Virus record (IMG/VR): IMGVR_UViG_3300050821_003880
Location: 1 to 36,469 of that record
From: a virus
Direction: 5' to 3' (one strand)
DNA: 36,469 bases
Below the pieces are notes generated by a model. That model saw nothing but the letters and a program-made list of their open reading frames with translations, was not told the origin of the DNA and made no database searches. Shown one piece after another: positions 1-36,469 of the stretch (position 1 is the first letter of the stretch; each line of letters begins with the position of its first letter). Both the position numbers and the translations under genes were made by a program.

Positions 1-312
1 CTCGAGGGTGACCACTTCGCCGTGAACGAGCAGGACACCTCCGACGAGGTCGCCGACTGCGTCGAGCTGACGCTCCGCACCGTCCAGGGCGAACGGCGCA
101 CCCTGCCTGAGTTCGGCCGCCCCGACTTCCTCGAGTTCACCTCCGACCGCGACCTCGCGATCGCCGAAACGCAGCAGTCGATCGAGAACGCCGAACCGCG
201 CGCCCGGGCGTTCCTCGAGCGCGACGACAGCGAGGCCGACGACGGGATCCTCAGGCTCCGGGCGATGTGGGGCTATGACCAAGACGACGACGATGAAGGG
301 GGTGAAACGTGA
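1..312 (+). CDS. Baseplate wedge protein, GPW/gp25-like (5' end cut)
   Basis: The frame is open from the first base, so the gene very likely begins upstream; a GTG at 22 is a possible but less likely start. The visible 103 residues contain the family hallmark, a segment resembling LRTVQGERRTLPEFG, followed by an acidic helix and an acidic C-terminus. GPW/gp25-like proteins are small baseplate wedge components of contractile tails (T4 gp25, P2 gpW). The stop overlaps the GTG of the baseplate J gene, which is the canonical neighbour. Family assignment is by motif and context; the missing N-terminus is probably short. Confidence 0.85.
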   Translation, partial: LEGDHFAVNEQDTSDEVADCVELTLRTVQGERRTLPEFGRPDFLEFTSDRDLAIAETQQSIENAEPRARAFLERDDSEADDGILRLRAMWGYDQDDDDEGGET

Positions 313-1592
313 GCTTCACCGGCAACCTCGGCGACCCCGAGGAGATACCCAACCCGAACGCCGAAATGGGATTCGAGGAGACCGCGATGGCCCGCCCCGA
401 CGTCGAGACCGACACCCGGGCGATCGCCGAGCGGATCTACGACGGGCTCGCGGAGCGGTTCCCCGGCTGGGTCGCGCGCGACGGGAACCTCGAGGTCGGC
501 CTCACCGACGAGTGGAGCGCCGTCGCGGCCGAGCTCCGCCAGGAGGCCGTCACCGTCCCCGAGGCGATCTACCAGACCTATGGCGAGGAGGTGCTCGGGA
601 TCCCCGCGACCCCGCCGGCGCCGGCGACCGCCACCTCGAGCTGGAGCGCGATCGATGACCAGGGGTACACCGTCACGGCCGGCACCCAGCTGACACTCGC
701 CCGCACCGGCGACGACCTCGTCGCGTTCGAGGTCCTCTCAAGCGTCGAGATCCCGCCCGGCCAGAGGGCGATCGACGGGGTGGAGCTCGTCGCGATCGCG
801 GACGGCACGCAAGGCAACAACCTCGACGGGCCCGGGGAGCTGATCGACCCGCTGTCCTGGGTCGAGGCGATCGACGTCACCCAGCCGAGCGCCGGCGGGC
901 TCGACGGCCAGACGCTCGAGGACTACCTGACGCAGCTGATCATGCTGATGCGCCTCGTCGCGCTGCGGCCGATCCTCCCGCTCGACTTCGCGATCATGGC
1001 CCTCCGGGTACCCGGCGTCGGTCGTGCCGTCGCGATGGACCTGTTCGAACCGGCGACCGGCACCTGGGGCCACGCGCGGACGATCACCCTCGTGCTGACC
1101 GACCCAGACGGCGAGAGGGCCGACGAACCCGTCAAGCAGCAGGTCGCCGCGTACCTCGACGTCCTGCGCGAGGTGAACTTCGTGATCCATGTGATCGACG
1201 CGACCTACGAGGAGATCGACGTCGCCTACCAGGTCGTCGCGTTCGCCGAGCAGGACCCGACGATGGTCAAAGAGGCGTGCGAGGCGGCGCTGCTGGACTA
1301 CCTCGCGCCGGCGAACTTCCGGCTCGGGACGACCTCACCGTCGATCGTCGGCGGCGAGCAGATCGACCCGCCCGCGCCGGGGCAGTCACCCGGCCGCCAG
1401 ACGCTGCGAGTCAACGACCTGGTCTCGCTGCTCGACCGCCAACGCGGCGTTGACTTCGTGCCCGTCGGCGGGGTGCAGATCAACGGCCAGGCCGACGACT
1501 ACACCCTGACCCAGCCGTTCACCCTTCCCCGACCCGGTGACATCGGCGGCACCGTCACGGTCCCGTCGCCAAGCGGAGGTGCGACGGTATGA
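309..1592 (+). CDS. Baseplate J-like protein
   Basis: This 427-residue protein has the arrangement of the Baseplate_J family (P2 gpJ, Mu gp47, T4 gp6): an N-terminal region that contacts the wedge, a beta-rich middle with TVTAGTQLTLARTGDD and AIADGTQGNN, a VPGVGRAVAMDLFEP segment, and a C-terminal part containing VKQQVAAYLDVLREVNF. Such proteins form the wedge ring around the hub in contractile tails. Start is GTG at 309, overlapping the gp25 stop by four bases, with a purine-rich AGGGGGTG upstream. It sits between gp25 and gpI homologues, the classic order. The proline-rich C-terminus may be flexible. Confidence 0.9.
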   Translation: MSFTGNLGDPEEIPNPNAEMGFEETAMARPDVETDTRAIAERIYDGLAERFPGWVARDGNLEVGLTDEWSAVAAELRQEAVTVPEAIYQTYGEEVLGIPATPPAPATATSSWSAIDDQGYTVTAGTQLTLARTGDDLVAFEVLSSVEIPPGQRAIDGVELVAIADGTQGNNLDGPGELIDPLSWVEAIDVTQPSAGGLDGQTLEDYLTQLIMLMRLVALRPILPLDFAIMALRVPGVGRAVAMDLFEPATGTWGHARTITLVLTDPDGERADEPVKQQVAAYLDVLREVNFVIHVIDATYEEIDVAYQVVAFAEQDPTMVKEACEAALLDYLAPANFRLGTTSPSIVGGEQIDPPAPGQSPGRQTLRVNDLVSLLDRQRGVDFVPVGGVQINGQADDYTLTQPFTLPRPGDIGGTVTVPSPSGGATV

Positions 1593-2251
1593 GCACCGTC
1601 GGATTCCGGTCAACCGGCGAGGACCTGTACGAGGGCACGCACCCGGCCGCGTACGCCGACTCCGAAACCGGCGGGGCGTGGGCGAAGCTCTGCGACGCGC
1701 TCGGGGAGCTGCTCGACCCGATCGCCGAGGTCACCCGCGCCGACGACGGATCCGAACCGTGGGTCGTGCTCGCATCCCCGGACCGGTGCCCGACCGACTG
1801 GCTGCGGGTACTCGCGCAGTGGGCCGGGATCCGCCGCCCCGACGTGATGGCCGAGGCGGACTTGCGAGAGCTGATCGCTTCGGGCGGGCCCGGCATGTGG
1901 CGCGGCACCCGCGCCAGCATGATCGCCGCCGCCCGCCGGTTCCTGCCGCCCGGCACGGCCGACCACCTGCTCTATTTCGAGGAGCGCGCCGTCCTCGGGC
2001 CCGGCATCGACCCCGCCTACTCCCTGCGGGTTTTCACCTACACGTTTGTCGAGCACGACCCGCAGCTGGTCCGCGCCGCGCTCGAGGGCGCCAAGCCCGC
2101 CGGGATCATCCTCGACTACCAGGTGCGCCGCGGACAGGCGTGGTTCATGTTGCGCCAGCGTCGAGACAGCTGGGCCGAGGTCAACGCGACCTACGACTCG
2201 TGGGACGACGTGCGCAGCGACCAACCGACAGTGAGAGGAGTAACCGAATGA
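1589..2251 (+). CDS. Phage tail protein I-like (baseplate)
   Basis: A 220-residue protein following gpJ with an ATGA overlap and a GGAGG box about ten bases before the start. It shows the features of the P2 gpI/tail protein I group: WLRVLAQWAGI, then GGPGMWRGTRASMIAAARRFL, and a C-terminal beta region. These proteins join the wedge to the tail fibres at the baseplate periphery. Gene order gp25, J, I and then a fibre gene agrees with this. The assignment is by motif and synteny; no catalytic residues are expected. Confidence 0.8.
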   Translation: MSTVGFRSTGEDLYEGTHPAAYADSETGGAWAKLCDALGELLDPIAEVTRADDGSEPWVVLASPDRCPTDWLRVLAQWAGIRRPDVMAEADLRELIASGGPGMWRGTRASMIAAARRFLPPGTADHLLYFEERAVLGPGIDPAYSLRVFTYTFVEHDPQLVRAALEGAKPAGIILDYQVRRGQAWFMLRQRRDSWAEVNATYDSWDDVRSDQPTVRGVTE

Positions 2252-3060
2252 CCCCGACGCTGCTCGACCCCCCGGCGCCGCGGGCGCCCGCCTCGATCGG
2301 CGAGGCGCTACTGACAGACGTGCCGCACGCCGAGGTGCCCGAGGAGGAGCTGCGTCCCCGCCGGCTCACCCCCAACCTCGAGCTGCCCGTTCCCGGCGAC
2401 TCCGACCCCGCCGACGCACCGACCGACGTCGGCAACCTCGCCGACCGCCTCGACGCGATCCTCTCGCGCTGGATCGTGCCCGGGCTGATCTTGCCCTCAG
2501 CGCGGATCGACATCCCGGCGGGCTGGCTTCACTGCCTCGGCCAGGCCGTGTCACGGACCGCTTACGCCGCGCTGTACGCCGCGATCGGCGACGCCTACGG
2601 CGCCGGCGACGGCATCACCACGTTCAACCTGCCGCAACTCGGCGACGGACGAATCCCGGTCGGCTCGACCGCCCGCGGCGGGCTCGGCGGTGAAACGCAG
2701 CACATCACCACGGTCGCAGAAATGCCGCACCACGGTCACGACGTTTATGACCCGTCACACGTTCACGGGCTCGCCGACCCCGGCCACGTCCACCTGCCAT
2801 ATGAAGGTCTGGAGTGGGTCGACGACCCGCAGGTCGGGTTCATGCACTGGCAGATCTCCGGGGGTGGGACCGGCCTATTCATGGCGGAGGGTCCGCCGCC
2901 TTACCGGTTCTTCTTCACAGCACCGCGGACCCGCGGCGCGGCCGCGGGGATCGGGGTTCACGGCGCCGCGACCGGGATCACCCTCTACGGCCAGGGCGGC
3001 GGCGCGCCGCACAACAACATGCCGCCGTATCAGCAGTGCATTTACCTAATCAAGACTTGA
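2248..3060 (+). CDS. Tail fibre protein with phage tail collar domain
   Basis: The ATG at 2248 overlaps the preceding stop and follows a GAGAGGAG box; a longer upstream reading of this frame has no support. The 270-residue product has a proline-rich start, then a collar domain around residues 84-142 (AGWLHCLGQAVSRTAYAAL and TTFNLPQLGDGRIPVGS). A histidine-rich stretch (MPHHGHDVYDPSHVHG) follows, and the C-terminus [15 protein letters not shown] is typical of collar-domain proteins. It probably forms a trimeric receptor-binding fibre tip. The C-terminal motif recurs in the collagen-like fibre at 5976, so the two fibres are related in part. Confidence 0.85.
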   Translation: MTPTLLDPPAPRAPASIGEALLTDVPHAEVPEEELRPRRLTPNLELPVPGDSDPADAPTDVGNLADRLDAILSRWIVPGLILPSARIDIPAGWLHCLGQAVSRTAYAALYAAIGDAYGAGDGITTFNLPQLGDGRIPVGSTARGGLGGETQHITTVAEMPHHGHDVYDPSHVHGLADPGHVHLPYEGLEWVDDPQVGFMHWQISGGGTGLFMAEGPPPYRFFFTAPRTRGAAAGIGVHGAATGITLYGQGGGAPHNNMPPYQQCIYLIKT

Positions 3061-3070
3061 GGAGGCCGCG

Positions 3071-3355
3071 GTGGAGATCGTGCTCGAGAGCAACTACTAC
3101 GCGTTTTCGGCCCGCGAGGAGATGACCGCGGTCGTCAGGGTCGTCGCCGGCGCGCTCGACTATTCCAATCAGACGGGCGGGCCGTTCCGCGCGGCCGGTT
3201 CCATCGCGCGGGGCGAAACCCGCGAGTTCACCCAGCCGACGGTCGTCCTGGCTCACGAGAAGACGACGTTCGACATCGAGTACCCACCCCCGCCCAGCGA
3301 GGGCCCCTCGCCGCCACTACCTGACAACGGCGACGCCGGCGCCGAGGAGCCGTGA
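3071..3355 (+). CDS. Small hypothetical phage protein
   Basis: A 94-residue protein starting at GTG 3071 with GGAGG five bases upstream (3061-3065). The first 70 residues look like a compact beta-sandwich (IVLESNYYAFSAREEM, RETREFTQPTVVLAHEKTTF); the last 25 are proline- and acid-rich. I do not recognise a family. It lies between a collar fibre and the lysis genes and ends overlapping the next gene, so it may be a fibre accessory protein or belong to the lysis operon. No signal peptide or membrane segment is visible. Confidence 0.7.
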   Translation: MEIVLESNYYAFSAREEMTAVVRVVAGALDYSNQTGGPFRAAGSIARGETREFTQPTVVLAHEKTTFDIEYPPPPSEGPSPPLPDNGDAGAEEP

Positions 3356-3696
3356 GAGATTGGCGCGGACTAATCGCACTGATCCTCGCGGTCGGCGTCT
3401 CGATCGCGCTCGTCGCCGGCGTCCTGACCGCCGAGCTGACACCTACCCAGGTCACCTCGGAGGAGATCGCGTTCTTATCCACCCTCGGCGGCGCCTCGGT
3501 CGGCGCCATCGCCGCTTACCTCGGAATCCGACACCCAGACCAGAGGAGTGACATGACCACCGAAGATCCGGACACCACCACCGAGCCCACACCGACCGAG
3601 CCCGAGCCCGACGAGAACGGCGGCGAGGAGCAGACAACGCCGCTGATCGGCGACGACGAGGGCGAGGGCGAGGACGTCGGGCCGGACACCGACTGA
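3352..3696 (+). CDS. Two-helix membrane protein with acidic tail (holin/antiholin candidate)
   Basis: A 114-residue protein starting at GTG 3352. It has two hydrophobic stretches (about residues 6-29 and 37-59) followed by a hydrophilic tail extremely rich in Thr, Pro, Glu and Asp. It directly precedes the amidase, overlapping it by one base (TGATG). Position and topology fit a holin-family or holin-regulating protein, but there is a second two-helix protein at 4595, so one may be holin and the other antiholin or pinholin. The acidic tail is unusual, since holins usually end in basic residues; that argues for a regulatory role. Confidence 0.65.
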   Translation: MRDWRGLIALILAVGVSIALVAGVLTAELTPTQVTSEEIAFLSTLGGASVGAIAAYLGIRHPDQRSDMTTEDPDTTTEPTPTEPEPDENGGEEQTTPLIGDDEGEGEDVGPDTD

Positions 3697-4598
3697 TGTC
3701 CGCCCAGCCTCGCATCGTCACCCGCCGCGAGTGGGGCGCCGCGACGACGGTCCCCGGCAACCGCGGCGTCTCGCCCGGCAGCCGCCGGTACTTCGTCGTG
3801 CACTGGCCGGTGATGGGACCGCGCGACGAGCGCCAGTGGTGCCGCGACATCGAGCGGATGCACAGCAACCAAGGCTGGGCCGCCGCCCCGGGTTACAACT
3901 ACCTCGTCGGGATGAGCGGCGCCATCTTTGAAGGGTGCGGCCGGGACGTTCGCGGGATCCACTCACCGCCGCACAACACCGACGGCTGGGGCTGCTGCGT
4001 GCTGCAACCGTCGACCGGCGCCGGCGTCCCGACCGCCCCGATCTCACCGGCCGCCAAGGCCGCCGTCCGCACGCTGTACGACTGGCTGGGCTCGGTCGCC
4101 GGCCGCCCGCTCAGCCAGTGGTGGCACGGCCGCGACTACGCGACCGCCTGCCCGGGCCCGGACCTGCGCGAGTGGGTCGCCGGCGGGATGCAAGTCCCAG
4201 GCGGCGCGACGTCACCGCCGACACCGACACCAACCCCGACGACCGAGGAGGTCGACATGCTCACGTCCGCCGTGGCGGATAACGGAACCCTGCACGTCTT
4301 CGGCGCGACCGCCGGCGGGGTCTTCTACACCTTCCAGCCGCAGGGCAAGACCGGCTGGAACGGCGGCCAGGCCGGCAAGCGGGTCGCGACGCTGCAGGCG
4401 TTCGCGCCGGCGCCGAGCGGCAAGAAAATCAGCGGCCTGAGCGCGTGCAAGGCGTCGAACGGGGCCCTGCACCTGTTCGCCGAGATGACCGACGGGACCG
4501 TCTTCTACACCTGGCAGCCGAAGGGCTCCTCGGCCTGGAACGGCGGCGCCCCCGGGAAGGGCGTCGCGGCGCTGACCGCGTTCGCTCCGAAGCCATGA
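3696..4598 (+). CDS. Endolysin 1: N-acetylmuramoyl-L-alanine amidase with C-terminal propeller-like repeats
   Basis: Residues 1-165 form an Amidase_2/PGRP-type zinc amidase that cuts between muramic acid and the stem peptide. Zinc ligands appear to be His36 (VVHWP), His144 (WWHGRD) and Cys152 (ATACPGPDL), with Tyr68 in the active-site region. A Pro/Thr linker (about 170-184) leads to two tandem repeats of about 48 residues (NGTLHVFG...FYTFQPQG...WNGG and NGALHLFA...FYTWQPKG...WNGG) resembling lectin beta-propeller blades. No signal peptide is visible, so it needs a holin. An internal AGGAGG and ATG at residue 188 could make the repeat module separately. It overlaps the next gene by four bases. 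Confidence 0.9.
   Translation: MSAQPRIVTRREWGAATTVPGNRGVSPGSRRYFVVHWPVMGPRDERQWCRDIERMHSNQGWAAAPGYNYLVGMSGAIFEGCGRDVRGIHSPPHNTDGWGCCVLQPSTGAGVPTAPISPAAKAAVRTLYDWLGSVAGRPLSQWWHGRDYATACPGPDLREWVAGGMQVPGGATSPPTPTPTPTTEEVDMLTSAVADNGTLHVFGATAGGVFYTFQPQGKTGWNGGQAGKRVATLQAFAPAPSGKKISGLSACKASNGALHLFAEMTDGTVFYTWQPKGSSAWNGGAPGKGVAALTAFAPKP
4246..4259 (+). promoter_or_regulatory. Internal ribosome binding site and start inside endolysin 1
   Basis: AGGAGG at 4246-4251 is followed by five bases and an in-frame ATG at 4257. It lies exactly where the Pro/Thr linker ends and the repeat module begins. Translation from here would give a 113-residue protein holding only the two repeats. Separate translation of binding domains is known for several endolysins of phages of Gram-positive bacteria. 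The same arrangement occurs in endolysin 2. Confidence 0.6.
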
Positions 4599-4873
4599 GC
4601 ACGACCACGCCACCCGAACCGACCAGCGACACCAAGGGGCTGCCGGTCAACCGGATCGTCGCGTTCCTCGGCCCGTACATCGCGATCATCTCCGGGGCGG
4701 TCGCCGACTGGCTGCTGACCCATCTGAACGTCGGCGGGCTGTTTCACGACCGCGACCAGGTGAGCCGCGTCGTGGCGCAGCTCGTGGTGTTCATCGTGAC
4801 CGCCGGGATCGTGTGGCTCGGCCAGCAGAAGTGGCTGAGCGGCTGGATCGCCTACGAGCGACCGCGACCATGA
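4595..4873 (+). CDS. Holin-like two-helix membrane protein
   Basis: A 92-residue protein whose ATG at 4595 overlaps the amidase stop (ATGA). It has a polar N-terminus, two membrane segments (RIVAFLGPYIAIISGAVADW and VSRVVAQLVVFIVTAGIVWL) separated by a short charged loop, and a basic C-terminus. This is the layout of class II holins and of the two-helix holins often found in actinophages. It lies between two cell-wall hydrolases, so it most likely forms the lesion through which both escape. It also overlaps the GH19 gene by four bases. Confidence 0.8.
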   Translation: MSTTTPPEPTSDTKGLPVNRIVAFLGPYIAIISGAVADWLLTHLNVGGLFHDRDQVSRVVAQLVVFIVTAGIVWLGQQKWLSGWIAYERPRP

Positions 4874-5598
4874 GGGTCGACACGCTGATGAGCGCGATGC
4901 CCGGCCTGGCCCGCTCGACCGCGGAGGCCTACCTCCCGCCGATGGAGGTCGCGCAACGCGAGCGCCAGATCACCAGCGAGGCGCGCTCGAGGATGTGGCT
5001 CGCGCAGGTCGGACACGAGTCACTGTCACTGCGCTACATGGAGGAGATCGCCGACGGCTCCGCGTACGAGGGCCGCAAGGACCTCGGGAACACCCAGCCC
5101 GGCGACGGCAAGAAATACAAGGGCCGCGGCCCGATCCAGATCACCGGCCGCTACAACTACACCGCCGCCGGCGCCGCGCTCGAGCTCGACCTCGTCAACC
5201 GCCCCGAGCTCGCCGCCCAACCCGAACACGCGTTCCGGGTCAGCGCCTGGTGGTGGGCCACGCACGGGCTGAACGAGATCTCCGACACCGGCGACGTCGT
5301 CGCCGCGACCAAGCGGATCAACGGCGGGCTCAACGGGCTCGCCGACCGGCAGTCGCGCTATGACCGCTGTCGCATGCTCGGCGCGGCGGTGATCCCCACC
5401 CAACCACCGACAGAGGAGGAGACCGTGGCAATCACCGCCGCCGTCAACGCCGCGGGCGCGCTGCACGTGTTCGTTGAGGACCAACGCGACGGCTCGATCT
5501 GGTACACGTGGCAGCGCCAGGGCGACGCCGCCTGGCAGGGCGGCGCCCCAGGGAAGGGCGTCGCCGGGTTGCAGCCGTTCGCGCCGGCGCCGAAATAG
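4870..5598 (+). CDS. Endolysin 2: GH19-type glycosidase with C-terminal propeller-like repeat
   Basis: The ATG at 4870 overlaps the holin stop. The 242-residue enzyme has a glycoside hydrolase 19 fold: AQVGHES with the probable catalytic Glu50, a second acidic pair at 58-59, and [15 protein letters not shown] around residues 83-97. Phage GH19 enzymes cut the glycan backbone of peptidoglycan. After a short linker the last 50 residues are one copy of the same repeat found twice in endolysin 1 (AGALHVF...WYTWQRQG...WQGGAPGKG). An in-frame GTG with a perfect AGGAGG at the module boundary (residue 186) could express the repeat alone. Confidence 0.88.
5414..5427 (+). promoter_or_regulatory. Internal ribosome binding site and start inside endolysin 2
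   Basis: AGGAGG at 5414-5419, a five-base spacer and an in-frame GTG at 5425 mark the boundary between the catalytic part and the repeat module. The product would be a 57-residue single repeat. Sequence and spacing match the internal start of endolysin 1. Confidence 0.6.
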
Positions 5599-5607
5599 GA
5601 CGCGAAC

Positions 5608-5979
5608 ATGGCGCGGCCAACCGTCATCTCACTCACCCCGCCGGCCGTCGGACTGGTGCTGTACGCCGGCGACGGCGCCAACCTACGGCTCGTCGCGACC
5701 GACCTCGACGGCGAACCGTTCGATCTCCGCGGCGACGTCCGCGCGCAGATCCGCACCAAGCGCACCGACGCGACACCGCTGGTCGAGTGGGGCGTCGAGA
5801 TGGCCGAGGCCGAGCAGGGCGTGCTCGTGCTCCGCCTCACCGGCGACGACACCCGCGCACTGATGGGCGATCGCGAGACGTTCAAGGGCGCCTGGGACTG
5901 CGTCTGGACGATGGTCGATTCCGAACCGGTGACGCTGATCCAAGGCGACGTGACCTGCGACCTGGACGTGACACGATGA
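5608..5979 (+). CDS. Small beta-rich phage protein upstream of the collagen-like fibre
   Basis: A 123-residue protein of alternating beta strands ([53 protein letters not shown]). It resembles the small immunoglobulin-like or BppU-N-terminus-like proteins that accompany tail fibres and link them to the baseplate, though I cannot name a family securely. Its stop overlaps the start of the collagen-like fibre gene (ATGA), so the two are translated together. No good ribosome binding site is visible before ATG 5608. Confidence 0.7.
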
Positions 5980-7667
5980 CCGCCGACGGCATCCGGGTCG
6001 ACCTGCGCGACTCGACGCGCCGCCCGCAGGAGGTTCGCGTCGTGCTCGGCCCGGTCACGATCCCGCACGTCGCCGCTGCCGGCGTCGGGCCCCCAGGCGG
6101 CCCACAGGGACCAGCCGGCCCCGAGGGACCAGTCGGCCCGCCCGGGACGCCAGGCGACCCCGGCGGACCGCCCGGCCCCCAGGGCCCGCAGGGCGACCCA
6201 GGGCCGCAAGGCCCGCGCGGCGACCAGGGGCTCGTCGGACCGCCCGGCGCGCAAGGGCCCGAGGGCCCCGAAGGCATCGCCGGCCCGCAGGGCCCGCAGG
6301 GACCGCAGGGCGAGCCCGGGGGCGACGGCGTCGACGGCGAGACCGGCCCAACCGGCCCGACCGGCCCGACCGGCGCGACCGGGCCCGGCGGCCCGCAGGG
6401 GATCGAGGGCCCGGGTTACGAGACCTCGCCGATCGGCTCGATCGTGCAGTGGACGGGCTTCCACCTGCCGCCCGGGTTCGAACTGGCCGACGGCCAGCGC
6501 TATACCCAGACCGAGTATCCGCAGGCGTTCAGCTTCGCCGTCGACGAGTCGCTGCTGGGCAGCTCGCTCTGGACCGTCGACCTGAACAGCACGCCGCGCA
6601 CGTTCACCGTCCCCAACCTTTACGAGCAGTTCATCTTCTCCGGGGCCCCCGGCGAGCGCGGCGGCGAGCGCGAGCACACGCTCACCGTCGAGGAGCTGCC
6701 GGCGCACGACCACCCGCACGGCAACCCGGGCGACTACTACTTCTGGGGCGGCGGCCCCCCGCCGCCCGACGTGAACAACGTCCCGCTCGACTTCACCGGC
6801 ACGCAGCAGCCGGTCGGGCACCGTCAGGTCGCCGCGCAGGGCGGCGGCCAGCCGCACAACAACATGCCGCCGTACGTCGCGCTCGCGTTCATCGTCAAGG
6901 TCAAGGGGATCGTGATCGACGCCAACGACGCGATCGAGGGCCCGCCAGGAGCGCCCGGCGACAAGGGCGACGCCGGCGCCACCGGCGCGACCGGCCCGCA
7001 AGGCATCACCGGCGCCACCGGCCCCACGGGCCCCCAGGGGCCCCAAGGGCCGCAAGGCGTTGAGGGTGCCCCCGGTTCACCCGGGATCGGCATCCCCGGC
7101 GCCACCGGCCCGCAGGGCCCCCCAGGCGCGACAGGCCCGACGGGGCCGACAGGGCCGGCAGGACCGACCGGGCATTTTGAGAACTACTTCGCGCGTCGCA
7201 CTCGAACGACGCCCTACTCGCTCACCCCCAACCAGTTCGGCGCCCTGCCCTACGACGTCCCCGGCGGCGGCGACGACTCGCTGTTCGTGGCCGACGAGTA
7301 CGTCGTGCCCGAGGACGGGCTGTATCGCGTCGTCGTGCAGTGGTCGATCGCGCACGCAACCTCGGACCCCGACACCGTGTTCCTGATGGCGATCGCGATC
7401 AATCAGGGGTTCGCGCGGGTCGTGCAGCAGACCGCGCCCGCGCTCCCAGCCGGGGCGCCGCTGCCGTTCGCCTCGTTCACGGCGATCGGGACCGTCGCCG
7501 TCACGGCCGGGCAGCGGATCGGCGCGATGGGCGGCTACTCGAACCGCGCGACGAGCCTCGCGACCAACGTCGGCGACGGCTCGATGCACACGTTCATCGA
7601 GGTCGAGCGGGTGCTGCCCGGGCCCGTCAGCGCCGAGCGCACGACGCCGAACCTCGACACCGCCTGA
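5976..7667 (+). CDS. Collagen-like tail fibre with collar domain and C1q-like tip
   Basis: A 563-residue mosaic. Residues 1-37 are probably the attachment head. About 38-146 are Gly-X-Y repeats, 150-308 a tail collar domain ([45 protein letters not shown]), and about 321-400 a second collagen-like run with one interruption at GIGIPG. Residues 401-563 are a beta-sandwich resembling C1q/TNF-type tips ([33 protein letters not shown]). Collagen-like regions should trimerise, placing three C-terminal heads at the tip for host binding. The ATG at 5976 overlaps the previous gene. It is the last rightward late gene before the leftward repressor. Confidence 0.9.
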
Positions 7668-7671
7668 GCGT

Positions 7672-7908
7672 TCAGGGACCGTCGCCCTCGTCGGGCCAGC
7701 CGTACATGAGGTATTCGGCCGGCACCTCGAGCAGCTCGGCGATCCGCTCGAGCCTCGCATAACCCGGGACGTGGCGGCCGCGGAGGTAGCGGTTCACCTG
7801 ATTCTCAGACACGCCGAGCGCCCGGGCGAGCTGCGCCTGGCTCCAGTCCTTTTCCGCAAGGGCCCGCGCGATCCGCTCCCCCACACGGGCCTTAATGGTC
7901 CCCACCAC
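7672..7908 (-). CDS. Xre-family repressor (Cro/CI-type HTH)
   Basis: A leftward gene facing the late operon. I choose GTG 7908 (or 7905) because GGAGG lies at 7926-7922 on the minus strand and because the conserved part begins just after it; an ATG at 7959 would add residues of poor quality. The product of about 78 residues is essentially one Xre helix-turn-helix: RIARALAEKDWSQAQLARAL, SENQVNRYLRG, LERIAELLEVPAEYLM. Small single-domain Xre proteins act as phage repressors or Cro-like regulators. It is divergent to the regulator at 8109, and the gap between them holds a palindrome, so this is the likely immunity switch. Confidence 0.8.
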   Translation of the reverse strand: MVGTIKARVGERIARALAEKDWSQAQLARALGVSENQVNRYLRGRHVPGYARLERIAELLEVPAEYLMYGWPDEGDGP

Positions 7909-8108
7909 CTGAGACTGTGACCCTCCAGTCAAGCCCTGTCCATGACATGGCGCATCCATTCACAATCTGTCATAAGGTTCGCGGCCGCGCGCCGAGCCAA
8001 GAGATGCGACAAAAAGGCGCGCGCGGCGAACGGACTCCCACCGGGGCTGATCTGCGAGCGGAAGACCCCTTACCAGCGAGCCCCGGGCAGTCGAAGCGGG
8101 GTGGGGTC
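7909..8108. promoter_or_regulatory. Divergent promoter/operator region
   Basis: This 200-bp gap separates the leftward repressor from the rightward regulator. CCATGACATGG at 7940-7950 is a perfect palindrome around a central A. A matching half site (TGTCAT, 7968-7973) lies inverted to ATGACA within it. TAAGGT at 7973-7978 fits an actinobacterial -10 for rightward transcription, which would place the palindrome just upstream of the -35 position. The region is less GC-rich than its surroundings. It is the best candidate for the repressor operator; promoter positions are inferred. Confidence 0.5.
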
Positions 8109-9023
8109 ATGCAAAAGATCGTCGACGGGATCCGGTATCCGGCCTACGTCGTCCTGGCCGATCCACAGCTCACGATCAAGGCCTGGAACGGCCTGATCGC
8201 CCAGGCGCTCCGGTGGGCGCTCGAGGAGGCGATCGACCAGCCCGCCATCGAGCGGCTGCGCCCGGTAATCGCCCCCCGGTTCCGCGCCATCCGCGAGAAG
8301 ACGATGCGCCGGCGCGACTGGTGGAACGGGGCAGCCGTGCTGCTCGACCGCGACGACGACCCCGTCGCGTTCGACAGCGGCGTGTGCTACCCGGTCTTCA
8401 ACAGGGACGCCATCAAGCACTACCTGACAGTGCTGCACCCGGCGCCGCCACCGATCCCGCGAACGCGCCGGCCGGTCCTCCGCGACTACGGAGTTATTTC
8501 GGTCCCAAGGGAACGGATTTCGTCCGCAAATAGCGACCAAGGTTCATCCGCTCTGGTGGAAATCCGCCAGAGCGGTTCATCGACATTCCGCCGCGATGGT
8601 GCAACCGTGCCACCTCTCGATGACTTCGTCGAACAGGCACTCACAATGATCGCGAAGACCGACCCCGAACGCGCCGCCGACCTGCGTGACCAATGGACCA
8701 AAGAGGCCCGCCGCGAACCTGCCCAGCGACTGCGCGAACGATTCTCCGAGCGGCTGCGTGAACTGCTCGCCTACCGCCGCCTTAGTAACGGCCAGGTCGC
8801 CGAGCTGATGGGGCTCGGCGAGAACGGGCACAAAACAATTTCACGTTACCGCCACGCCGACCATGACAGTGGCCGTATGGCACACGGCGCCGACCTTGTC
8901 GCTCTCGCGAAGGCGCTCGGGGTGTCAACTGGTTACTTCATCGACGACGACCCGCACGAACTCACCGCACTGCGCGAAGGCACGCTACCTGAACTCGCCG
9001 CACTGCCCGAAGGCGAACTGTGA
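8109..9023 (+). CDS. Two-part regulator: PAS/MmyB-like N-terminus, C-terminal HTH
   Basis: I place the start at ATG 8109; earlier in-frame ATGs lie in the operator region. Of 304 residues, about 1-115 resemble a small ligand-sensing alpha/beta domain (GIRYPAYVVLADPQLTIKAW), perhaps PAS- or MmyB-like. About 207-280 form an Xre-type HTH (RRLSNGQVAELMGLG, KTISRYRH, LVALAKALGVSTGYF). The linker, residues 128-180, has very different codon use (third-position GC roughly half, against near 90% elsewhere) and contains a perfect-looking 12-bp hairpin, suggesting a fusion. It is probably the activator or anti-repressor side of the immunity switch. The stop overlaps the next gene. Confidence 0.75.
   Translation: MQKIVDGIRYPAYVVLADPQLTIKAWNGLIAQALRWALEEAIDQPAIERLRPVIAPRFRAIREKTMRRRDWWNGAAVLLDRDDDPVAFDSGVCYPVFNRDAIKHYLTVLHPAPPPIPRTRRPVLRDYGVISVPRERISSANSDQGSSALVEIRQSGSSTFRRDGATVPPLDDFVEQALTMIAKTDPERAADLRDQWTKEARREPAQRLRERFSERLRELLAYRRLSNGQVAELMGLGENGHKTISRYRHADHDSGRMAHGADLVALAKALGVSTGYFIDDDPHELTALREGTLPELAALPEGEL
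8548..8575 (+). repeat. 12-bp hairpin inside the regulator gene
   Basis: CCGCTCTGGTGG (8548-8559) and CCGCCAGAGCGG (8564-8575) pair over 12 bases with one G-T pair and an AAAT loop. It lies in the low-GC linker of the regulator gene and looks like an operator or transcription-attenuating hairpin from a former intergenic region. A hairpin this regular is not expected in ordinary coding sequence. Confidence 0.55.
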
Positions 9024-9241
9024 CTGCCACCTGGGTGCTCGTCGTCGGGTCGCTGATTGCCGGGATCCTGATCGGCGGCACGCTCGTCGACAACCTCCAC
9101 TTTCGCCGCAGCCGCCAGCGCCGGCGCCGTCAGATCGCCGTTCACGGTCGCGACGCCGTCGAGTGCTGGCTCGAGACCGTCGAGCGGGCGCAGCAGCACC
9201 CGACGAACGGAACCCCGTTCGAGGGCGACGAGGTCGCATGA
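9020..9241 (+). CDS. Small single-pass membrane protein
   Basis: A 73-residue protein from GTG 9020, overlapping the regulator stop by four bases. Residues 4-26 (WVLVVGSLIAGILIGGTLV) are a membrane helix, followed by a very basic stretch (RRSRQRRRRQ) and a hydrophilic tail, so the C-terminus is probably cytoplasmic. Small membrane proteins in phage early operons often act in superinfection exclusion, but nothing here proves that. Confidence 0.7.
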   Translation: MTATWVLVVGSLIAGILIGGTLVDNLHFRRSRQRRRRQIAVHGRDAVECWLETVERAQQHPTNGTPFEGDEVA

Positions 9242-9282
9242 GCCTCGAGCTCGTGACCCGCCCCGCCGGCGAGCTGTCATGA
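9238..9282 (+). CDS. 14-codon minigene coupled on both sides
   Basis: ATG 9238 overlaps the preceding stop as ATGA, and its own stop overlaps the ATG of the nuclease at 9279, again as ATGA. It encodes MSLELVTRPAGELS. It may simply let ribosomes travel from the membrane protein gene to the nuclease gene across a 37-base gap. Whether the peptide has a function is unknown. Confidence 0.35.
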   Translation: MSLELVTRPAGELS

Positions 9283-10154
9283 GCGAGGACCTGCCACGCG
9301 AAGAAACGCTGGTCGAGCGGCCCGAGGACACCGACGAGCGGCTGTGGTCGGTCACGACGATCATCAACCAGTCCTCGAACAACCGGGGGCTGATCGAGTG
9401 GGCCGCCGGCGAGACCGCCCGCGCCGCCGTCAGCGGCCTCCGGACACTGCACGCGATCATCGACGACGACGGGCCCGACGCCGCCGTCGCGTGGCTCGTC
9501 AGCGCCCGTGAGCGCCCCCGGAAGGGACAGCGCACCGCCAAGCAGCTCGGGTCGGACATCCACAAGGCGTGCGAGACCTACGCGCTGACCGGCACCCGCC
9601 CCGACGTCGACGCCGAGGTCGCGCCGTTCCTCGATCGCTTCGAGGAGTGGTGCCAGCGATTCGGGCCCGCCTACGAGGCCGCCGAGATGACCGTGTACTC
9701 CCCGACCTACGGGTACGCCGGCACGCTCGACGCGATCCTGGTCGTCGACGGCCAGCGGGTCGTGACCGACTACAAGTCCTCCAAGAAAGACGTCGACGAC
9801 AAGGGCCGGCCGCGGGAGCCGTGGCCCGACGTCGCGCTGCAGCTCGCCGGCTACCGGTACGCCGACTTCGCCGGCCCGTGGCGCACCCGCCGTTACTCCT
9901 ACTACGGCCGCCGGTACTACCTGCTCGGCGGCGACGAGCGCGCCGACGCCGTCGAGATCCCGAAGGTCGACGGCGGCCTGTGCCTGTACCTCACCCCCGA
10001 ACGGTGCGAGGCGTACCCAGTTCGCTGCGACGAACAGGTGTTCGAGGCGTTCCTGTACGCGATCGAACGGGCCCGGTGGAGCCTCGAAATGGCCCGCACC
10101 GTCCTCGGGCCCGCGATCGCCGCGCCCCAGGAGGCCGCCAGTGCCAATCGTTGA
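9279..10154 (+). CDS. Cas4/RecB-like PD-(D/E)XK exonuclease
   Basis: A 291-residue nuclease of the RecB/Cas4-like superfamily found in phage recombination modules. The core is visible: His95 (GSDIHKACE), Asp151 (YAGTLDAIL), Asp164 and Lys166 (VVTDYKSSK), then Gln188 and Tyr192 (LQLAGYRYA). Only one cysteine precedes this core and no cluster is evident, so an iron-sulphur centre as in Cas4 is unlikely. Such enzymes resect DNA ends for phage recombination. It overlaps the following gp3-like gene by 14 bases, a pairing common in actinophages. Confidence 0.85.
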   Translation: MSEDLPREETLVERPEDTDERLWSVTTIINQSSNNRGLIEWAAGETARAAVSGLRTLHAIIDDDGPDAAVAWLVSARERPRKGQRTAKQLGSDIHKACETYALTGTRPDVDAEVAPFLDRFEEWCQRFGPAYEAAEMTVYSPTYGYAGTLDAILVVDGQRVVTDYKSSKKDVDDKGRPREPWPDVALQLAGYRYADFAGPWRTRRYSYYGRRYYLLGGDERADAVEIPKVDGGLCLYLTPERCEAYPVRCDEQVFEAFLYAIERARWSLEMARTVLGPAIAAPQEAASANR

Positions 10155-11460
10155 TCTGCAGCGCCGGCTGCACGAGGCCGGCCGAATCCGGATCGGCGTC
10201 CAGGTCCCAACCAGCCGCGGCAAGAAACGCCCGCAGAAGCTCACGACGTTTCGGATCACCGGCCAGGACCACCGCGCGCTCGAGCGCGTAGCCGCCCTCT
10301 ACGGCGGCACCCTCGAGGCCTGGAAGGACGCCCCGGTCGGCGAGCAATGGCAGGTGATCACCGAGACCGCCGAGATCCGCGTCGCGGTCCCGCCCGAACG
10401 GATGGCGCTCTCGCAATCAATGGAGCTGTGGTCCGGCGGCGGGTGCGTCCGCCGCTGCGACGGGGAGCGCCAGACCAACGACGACCCGTGCGTCTGCGCC
10501 GCCCTCGACGGCGAGGACCCGCAACCGCGGTGCTCGAGGCACACGCGGCTGTCGCTGATGCTCGCCGAGCTCGCGACCACCGGCCTGTGGCGACTCGACA
10601 CCCAGGGGTTCTACGCCAGCGAGGAGCTCGCCGGCGCGCTCGAGCTCGCGCAGATACTCGCCGGCGCGACCGGCCGCAGCCTGCTCCCCGGCTGGCTGCG
10701 CCTCGAGCAGCGCGAGATCCGCCGCCCCGGCGAACCGACTAAGCAGTTCGCCGTGCCCGTCCTCGACCTCGAGATGGACACCGCCGCGCTGCTCGGCCCG
10801 TCCCGAATCGCGCCGGCGCTGACGCTCCCAGCGGCCGCGACGAACGGCGAGCCGCCGGTGCTGACACCGATCCCCGCCGAGGCGCGCTCAACGCTCGCGG
10901 AGGAGCTGGCGCAGGTCGACGACCCCGCGCCGCCGCGGCCGCGCCGCAACGCCGCCGCGGCGGTACCAGCGACCGGCCTGAAGCCGCGCACCGCCGCGCA
11001 GGCCCGCGCCACCAAGACCGACCAGCCCGAGGCCGAGCAGCCGCCGGCGCCGCCGCCCAGGGCGACCGAACACCAACGACGGAAGCTGTTCGCCGGCCTC
11101 CGCGAGCACGGGATCAACGACCGCGACGACATGCTCGACTGGATCAACGCGCGCCTCGAGCGCACGATCGTCTCCTCCAAGGAACTGACCAAGACCGAGG
11201 TCTCGAAGCTGATCGACGCGGTCGCCAACGAGCCCGCGAAACCCGAGCTGACGGCCGACGAGGTGATGCTCGACGAGGCGAAGACCGACGACAGCTGGCT
11301 GCGCCAGACGCTCGCCGACCTCGGGGTCGAGATCCCCGCCGACGAGATGCTCACGATCGAAACTTTGCGGCGCCTGACACCGCAGCAAGTGACTCGTCTG
11401 CGGACGGCGTTTAACGCCGACGTCGACACCCGCCAGGCCGACCCTAAAGGGTCGACATGA
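10141..11460 (+). CDS. gp3-like protein (recombination directionality factor family)
   Basis: A 439-residue protein from GTG 10141. Its N-terminal 225 residues match a family common in actinophages and actinobacterial integrative elements and related to phiC31 gp3: MPIVDLQRRLHEAGRIRIG, KKRPQKLTTFRIT, WSGGGCVRRCDG, LATTGLWRLDTQGFYASEEL. Cysteines around residues 102-132 may bind a metal. An Ala/Pro-rich linker leads to a helical C-terminal domain (RKLFAGLREHGINDRDDMLDW, SSKELTKTEVSKLIDA) also found in other phage recombination proteins. In phiC31 the homologue reverses a serine integrase, yet this phage has a tyrosine integrase, so a replication or recombination role is as likely. Confidence 0.75.
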   Translation: MPIVDLQRRLHEAGRIRIGVQVPTSRGKKRPQKLTTFRITGQDHRALERVAALYGGTLEAWKDAPVGEQWQVITETAEIRVAVPPERMALSQSMELWSGGGCVRRCDGERQTNDDPCVCAALDGEDPQPRCSRHTRLSLMLAELATTGLWRLDTQGFYASEELAGALELAQILAGATGRSLLPGWLRLEQREIRRPGEPTKQFAVPVLDLEMDTAALLGPSRIAPALTLPAAATNGEPPVLTPIPAEARSTLAEELAQVDDPAPPRPRRNAAAAVPATGLKPRTAAQARATKTDQPEAEQPPAPPPRATEHQRRKLFAGLREHGINDRDDMLDWINARLERTIVSSKELTKTEVSKLIDAVANEPAKPELTADEVMLDEAKTDDSWLRQTLADLGVEIPADEMLTIETLRRLTPQQVTRLRTAFNADVDTRQADPKGST

Positions 11461-11951
11461 GGATCAGATCCCTAAAACCTTTTATCTGGGAAGACGAGAA
11501 ATTCGGTTCCGTGAGTCGCGGAAGTCGCCTCCTTTACATCGGGTTAATCACACTTTCGGACGACCAAGGTCGCTTCAGGACCTCCACAAGCGTCATCGTG
11601 GGTCACGTTTACCCGTACGACCGCGACGCCCATCGCAGGGTTCCGGGATGGCTGAGCGAGCTCGACGACGCCGGCCTAATTCACTTGTACGGCGGGCAAT
11701 ATGGCTACCTGCCGGGGTGGGAGAAGCACCAGCGGATTTCGCACCCGTCACCGTCACTACTTCCGGAGCCGCCCGCGAATGGCTCCGGAGCCGCTCCGGA
11801 GGCGCTCCGCACCCTCGCGCGTGCGCGCGGAAGTGGAGGTGGAGGTGGAGGTGGAGGTGGAGGTGGAGAAACACCAACTGCTGCTGCTGACTGCAACGTG
11901 AGTGACAGACGCAGCAGCAGCAGCAGTGATCAAGTTCAGGAAACGGCGTGA
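11457..11951 (+). CDS. Replication initiator-like N-terminal domain with Gly/Ser tail
   Basis: The 164-residue product begins MRIRSLKPFIWEDEKFG and continues SRGSRLLYIGLITLSDDQGR and YLPGWEKHQRISHPS. This is the winged-helix N-terminal domain of phage replication proteins. Instead of the usual C-terminal domain it ends in a Gly11 run and a Ser5 run encoded by microsatellites. Codon use is much more AT-rich than in neighbouring genes, suggesting recent transfer. The next gene may supply the missing half. It overlaps the preceding gene (ATGA) and the next (GTGA). The repeats may form the origin. Confidence 0.75.
   Translation: MRIRSLKPFIWEDEKFGSVSRGSRLLYIGLITLSDDQGRFRTSTSVIVGHVYPYDRDAHRRVPGWLSELDDAGLIHLYGGQYGYLPGWEKHQRISHPSPSLLPEPPANGSGAAPEALRTLARARGSGGGGGGGGGGGETPTAAADCNVSDRRSSSSSDQVQETA
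11833..11926 (+). repeat. GGTGGA array and CTG/CAG inverted repeat (candidate replication origin)
   Basis: About 5.8 copies of GGTGGA occupy 11833-11867. (CTG)4 at 11878-11889 can pair with (CAG)5 at 11912-11926 across a 22-base spacer. Both lie within the 3' part of the initiator-like gene, in an AT-richer segment. Phages of the lambda type place iterons inside the initiator gene, so an origin is plausible; simple slippage-prone repeats encoding Gly and Ser linkers are the alternative. Confidence 0.5.
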
Positions 11952-12457
11952 ACGGCCAGCAGCCAACACCCGAAGACGCCGTCAGCGCGCTCAGCGCCCG
12001 CGGAGTCGACAACGGCGCGCAGCTGCTCGTCTACGGCACCCCGGACGAGATCCTCGCGACCTGCCGCTGGTGGGACGGCCGGCAGAACGTCGGGCCCGGG
12101 CTGCTCGCCCGCCGGATCCGCGACCAGGAATTCGCCGAGGACCCGCCGGTCCCCGAGTCGCCTGCTGACCGCCTCCGCGCTCAGTTCGAGGAGTACGCCG
12201 CCCGGTTCCCCGTCGGCACGCCGATCCGCAGCCCGCACTACCGCTCGGTCCGGGTCGAGAACCCACCGCCGCACGCCCGGATCTGGGACCGGATCCGGCA
12301 GGAGGACTGCCCCGGCACCGTCCGGGTCGCCAGCGCCACGTTCCCGACGATCGTCGGCGAGTGCGACCAGTGCCGCTACGACTGCGCGACCCCGGCCGCG
12401 CAGCTGCACACCCTCGAGCCGCCGGCGCCACCGACGCTCGAGCCCCAGCCGTTCTAA
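11948..12457 (+). CDS. Hypothetical protein, possible C-terminal part of a split replication protein
   Basis: A 169-residue protein from GTG 11948, overlapping the initiator stop. A helical N-terminal segment (NGAQLLVYGTPDEILATCRW, GPGLLARRIRDQEF) resembles the region after the winged helix in longer phage initiators. Near the C-terminus CDQCRYDC is a probable partial zinc-binding cluster, followed by a proline-rich end. The close coupling and complementary domain content suggest the two genes together replace one initiator. This is an inference; no family name is secure. Confidence 0.6.
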   Translation: MNGQQPTPEDAVSALSARGVDNGAQLLVYGTPDEILATCRWWDGRQNVGPGLLARRIRDQEFAEDPPVPESPADRLRAQFEEYAARFPVGTPIRSPHYRSVRVENPPPHARIWDRIRQEDCPGTVRVASATFPTIVGECDQCRYDCATPAAQLHTLEPPAPPTLEPQPF

Positions 12458-12473
12458 CCCGAGGAGGCCCCCG

Positions 12474-12791
12474 ATGGCACAACCGCACCTACAGGCAGCC
12501 GACGACACCGACCAAGACGAGCTGTTCCCGCACGGCTCGCTCGTCGGCGACGGGGTCGACTTGAAGTCGCTGATCCGCCCCGGGCTGCCGGTCGAGTACA
12601 CCAAGTCGCTGCTCAAAGGCGAGGTCCCCGGCCGCAAGGGCCTGACGAACCCGCAGGGGGAGCGCCGCGCGATCGTGACGCACGAGCTCGCGGAGGTCGT
12701 GATCGTGATCAAGCGCGAGGACGGCGAGATCGTGGGGTACAAGATTCGCGAGAAGCTGCGCCCGACCTTCGTCGAGGCCGAGGACCAGTGA
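12474..12791 (+). CDS. Hypothetical early phage protein
   Basis: A 105-residue acidic protein with a good GAGGAGG box before ATG 12474. The middle (DLKSLIRPGLPVEYTKSLLK) and a beta hairpin (EVVIVIKREDGEIVGYKIREK) suggest a small globular fold. I recognise no family. It lies between the replication and mIHF genes and is probably co-transcribed with them. Confidence 0.65.
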   Translation: MAQPHLQAADDTDQDELFPHGSLVGDGVDLKSLIRPGLPVEYTKSLLKGEVPGRKGLTNPQGERRAIVTHELAEVVIVIKREDGEIVGYKIREKLRPTFVEAEDQ

Positions 12792-12792
12792 G

Positions 12793-13152
12793 ATGGCCGT
12801 GGTCGACGATCAGCGCAACGACGACCATCGCCGGGCCGCGCTGGCCCACGCCCAGCTGGCCAAGACCGAGACTGCCCGGCTGAAGCGCCAGATTCGCGCC
12901 GCCGGCCGCGAGCAGGGCGCCCGCATCGCCGCCGAGGCGATCCTCAACCCCCGCTCGTCGGTGCGGTTCCTGCAGCTGCTGCTCGCGATTCCCCGCGTCG
13001 GGGAGGTGCGCGCCCGGCGGATGCTCGGAATCGCCGGCATCAGCCCCGTGGCCCGAGTGAACTCCGACCTCGTCGACCCCCGCCGGCGGGGTCTGCTCGC
13101 CCACCTGCTGGTCGGCCCGCCGTTCGACGCCGACAACGGGCGCGCGGCGTGA
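12793..13152 (+). CDS. mihF: Phage-encoded actinobacterial integration host factor (mIHF-like)
   Basis: A 119-residue basic protein resembling mIHF, the actinobacterial host factor that bends DNA and is needed for mycobacteriophage L5 integration. It has a long basic N-terminal helix (TARLKRQIRAAGREQGARI) followed by the diagnostic helix-two-turn-helix part (LLLAIPRVGEVRARRMLGIA, GISPVARV). Host mIHF is about 105 residues, so length fits. There is no clear ribosome binding site; the start lies just after the preceding stop. Being close to xis and int, it may supply the architectural factor for attP or compact DNA at the origin. Confidence 0.75.
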   Translation: MAVVDDQRNDDHRRAALAHAQLAKTETARLKRQIRAAGREQGARIAAEAILNPRSSVRFLQLLLAIPRVGEVRARRMLGIAGISPVARVNSDLVDPRRRGLLAHLLVGPPFDADNGRAA

Positions 13153-13153
13153 C

Positions 13154-13366
13154 GTGAGCCCGCCTGCCGACAACCTCGCGGCGCACCTTCGCAACGCGCG
13201 ACTGCACCTCGCGACCAGCGTCAAGGCGCTGGAGCGCTGCCGCGATCACGTCCACACCGCCCAGGCCGACCGCGAGCTGACCGAGCTCGCCAGGTACGCG
13301 AAGCTGATCCGCCGGCATCTGCTGCAGATCGGCCGGCGGGAGATCAAGTCGACATGGCCGAGGTGA
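13154..13366 (+). CDS. Small helical hypothetical protein
   Basis: A 70-residue basic, almost wholly helical protein from GTG 13154, immediately after the mIHF-like gene. Heptad-like spacing of Leu, Val and Ile suggests a helical hairpin or coiled coil. No family recognised. Confidence 0.55.
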   Translation: MSPPADNLAAHLRNARLHLATSVKALERCRDHVHTAQADRELTELARYAKLIRRHLLQIGRREIKSTWPR

Positions 13367-13369
13367 ACC

Positions 13370-13597
13370 GTGCCTGACCGATGCCGCAGCTGCAAGCAGC
13401 AGGTCCGGTGGGCAACCACCGAGCACGGCAAGGCGATCCCGCTGGACCCGGAGCCGGCGGCGAACGGGTCGATCCGGCTTCGCGCCGGCGTCGCGATCGT
13501 CGTCCCCGAGGCCGAGCGCCAGGCGTTCGCCGGCGAGCTGTACCTCTCGCACTTCGCGACCTGCCCCGACGCCGCCCGACACCGGAGGCGACCGTGA
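13370..13597 (+). CDS. Small zinc-ribbon-like phage protein
   Basis: A 75-residue protein from GTG 13370. CRSCKQQVRWATTEHGKAIP at the start and HFATCPDAARH at the end give a Cys-X2-Cys plus His/Cys pattern likely to bind one zinc. Short proteins of this type (Cys pair, then GK-PLDPEP, and a C-terminal SHFATC) are common in actinophage early regions, function unknown. The stop overlaps the next GTG. Confidence 0.65.
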   Translation: MPDRCRSCKQQVRWATTEHGKAIPLDPEPAANGSIRLRAGVAIVVPEAERQAFAGELYLSHFATCPDAARHRRRP

Positions 13598-13806
13598 CGA
13601 GCGAGACCGCAGGGCGCAGCTACGCCGACGCGATCGCGCACCTCACCGAGGCCGTCAACCTGCTGAACCGGCCCGACGAGGGGATGGGCGTCGCATGGGG
13701 CCTCAGACGCGGCCAGGCCGGCTGGTTCCGCGTCGCCCGAGCGCGCAACGAGCTTGAGCGCCTCCGCGACGACCTGCTCCGCCACTACGACCGCGGCCAA
13801 GCCTGA
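13594..13806 (+). CDS. Small helical hypothetical protein
   Basis: A 70-residue helical protein; start GTG 13594 overlaps the previous stop, and its own stop overlaps the resolvase ATG. SYADAIAHLTEAVNLLNRP and RARNELERLRDDLLRHY form two amphipathic helices. No family recognised; probably expressed with the resolvase. Confidence 0.6.
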   Translation: MTSETAGRSYADAIAHLTEAVNLLNRPDEGMGVAWGLRRGQAGWFRVARARNELERLRDDLLRHYDRGQA

Positions 13807-14141
13807 TGGGCGTCTCGCAACGCCGCAAAGGCGCCGCCGGCGAGCTCGAAGTCGTCGAGGCCGTCCGCGCCGCCGGCTGGCCGAACGCAACCCGCAACTT
13901 CGCGTCCGGCGCGCGCGGCGGTTCCGACGTCGCGAACGGACCAGCGCACACGCTGATCGAAAGTAAGCGCGTCGAGGCGCTGCGGCTGCGCGACTCGTGG
14001 AAGCAGGTCACCGCGGACGCGGACCGCGCCGGCGTCGGCACGCTGCCCGTACTTGCGCACCGGTGGAACGGCGGCCCGTGGCTCGCGATCCTCGAGCTCG
14101 ACGAACTCCTCGCGCTCCTCGCGCTCCGGGAACGCGAATGA
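13806..14141 (+). CDS. Holliday junction resolvase-like nuclease
   Basis: A 111-residue nuclease of the archaeal-Hjc/PD-(D/E)XK type used by many phages. The catalytic set is visible: Glu13 (GAAGELEV), Asp41 (RGGSDVANG) and Glu52-X-Lys54 (LIESKR). Length fits the family. It would resolve four-way junctions formed during phage replication or recombination before packaging. It overlaps genes on both sides by one to four bases. Confidence 0.8.
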   Translation: MGVSQRRKGAAGELEVVEAVRAAGWPNATRNFASGARGGSDVANGPAHTLIESKRVEALRLRDSWKQVTADADRAGVGTLPVLAHRWNGGPWLAILELDELLALLALRERE

Positions 14142-14314
14142 CGTGCAACCCGATCGACCGCCAGGAACTGGCCCGCCGCTACAACGAGTTCGAGCGCGTC
14201 GTTCCGATCTACCGCGCCGCGCTCGAGCGGATCGCTGGGGAGCACGTCACCGACCCGCGCCTCGAGGCACGCGCGGCGCTTCGCGAGGCCGACCGCGAAG
14301 ACAGCCGACGATGA
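14138..14314 (+). CDS. Small hypothetical protein
   Basis: A 58-residue charged helical protein (DRQELARRYNEFERVVPIYR) whose ATG overlaps the resolvase stop and whose stop overlaps the xis start. No family recognised. Tight overlaps on both sides support real coding. Confidence 0.55.
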   Translation: MTCNPIDRQELARRYNEFERVVPIYRAALERIAGEHVTDPRLEARAALREADREDSRR

Positions 14315-14586
14315 CCGACCTCCTCACGGCGCGAACCGTCGCCGACCGCCTCGGCCTGAGCGCCGAGACCGTCCTGCGGTGGGCCCGCCAGGGCCGGCTG
14401 CCGGCGGTCTACCTCTCCAACCGCGCGATCCGGTTCCGCGAGGACGAACTCACGGCCTGGCTCGAGCAGAGGGCGACGCCCGGACGAGGAGATGTCACCC
14501 AACCCGTACCGGATCGCCGCCCGCTGGGTACTGTAGTCGTGTCACCCAACCCGACTACGACGAGGAGAAACCCCGATGCCCGCTGA
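14311..14586 (+). CDS. xis: Excisionase-like HTH protein
   Basis: A 91-residue protein whose first 55 residues are a typical MerR/Xis-type winged helix (LLTARTVADRLGLSAETVLR, LPAVYLSNRAIRFREDELTAW). Position immediately upstream of int makes it the best excisionase candidate. The last 36 residues are Pro/Arg/Thr-rich, and the DNA there contains direct and inverted repeats and a probable int promoter, so this tail may be little more than coding sequence laid over regulatory sites. It overlaps int by 11 bases. Confidence 0.75.
   Translation: MTDLLTARTVADRLGLSAETVLRWARQGRLPAVYLSNRAIRFREDELTAWLEQRATPGRGDVTQPVPDRRPLGTVVVSPNPTTTRRNPDAR
14493..14558 (+). promoter_or_regulatory. Probable int promoter with repeated operator
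   Basis: TGTCACCCAACCCG occurs twice (14493-14506 and 14540-14553). The second copy is embedded in an inverted repeat, GTAGTCG (14533-14539) with CGACTAC (14552-14558). TACTGT at 14529-14534 fits an actinobacterial -10 and lies about 40 bases before the int ATG. This looks like an integrase promoter controlled by a protein binding the repeats, perhaps Xis itself. Confidence 0.45.
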
Positions 14587-15745
14587 ACCCCGAGGCTGGA
14601 CCGAGAAGCTGAAGTCCGGCGAGCGGATCCTCCGCTACCGCGACCTCGACGGCACCCTGCAGCGCGCCCGCTCGAGCACCGGCGCCGTGCTTCGCTTCCA
14701 GAGCAAGACCAAGGCGCTGAACCACTTCCGCGACGAGATCGCGCCGCAGCTGCGCGGCGACACTCCCGACAAGGGCGAGGTCACGCTGCGCGACTTCGTG
14801 CCGACCTTCCTCGCTCGCCACGGCGCGACCGTCCGCAAGCGGACCGTCGACACGCTGCGCGATCGCCTCGGCCTCCCCAACGACCGCGACGACGAGACCC
14901 CCGAGGAGCGCCGCGGCCGCGAGCGCAACGCCATCAAGGCCTTCGGCGACGTGCCGCTGCGGGACCTCGAGCGCATGGCCGACGAGATCGCCGGATGGCA
15001 GGCAACGCTCCCGCCGCGATCCCGCCACGGTCTGATGCAGGCGCTCTCGCAGTGCCTGCAGGCCGCGAACCGCTGGGGCTACATGACCGCCAACCCCGTC
15101 AAGCTCGCAGGCCCGAACCCGAAGACCCCGCGGCGCGCGATCCGGCCCTACGAGCGCAACGAGCTGGACGCGATCGCCGCCGAGCTCGCGCCGGCGTACC
15201 GGCCGCTGCCGAAGTTCGCCGCGGCGACCGGCCTGCGGCCCGAGGAGTGGCTCGTGCTCGAGCGCGGCGACGTCGACCGGCGCAACGGCGTCCTGAACGT
15301 CCGGCGCACGCTGTCCAGCGGCGAGGTCGTCGAGCTCGCCAAGACGAGCCGCAGCCGCCGGCAGGTTCCGCTCAACCGCCGCGCGCTCGAGGCGCTCGAG
15401 GAGATCCCACCGCGCCTCGACACGCCGCTGCTGTTCCCGGCGATCCGCGGCGGCGTCCAGAACATCGACAACTGGCGCCGGCGCGTGTGGGCGCCCGCCG
15501 TCGACGCCGCCGGCGTCGCGAAGCCCGCCCGGATCTACGACCTCCGCGCGACCTACGCCAGCGAGTCGATCAGCGCCGGCATCGGCGCCGACGTCCTCGC
15601 CCGCGTGATGGGCACCAGCGTCGCGATGATCGAGGAGCACTACGGCATCCTGCTCGACGGCGCGACCGCCGCGATCGCCGAGATCCAAGACGCCTACGAC
15701 GACGCGCGGCAGCGCGACGATCGCTCCGCGGAGGACCGCCCGTAG
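14576..15745 (+). CDS. int: Tyrosine-type site-specific integrase
   Basis: A 389-residue phage integrase that would join attP to a bacterial tRNA-Arg gene. An arm-binding N-terminus precedes a core-binding domain (TLRDFVPTFLARHG) and the catalytic domain. Catalytic residues: Arg221 (ATGLRPEEW), Lys256 (AKTSRSRRQVP), Arg324 (IYDLRATYAS) and nucleophile Tyr356 (MIEEHYG). The usual His before DLR is Tyr321, and the usual Gly-His of the next box is Gly-Thr (MGTSVAM, Thr347). This variant is, as far as I recall, common in Thermoleophilia integrases. GAGGAG lies eight to nine bases before ATG 14576. The attP lies directly downstream. Confidence 0.93.
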   Translation: MPAEPRGWTEKLKSGERILRYRDLDGTLQRARSSTGAVLRFQSKTKALNHFRDEIAPQLRGDTPDKGEVTLRDFVPTFLARHGATVRKRTVDTLRDRLGLPNDRDDETPEERRGRERNAIKAFGDVPLRDLERMADEIAGWQATLPPRSRHGLMQALSQCLQAANRWGYMTANPVKLAGPNPKTPRRAIRPYERNELDAIAAELAPAYRPLPKFAAATGLRPEEWLVLERGDVDRRNGVLNVRRTLSSGEVVELAKTSRSRRQVPLNRRALEALEEIPPRLDTPLLFPAIRGGVQNIDNWRRRVWAPAVDAAGVAKPARIYDLRATYASESISAGIGADVLARVMGTSVAMIEEHYGILLDGATAAIAEIQDAYDDARQRDDRSAEDRP

Positions 15746-15747
15746 GC

Positions 15748-15768
15748 GTTTGCTCCGGGTTTGCTCCG
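15748..15768 (+). repeat. Left arm-type repeat pair of attP
   Basis: GTTTGCTCCG occurs twice in direct orientation at 15748-15757 and 15759-15768, an 11-base period, starting three bases after the int stop codon. The identical pair recurs at 15993. Together they flank the tRNA-derived core, as arm-type integrase sites do in lambda and L5. Confidence 0.65.
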
Positions 15769-15803
15769 CTGAGCACACCCGCCAGATCTGCCCCGACCAC
15801 ACG

Positions 15804-15827
15804 AAAACCCCGCGCTTGCGGGGTTTT
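15804..15827. terminator. Bidirectional terminator beside the attP core
   Basis: AAAACCCCGC (15804-15813), loop GCTT, GCGGGGTTTT (15818-15827): a perfect 10-bp stem with A and T tracts on both sides. It ends int transcription rightward. It also lies just beyond the 3' end of the leftward tRNA half, so after integration it could terminate the rebuilt tRNA gene. Confidence 0.85.
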
Positions 15828-15834
15828 CTCGTGA

Positions 15835-15880
15835 CGCGCCCGAAGGGATTCGAACCCCTGACCTTCGGTTCCGTAGACCG
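15835..15880 (-). other. attP core: 3' half of tRNA-Arg(ACG)
   Basis: Read on the minus strand, 15880 to 15835 gives the right half of an anticodon stem, loop CTACGGA (anticodon ACG), variable loop, a T-arm with GGTTCGAATCC, and the acceptor 3' strand CGGGCGC plus discriminator G, without CCA. No D-arm or 5' acceptor strand (GCGCCCG) lies upstream, and position 27 no longer pairs with 43, so tRNA identity starts at about position 28. This is the structure expected for a phage attP that targets a tRNA-Arg(ACG) gene and restores its 3' end on integration. Confidence 0.85.
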
Positions 15881-15992
15881 CGCCGGCCGTTATGCGCGGT
15901 TCGGACCCGTCGCACAGAAGTGGCCTGTTTGCACGCCTTTTCCGCCGCCGGCCGCCAGGCGCCCAATAGCCGCGGGGGCCCGAGTTTCGGAC

Positions 15993-16013
15993 GTTTGCTC
16001 CGGGTTTGCTCCG
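15993..16013 (+). repeat. Right arm-type repeat pair of attP
   Basis: GTTTGCTCCG at 15993-16002 and 16004-16013, with the same 11-base period and the same flanks as the left pair; the full identity is 24 bases, offset by exactly 245. It is the probable second arm site cluster for integrase or excisionase. The stretch 15884-15990 between core and arm has no gene; GTTTGCACGC near 15937 may be a weak further site. Confidence 0.65.
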
Positions 16014-16039
16014 CTAGCGCTCCGCCAAGACCGGACGCA

Positions 16040-16073
16040 AAAACGCCCCGGCGGGGAGTCGCCGGGGCGTTTT
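16040..16073. terminator. Strong bidirectional terminator
   Basis: AAAACGCCCCGGC (16040-16052) pairs with GCCGGGGCGTTTT (16061-16073) over 13 bases, loop eight bases. It separates attP from the leftward operon whose last gene ends at 16099, and so stops both transcription directions. The following TTTTCTCGT is shared with the terminator at 15804. Confidence 0.85.
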
Positions 16074-16098
16074 CTCGTTGGGGCCCAAGAGCTCGCGG

Positions 16099-16359
16099 TC
16101 ATGTTTCTCGCGGCCGGCCGACCGACCGGTCCGCCGTCGCCACCCACCGCTCGATGTCCGCCGGCCGCCACAACCGCAGCCCGCTCGAGCGCCGCACGCC
16201 GCGCGTGACCGCGTACGGCCGCGGGAAGTCAGACCGACGCTCGAGCAGCTGCGACACGCGCCGCGGCGTCACCCCGAGCTGCGCCGCGACCTCCGCGGTC
16301 GTGAGCAGCTCCCGAGGCTCCCGAGGGGTGCGCATATCGGAAGCATATGTGCTGGACAT
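16099..16359 (-). CDS. AlpA/MerR-like HTH protein, last gene of the leftward operon
   Basis: An 86-residue protein with a winged-helix domain of the excisionase/AlpA kind (LLTTAEVAAQLGVTPRRVSQ, LRLWRPADIERWV). The ATG at 16359 overlaps the upstream stop (TGATG). It lies next to the right attP arm, so it could be a second directionality factor or a regulator of the operon. Of the two Xis-like proteins in this phage, this one is divergent from int. Confidence 0.75.
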   Translation of the reverse strand: MSSTYASDMRTPREPRELLTTAEVAAQLGVTPRRVSQLLERRSDFPRPYAVTRGVRRSSGLRLWRPADIERWVATADRSVGRPRET

Positions 16360-16595
16360 CAGCCCGCCGGCGCCGGCGGCGCATCAAGCCGGCCCTCGCT
16401 GCGCGCCTCCATCAGCGCGCCGTGCACCCGGCGGACCGAGCGCACCGACACCTCGCACCAGTCGAGAACGTCGAGCGCCCAGCTAACCGCGCCGGCGGGC
16501 GTCCCGTCGTACGACTCGACGATCAGGGTCTGCGCGGCCGGCACCGACCCGTCCGGGTCGACGACGTCGACCTCGACCAGATAGGCGGGCGACAT
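16359..16595 (-). CDS. Hypothetical protein of the leftward operon
   Basis: A 78-residue acidic protein; ATG at 16595 overlaps the upstream stop as TGATG. An N-terminal beta hairpin (YLVEVDVVDPDG, QTLIVESYDGTP) is followed by a helix (AVSWALDVLDWCEVSV). No family recognised. Coupling to its neighbours suggests a joint role. Confidence 0.6.
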   Translation of the reverse strand: MSPAYLVEVDVVDPDGSVPAAQTLIVESYDGTPAGAVSWALDVLDWCEVSVRSVRRVHGALMEARSEGRLDAPPAPAG

Positions 16596-16927
16596 CAGAC
16601 GACCTCGGCGGTCAGCGCCAGCACCAGCGCATCCGCGCGATCCCAGTGCATCGAGTCGCCGTCCGGCGCGAACCACGCGCCGTTATCGCCGCGCTTGAAG
16701 CCGCGAGCGGCGAGCAGCATCTCGACAACGTCGCCGTTCAGGTGAACGGACACGACACCAGGCTCCGACGCCGGCGCGTCGCCTTCGGGAGCGATGCCGA
16801 GCGCCTCGGTCCACTCGTCGGCGGCGACGCCGATGTGACCCTCGACGAAGTCGTCGTGGGCGAGCATGATCCGGGCGAGGTCCAGATCGCCGGTATCGGC
16901 GTTCGGGATGCGGGGATCGTTCGTCAT
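16595..16927 (-). CDS. Hypothetical protein of the leftward operon
   Basis: A 110-residue acidic protein. The ATG at 16927 is preceded by GAAAGGA on the minus strand, similar to the box before the first gene of the operon. LDLARIMLAHDDFVEGHIGV and a C-terminal beta part (VVSVHLNGDVVEMLLAARGF, GAWFAPDGDSMHW) are visible. No family recognised. Its acidity would suit a DNA mimic or inhibitor, but this is speculation. Confidence 0.6.
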   Translation of the reverse strand: MTNDPRIPNADTGDLDLARIMLAHDDFVEGHIGVAADEWTEALGIAPEGDAPASEPGVVSVHLNGDVVEMLLAARGFKRGDNGAWFAPDGDSMHWDRADALVLALTAEVV

Positions 16928-17017
16928 TTGGGGTTCCTTTCGAGAGAGTGGGGAGGGCGGGAACGGTCCCGCTCGCCGGCGTCGCGCTTTCGCGCGGCAC
17001 CCGCGGCCGAGCAACCG

Positions 17018-17200
17018 TCAGTTCCAGTCGACAGAGAAGTCGACGCCGGCGTCGCGAACGACGCCGCCTTCGCCGACGCGCCAGTGCGCGCCGTTCGGCG
17101 CGGTCACGCGGACCGCGCGATCGAGATAACCGTCGGCGACCAGCACGCGCCCGAACTGCAGCGCGAGCCGGTCGACCGCGTCTTCCTGGGAGCGGGTCAT
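17018..17200 (-). CDS. Small hypothetical protein of the leftward operon
   Basis: A 60-residue protein; its ATG at 17200 overlaps the upstream stop (ATGA). Pattern: one helix (EDAVDRLALQFGRVLVADGY) then strands (AVRVTAPNGAHWRVG, AGVDFSVDWN). No family recognised. A gap of 90 bases without visible signal follows before the next gene. Confidence 0.55.
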   Translation of the reverse strand: MTRSQEDAVDRLALQFGRVLVADGYLDRAVRVTAPNGAHWRVGEGGVVRDAGVDFSVDWN

Positions 17201-17610
17201 CCGTCGACCTCCTCGGCCAGGTAAGCGGTGCGCTCCACCGGGGTCAGCCGGCGAGTGACGAGCGCGCCGCGCCCGTTCGGCTCCAGGCGACGGGTCACCC
17301 GCGCCCGCGGCGCGCGATCGCCGAGCAGCTGGCGGCGATTGAAGTCGGCCAGCAGCGCCGCGCGCTCGGCCGCGCGCTTCGCGTCATAGCCGGCGCGGAA
17401 CACGCGGTAGAGGTCGCTCGCGTAGAACGCGTCCACTGCGGCCCAGCACCCCGCGCTGTCAAGCGAGGAGGTCTCGCCGCGGTGGTAGCTCGTCCCCGTC
17501 GGGGAGGCGAGCACCGTGCCGCCCTGGCCGTCAGCGACGATCGGCCAGCCGGCGAGCGGCCCGTTGGCCTGCTCGCCGAGCAGGACGCCGAGCGTGGGGA
17601 TGGAGGTCAT
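17197..17610 (-). CDS. Hypothetical protein, first gene of the leftward operon
   Basis: The ATG at 17610 has AGAAAGGA upstream; longer upstream reading is unsupported. The 137-residue product has a beta-rich N-terminal half (PTLGVLLGEQANGPLAGWPI) and a basic helical C-terminal half (KRAAERAALLADFNRRQLLG). No family recognised. It follows a long structured leader. Confidence 0.6.
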   Translation of the reverse strand: MTSIPTLGVLLGEQANGPLAGWPIVADGQGGTVLASPTGTSYHRGETSSLDSAGCWAAVDAFYASDLYRVFRAGYDAKRAAERAALLADFNRRQLLGDRAPRARVTRRLEPNGRGALVTRRLTPVERTAYLAEEVDG

Positions 17611-18123
17611 CGAGACCGTCCTTTCTGCGGCAACCGCCGCGTGGGTGGAGAGAGGGACCGACGCGCCCCCGGAGCGGGCACTGTGCAGAACTCTTCGACG
17701 TGAACGGCTTATCCGGTACGACCGGCAGGGAGACCAAACTCCCTCGCGGCTCCGTCTGCGCCTCTTACCTAGTCCGAGGCTCCAGGGACTCGTCAGCGCC
17801 GGCATAACCGGCGGACGCCGCTCGCGCGGCGTTTCGTCCTTTTGGCTCTTGGGCCCCCCTGGCTCTTCGGCGCCAGTCGCACTTCTGATCTGCTGACCGG
17901 GAGGGCGGTCCTGGTGGCTCTTTCGGATTCCCTCCGTGCTGCTATTTCCTACTACTAATAATACCCATATCGGTACTAAAAGTTACACGGCCAGGCCCGC
18001 CGAGTGTGTTCGTCTCGTGTGCTTCGCGAGACGGCTGCAACCTCTGGCGAGCGTGTGCGTGTGTGTCGGTAACCCAGCGCGGCAAGGGGCCGCCGGGACC
18101 AACCACCCAGGAGGATCCAAACC
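17611..18123. promoter_or_regulatory. Intergenic regulatory region between divergent operons
   Basis: This 513-bp stretch holds no convincing gene. It contains inverted repeats AGGGAG/CTCCCT (17727-17744), CGCCGG/CCGGCG (17797-17813) and ACGCCGC/GCGGCGT (17815-17832, followed by a T-rich run). There are three copies of TGGCTCTT (17843, 17860, 17915) and an unusually AT-rich island at 17936-17990 with TAATAAT and TACTAAA. A 7-bp hairpin CGTCTCG/CGAGACG (18011-18033) lies in the leader of the gene at 18124. Promoters for both directions are expected here; the AT-rich island is the most likely site. Confidence 0.5.
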
Positions 18124-18819
18124 ATGAAGCTCACCATCCACGGCCCGAACCTGAACGACCAGACCAAGGGCACCTTCCACGTCCACACCGCGCGCTGCCG
18201 CGACAACAAGTGGGAGGTCACCGCCAACGGCTCCGAGTACCCGAGCACGATCGACGCCGACACCGTCGAGGACGTCGTCGAGTACATCTACTCCGACCAC
18301 ATCGCCGAGGGCTCGATGAAGCTCGACGCCAGCGCGATCGCGGACTTTCACTTCGCGCCCTGCGTCAAGAACCTGCCGCGCCGCGGCGACGAGCCCGAGG
18401 CGGACGTGATCGCCGAGGCCGCCGCGCTCAAGGCCGAGGTCGCCGCCGACGCCAAGCCGGCGCGCAAGCCGCGCAAGGTGAGCGCCGCGGCGAAGGACCA
18501 GGCGATCGCCAAGGTCGCCGGCGAGCTCGCCAAGAACACCGCCCTCGCCGAGGAGCCGCGGGTCACCTTCAAGGACGCCGCCGAGCAGGTCCTCCGCGCC
18601 GCCGACGGCCCGATGAAGGTCAAGGCGATCGCCGCCGCCGCGGTCCCGCTGGTCCGCCCGGTCCCGCAGGGCAAGACCCCGGACCAGACGCTCGGCGCGC
18701 ACCTGGTCGTCGACGCGAACAAGGGCGCCCGGTTCATCAAGACCGCGCCCGGCACCTTCGACGTCCGCGAGCTGAACCCCCGCGGCGCCGCCAAGCGGCC
18801 GAAGGCAAAGCGCACCTGA
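18124..18819 (+). CDS. HARE-HTH domain protein
   Basis: A 231-residue protein with an excellent AGGAGG before ATG 18124. Residues 1-95 form an unrecognised domain ([33 protein letters not shown]); an Ala/Lys-rich linker follows. About 150-220 resemble a HARE-HTH domain ([36 protein letters not shown]), a winged helix found with restriction-modification and DNA-modification proteins. The C-terminus is basic. It probably binds DNA, possibly modified DNA, and may govern expression of the accessory region. A hairpin at 18863 follows the gene. Confidence 0.7.
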
Positions 18820-18862
18820 AGCATCCGAGGCGGCGGCTACGCTGCCAACCGCCTACCCTGCC

Positions 18863-18888
18863 GCGTCCCGGCCTAACCGCCGGGACGC
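18863..18888. terminator. Terminator-like hairpin
   Basis: GCGTCCCGGC (18863-18872) and GCCGGGACGC (18879-18888) form a perfect 10-bp stem with a six-base loop, shortly after the HARE-HTH gene. There is no T-run, which is common for actinobacterial terminators. A second inverted repeat, GGGCGGCG/CGCCGCCC (18901-18930), encloses AT-rich GAATAAATCT and may be part of the promoter for the collagen-like gene. Confidence 0.55.
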
Positions 18889-19019
18889 GCTCGTTCCAGG
18901 GGGCGGCGAAGAATAAATCTCGCGCCGCCCCGCGCCGGCCCGTAACATGCCCGCCGCAACGCAAACCCGAGGGGCCGGTTGCGTTCAGGGGGGTCGCCTC
19001 ACGAGACCAGGAGGACGAG

Positions 19020-19772
19020 GTGTCACACCTTCGCCTGAAGTGGGCGGGAGCGGTCACGGCCGCGCTCGCCACCAGCCTGACGCTAGGCGCAGTCGCCAGC
19101 GCCCAGGTCCAGCATCACCACAAGACCGCCGCCCACCACAAGACCTACAAGGGCCCGAAGGGCAACCGGGGCGTGCCCGGACCCCCCGGTCCCGCAGGGC
19201 CCCAGGGCCCAGCCGGACCCGCCGGCCCGATGGGGCTGATGGGGCTCACCGGCCCGGCCGGTCCAGCCGGCCCCGCCGGCCCAGCCGGCCCACTCGGACC
19301 GCAAGGCCTCAAGGGCGACACCGGCGCCACCGGCGCCACCGGACCCGCCGGCCCGCAAGGACCCGCCGGCCCCGCCGGCTCGAACAACTCCAAGGAATTC
19401 ACCTACTCGGCCGACGTCAACACGGCCAGCTCGACCGTCGCCACGGAGGACGGCGTCAGACTGATCGCATCGTGCGACGCCTTCGGCCGCGTCACCCTCG
19501 ACGCCGTGGCGACCAACAGCGCCCCGGGGATCCTGACCGAGCGTGACGGCCTGAACTTCCAGGTCATCCCGCGGTTCGGAACCAGCAACACCACCGGCGC
19601 GATTCTGCTAACCCCGCTGTCACCGGCATCAAGCCGCGCCGACATTCAGCTGCACTACCTGTCGAACGCGGGCCAAGACACCACCATCAGCGTCGCCGCC
19701 GTGGATCTCGCGGACGGGCCAAACGGCCTCAGCGAGGCGTGCGTGGTATTCGGAACGGCCACGACGTTCTGA
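19020..19772 (+). CDS. Secreted collagen-like protein (probable lysogenic cargo)
   Basis: The GTG at 19020 has AGGAGG about six bases upstream and begins a 250-residue protein. It has a clear Sec signal peptide: basic SHLRLKW, hydrophobic [17 protein letters not shown], and a cleavage site at ASA-Q. A His/Lys-rich spacer and about 25 Gly-X-Y triplets follow, then a C-terminal beta domain with two Cys ([21 protein letters not shown]). Phage structural proteins are not exported this way, so it is probably displayed by the lysogen. In my recollection similar proteins are encoded in Solirubrobacterales chromosomes. It has its own leader with inverted repeats, separate from the structural operon. 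Confidence 0.85.
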
Positions 19773-19849
19773 TCTGAGGGGGCCGGTCAGGGGAGTCTCG
19801 GCTCACCCCTGAGCGCCGCTCCCTCAGCCGCCCCCTTGGCGACCTCGAC

Positions 19850-19876
19850 AGCGGCCGGGCCCGAGGCCCGGCCGCT
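19850..19876. terminator. Terminator-like hairpin
   Basis: AGCGGCCGGGC (19850-19860), loop CCGAG, GCCCGGCCGCT (19866-19876): a perfect 11-bp stem after the collagen-like gene and just upstream of the next promoter. No T-run. Confidence 0.6.
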
Positions 19877-19895
19877 GCGAGCGGCACGAGCACGG

Positions 19896-19901
19896 TAGGG
19901 T
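19896..19901 (+). promoter_or_regulatory. Leaderless promoter -10 (TAGGGT)
   Basis: TAGGGT, a good actinobacterial -10, ends six bases before ATG 19908. The transcript should start at or next to the ATG, so translation would be leaderless; there is no Shine-Dalgarno box. The same TANNNT/CCCGGC-ATG layout occurs at 21083. Confidence 0.5.
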
Positions 19902-19907
19902 CCCGGC

Positions 19908-20288
19908 ATGAGCGCCAGCGAACGCCGGGTCGCTGAGCTCGAGGCGAAGATCCGCGAGCTCGAGCACCTCCTCAAACGCCAGCTCCAGACCGGCGACACC
20001 CTCTGGTTCGAGTCGGGCGTCTCGGCGCGCACCGGCGAACCGTTCGTGCACATCCGCTGGGGCGACCAGTCCGGACAGCTGACGATCGCCGAGGCGCGCG
20101 ACCACGCGCTGCACATGTTCGAGGTGACCAACGCCGCCGAGTTCGACGCCGCGTTCGTCAAGGCCATGACCGCCCCCGAGCCAGACGGCCCCGGGTTCGA
20201 CCTCGACGCCGCGATGGCGATGCTCGTGCTCGTCCGCGAGGCGCGCGGCGGCGACGCCGACGCAAGCCTCGCCAGCCAACGGGACTAG
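19908..20288 (+). CDS. Hypothetical protein with N-terminal coiled coil
   Basis: A 126-residue acidic protein. Residues 5-28 (RRVAELEAKIRELEHLLKR) form a coiled coil; a beta region (LWFESGVSARTGEPFVHIRW) and helices follow. No family recognised. It heads a short operon of four small genes and probably starts leaderless from TAGGGT at 19896. Confidence 0.6.
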   Translation: MSASERRVAELEAKIRELEHLLKRQLQTGDTLWFESGVSARTGEPFVHIRWGDQSGQLTIAEARDHALHMFEVTNAAEFDAAFVKAMTAPEPDGPGFDLDAAMAMLVLVREARGGDADASLASQRD

Positions 20289-20291
20289 CCG

Positions 20292-20591
20292 ATGACCCCC
20301 GGCCGCTACTACGACCCGGACGGCAACCCGATCGACATGCACACCTGGGCGGACATGTTCGAGCACGCCGACCGACAAGTCGCCCGCACCGAGATCAACG
20401 AATCGACCTCGGTCTCGACGGTCTACCTCGGGCTCGACCACCAGTACGGCGACGGCCCGCCGCTGATCTACGAGACGATGATCTTCGGCGGCGAGCACGA
20501 CGAGTGGTGCTGGCGCTACCCGAACCGCGACGCCGCGCTCGCCGGCCACGACCAAGCCGTCGCGCTCGCCCGCGAGCCGGTGCACCGATGA
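20292..20591 (+). CDS. Conserved small phage/actinobacterial protein of unknown function
   Basis: A 99-residue protein with the pattern YYDPDGNPIDMHTWADMFE, VSTVYLGLDHQYGDGPPLIY, ETMIFGG and AALAGHDQAV. I recall this pattern from many phage and actinobacterial proteins annotated as hypothetical. The strongly conserved GLDH...PPLI(F/Y)ETM core suggests a fixed function, not yet assigned as far as I know. It overlaps the next gene by four bases. Confidence 0.75.
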   Translation: MTPGRYYDPDGNPIDMHTWADMFEHADRQVARTEINESTSVSTVYLGLDHQYGDGPPLIYETMIFGGEHDEWCWRYPNRDAALAGHDQAVALAREPVHR

Positions 20592-20782
20592 CGATCGACC
20601 CGCGCTGGAGCCGCATCGCCCCGGGCGTCTACGACGACGGCGCCGGCGGCATGCACCTCGAGGTCACCGAGCTGCTGGAGGCCCACGGCTTCGAGGACAC
20701 GCCCGAGAACCGGCGCACCCTCGAGCACGAGCTCCAGGCCGTCGCCGACGCCTACAGGATCCCGACCGAGGAGCGGCCATGA
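20588..20782 (+). CDS. Small hypothetical protein
   Basis: A 64-residue acidic protein; the ATG at 20588 overlaps the previous stop and its end overlaps the next start. It contains MHLEVTELLEAHGFEDTPEN, a helix-turn pattern. No family recognised. Confidence 0.55.
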   Translation: MTIDPRWSRIAPGVYDDGAGGMHLEVTELLEAHGFEDTPENRRTLEHELQAVADAYRIPTEERP

Positions 20783-21066
20783 AGACCGAAGGCGAACCCC
20801 ACGACCGACTCACGCGGCTCTCGAATGTCGCCATCGACGCGATCCAGGCCGACCCCGAACACCGGGACGACAAGGCGATCATCTTGCTTGCGAGTGGGCC
20901 AACGGCGACGAGCCGTCGCCCGATCTTTTGGACCCATACCGGCGAGCGTGGCGGCATCGGTCTGATGGGGTACGAGAACACGCTCGACGCCTTCGCCGAC
21001 CTGATCATCCACGCCAAGGCGCTCGCTGAATTACACGGCAAGACGTTGTTGCTGATGCCTCGCTGA
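20779..21066 (+). CDS. Small hypothetical protein
   Basis: A 95-residue protein, last of the four-gene operon, with ATGA overlap at its start. Strands and helices alternate (DKAIILLASGPTATSRRP, LDAFADLIIHAKALAELHGK). Codon use is less GC-rich than in its neighbours. No family recognised. Confidence 0.6.
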   Translation: MKTEGEPHDRLTRLSNVAIDAIQADPEHRDDKAIILLASGPTATSRRPIFWTHTGERGGIGLMGYENTLDAFADLIIHAKALAELHGKTLLLMPR

Positions 21067-21082
21067 TCCGACCCGCCGGGCG

Positions 21083-21088
21083 TACGCT
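21083..21088 (+). promoter_or_regulatory. Leaderless promoter -10 (TACGCT)
   Basis: TACGCT ends seven bases before ATG 21096; no ribosome binding site lies between. The bases before the ATG (CCCGGC) match those at the leaderless promoter of 19908. Confidence 0.45.
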
Positions 21089-21095
21089 TCCCGGC

Positions 21096-21419
21096 ATGGC
21101 ACGCACACGCTCCACCACCAGCCGCAACCGAGCCCCCGGCACCGCCAAGCTCTCCACCCGCGAGTACCGCCTCCCCACCACCAGCAGCGCCAAGCGCGCC
21201 AACTACGCCTACCCCCGCGGCACCGGCAAGGACCGCGGCAAACGCCCGAGCTACCCGATCAACACGCTCAAGCGCGCCCGCGCCGCCCTCGCCTACTCCG
21301 CCCGACCCGACACCGCCGGCACCGTCAGCCACGTCAGAGCTGCGCTGCGCGCCAAGGGCGGCGGCTACCGCGCGCTCGCCAACCGCTCCACCGCCGGCCG
21401 CTCGAGCCGCCGACGCTGA
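21096..21419 (+). CDS. Very basic small protein (DUF6582-like)
   Basis: A 107-residue protein rich in Arg, Lys, Ser and Thr. The middle (KLSTREYRLPTT, YPINTLKRARAALAYS, VSHVRAALRAKGG) resembles the short LP..(F/Y)A.P....YPI....ARNAL motif of a phage-associated family of unknown function (DUF6582 as I recall). Its charge suggests nucleic-acid binding. It starts the morphogenesis region, directly upstream of the HNH gene. Confidence 0.6.
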   Translation: MARTRSTTSRNRAPGTAKLSTREYRLPTTSSAKRANYAYPRGTGKDRGKRPSYPINTLKRARAALAYSARPDTAGTVSHVRAALRAKGGGYRALANRSTAGRSSRRR

Positions 21420-21761
21420 ATGCTCCGCCCCTGCCTGCGCCCCGGCTGCCCCCAGCTCGTGGAGGGGGGGTACTGCGAACGGCACGCCGGCACCACCCGC
21501 GGCCGGCGGACCCCCCGCCCACCCGGGCCCTGGCAAACCAGCCGATGGACCGCACGCGCCGCCGCGGTCGTCCGCAAGGCCGGACGCTGCCAGCAGTGCG
21601 GGTCAACCCACCAGCTCGTCGCGCATCACGTGACGTTCGATCCGTTGCGCTCCAACGTCGTCGACGCCAGCTCGCCGCTGCAGGTCCTCTGCACGACCTG
21701 CCACCAGAAGCTGCACCGTCAAGCTGAACACAACGCGCGTCGCGCCGCGACCAAGCCCTGA
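21420..21761 (+). CDS. HNH endonuclease
   Basis: A 113-residue HNH nuclease. Motifs: a Cys pair CQQCG, then VAHHVTFDPL and CTTCHQKLH, with a further Cys-rich N-terminus (CLRPGCP...YCERH) that may bind a second zinc. HNH proteins next to terminase genes stimulate genome cleavage or packaging in phages such as HK97. The ATG directly follows the previous stop. Confidence 0.85.
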   Translation: MLRPCLRPGCPQLVEGGYCERHAGTTRGRRTPRPPGPWQTSRWTARAAAVVRKAGRCQQCGSTHQLVAHHVTFDPLRSNVVDASSPLQVLCTTCHQKLHRQAEHNARRAATKP

Positions 21762-21858
21762 CCGCGGCCGCGCGCCGCGCGCCGCGCGACTCGCCGAACG
21801 CGACGCCGGGGTGGGGGAGGAAGGGATCTAGACACCCCGTGAGCAAAGTCACCCGCTA

Positions 21859-21885
21859 GCCGCGAAAAAAACCGCGGCGCATAAT
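21859..21885 (+). promoter_or_regulatory. Hairpin and -10 before the ParB-methyltransferase gene
   Basis: GCCGCG/CGCGGC (21859-21878) forms a 6-bp stem around an A-rich loop; CATAAT at 21880-21885 is a strong -10 candidate and ends eight bases before ATG 21894. The rest of the 132-bp gap (21762-21858) is simple GCGC-rich sequence without a gene. Confidence 0.45.
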
Positions 21886-21893
21886 CCAGGGGG

Positions 21894-23267
21894 ATGGCGT
21901 CGCAAAACCCGCTGCAGGTGCGCGAGGTTCCGGTCACGCGGCTGCACGCGGCGCCGTGGAACGCCAACGTGATGACTGACGCGATGCTCGCGCGGGTTCG
22001 CGAGTCGATCCGGCGGTTTGGGATCGTCGAGAATCTCGTCGCCCGGCCGCTGCCGCGCCGCGGCCACTACGAGGTGCTGAGCGGGAACCACCGGCTGCGG
22101 ATCTACGAGGAGGAGGGGCTCGAGACCGCGCCCGTGCACGTCGTCGACCTCGACGACGCGCGGGCCCGGCTGCTCGCCCAGACGCTCAACCGGACGCGCG
22201 GCAAGGACGATCCCGAGCGCTACGCCGAGGTGCTGCGCCGGATCCTCGAGGACTTCGCGCCGGCGGATATCACGCAGCTGCTCCCCGAGACCGAGCACTC
22301 GATCGCCAAGATCGCCGGCGTCGAGTACGGCGATGCCGACCTCGCGCCGCCGCCGCCAGCGAAGCCGCGCTCGAGGTCGGGCGAGATTTACGAGCTCGGC
22401 GAGCACCGACTGATGTGCGGCGACGCGCTCGACGCGGCCGCGGTCGGCCAGCTGCTCGCCGGCGCCGAGCCGACGCTGCTGGTCACCGACCCGCCCTACG
22501 GCGTCGAGCTCGACCTGATGTGGCACGCCCGCCACTTCCGTGAGAAGCTCGCGCCGGCCGCGCCGTCGATCAAGCACTACATGCGCGACGCTGCGCACCG
22601 CACGACCTCGCTCGCCGGCGACACCCGCATCGACTGGGCCGAGGCCTACCAGCTCGTCCCGACCCTCAGCATCGCTTACGTGTGGCACGCCGGCCAGTGG
22701 TGCGACGAGGTCGGCGCCGGCCTGCGCGCGACCGGCTGGGAGATCGCCCAGCAGATCATCTGGGACAAGGGCCTGTTCGCCCTCGGCCGCGGCCACTACC
22801 ACTGGCAGCACGAGGCCTGCTACTACGCCCGCCGCGTCGACGCCGGCGAGGTTCCCTGGTACGGGCCGACGCACGTCCCCGCGTTCTACGCCCGCAAGCC
22901 CGGCAGCGGGATCCCGTGGCTCGGCGGCGCCGACCAGTCGACCGTGTGGACCGCCGCGAGCCCGAAGATGATCATGAGCGCCCACGAGGAGGAGGACGGG
23001 AAGTACGACCACCCGACGCAGAAGCCCGTCGAGCTCTACGCCCGCCCGATCCGCAACCACCTCGAGCCCGGCGGCCGGCTGTACGACCCGTTCGTCGGAT
23101 CCGGCACCGCGATCATCGCCGCCGAGCTCACCGGCCGCCGCTGCCTGGCGGTCGACATCGACCCCGCCTTCTGCGACGTCGTCCGCCAGCGGTACGCCGA
23201 CTTCACCCGCCGCCCCGAGCTCGCGCCCGGCGCCGCCCGGCGCAGGACGCGACGTGCGGCCGCGTGA
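21894..23267 (+). CDS. ParB-like nuclease/N-terminal domain fused to DNA methyltransferase
   Basis: A 457-residue fusion. Residues 1-110 are a ParB/sulfiredoxin-like domain (PWNANVMTDAMLARVRESIR, YEVLSGNHRLRIYEEEG). About 155-445 are a type-II beta-class amino-methyltransferase: catalytic LLVTDPPYGVE, a target region, and the AdoMet motif LYDPFVGSGTAIIAAEL followed by CLAVDID. Such fusions are common near phage terminase genes and methylate adenine or cytosine N-atoms to protect phage DNA or mark it for packaging. The C-terminus is basic. Specificity cannot be read from the sequence. It overlaps the small terminase gene by four bases. Confidence 0.9.
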   Translation: MASQNPLQVREVPVTRLHAAPWNANVMTDAMLARVRESIRRFGIVENLVARPLPRRGHYEVLSGNHRLRIYEEEGLETAPVHVVDLDDARARLLAQTLNRTRGKDDPERYAEVLRRILEDFAPADITQLLPETEHSIAKIAGVEYGDADLAPPPPAKPRSRSGEIYELGEHRLMCGDALDAAAVGQLLAGAEPTLLVTDPPYGVELDLMWHARHFREKLAPAAPSIKHYMRDAAHRTTSLAGDTRIDWAEAYQLVPTLSIAYVWHAGQWCDEVGAGLRATGWEIAQQIIWDKGLFALGRGHYHWQHEACYYARRVDAGEVPWYGPTHVPAFYARKPGSGIPWLGGADQSTVWTAASPKMIMSAHEEEDGKYDHPTQKPVELYARPIRNHLEPGGRLYDPFVGSGTAIIAAELTGRRCLAVDIDPAFCDVVRQRYADFTRRPELAPGAARRRTRRAAA

Positions 23268-23779
23268 CGCCTCGGATGCCCAAGGCACCGCAACCACCCC
23301 GGCAGCAGGCGAACACCCGTTCTGGGCAGCGTGGGCGCGCCAGGGCCACCAAATCGCCGGGGAGGCCGTCGAAGCTGACGCCCGACGCGATCGCGCAGCT
23401 CGAGCAGCTGGTCCGCGCCGGCACGACGATCGACGTCGCCGCGGCCGCGGTCGGCGTCAACCGCGCCACGATCTACCGGTGGCTGGCGGCGGGCGAGAAG
23501 GCGCGGAAGGGCACCCACACCCGCGAGCTGCGCGACCGCGTCGAACGCGCCCGCGCCGAGTCCGAGTCGGTGCTCGTCGCCCGCATCGGCCAGGCGGCCG
23601 CGAAGGGCTCCTGGCAGGCGGCCGCGTGGCTGCTCGAGCGGCGCTGGCCCGAGCGGTGGATGAAGCCGACCGAACGACCGATCGGCGACGCGCCGGCCGC
23701 GGCGGCCGACGATGACAGCGACCTCGATCAGGACCCGTTCGCCGACGTCGTCGACCTCGCGAAACGGCGCCGCCACTAA
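23264..23779 (+). CDS. terS: Terminase small subunit
   Basis: Start GTG 23264 (overlapping the methyltransferase stop) or ATG 23276. The 171-residue product has a basic N-terminus, an HTH (TIDVAAAAVGVNRATIYRWL), and helical oligomerisation segments (RERVERARAES-like heptads and KGSWQAAAWLLERRWPERW), the layout of phage small terminases that recognise packaging sites. Its 3' end overlaps the large subunit gene by 68 bases. Confidence 0.85.
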   Translation: MTPRMPKAPQPPRQQANTRSGQRGRARATKSPGRPSKLTPDAIAQLEQLVRAGTTIDVAAAAVGVNRATIYRWLAAGEKARKGTHTRELRDRVERARAESESVLVARIGQAAAKGSWQAAAWLLERRWPERWMKPTERPIGDAPAAAADDDSDLDQDPFADVVDLAKRRRH

Positions 23780-25193
23780 CGCCGCCGGCGCGAGCCTCGC
23801 CGACTTCCGCAAGTTCACCGCCAAGCTGATCCTGCCGAACTGGCAGCCAGCGACGATGCTGCCCCACCAGCGGGTGATGCTCGCCGAGCACTTCGCCGGC
23901 GCGATCGAGACGCTGCTGCTGCTCCCGAAGAAAAACATCAAGACGACGACGCTCGCCGAGCTCGGCCTGTTCGCGCTGATGACAACCGACGACGCCGACA
24001 TCCCGGTCGTCGCGACCAGCCGCGACCAAGCGACGCTGCTGCTCGACGAGGCGATCGGGTTCGTGCGCCGCACCCCCGGCCTCGAGCGGCACATCGACAT
24101 CAAGCGCGGCTACCGCGAGCTCCGCGCCCGCCAGGAGAACGGCGGCCGGCTGCGGGTGCTCGCCGCCGACGTCGACACCGCCGACGGGATCACCCCCTGG
24201 CCGCTCGCCCTCGTCGACGAGCTGCACCGCGCCCGCAGCGCCGAGCTGTACGCCGTGCTGCGCGCCGGCCTCGAGGCCCGCGGCGCGCAGATGGTCGCGA
24301 TCTCGACCGCCGGCACCAACCTCAGCTCGCCGCTCGGGGTGATGCGCCGCGCCGCGTACCAGCTCCCGATCGTGCAGCGCGACGGCAAGCACCGCCGCGC
24401 CGCGACCGAGGACGGTAGCTACGTGATGCATGAGTGGGCGCTGGACCCGACCGACAACGCCGACGACATGCGAGTGGTCAAGCAGGCCAACCCCGCGCCC
24501 TGGCACACGGTCACCGCGCTGCAGCGCCGGCACGACTCGCCGTCGATGACCCCGTGGACCTGGCGGCGGTTCGCGTGCAACCTGTGGCAGGCGACCGCCG
24601 ACCCGTGGCTGCCCGGCGGCGCCTGGGAAGCGATCGCCCGCGCCGGCATGGTGATCCCCGCCCGCGCGCCAGCGTGGCTCGGCGTGTTCCGCCACAAAGA
24701 GACGGTGACCGCGCTGACCGCGATCGCGCACGACCCGCGCCGGCGCAACGGCTGGGCGTGCTGGTCAGAGGTGCTGCGCCCAGACCGCGGGCCCGTCGCG
24801 CTCGGCGACGCCGAGGAGGCGGTCCGCCGCGCCGCCGTCCGGTTCGACCTGCAGGCGGTCGTGTACGACCCGCAACAGTTCAGCCGCTCCGCGGAGCTGC
24901 TCGAGGACGAAGGGATCTTCATGGTCCCGATGCCGAACACGAACGCCCGGATGGCGCCCGCCAGCGACGAGCTCTACCAGGCGATCGTCGGCGGCGACCT
25001 CGTGCACGACGACGACCCGACGCTCGCCGCGCACGTCGAGGCCGGCGTGATCGTCCGCACCGAGCGAGGGTGGCGGCTGACCGCCCGCGGCGCCGAGGGC
25101 GACGTCGAGGCGCTGATGGCGCTGGTGATGGCGTTCGACGCCGCGGGTCGAGGCCTCGAGCGTCCCCGCGGCCGCCGCGCGATCGCGGTTTAG
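23712..25193 (+). CDS. terL: Terminase large subunit
   Basis: A 493-residue packaging ATPase-nuclease. Walker A-like LPKKNIKTT (residues 72-79), Walker B ALVDEL with Asp169-Glu170, and a coupling motif AISTAG about 195-200. The nuclease half keeps Asp in AVVYDPQQF and in HDDDPTLAAHV, but the first motif reads WLGVFRHKETVTAL, with Phe where most homologues have the first catalytic Asp. ATG 23712 is the only in-frame start before the conserved part, which forces a 68-base overlap with terS. Confidence 0.92.
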   Translation: MTATSIRTRSPTSSTSRNGAATNAAGASLADFRKFTAKLILPNWQPATMLPHQRVMLAEHFAGAIETLLLLPKKNIKTTTLAELGLFALMTTDDADIPVVATSRDQATLLLDEAIGFVRRTPGLERHIDIKRGYRELRARQENGGRLRVLAADVDTADGITPWPLALVDELHRARSAELYAVLRAGLEARGAQMVAISTAGTNLSSPLGVMRRAAYQLPIVQRDGKHRRAATEDGSYVMHEWALDPTDNADDMRVVKQANPAPWHTVTALQRRHDSPSMTPWTWRRFACNLWQATADPWLPGGAWEAIARAGMVIPARAPAWLGVFRHKETVTALTAIAHDPRRRNGWACWSEVLRPDRGPVALGDAEEAVRRAAVRFDLQAVVYDPQQFSRSAELLEDEGIFMVPMPNTNARMAPASDELYQAIVGGDLVHDDDPTLAAHVEAGVIVRTERGWRLTARGAEGDVEALMALVMAFDAAGRGLERPRGRRAIAV

Positions 25194-25194
25194 C

Positions 25195-26595
25195 ATGTAT
25201 GCCGTGGCGGCGCTCGATTCGCTGACCGACCCGCTCAGAATGGTCGACAGTTTCGACCGCGAGCTCGACAAGCGCGCGGGCCCGATCAACCGCTATTGGG
25301 AGTACTACCGCGGCGAGGCGAAGGTGCTCTACGCGACCGTGAAGTTCCGCGAGAGCTTCGGCCGGCTGCTGTCCGAGATCTCCGACAACTGGTGCGAGGT
25401 CATCGTCGACTCCGCGGTCGAACGGCTGCGCGTAACCGGGTTCCGGTTCGGCGGCGACGACACCGCCGACGAGGAGGCCTGGTCGATCTGGCAGGCGTCC
25501 TACCTCGACGCCGACCAGGTGCTCGCACACGAGGAGTGCGGCGTCTCGTCGCTGTGCTACCTGCTCGTCGAGCCGCCCGGGCCCGACAACGACCTGCCGC
25601 GGATCTCGGTGCTGTCGCCGATCGAGGCGATCACGCTCAACGCGCCCGAGAACCGCCGCCGGCGGATCGCCGGCTACCGCCGGTTCATCGACGAGGCCGG
25701 CATCCCCGAGGCCCGCCTGTACCTTCCCGACCGGGTGCTGGTGCTGTTCGGCAAGGCCGACAAGACCGAGCAGGACGGCGGCACCTTCGGCGATTGGGAG
25801 ATCGTCGGCGAGCTCGACAACCCCGCGGGCGTGGTGCCGATGGTCGAGATGCTCAACAAGGCGCACCTCGGCCGCGGCGGCAACAGCGACCTGGACCCGG
25901 TCCTGAGCAAGCAGGACATGATCAACAAGCTCGCCGTCGACATGATCGTCAACAGCGAGTACGCCGCCTTCCACCAGCGGTGGGCGACCGGGATCGAGCT
26001 CTCGACCGACAAGCGCGGCAGGCCGGTCCCGCCCGAGCAGTTTCTCGCCGGCGCCGACTCGGTGTTCATCTCCGAGAACCCCGACGCCAAGTACGGCGCG
26101 TTCCCGATCTCCGACGGCACGATCTTCGTCCGCCAGATCGAAATGCTGGTGCAGCACGTCGCCGCGCAGACGCGAACGCCGCCGCACTACCTGACCGCCG
26201 GGCTGGGGCAGTGGCCGTCCGCTGACAGCCTGCGCGCCAGCGAGGAGGGGCTCGTGCAGAAGTGCCGGCGCAAGATTCTCGGGTTCGGCGAGAGCTGGGA
26301 GGAAGGGATGCGCATCGCGTTCCTGCAGCTCGGCGACGTCGACCGCGGTCGCGCGCAGTCGCTCGAGTCGATCTGGGACAACCCGCAGCGCGTGTCGATC
26401 GCGGCGATCACCGACGCGACCGTCAAGATGCGCAAGTCACTCGGGGTGCCGCGCCGCGCGACCTGGCGGATGCTCGGCGCCTCGCCGCAGGAGATCGACC
26501 AGTGGGAGAACGAGGCGCAAGACGAGCAGCCGCTGCCGTCAGAGGCCGTGCCGACGCCGGCCGGCGCTACGCTCCCCGCGACGCCTGAGCAATGA
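25195..26595 (+). CDS. Portal protein, SPP1 gp6-like
   Basis: A 466-residue portal starting at ATG 25195, one base after the terL stop. It shows the SPP1-type pattern: RYWEYYRGEAKVLYATVKF, NWCEVIVDSAVERL, VPMVEMLNKAHLGRGG, QDMINKLAVDMIVNSEYAAF, PSADSLRASEEGLVQKC. It forms the dodecameric ring at the capsid vertex through which DNA is packed. The Pro-rich acidic C-terminus overlaps the scaffold gene by four bases. Confidence 0.92.
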   Translation: MYAVAALDSLTDPLRMVDSFDRELDKRAGPINRYWEYYRGEAKVLYATVKFRESFGRLLSEISDNWCEVIVDSAVERLRVTGFRFGGDDTADEEAWSIWQASYLDADQVLAHEECGVSSLCYLLVEPPGPDNDLPRISVLSPIEAITLNAPENRRRRIAGYRRFIDEAGIPEARLYLPDRVLVLFGKADKTEQDGGTFGDWEIVGELDNPAGVVPMVEMLNKAHLGRGGNSDLDPVLSKQDMINKLAVDMIVNSEYAAFHQRWATGIELSTDKRGRPVPPEQFLAGADSVFISENPDAKYGAFPISDGTIFVRQIEMLVQHVAAQTRTPPHYLTAGLGQWPSADSLRASEEGLVQKCRRKILGFGESWEEGMRIAFLQLGDVDRGRAQSLESIWDNPQRVSIAAITDATVKMRKSLGVPRRATWRMLGASPQEIDQWENEAQDEQPLPSEAVPTPAGATLPATPEQ

Positions 26596-27122
26596 CCGAC
26601 ACGCCTCCGCCCGCCGTCCCCCCGAACCAGGACCCGCCGCCGGCGGCGCCACCGCCGTCGGATCCACCTCCCGCCGACCCGCCCGAGCCGCGCCCGTCGG
26701 ACGCGCCTGACCTCGGGAAGATCGAGTCCGAGGCGCTGCGCGACTACATCCGCAAGCTCGAGCGCAACGCCCGCGACCACGACCGCGAACGCCGCCAGCG
26801 CGAGGACGCGGCCAAGACTGAGGTCGAGCGCGAGCGCGAGGGCCGCGTCGCCGCCGAGTCCGAGAACGCCGTGCTGAAGCGCGAACGGCTCGCAACGCAG
26901 ATCGCCACCGCGAAGGGGCTCCCGCTGACGTTCGCCGCAAGGCTGCAAGGCGACACGCGCGAAGACATGGAGCGCGACGCCGACGAGCTGCTCAAGGCGC
27001 TCGGCCGCAGCGGGTCGCGCGCGCCGGTCGACTTCGGGTCGGGGTCGCGGATTGACGGCCAACCCGCCAGCGGGAGCGACGGGTTCTCTGCGACGCTGCG
27101 CCGCGCCGCCGGCCGCTCTTGA
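26592..27122 (+). CDS. Capsid scaffolding protein
   Basis: A 176-residue protein between portal and capsid genes. It has a Pro-rich N-terminus (PPPAAPPPSDPPPADPP), a long charged coiled coil (LERNARDHDRERRQREDAAK), then GLPLTFAARLQGDTREDMER, a signature of phage scaffolds of this type, and a C-terminal basic helix. It guides shell assembly and is then removed. No protease gene is seen nearby, so scaffold exit may be intact. Confidence 0.82.
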   Translation: MTDTPPPAVPPNQDPPPAAPPPSDPPPADPPEPRPSDAPDLGKIESEALRDYIRKLERNARDHDRERRQREDAAKTEVEREREGRVAAESENAVLKRERLATQIATAKGLPLTFAARLQGDTREDMERDADELLKALGRSGSRAPVDFGSGSRIDGQPASGSDGFSATLRRAAGRS

Positions 27123-27315
27123 CAGTCGCGGGACGATAAAGCTGTCGAACTTGACGTGATCTAGCCGAACGGTGCCGCCGCGGCGGGCGATCCCCGAGGG
27201 GCGCGATGCCTCTGCACCGTCGCTGAGATCACGGACAGCGGCCCTTCCTCAGCTCGCCGGCGCGATGCGGCGAGCCGGGCGTAACAACTGAACACGCTCG
27301 CATGAGGAGGACCCC
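27123..27315 (+). promoter_or_regulatory. Leader of the capsid gene with hairpin
   Basis: The 193-bp gap before the capsid gene has no ORF of note. GCTCGCCG (27252-27259) and CGGCGAGC (27268-27275) form an 8-bp hairpin, and AGGAGGA at about 27304 is the strong ribosome binding site of the capsid gene. TTGACA at 27119 has no good -10 partner. The region may boost or separately initiate capsid transcription. Confidence 0.4.
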
Positions 27316-28344
27316 GTGTCGTTCACCGACGTAATCGACCGCCCCGGCGCCTCGGCGCTGATCCCGACCGAGCAGGCTCGCGAGATCATCCAGCTGCTGC
27401 CCGAGACCTCGGTCGCGATGCGGCTCGCGCGCCGCGCTCCGAACATGAGCGCGCACCAGCGCCAGGTGCCGGTCCTGTCAGTCCTGCCGATGGCGTACTT
27501 CGTCTCCAGCGGCGGACTGAAGCAGACGACCAAGACCGGCTGGGAAGGGCTGATGTTGACGGCCGAAGAAATCGCCGTGATCGTCCCCATTCACCAGAGC
27601 GTTCTTGACGACTCTGCGTACCCGCTGTGGAACGAGATCCGTCCGCAGGTCGCCGCCGCGATCGGGCTGACCCTCGACCGCGCCGTGTTCTTCTCGACCA
27701 ACAAGCCGACGACGTGGCCCACCGGCGTCAACGACGGCGCTCGCGCGACGCTCCCGGCCAGCAGCATGGTCGTCACCCGCGGGACGCCAGCGGCGCAGGG
27801 CGGGATCGCGGGCGACCTCTCGAACCTCTACACCGCGGTCGAACGGAAGGGATACGAGGTCTCCGGGCTGCTGCTCAACCCGGCGCTGTACCGCGGGTTC
27901 CTGCGCCAGGCCCGCAACACGCAGGGCGACCAGCTCGCCGAGCTGATCGGCGGCGACGTCTACGGGTTCGAGCCGACATTCGGGCTGCGCGGCGGGTGGC
28001 CGGCGCCGGGCGCGAACGTCACCGAGGGGTTCGCCGGCGACTTCAGCCAGATGATCATCGCGATTCGCGAGGACATGAACTGGCTGATCTCGAGCGAGGC
28101 CGTGATCTCCGACGAGGACGGCGCGGTCGTGCTGAACCTGTTCCAGGCCGACAGCGTGGCGCTGCGGGTCGTGTTCCGCGTCGCGATGCAGATCTCCGAG
28201 CCGGTCACGCCGGAACAGCCAACGAAGGCGAACCGCTACCCGTTCGCGGTGATCCAGGGCACCGGCGCCGTCTCCGACGAGGCCGCCGCGGAAGCTGCCG
28301 CCGAGGACGAGCCGGCCGAGACGACGAGGCGGGCGCGCCGCTAA
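27316..28344 (+). CDS. Major capsid protein, HK97 fold
   Basis: A 342-residue capsid protein from GTG 27316 with AGGAGGA upstream. Typical HK97-fold features: helical N-arm (ALIPTEQAREIIQLLPETSV), E-loop region (RQVPVLSVLPMAYFVSSGGL), VPIHQSVLDDS, spine helix (NEIRPQVAAAIGLTLDRAVF), and P-domain/A-domain strands through VALRVVFRVAMQI. The C-terminus carries an Ala/Glu-rich tail. No prohead protease domain is fused. It is the main shell protein. Confidence 0.93.
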   Translation: MSFTDVIDRPGASALIPTEQAREIIQLLPETSVAMRLARRAPNMSAHQRQVPVLSVLPMAYFVSSGGLKQTTKTGWEGLMLTAEEIAVIVPIHQSVLDDSAYPLWNEIRPQVAAAIGLTLDRAVFFSTNKPTTWPTGVNDGARATLPASSMVVTRGTPAAQGGIAGDLSNLYTAVERKGYEVSGLLLNPALYRGFLRQARNTQGDQLAELIGGDVYGFEPTFGLRGGWPAPGANVTEGFAGDFSQMIIAIREDMNWLISSEAVISDEDGAVVLNLFQADSVALRVVFRVAMQISEPVTPEQPTKANRYPFAVIQGTGAVSDEAAAEAAAEDEPAETTRRARR

Positions 28345-28348
28345 CAGC

Positions 28349-28906
28349 ATGGGCACGACCGACCCGATCGTCTGGCTCGCCAGCTCCCAGCAGGTCGCCG
28401 ACCTGCTGCGAGCCAGGACCAAGGACAACGAGGGCCGCGAGCTCGGCGCGTGGACCGCCGACACGCGCCCGACCGAGTACGAGGTCTACGGGTTGATCGA
28501 GACGGCGGCGAGCGACCTGCTCGCCGCCGTCGACATGCTGCGCCGCGACTCGCTCGACGAGGACCGGATGGCGAACGGGCTGTGCGCCAAGCGCACCGCG
28601 ATGCTGATCGAGCTGTCCTACTTCCCCGAGCAAGCCGCCGCCGCCGGGTCGGTTTACGCCGAATACCGCGACCAGTGGAACGACGGGGTCAAGGCGCTGA
28701 TCAACCTGCTCGCCGGCCCGCCCGACGGCGGGTCGACCTACTCGGTGCGGCCGCACACGACAACGCTCGCCGCGTTCGGCGACATGGCACCGTGGTGGGT
28801 TCTCAACCTTCCCGAGCCCGAGACGATGCTGCCGGCGTTCCAGATGCCACCCGACCCGCCGGGCGGCAAGGTCGTGATCGGCGGCTCACCGCCAGGGGAG
28901 TGGTGA
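28349..28906 (+). CDS. Head-tail connector protein
   Basis: A 185-residue protein after the capsid gene. The N-terminal part (VWLASSQQVADLLRARTKDN, TADTRPTEYEVYGLIETAAS) matches the helical connector (gp6/gp15-like) family that binds the portal. The C-terminal 70 residues are Pro-rich. Context and the TRPT motif support the call. Confidence 0.78.
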   Translation: MGTTDPIVWLASSQQVADLLRARTKDNEGRELGAWTADTRPTEYEVYGLIETAASDLLAAVDMLRRDSLDEDRMANGLCAKRTAMLIELSYFPEQAAAAGSVYAEYRDQWNDGVKALINLLAGPPDGGSTYSVRPHTTTLAAFGDMAPWWVLNLPEPETMLPAFQMPPDPPGGKVVIGGSPPGEW

Positions 28907-29541
28907 TGGTGCTGATCGGGAACCGGTTCACGCCCGCGTTCGAGGGCTCGCGTCCGAACGAGCCGACGCCGGCACCGCCCGGCCCCGACATCCGCGTCCT
29001 GCCCGACTATCAGATCAACGGCCGCCGGATCCACGGGCAGCTCGCGATCAACGACAGCACCGACCCCGACCCAACCGTCGCGAGCGTCGAGATCGACTGG
29101 GCGGACGGCACCCCCCGCGAGCCGGTGACGGCGCCCTACGACGTCGTGCACGAGTACGCGATCGACGCGGTCTACCCGCTGCGCGTGTACGCGACCGACG
29201 TCGACGGCCGCACGACGCAGGCGGGTGCGCAGGTGTGGGCATTCGGCGACCCGATCAACCTCGGGCCCGACCCGGTCGCGGACTTCACCGTCGCGCCGGA
29301 GCCGTCCGAGGAGGGCGACGAGGTCACGTTTGACGCCAGCGCCTCGACGCCCGACCCGGGGATCAGCGACTACGAGTGGACGGTCGTCACACAGGCCCCG
29401 CTCGCCTTCACGGGGAAGGTCGTCGAGTTCACCTCGGCAATCACGGGGCTGCACGTCATGCGGCTGATCGTGTACCTGCCCGACGGTCGCAGTGACATGA
29501 GCCAACGGCAGTTCAACATCAACCCGGCGGCCGAGGAGTGA
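28906..29541 (+). CDS. PKD-domain protein in the head gene cluster
   Basis: Start ATG 28906 (TGATG overlap) or GTG 28903. The 211-residue product has two PKD/Ig-like domains: VEIDWADGTPREPVTAPYDV with VYPLRVYATDVDG, and VADFTVAPEPSEEGDEVTFD with HVMRLIVYLPDGRSD. PKD modules bind surfaces or glycans and occur in head decoration and neck-fibre proteins. Its place between connector and tail completion genes suggests a decoration or whisker role. No signal peptide. Confidence 0.8.
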   Translation: MVLIGNRFTPAFEGSRPNEPTPAPPGPDIRVLPDYQINGRRIHGQLAINDSTDPDPTVASVEIDWADGTPREPVTAPYDVVHEYAIDAVYPLRVYATDVDGRTTQAGAQVWAFGDPINLGPDPVADFTVAPEPSEEGDEVTFDASASTPDPGISDYEWTVVTQAPLAFTGKVVEFTSAITGLHVMRLIVYLPDGRSDMSQRQFNINPAAEE

Positions 29542-29867
29542 ACGTCCACCTCGACACCAGCAGGGTCGACGCGATGCTGACCACGATCATCGACCGGACC
29601 GGCGAGATCGCCGACGCCGTCCGCCAGGCCACCCAGGAGGCGGTGTCGATGATCACCGTCAACGTCGCCAACTACAGCGGGCAGTCAACCGGCGCGCTGG
29701 CCGGCTCGCTGCGAGCCGACGACAACAACGAAATCGGGTCTGACCTCCCGTACGCCCGGTTCGTGTTCACCGGCGCCGGGCACGGGCCGGCGCAACCACC
29801 GGACGTGCCGACCGAACAGATCCAGGCGCTGCTCGCTCAGAGGATCCACGACGTCCTGTTTCCATGA
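29538..29867 (+). CDS. HK97 gp10-like tail completion protein
   Basis: A 109-residue protein from GTG 29538. The helical N-terminus and the segment YSGQSTGALAGSLRADDN with GSDLPYARFVFTGAG resemble the HK97 gp10 family of head-tail joining proteins. It overlaps neighbours on both sides by four bases. Call by motif and position. Confidence 0.72.
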   Translation: MNVHLDTSRVDAMLTTIIDRTGEIADAVRQATQEAVSMITVNVANYSGQSTGALAGSLRADDNNEIGSDLPYARFVFTGAGHGPAQPPDVPTEQIQALLAQRIHDVLFP

Positions 29868-30565
29868 GCGTCACCGACCCGATCTACGAGGACCACGAGT
29901 TCGCGCCCGACCGGCGGTCGGCGTTCGGGCCGATCTTCTCCGCCTTCGAGGTCGACCACGCGGTCGCGACGTGCGTCCGCGCGTGGGTCCGCGACTACCT
30001 CGCCGAGCTCGCGCGGCAGCGCGGCCTGGACCCCGAGGCGCTGCCGGCGTTCCGGTCGATCGTCGACTCCTCCGAAGCGCGGCGCTACCCCGAGGACCAG
30101 CTGCCGGCGCTGCTGGTCGCCTCAACCGGCGTCGAGTCCCGCGGCGGCCGCCTCGAGCTGAACGGCGACGGGTTCTACACCGCCCGGTTCCGGGTCGACT
30201 GCGGCGCGGTCGTCTCCGCCCGCGGGAACCGCCACGCCGTCCGGCTCGCCCGCTACTACGCCGCCGCGGTCCGGGCGCTGCTTTTGCAGCAGCTCGCGAA
30301 ACCCCGCTGGTCGGGGCTCGAGGGCGTCCGCCGGGTCGACTGGGTCGGGGAGCGCTACCAGGCACTCGACGAGGCGTCAGACCGCACCCAGGCCCGCGGG
30401 ACCACCCAGCTCGTGGTCGAGGTCGAGAACGTCACCAACTGGGCGATGGGCCCCGACGAACCGGTGTTCCCGGAGCCGACGTGGCTGACCGACGCCGAGA
30501 CCGTCGAGGTCGTGACCGTCAAAGAACCGATCTCTGGAGGAGCGGATGCCACGTCCGGGAACTGA
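29864..30565 (+). CDS. Probable tail terminator/neck protein
   Basis: A 233-residue protein directly upstream of the sheath gene. AVATCVRAWVRDYLAELARQ, LPALLVASTGVESRGGRLEL and ARFRVDCGAVVSARGNRHAV suggest an alpha/beta fold like tail terminators of contractile phages. Its tail end overlaps the sheath gene by 20 bases. Function is inferred mainly from position. Confidence 0.65.
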   Translation: MSVTDPIYEDHEFAPDRRSAFGPIFSAFEVDHAVATCVRAWVRDYLAELARQRGLDPEALPAFRSIVDSSEARRYPEDQLPALLVASTGVESRGGRLELNGDGFYTARFRVDCGAVVSARGNRHAVRLARYYAAAVRALLLQQLAKPRWSGLEGVRRVDWVGERYQALDEASDRTQARGTTQLVVEVENVTNWAMGPDEPVFPEPTWLTDAETVEVVTVKEPISGGADATSGN

Positions 30566-32081
30566 CATTCTGATTAGCGAACCATCGCCCGGCGGCGGCG
30601 GGGAGCTTGACACCGGCCAGGCGTTCATGATCGGCGTCGCCGACCGCGGCCCGACCGAACGCCCCCTGTCGGTCGGCTCCCTGTCGCTGTGGGAGCGGCG
30701 GTTCGGCCCCCGCGCCGGCGGGCCCGTCGCGCACAACTCCGTCCGCGCGTTCTTCACCGAACGCGGATCCAACCTGCAGTTCCTACGCCTCGCCGGCGCG
30801 AACGCCACCGCCGCCGAGGCGGAGGTCGGCGACCTGCAGGTCAGCGCGAACAGCCCCGGCGTGTGGGGCAACGGCGTCAAGGTCGCGATCGTCGCAGACG
30901 TCTCACCGCTGCTCGCGAGGGCGCCGGCGCCCAAGACCCGCGCGAAGGCGAAGGCGATGGACGACGAGAACGGCAACGGCAGCAACGGCAACGGCGAGAC
31001 GGCCCCCAACGGTGCCGCGGCCGGCCCGTTCCGGCTGGTCGTCACCGAGGGCGCGGAGATCGTCGAGCGCTCGAGGCAGGTCCGGACCGTCGGCGACGCG
31101 CTGTCGTGGGCCCGCGACGGCTCGGACTACCTGACCCTCGGCGCCGACCCCGCCGACGAGGAGAAGGCGCTGGCGGCAGTGGCCGCGACCGCACTGACCA
31201 CCGGCCGCGACGACAACAACATCACCCCGACGGTCGTCGCCGGCGCGCTCAGCCGATTCCCCTACTCGATGGGGTTCGCGCAGGTGCTGTACCCCGGCGC
31301 GACCGACTACGACGTCCACGCGGCGATCCTCGAGCACTGCGACCGGAACCGCCGGCCAGCGCTGCTGGACCTCAACGACACCGACGCCGCGACGATCGCC
31401 GCCGACGCGAACGCCCTGCAAGGGATCCCCGGGTCGCGGTTCGCTGCCGCGCTCGCACCGCGGATCGTCTACCCCGGGCCCGTGTCCGGGACCACGACGC
31501 TGATCCCCTACAGCGCCGCGCAGGCCGGGATGATCGCCCGCGCCGACGCCGCGACCAACAACCCGAACGAGGCGGCCGCCGGATCCAACGGCGAATCGCT
31601 CGCCGCCAGGGGGATCGCCGTCGACTTCGACGACGACACCCGCGAGCTGCTCAACGAGCTCGGGGTGACACTCCCGCGGATGATGCGCTCCGGGGTGATG
31701 CGCACCTACGGCACCCGCACGGTCGCCGGCCCCAACGACACCAACTGGATGTGGTTCCCCGGCAGCAGAACGGTGCTGGCGATGGCACACGAGTTCGACA
31801 ACGCCGCCGAGGAATTCGTGCACCGTCAGATCGACGGCCAACGCCGCCTGTTCACCCGGCTCGAGGTCGCGCTCGGCGGGATCTGCCTCGAGTGGTTCGG
31901 GATGGGCGCGCTGTACGGGGATGAGCCCGAGGACGCCTTCTCGATCGACACGCAGTCGGTCAACACGACAGAGACCATCGCCGCCGGGGAGGTGCACGCG
32001 ATCGTCCGCCTGCGCACGAGCCCGCCCGGCGAGTGGGTGGTCATCGAAATTCAGAAGACACCGATCACGCAGTCGGTGTAG
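30546..32081 (+). CDS. Contractile tail sheath protein
   Basis: A 511-residue sheath protein with a GGAGG before ATG 30546. Family marks: ILISEPSPGGG and TGQAFMIGVADRGPTERPL at the N-terminus, FLRLAGANATAAEAEV, NSPGVWGNGVKVAIV, and the C-terminal sheath domain (NWMWFPGSRTVLAMAHEF, EEFVHRQIDGQRRLFTRL). An Asn/Gly-rich insert (GNGSNGNGE, around residue 140) is probably a surface loop. Its presence fixes the morphotype as a contractile (myovirus) phage. Confidence 0.93.
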   Translation: MPRPGTDILISEPSPGGGGELDTGQAFMIGVADRGPTERPLSVGSLSLWERRFGPRAGGPVAHNSVRAFFTERGSNLQFLRLAGANATAAEAEVGDLQVSANSPGVWGNGVKVAIVADVSPLLARAPAPKTRAKAKAMDDENGNGSNGNGETAPNGAAAGPFRLVVTEGAEIVERSRQVRTVGDALSWARDGSDYLTLGADPADEEKALAAVAATALTTGRDDNNITPTVVAGALSRFPYSMGFAQVLYPGATDYDVHAAILEHCDRNRRPALLDLNDTDAATIAADANALQGIPGSRFAAALAPRIVYPGPVSGTTTLIPYSAAQAGMIARADAATNNPNEAAAGSNGESLAARGIAVDFDDDTRELLNELGVTLPRMMRSGVMRTYGTRTVAGPNDTNWMWFPGSRTVLAMAHEFDNAAEEFVHRQIDGQRRLFTRLEVALGGICLEWFGMGALYGDEPEDAFSIDTQSVNTTETIAAGEVHAIVRLRTSPPGEWVVIEIQKTPITQSV

Positions 32082-32092
32082 GAGGAACGAAA

Positions 32093-32503
32093 TTGAGCAC
32101 ACAACGCCAAGACACCTGGCTGGTGGTCTTCAACCTCGGCGGGGTCGACCTCGGCACCTGGGACACGTTCACCGGCGGCGAGACCGACTCCGAGGAGTCG
32201 GTGTTCCGACCTGGCGGGATGGACCGCGCGCTCTCGCTCGGCGGCCGCCAGACCTTCGGGAACGTCACCCTCGGCCGGCACCACGACGACTGGCTCGGTG
32301 GGCTGGTCAAATGGATTCGCCAGCAGTGCGGCAAGACCAGGATCACGATCGGTCGGGTTCCACTCAACGGCACCGGCGCCCAGAACGGGCCGGTCGAGTG
32401 GCTCGGCGGCACGCTGAAGGCCTGCACCCCGCCCCCGCACGACTCGATGGGCGGTGACACCTCGATGGTCGAGGTGGAGTGCACGATCGACTCGATCGCA
32501 TGA
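32093..32503 (+). CDS. Tail tube protein
   Basis: The likely start is TTG 32093, with GGAGGA at 32081-32086; no ATG or GTG fits. The 136-residue beta-rich protein (DTWLVVFNLGGVDLGTWDTF, GGRQTFGNVTLGRHHDDW, MVEVECTIDSIA) has the size and layout of contractile tail tubes and follows the sheath gene as expected. It forms the inner tube. The weak start may limit tube relative to sheath. Confidence 0.82.
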   Translation: MSTQRQDTWLVVFNLGGVDLGTWDTFTGGETDSEESVFRPGGMDRALSLGGRQTFGNVTLGRHHDDWLGGLVKWIRQQCGKTRITIGRVPLNGTGAQNGPVEWLGGTLKACTPPPHDSMGGDTSMVEVECTIDSIA

Positions 32504-33084
32504 GCACAATTGACAAGTTCCCGATCCCCGGCGTCTCGCAGCCCGGGCAAGCAGGCGACGCCGCCCCCGGGTCGCTGCTCGCGGAGCTGCGGAAGACGGC
32601 CGCGCAGAAACGCGCCGCCGCGACGGTCACCGTCGACCTGTCCGGCCGGTGGAAGGGAAAGCTCCGCGCCCGGTACCGCACCGTCGGCCTCGACGAGCTC
32701 GAGCGCTGGCAGGACGCGACGCAGCTGTCGGGCAGCTCCAACCTCTCGCAATCCCTCGAGATCCTCAGCCGGGCGTGCGACGCGATCGAGGCGTACGACC
32801 CCGAGACCGGCGAGTGGCTGGTGCTCGAGGACGACCTCGGGCCCGTCACGTTCGACGACCGCCTGGCGCGGCTGCTGGGCTGGCCGCGGCCCGACGGGGA
32901 GGAGTTCACGTTTCCCGTCCGCACCGTGTACGAAACGATGTTCGACGGCAACGGGATGGCGCTGGGAGTGCACGTCGGCCTGGTCGCCGACTTCATGGGG
33001 CTGACCGAGGAGGAGATCGTCGCGGGGGAAGCCTCGACCGGCAGGACGTCGACGCCCTCGGCGCCGCCGTCGCCCTCGGCGTGA
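32500..33084 (+). CDS. Tail assembly chaperone (short form)
   Basis: The ATG at 32500 overlaps the tube stop. The 194-residue helical protein (YRTVGLDELERWQDATQLSG, LEILSRACDAIEAY, VYETMFDGNGMALGV) sits between tube and tape measure, the standard chaperone place. After about residue 175 the frame turns to low-complexity Ser/Thr/Pro, while the -1 frame becomes protein-like, so the functional long form probably arises by frameshift at 33024. Confidence 0.8.
   Translation: MSTIDKFPIPGVSQPGQAGDAAPGSLLAELRKTAAQKRAAATVTVDLSGRWKGKLRARYRTVGLDELERWQDATQLSGSSNLSQSLEILSRACDAIEAYDPETGEWLVLEDDLGPVTFDDRLARLLGWPRPDGEEFTFPVRTVYETMFDGNGMALGVHVGLVADFMGLTEEEIVAGEASTGRTSTPSAPPSPSA
33024..33030 (+). other. Probable -1 ribosomal frameshift site
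   Basis: G-GGG-GAA at 33024-33030, in the chaperone frame. Slipping back one base joins residue 177 to 70 further residues ending at 33242, giving a 247-residue product. The P-site codon re-pairs perfectly; the A-site pairing is weaker. Such shifts are a conserved feature of tail chaperones. Confidence 0.55.
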
Positions 33085-33242
33085 GCCCTGCCGGTCTGCT
33101 GCGCGCCGACCCGCTCGAGCGCGCCGTGATGGCGCGTGTGCTCGAGCGCGCGGCCTACTACCGCCACGAGCTCGACAAGAGCCTCGCCCGGCTGATCCGC
33201 AACGAGCTCGCCGACCTCGAGAACAAGCGAGGGAGGCGCTGA
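33081..33242 (+). CDS. Chaperone extension (frameshift domain)
   Basis: In the -1 frame from 33030 the sequence reads as a proper helical domain (ALGVSPAGLLRADPLERAVM, ERAAYYRHELDKSLARLIRN) up to 33242. It may be made only as the frameshift tail of the chaperone, or separately from GTG 33081, which overlaps the short-form stop. The coordinates here give the independent-start version of 53 residues. The helical, charged end would bind the tape measure protein. Confidence 0.65.
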   Translation: MSPAGLLRADPLERAVMARVLERAAYYRHELDKSLARLIRNELADLENKRGRR

Positions 33243-35048
33243 GTGCCCCAGGAGGCCGTGATCGCGTCGCTGCAGGTCGAGGGCGAGCAGGAGTTCTCCC
33301 AGGCGATGGGCCGTGCGGGCGGCGCGACCACGAAGGCCGGTGACGCGACCGCCAAGACCGGAGACCAGAGCCGCAAGTCCGCCGGCGGGATGCTGAAGGC
33401 GGCCGCGGCCGCCGCCGTGATGTACAAGGGGTACAACAGCCTCAAAGGCGCGATCAACACCACCTCGAAGCTCGCCAAGGACACCGCCGCGTTCTCGCGC
33501 GCGTCCGGCCTGTCGAACCGCGAGTCCCAGGCGTGGGTCGTGACCGCCCAGCAGCGCGGGATCGAGACCAAGCAGCTGCAGGTCGGGATGGCGACCCTCG
33601 GCCGGAACCTCGGCGCGCTCGGCGGGTCAACGAAGGCCTCCTCGAAGATGTTCCAGCAGCTCGGGCTCGACCAGCAGCGGCTGCTGAAGATGCCGATGGC
33701 GGAGCGGATGGCGGCGATCTCCGACGGGTTCTCGAAGCTCCCCGACGGCGCCGAGAAGGCGGCCCTGGCCCAGCGGCTGTTCGGTCGCTCCGGCCAGCAG
33801 CTGCTGCCGATCCTCAACGAGGGCGGCGCCGCGATGACCGAGCAGCTCGAAGCCGCGAACAAGCTGGTGCCGCCACTCGGCAAGACCGGCAAGGCGGCGC
33901 TCGACATGGCCAAGCAGCAGCGAAAGATGCAGATGGCGACGCTCGGGGTGAAGGTGTCGGTCGCGTCGGCGCTGGTGCCGATCCTCGCGACGTTGGCGAA
34001 GGTCGCTACCCCGGTCATTGCCCGGTTCGCGCAGTTACTGAACAAGTCGCCGGCGCTGACCGGCGCGGTGCTCGCGCTCGCCGCGGCGTTCGTGGCGATG
34101 ATGATCGTCAACAAGGTAAACGCGCTGATCACGACGTTTCGCAACGTGACACTGGTGCAGGCCGCCGCGTCGAAGATCGCCGCCGCGGCACAGTGGCTGT
34201 GGAACGCCGCGCTGACCGCCAACCCGATCGGCCTGGTGGTGATCGCGATCGCCGCGCTGGTCGCCGGCCTGGTCGTCGCCTACGCCAAGGTCGGCTGGTT
34301 CCGCGACGGAGTGAACGCCGCGTTCAACGGGATCAAGGCGGTCGTCGCCGCGGTCATCAACTGGATCAAGAACAACTGGAAGCTGCTGGCGTTCATTCTG
34401 CTCGCACCGATCAGCGCCCCGCTCGCCGCAGCAGGAGTCGCGTTCTACCTGCTGCGAGACAAGGTCAAGGCGGTCGTCGCCGCGATCAAGTCCGCGTTCA
34501 CCTCGGCGGCCAGCTGGGTCGGCGCCCGCGCGAAGGACATCATCTCCCACGTCACCGGCATCCCGGGAAGGATCGCCGGCGCCGCGTCGGGCATGTTCAA
34601 CCCGATCAAGTCGGCGATCACCGGCGCCGCGAGCTGGGTCGCGACCAAGGTCCAGGAGATCATCGGCCACGTCACCAGGGTCATCAACGAGATCAAGTCG
34701 ATCCCGAGCAAGGTCAGCGGCGCGATCGCCGACGCCGGCAACGCCGTCACCTCGCTACCCGGCAAGGCGCTCGGCGCGATTAACCCGTTCGCGACCGGCG
34801 GGATCATCGCGGCGCAGACGGGGCTGACGGCCGCGCGCCGCACGACCGCGATGGTGGGGGAGCGCGGGCCCGAGCTCGCGACGTTCCCCGCCGGCACCAG
34901 GATCACGCCGCTACCACCGCCGCAGCTCGCCGCGTCGCAGCTGACGGGCGGCGGCGGACGCCCGATGGTCGCCCAGGTGTTCCTCGAGCGGCGGATGATC
35001 GCCGAGGCGATGGCGTCGTTCGCCGCCGAGCAGCAGGCGGCACGCTGA
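33243..35048 (+). CDS. Tape measure protein
   Basis: A 601-residue protein from GTG 33243. It has an Ala/Gly/Lys-rich helical N-terminus, several hydrophobic helices (ALTGAVLALAAAFVAMMIVN, GLVVIAIAALVAGLVVAY, LLAFILLAPISAPLAAAGVA), repeated SAASWVGARA/GAASWVATKV units, and the common end FATGGII...VGERGPELATFPAGT. At about 0.15 nm per residue it predicts a tail near 90 nm, short for a contractile tail. Confidence 0.92.
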   Translation: MPQEAVIASLQVEGEQEFSQAMGRAGGATTKAGDATAKTGDQSRKSAGGMLKAAAAAAVMYKGYNSLKGAINTTSKLAKDTAAFSRASGLSNRESQAWVVTAQQRGIETKQLQVGMATLGRNLGALGGSTKASSKMFQQLGLDQQRLLKMPMAERMAAISDGFSKLPDGAEKAALAQRLFGRSGQQLLPILNEGGAAMTEQLEAANKLVPPLGKTGKAALDMAKQQRKMQMATLGVKVSVASALVPILATLAKVATPVIARFAQLLNKSPALTGAVLALAAAFVAMMIVNKVNALITTFRNVTLVQAAASKIAAAAQWLWNAALTANPIGLVVIAIAALVAGLVVAYAKVGWFRDGVNAAFNGIKAVVAAVINWIKNNWKLLAFILLAPISAPLAAAGVAFYLLRDKVKAVVAAIKSAFTSAASWVGARAKDIISHVTGIPGRIAGAASGMFNPIKSAITGAASWVATKVQEIIGHVTRVINEIKSIPSKVSGAIADAGNAVTSLPGKALGAINPFATGGIIAAQTGLTAARRTTAMVGERGPELATFPAGTRITPLPPPQLAASQLTGGGGRPMVAQVFLERRMIAEAMASFAAEQQAAR

Positions 35049-35845
35049 TGGCCCGCTGGCGCGCGATCCCGGTCACCCAGCAGAAGCCGGGAAAGCTGAT
35101 GGGCGGCCACTGGGTCGTGATCCAGGCGTACGCCGTCGCGAACCATTGGGCGCTCGCGATGCTCGGCCCCGAGGGCGCCCGCGTCACGGAGGGGTACGGC
35201 GGGTGGGAACAGACCGGGGTGCCGCGGTCGCTGTCGATCACCGAGTGGACCAGCCAGCCGAACATGGCAATGACACTCGACCTGCTGATCGACGGGTGGA
35301 TGGCACACCCGATCATCCCGCAGCTGCGCGCGTCGTTCATCGGCGCGCCGAAGCTCCCGACCGGCGTGCGGTTCCAGAACCGACGGACCGGCCGGCCCGT
35401 CGGGATGGTCGTCAAGTCATCAACCCGCCGCCCGCTCGCGGCACCGCCGAAACGCCCCGGGCACCTCGCCGGATCCAACAGCGCGGTGTTCAACCGCCGC
35501 GGCGACGTCGTCGCCCGCCGGCTGCCGGCGCCCCAGACACGCCGGCCAGCGCCGGTCCGCCGGCGCTCGAGCGCACGGCCGCAGGGCCTCTGGATCGAGG
35601 GCATGCTCGACGACCTCGAGTCGCTCGCGACCCGCCAGCCGGGCGACGAGACCCCGCACTCGGTCCGGCTGTACGGCGCGGTGCCGCACACCGAGAAGCG
35701 CTGGGTGATCCAGGGCCTCGAGTGGGGTGACTGCATCCGGGACCAGGCGACCGGCCGGCGGATGCGCCAGCAGGTGACCGTCAACCTGCTCGAGTTCTAC
35801 CAGCCCGCGGCGCTGCGGCGGCTGCCTCGAGGGAAGGCGAAGTGA
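35048..35845 (+). CDS. Probable baseplate/tail protein
   Basis: A 265-residue protein between tape measure and hub, with a one-base overlap at its start. The N-terminal 120 residues are mixed alpha/beta (QPNMAMTLDLLIDGWMAHPI); a basic Pro/Arg-rich linker follows (residues 120-180); the end is beta-rich (KRWVIQGLEWGDCIRDQATG, QQVTVNLLEFYQP). Position corresponds to gp53/LysM-type proteins that join the tube to the baseplate hub. No LysM motif is visible. Function by context. Confidence 0.65.
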   Translation: MARWRAIPVTQQKPGKLMGGHWVVIQAYAVANHWALAMLGPEGARVTEGYGGWEQTGVPRSLSITEWTSQPNMAMTLDLLIDGWMAHPIIPQLRASFIGAPKLPTGVRFQNRRTGRPVGMVVKSSTRRPLAAPPKRPGHLAGSNSAVFNRRGDVVARRLPAPQTRRPAPVRRRSSARPQGLWIEGMLDDLESLATRQPGDETPHSVRLYGAVPHTEKRWVIQGLEWGDCIRDQATGRRMRQQVTVNLLEFYQPAALRRLPRGKAK

Positions 35846-35846
35846 C

Positions 35847-36469
35847 ATGCCGGTCCTGACCGTCAAGACCAACGCGAAGTCGCTCGGGACCGTGCGACCG
35901 CCGGGCCGAGATCTCGAGATCGGGCAGATCAACCTTCGCGGCGACCGCGGCGAGGTCGCGAACCTGCTGCGGGCCGTCACCTCCGCCGAACTGCAGACAA
36001 CGATCGAGGGCGCGTCGACGCTGACGCTGAAGATTCGCGACCACTCCCGAAACCTGCTGCGGTCCGTGCTCTCGCGCACCCGGTCGACGCTGACGCTCGA
36101 CGGCGTCGAATACGCGCTGGTCAAGGTCGCCCGCGACGGCAACGAGCTGACCTACGTCCTCGAGGACCTCGCGGTCAATCTGCTGCGCCGCTACTCGAAA
36201 CCGCGGAAGGCGAACCGTGCGAACACCACCCGGGCGCAGTTCATCCGCGGCCTGATCCAGGAACCGAGCGAGGCGCTAATCCCGTTCTTCTGCCCCGAGC
36301 TCAACGAGCGCCAGCCGATCCTCAAACCAGACACCGAGAACACCGGCCCCAGCGCCGGCCTGCGCGCGGTACGGGTGGTCGGCGCGAACGACCAGGCCAA
36401 CGCGCAGCTATCCCGCCTGCGGGTCAAGGGCGCGCCGGCGAGCCGCCACCAACTCGAGATGGGCAAGCT
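35847..36469 (+). CDS. Baseplate hub protein, gpD/gp27-like (3' end cut)
   Basis: ATG 35847 opens a frame that runs out of the window after 207 codons. MPVLTVKTNAKSL, a beta-rich domain (TIEGASTLTLKIRDHSRNLL, DGVEYALVKVARDGNELTYV) and RANTTRAQFIRGLIQE resemble hub proteins (P2 gpD, T4 gp27) of actinobacterial contractile phages. The rest of the gene and probably a spike gene should follow before gp25. The call rests on fold pattern and position. Confidence 0.75.
   Translation, partial: MPVLTVKTNAKSLGTVRPPGRDLEIGQINLRGDRGEVANLLRAVTSAELQTTIEGASTLTLKIRDHSRNLLRSVLSRTRSTLTLDGVEYALVKVARDGNELTYVLEDLAVNLLRRYSKPRKANRANTTRAQFIRGLIQEPSEALIPFFCPELNERQPILKPDTENTGPSAGLRAVRVVGANDQANAQLSRLRVKGAPASRHQLEMGK

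Follow-up and report, generated by a model that had tools for sequence, protein, structure and literature searches.

Predicted internal translation starts at the border of propeller-blade modules in two lysin genes of one phage

Two neighbouring lysin genes of one virus each contain, between the sequence for the catalytic domain and that for the C-terminal module, a strong Shine-Dalgarno box followed by an in-frame start codon. Are these sites used by ribosomes, and what would the resulting short proteins do? The window, i.e., the whole stretch of DNA analysed, corresponds to an IMG/VR virus record of 36,469 bases and belongs to an uncultured phage. Its relevant features are:

3696..4598, plus strand: full-length lysin 1 (300 aa), with an Amidase_2 domain, a disordered Pro/Thr linker and two PLL-type blades
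4246..4251, plus strand: internal Shine-Dalgarno AGGAGG of lysin 1, duplex energy -12.3 kcal/mol, the strongest among 10 internal in-frame starts
4257..4598, plus strand: predicted internal product of lysin 1 from ATG 4257 (113 aa), two complete propeller blades
4595..4873, plus strand: small protein between the lysins (92 aa) with hydrophobic stretches, ATGA overlap with both neighbours
4870..5598, plus strand: full-length lysin 2 (242 aa), with a GH19 domain, a short linker and one PLL-type blade
5414..5419, plus strand: internal Shine-Dalgarno AGGAGG of lysin 2, duplex energy -11.9 kcal/mol, the strongest among 8 internal in-frame starts
5425..5598, plus strand: predicted internal product of lysin 2 from GTG 5425 (57 aa), one blade

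Both genes encode the domain order of a lysin, a catalytic domain followed by a C-terminal binding module, as judged from Pfam, PHROG and the PLL-type module. Lysin 1 matched PF01510 (E 1.7e-5) with 25.6 bits, slightly below the 26-bit Pfam cut-off, and a PHROG endolysin (5.6e-27); lysin 2 matched PF00182 (E 3.9e-13) and a PHROG endolysin (1e-59). The C-terminal repeat common to both lysins (51% identity) is present in two copies in the amidase and one in the GH19 lysin, and the GH19 copy is by score closest to repeat 2 in some relatives and to repeat 1 in others. The module presumably binds the cell wall. No confident match was obtained in the family search for the 92-aa protein, which from its position may be a holin.

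In the amidase gene the box is followed by the spacer TCGAC and by ATG at 4257-4259, in frame at codon 188 of 300. In the GH19 gene the spacer is AGACC and the start GTG at 5425-5427, in frame at codon 186 of 242. The first-pass annotation had described these boxes, spacers, start codons, frames and their position at the linker/module border exactly as they stand in the sequence; its statements that the catalytic domains are unrelated (distinct Pfam families) and that a shared repeat follows both sites were likewise accurate. An in-frame start with a ribosome site between catalytic domain and module comprises the sequence signals of a Type II internal translation start site (iTSS), the established kind of internal start that yields the binding domain alone (PMC12203907). 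Lysins are known in which an internal start yields a product limited to the binding domain, and this product assembles with the full-length protein (PMC9430671, PMC7098653, PMC4777826). According to predictions by Pinto et al. (2022), about half of the lysins of Gram-positive phages have internal starts; four were confirmed by expression, and a complex of 1:5 was observed (PMC9430671). In the ring formed by LysIME-EF1, three short chains accompany a single full one (PMC7098653).

The window genes resemble the Type II iTSS endolysins LysIME-EF1, Lys170, CTP1L, CD27L, CS74L and LysP7951 in that one gene, with a shared stop, contains an in-frame Shine-Dalgarno and start where the last catalytic domain gives way to the binding domain. 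The known representatives form heteromers, e.g., 1:3, 2:2 and 1:5 (PMC9430671, PMC7098653, PMC12203907). They differ from the present case in the binding module, which here is predicted to consist of PLL-type propeller blades, and in the number of lysins: one phage has two (window) or three (the contig shared by L003 and L010, and the L107 contig) with differing catalytic domains, and two lysins per phage have the internal start in each of these three cases. Mycobacteriophage Ms6 LysA and the Pollywog lysin (Type I) are actinophage lysins that also have an in-frame internal start (PMC3314691, PMC9430671); their short product retains a catalytic domain, whereas the product predicted in the window is the binding module alone.

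It had been argued in the first-pass annotation that two such boxes with equal spacing are unlikely by chance. This argument fails as stated, both in motif counts and under synonymous shuffling. The motif AGGAGGNNNNNRTG occurs 6 times in the window against 0.38 expected; two of these begin ordinary genes (at 3071, and at 27316 for the major head gene), another two lie in frame within other genes (tail-fibre, 19009; portal, 26243), and the remaining two are the lysin sites. The start of the major head gene (27305-27318) is itself AGGAGG-N5-GTG, the same layout as at the lysin site at 5425. A count of AGGAGG-N5-RTG was rejected as proof, since two genuine gene starts and two unrelated sites within genes contribute to the excess. 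The equal N5 spacing is little coincidence because the in-frame arrangement xAG GAG Gxx permits only 2, 5, 8 or 11. An equally strong box was retained in 75% of the synonymous shuffles of the amidase gene, because EEV in a GAG-biased gene spells AGGAGG; box and start were both retained in 1.6% of the shuffles of the GH19 gene. In the sampled genes of the window, 8 of 326 internal in-frame starts reach -10 kcal/mol, both lysin sites included. On window evidence alone the lysin sites exceed chance weakly.

These numbers leave room for the view that the box arises incidentally from a linker that is acidic and rich in Glu, in a genome that writes this residue as GAG, and that the internal product is neither made nor needed. 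This view draws on the high retention of the amidase box in the shuffles and on the occurrence of AGGAGG-N5-GTG in frame within two other genes (portal and tail-fibre). Relatives of the module bear directly on this view. Searches of IMG/VR gave a sample of 15 lysins (window included) with the module or a close variant on 10 contigs, with catalytic domains of the families Amidase_2, GH19 and VanY. Type A modules are present in 10 lysins: the window amidase and GH19 lysin, the amidases L003, L004, L005, L006, L008 and L107, the more distant Amidase_2 lysin L007, and the GH19 lysin L009, which is on the same contig as L004. Type B modules, with one blade each, are present in five: the VanY-type lysins L010 (on the contig of L003), L107, L108 and L109, and the GH19 fragment L102 (on the contig of L006). 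A tblastn search of cultured phages yielded no relatives of the module, and neither did the patterns applied to the collection of bacterial and archaeal genomes.

All 15 lysins with module types A and B have a start codon at the module border, in the same relative position (ATG in 11, GTG in 3, TTG in 1), and this start has the strongest Shine-Dalgarno among the internal in-frame starts of its gene in 14 of them; in L005 it ranks third of 14. Energies of -9 kcal/mol or lower were found at the border in 10/15 lysins versus 3/137 other internal starts of the same genes, and five relatives (L004, L005, L009, L102 and L108) have weaker boxes of -5.6 to -8.4 kcal/mol. The peptides encoding the box vary among relatives (EEV, EEE, EED, QEA, PEV, KEI, KEG), as does the spacer; nucleotides are therefore kept while amino acids change. 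Homologues that keep Glu-Glu and lose the box, named beforehand as the case that would speak against an internal start, were sought; instead, relatives with QEA, PEV, KEI and KEG were found to keep both box and start. The border residue alternates between Met, Val and Leu, with Val encoded by GTG (3/3) and Leu by TTG (1/1); in the same genes GTG accounts for 29% of the Val codons and TTG for 5% of the Leu codons. The pattern spans Amidase_2, GH19 and VanY catalytic domains, and the site is retained in modules with just 39-76% protein identity to those of the window. With peptide and codon usage fixed, the Fisher combination of synonymous shuffles over the 15 genes indicated a moderate excess of boxes (p 0.018), a value that serves as a guide only because the genes are related. 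Synonymous shuffles alone were rejected as proof, the p value being merely 0.018.

The in-frame AGGAGG-N5-GTG within the portal gene (window 26243-26256) was used as a control site and followed in four homologues. GTC replaces GTG in all four portal homologues, including one at 71% identity in which the local peptide and the box are preserved. The lysin site is considered real because it is conserved in relatives, whereas at the portal control site the start codon is lost. At the position equivalent to Met1, the second repeat has Gly or Ala in 8/8 aligned two-blade modules (alignment read by eye), and for this reason the fold does not seem to require Met at the start of the module. Taken at the codon level, the comparison with relatives strongly supports the predicted internal start. 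A by-product of linker composition is an unlikely explanation, given that the box persists without Glu-Glu, that the border holds a start codon throughout with Val and Leu occurring there only as start codons, and that the portal control lacks the start codon in its homologues.

Other lysins were examined for comparable sites. The contig of L003 and L010 and that of L107 (1862-4558) each have three lysin genes near one another (GH19, VanY-type and amidase), all of which end in PLL-type blades of differing subtypes; the internal start is found only in the amidase and the VanY-type lysin and is absent from the third module type, that of the GH19 lysins of L010 and L107. The GH25 lysin of L109 has a weak GTG site inside a blade and is a doubtful case. 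Among 35 other distinct GH19 lysins, a strong internal start was located 3' of the catalytic domain in 10 lysins (98 in-frame tail starts) and in 1/173 in-frame starts within the catalytic domain, in agreement with Pinto et al. GH19 lysins whose C-terminal modules are unrelated and whose catalytic domain is followed by an in-frame start with a strong Shine-Dalgarno include L014, L015, L016, L022, L023, L029 and L055; in L015, GGAGG-N7-ATG precedes MALTDAEQRELLDG, and L016 has a similar site.

A conserved start might also serve the neighbouring genes. The internal site could mainly load ribosomes for the overlapping downstream gene (the holin candidate or the next lysin) and yield no useful module, as the gene junctions might suggest: the amidase stop and the next start overlap as ATGA at 4595-4598, and the start of lysin 2 overlaps its upstream gene likewise. 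Against this, the site is placed exactly at the blade border and no nearer the stop, it is retained in L007 although the next likely gene there does not overlap, and in the window a gap of 9 bases separates the GH19 gene from the next one, which has a separate start. Ribosome loading as the main role is therefore improbable, slightly more so than a by-product of the linker. Still less probable is that the module derives from a free-standing gene and brought along its own ribosome site, which is now unused. Module and start are indeed found behind several catalytic domains; however, the searches turned up no module gene standing on its own, and an unused site would decay, yet this one is kept in diverged modules with changed codons.

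The module resembles the PLL/PHL lectins of Photorhabdus in repeat sequence (E 2e-6; 2.4e-6 for 5c9l by hmmsearch) and in predicted blade fold. The AF2 model of the 113-aa module (pLDDT 88, pTM 0.81) consists of two four-strand blades, and its best matches are PLL/PHL lectins (Foldseek probability 1.00, E 2e-3; VIA: Z 10.6, 2.6 A over 91 residues). The AF2 model of the full amidase, with an overall pLDDT of only 72, shows disorder at residues 168-184 and places the first blade strand at 188-193. Since this strand begins at 188, the module has the internal start as its first residue, and according to the model the internal product of lysin 1 would comprise whole blades and nothing else. The first-pass annotation had guessed at a beta-propeller completed from separately made blades; the part concerning the fold is borne out, the modules being PLL-lectin blades by sequence and by model, and the part concerning completion is carried over into the proposal below. 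PLL lectins have all blades in one chain, whereas the phage modules have one or two per chain (two in lysin 1, one in lysin 2) behind a lytic enzyme, and for this reason they are classed only as PLL-type blades, having the repeat sequence and the four-strand blade fold, and not as a PLL lectin. PLL/PHL beta-propellers have seven blades.

Closing the ring of a propeller normally takes several blades. Chains of one or two blades cannot do so alone, and we therefore consider assembly of free blades with full enzymes most likely. Two-blade units have an assembly model in RSL, the Ralstonia solanacearum lectin, whose two-blade chain closes a six-bladed propeller as a trimer (PMC10306066). RSL itself is a free lectin that does not come from inside a lysin gene; it was not seen among the matches listed in the fold searches, an absence that carries no weight, and no sequence match was shown, and hence it serves only as an assembly model.

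We propose that each lysin gene is a two-product gene with a Type II internal translation start. Ribosomes coupled from the upstream gene would produce the full enzyme. The native ATG of lysin 1, which shares bases with the stop codon of the upstream gene, is preceded by a weak Shine-Dalgarno of its own (-3.2 kcal/mol), and ATG 4870 of lysin 2 overlaps the upstream stop without a clear one (-2.2 kcal/mol). Ribosomes loading at the internal AGGAGG would start at 4257 or 5425 and produce the wall-binding module only (113 aa or 57 aa). The weakness of the native boxes relative to the internal ones suggests that free modules may be more abundant than full enzymes, in line with known heteromers in which each full enzyme is joined by several short chains. 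The free blade units would pair with each other and with the blades ending the full enzymes, forming a wheel that carries one or a few catalytic domains. We put the probability of this reading, in which free one- and two-blade subunits join full enzymes in a closed wall-binding propeller, at roughly three in four; the signals and the fold are well supported, and from them we infer that the products are made and assemble. A more tentative extension, which we regard as possible but rather doubtful, is that blades from the two lysin genes pool into mixed propellers bearing both the amidase and the GH19 glycosidase, and in relatives also the VanY-type peptidase.

The mechanism is not new, since Type II internal starts are already established. 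As far as the literature consulted shows, the novelty lies in the propeller-blade module, in the fact that one phage has both module and start in two different lysins, and in codon-level evidence that points to selection on the internal start. A literature search for endolysins with propeller binding domains found no paper. Internal starts of lysins are usually assessed singly, gene by gene, from predicted strength; codon-level conservation offers independent evidence that a start is selected, and here the start accompanies one type of binding module that is joined to various catalytic domains. Should the blades assemble, internal translation would have produced a natural split propeller and possibly a multi-enzyme lysin with a fixed blade number; a mixed wheel, if it forms, would be a multi-enzyme lysin built from interchangeable blades.
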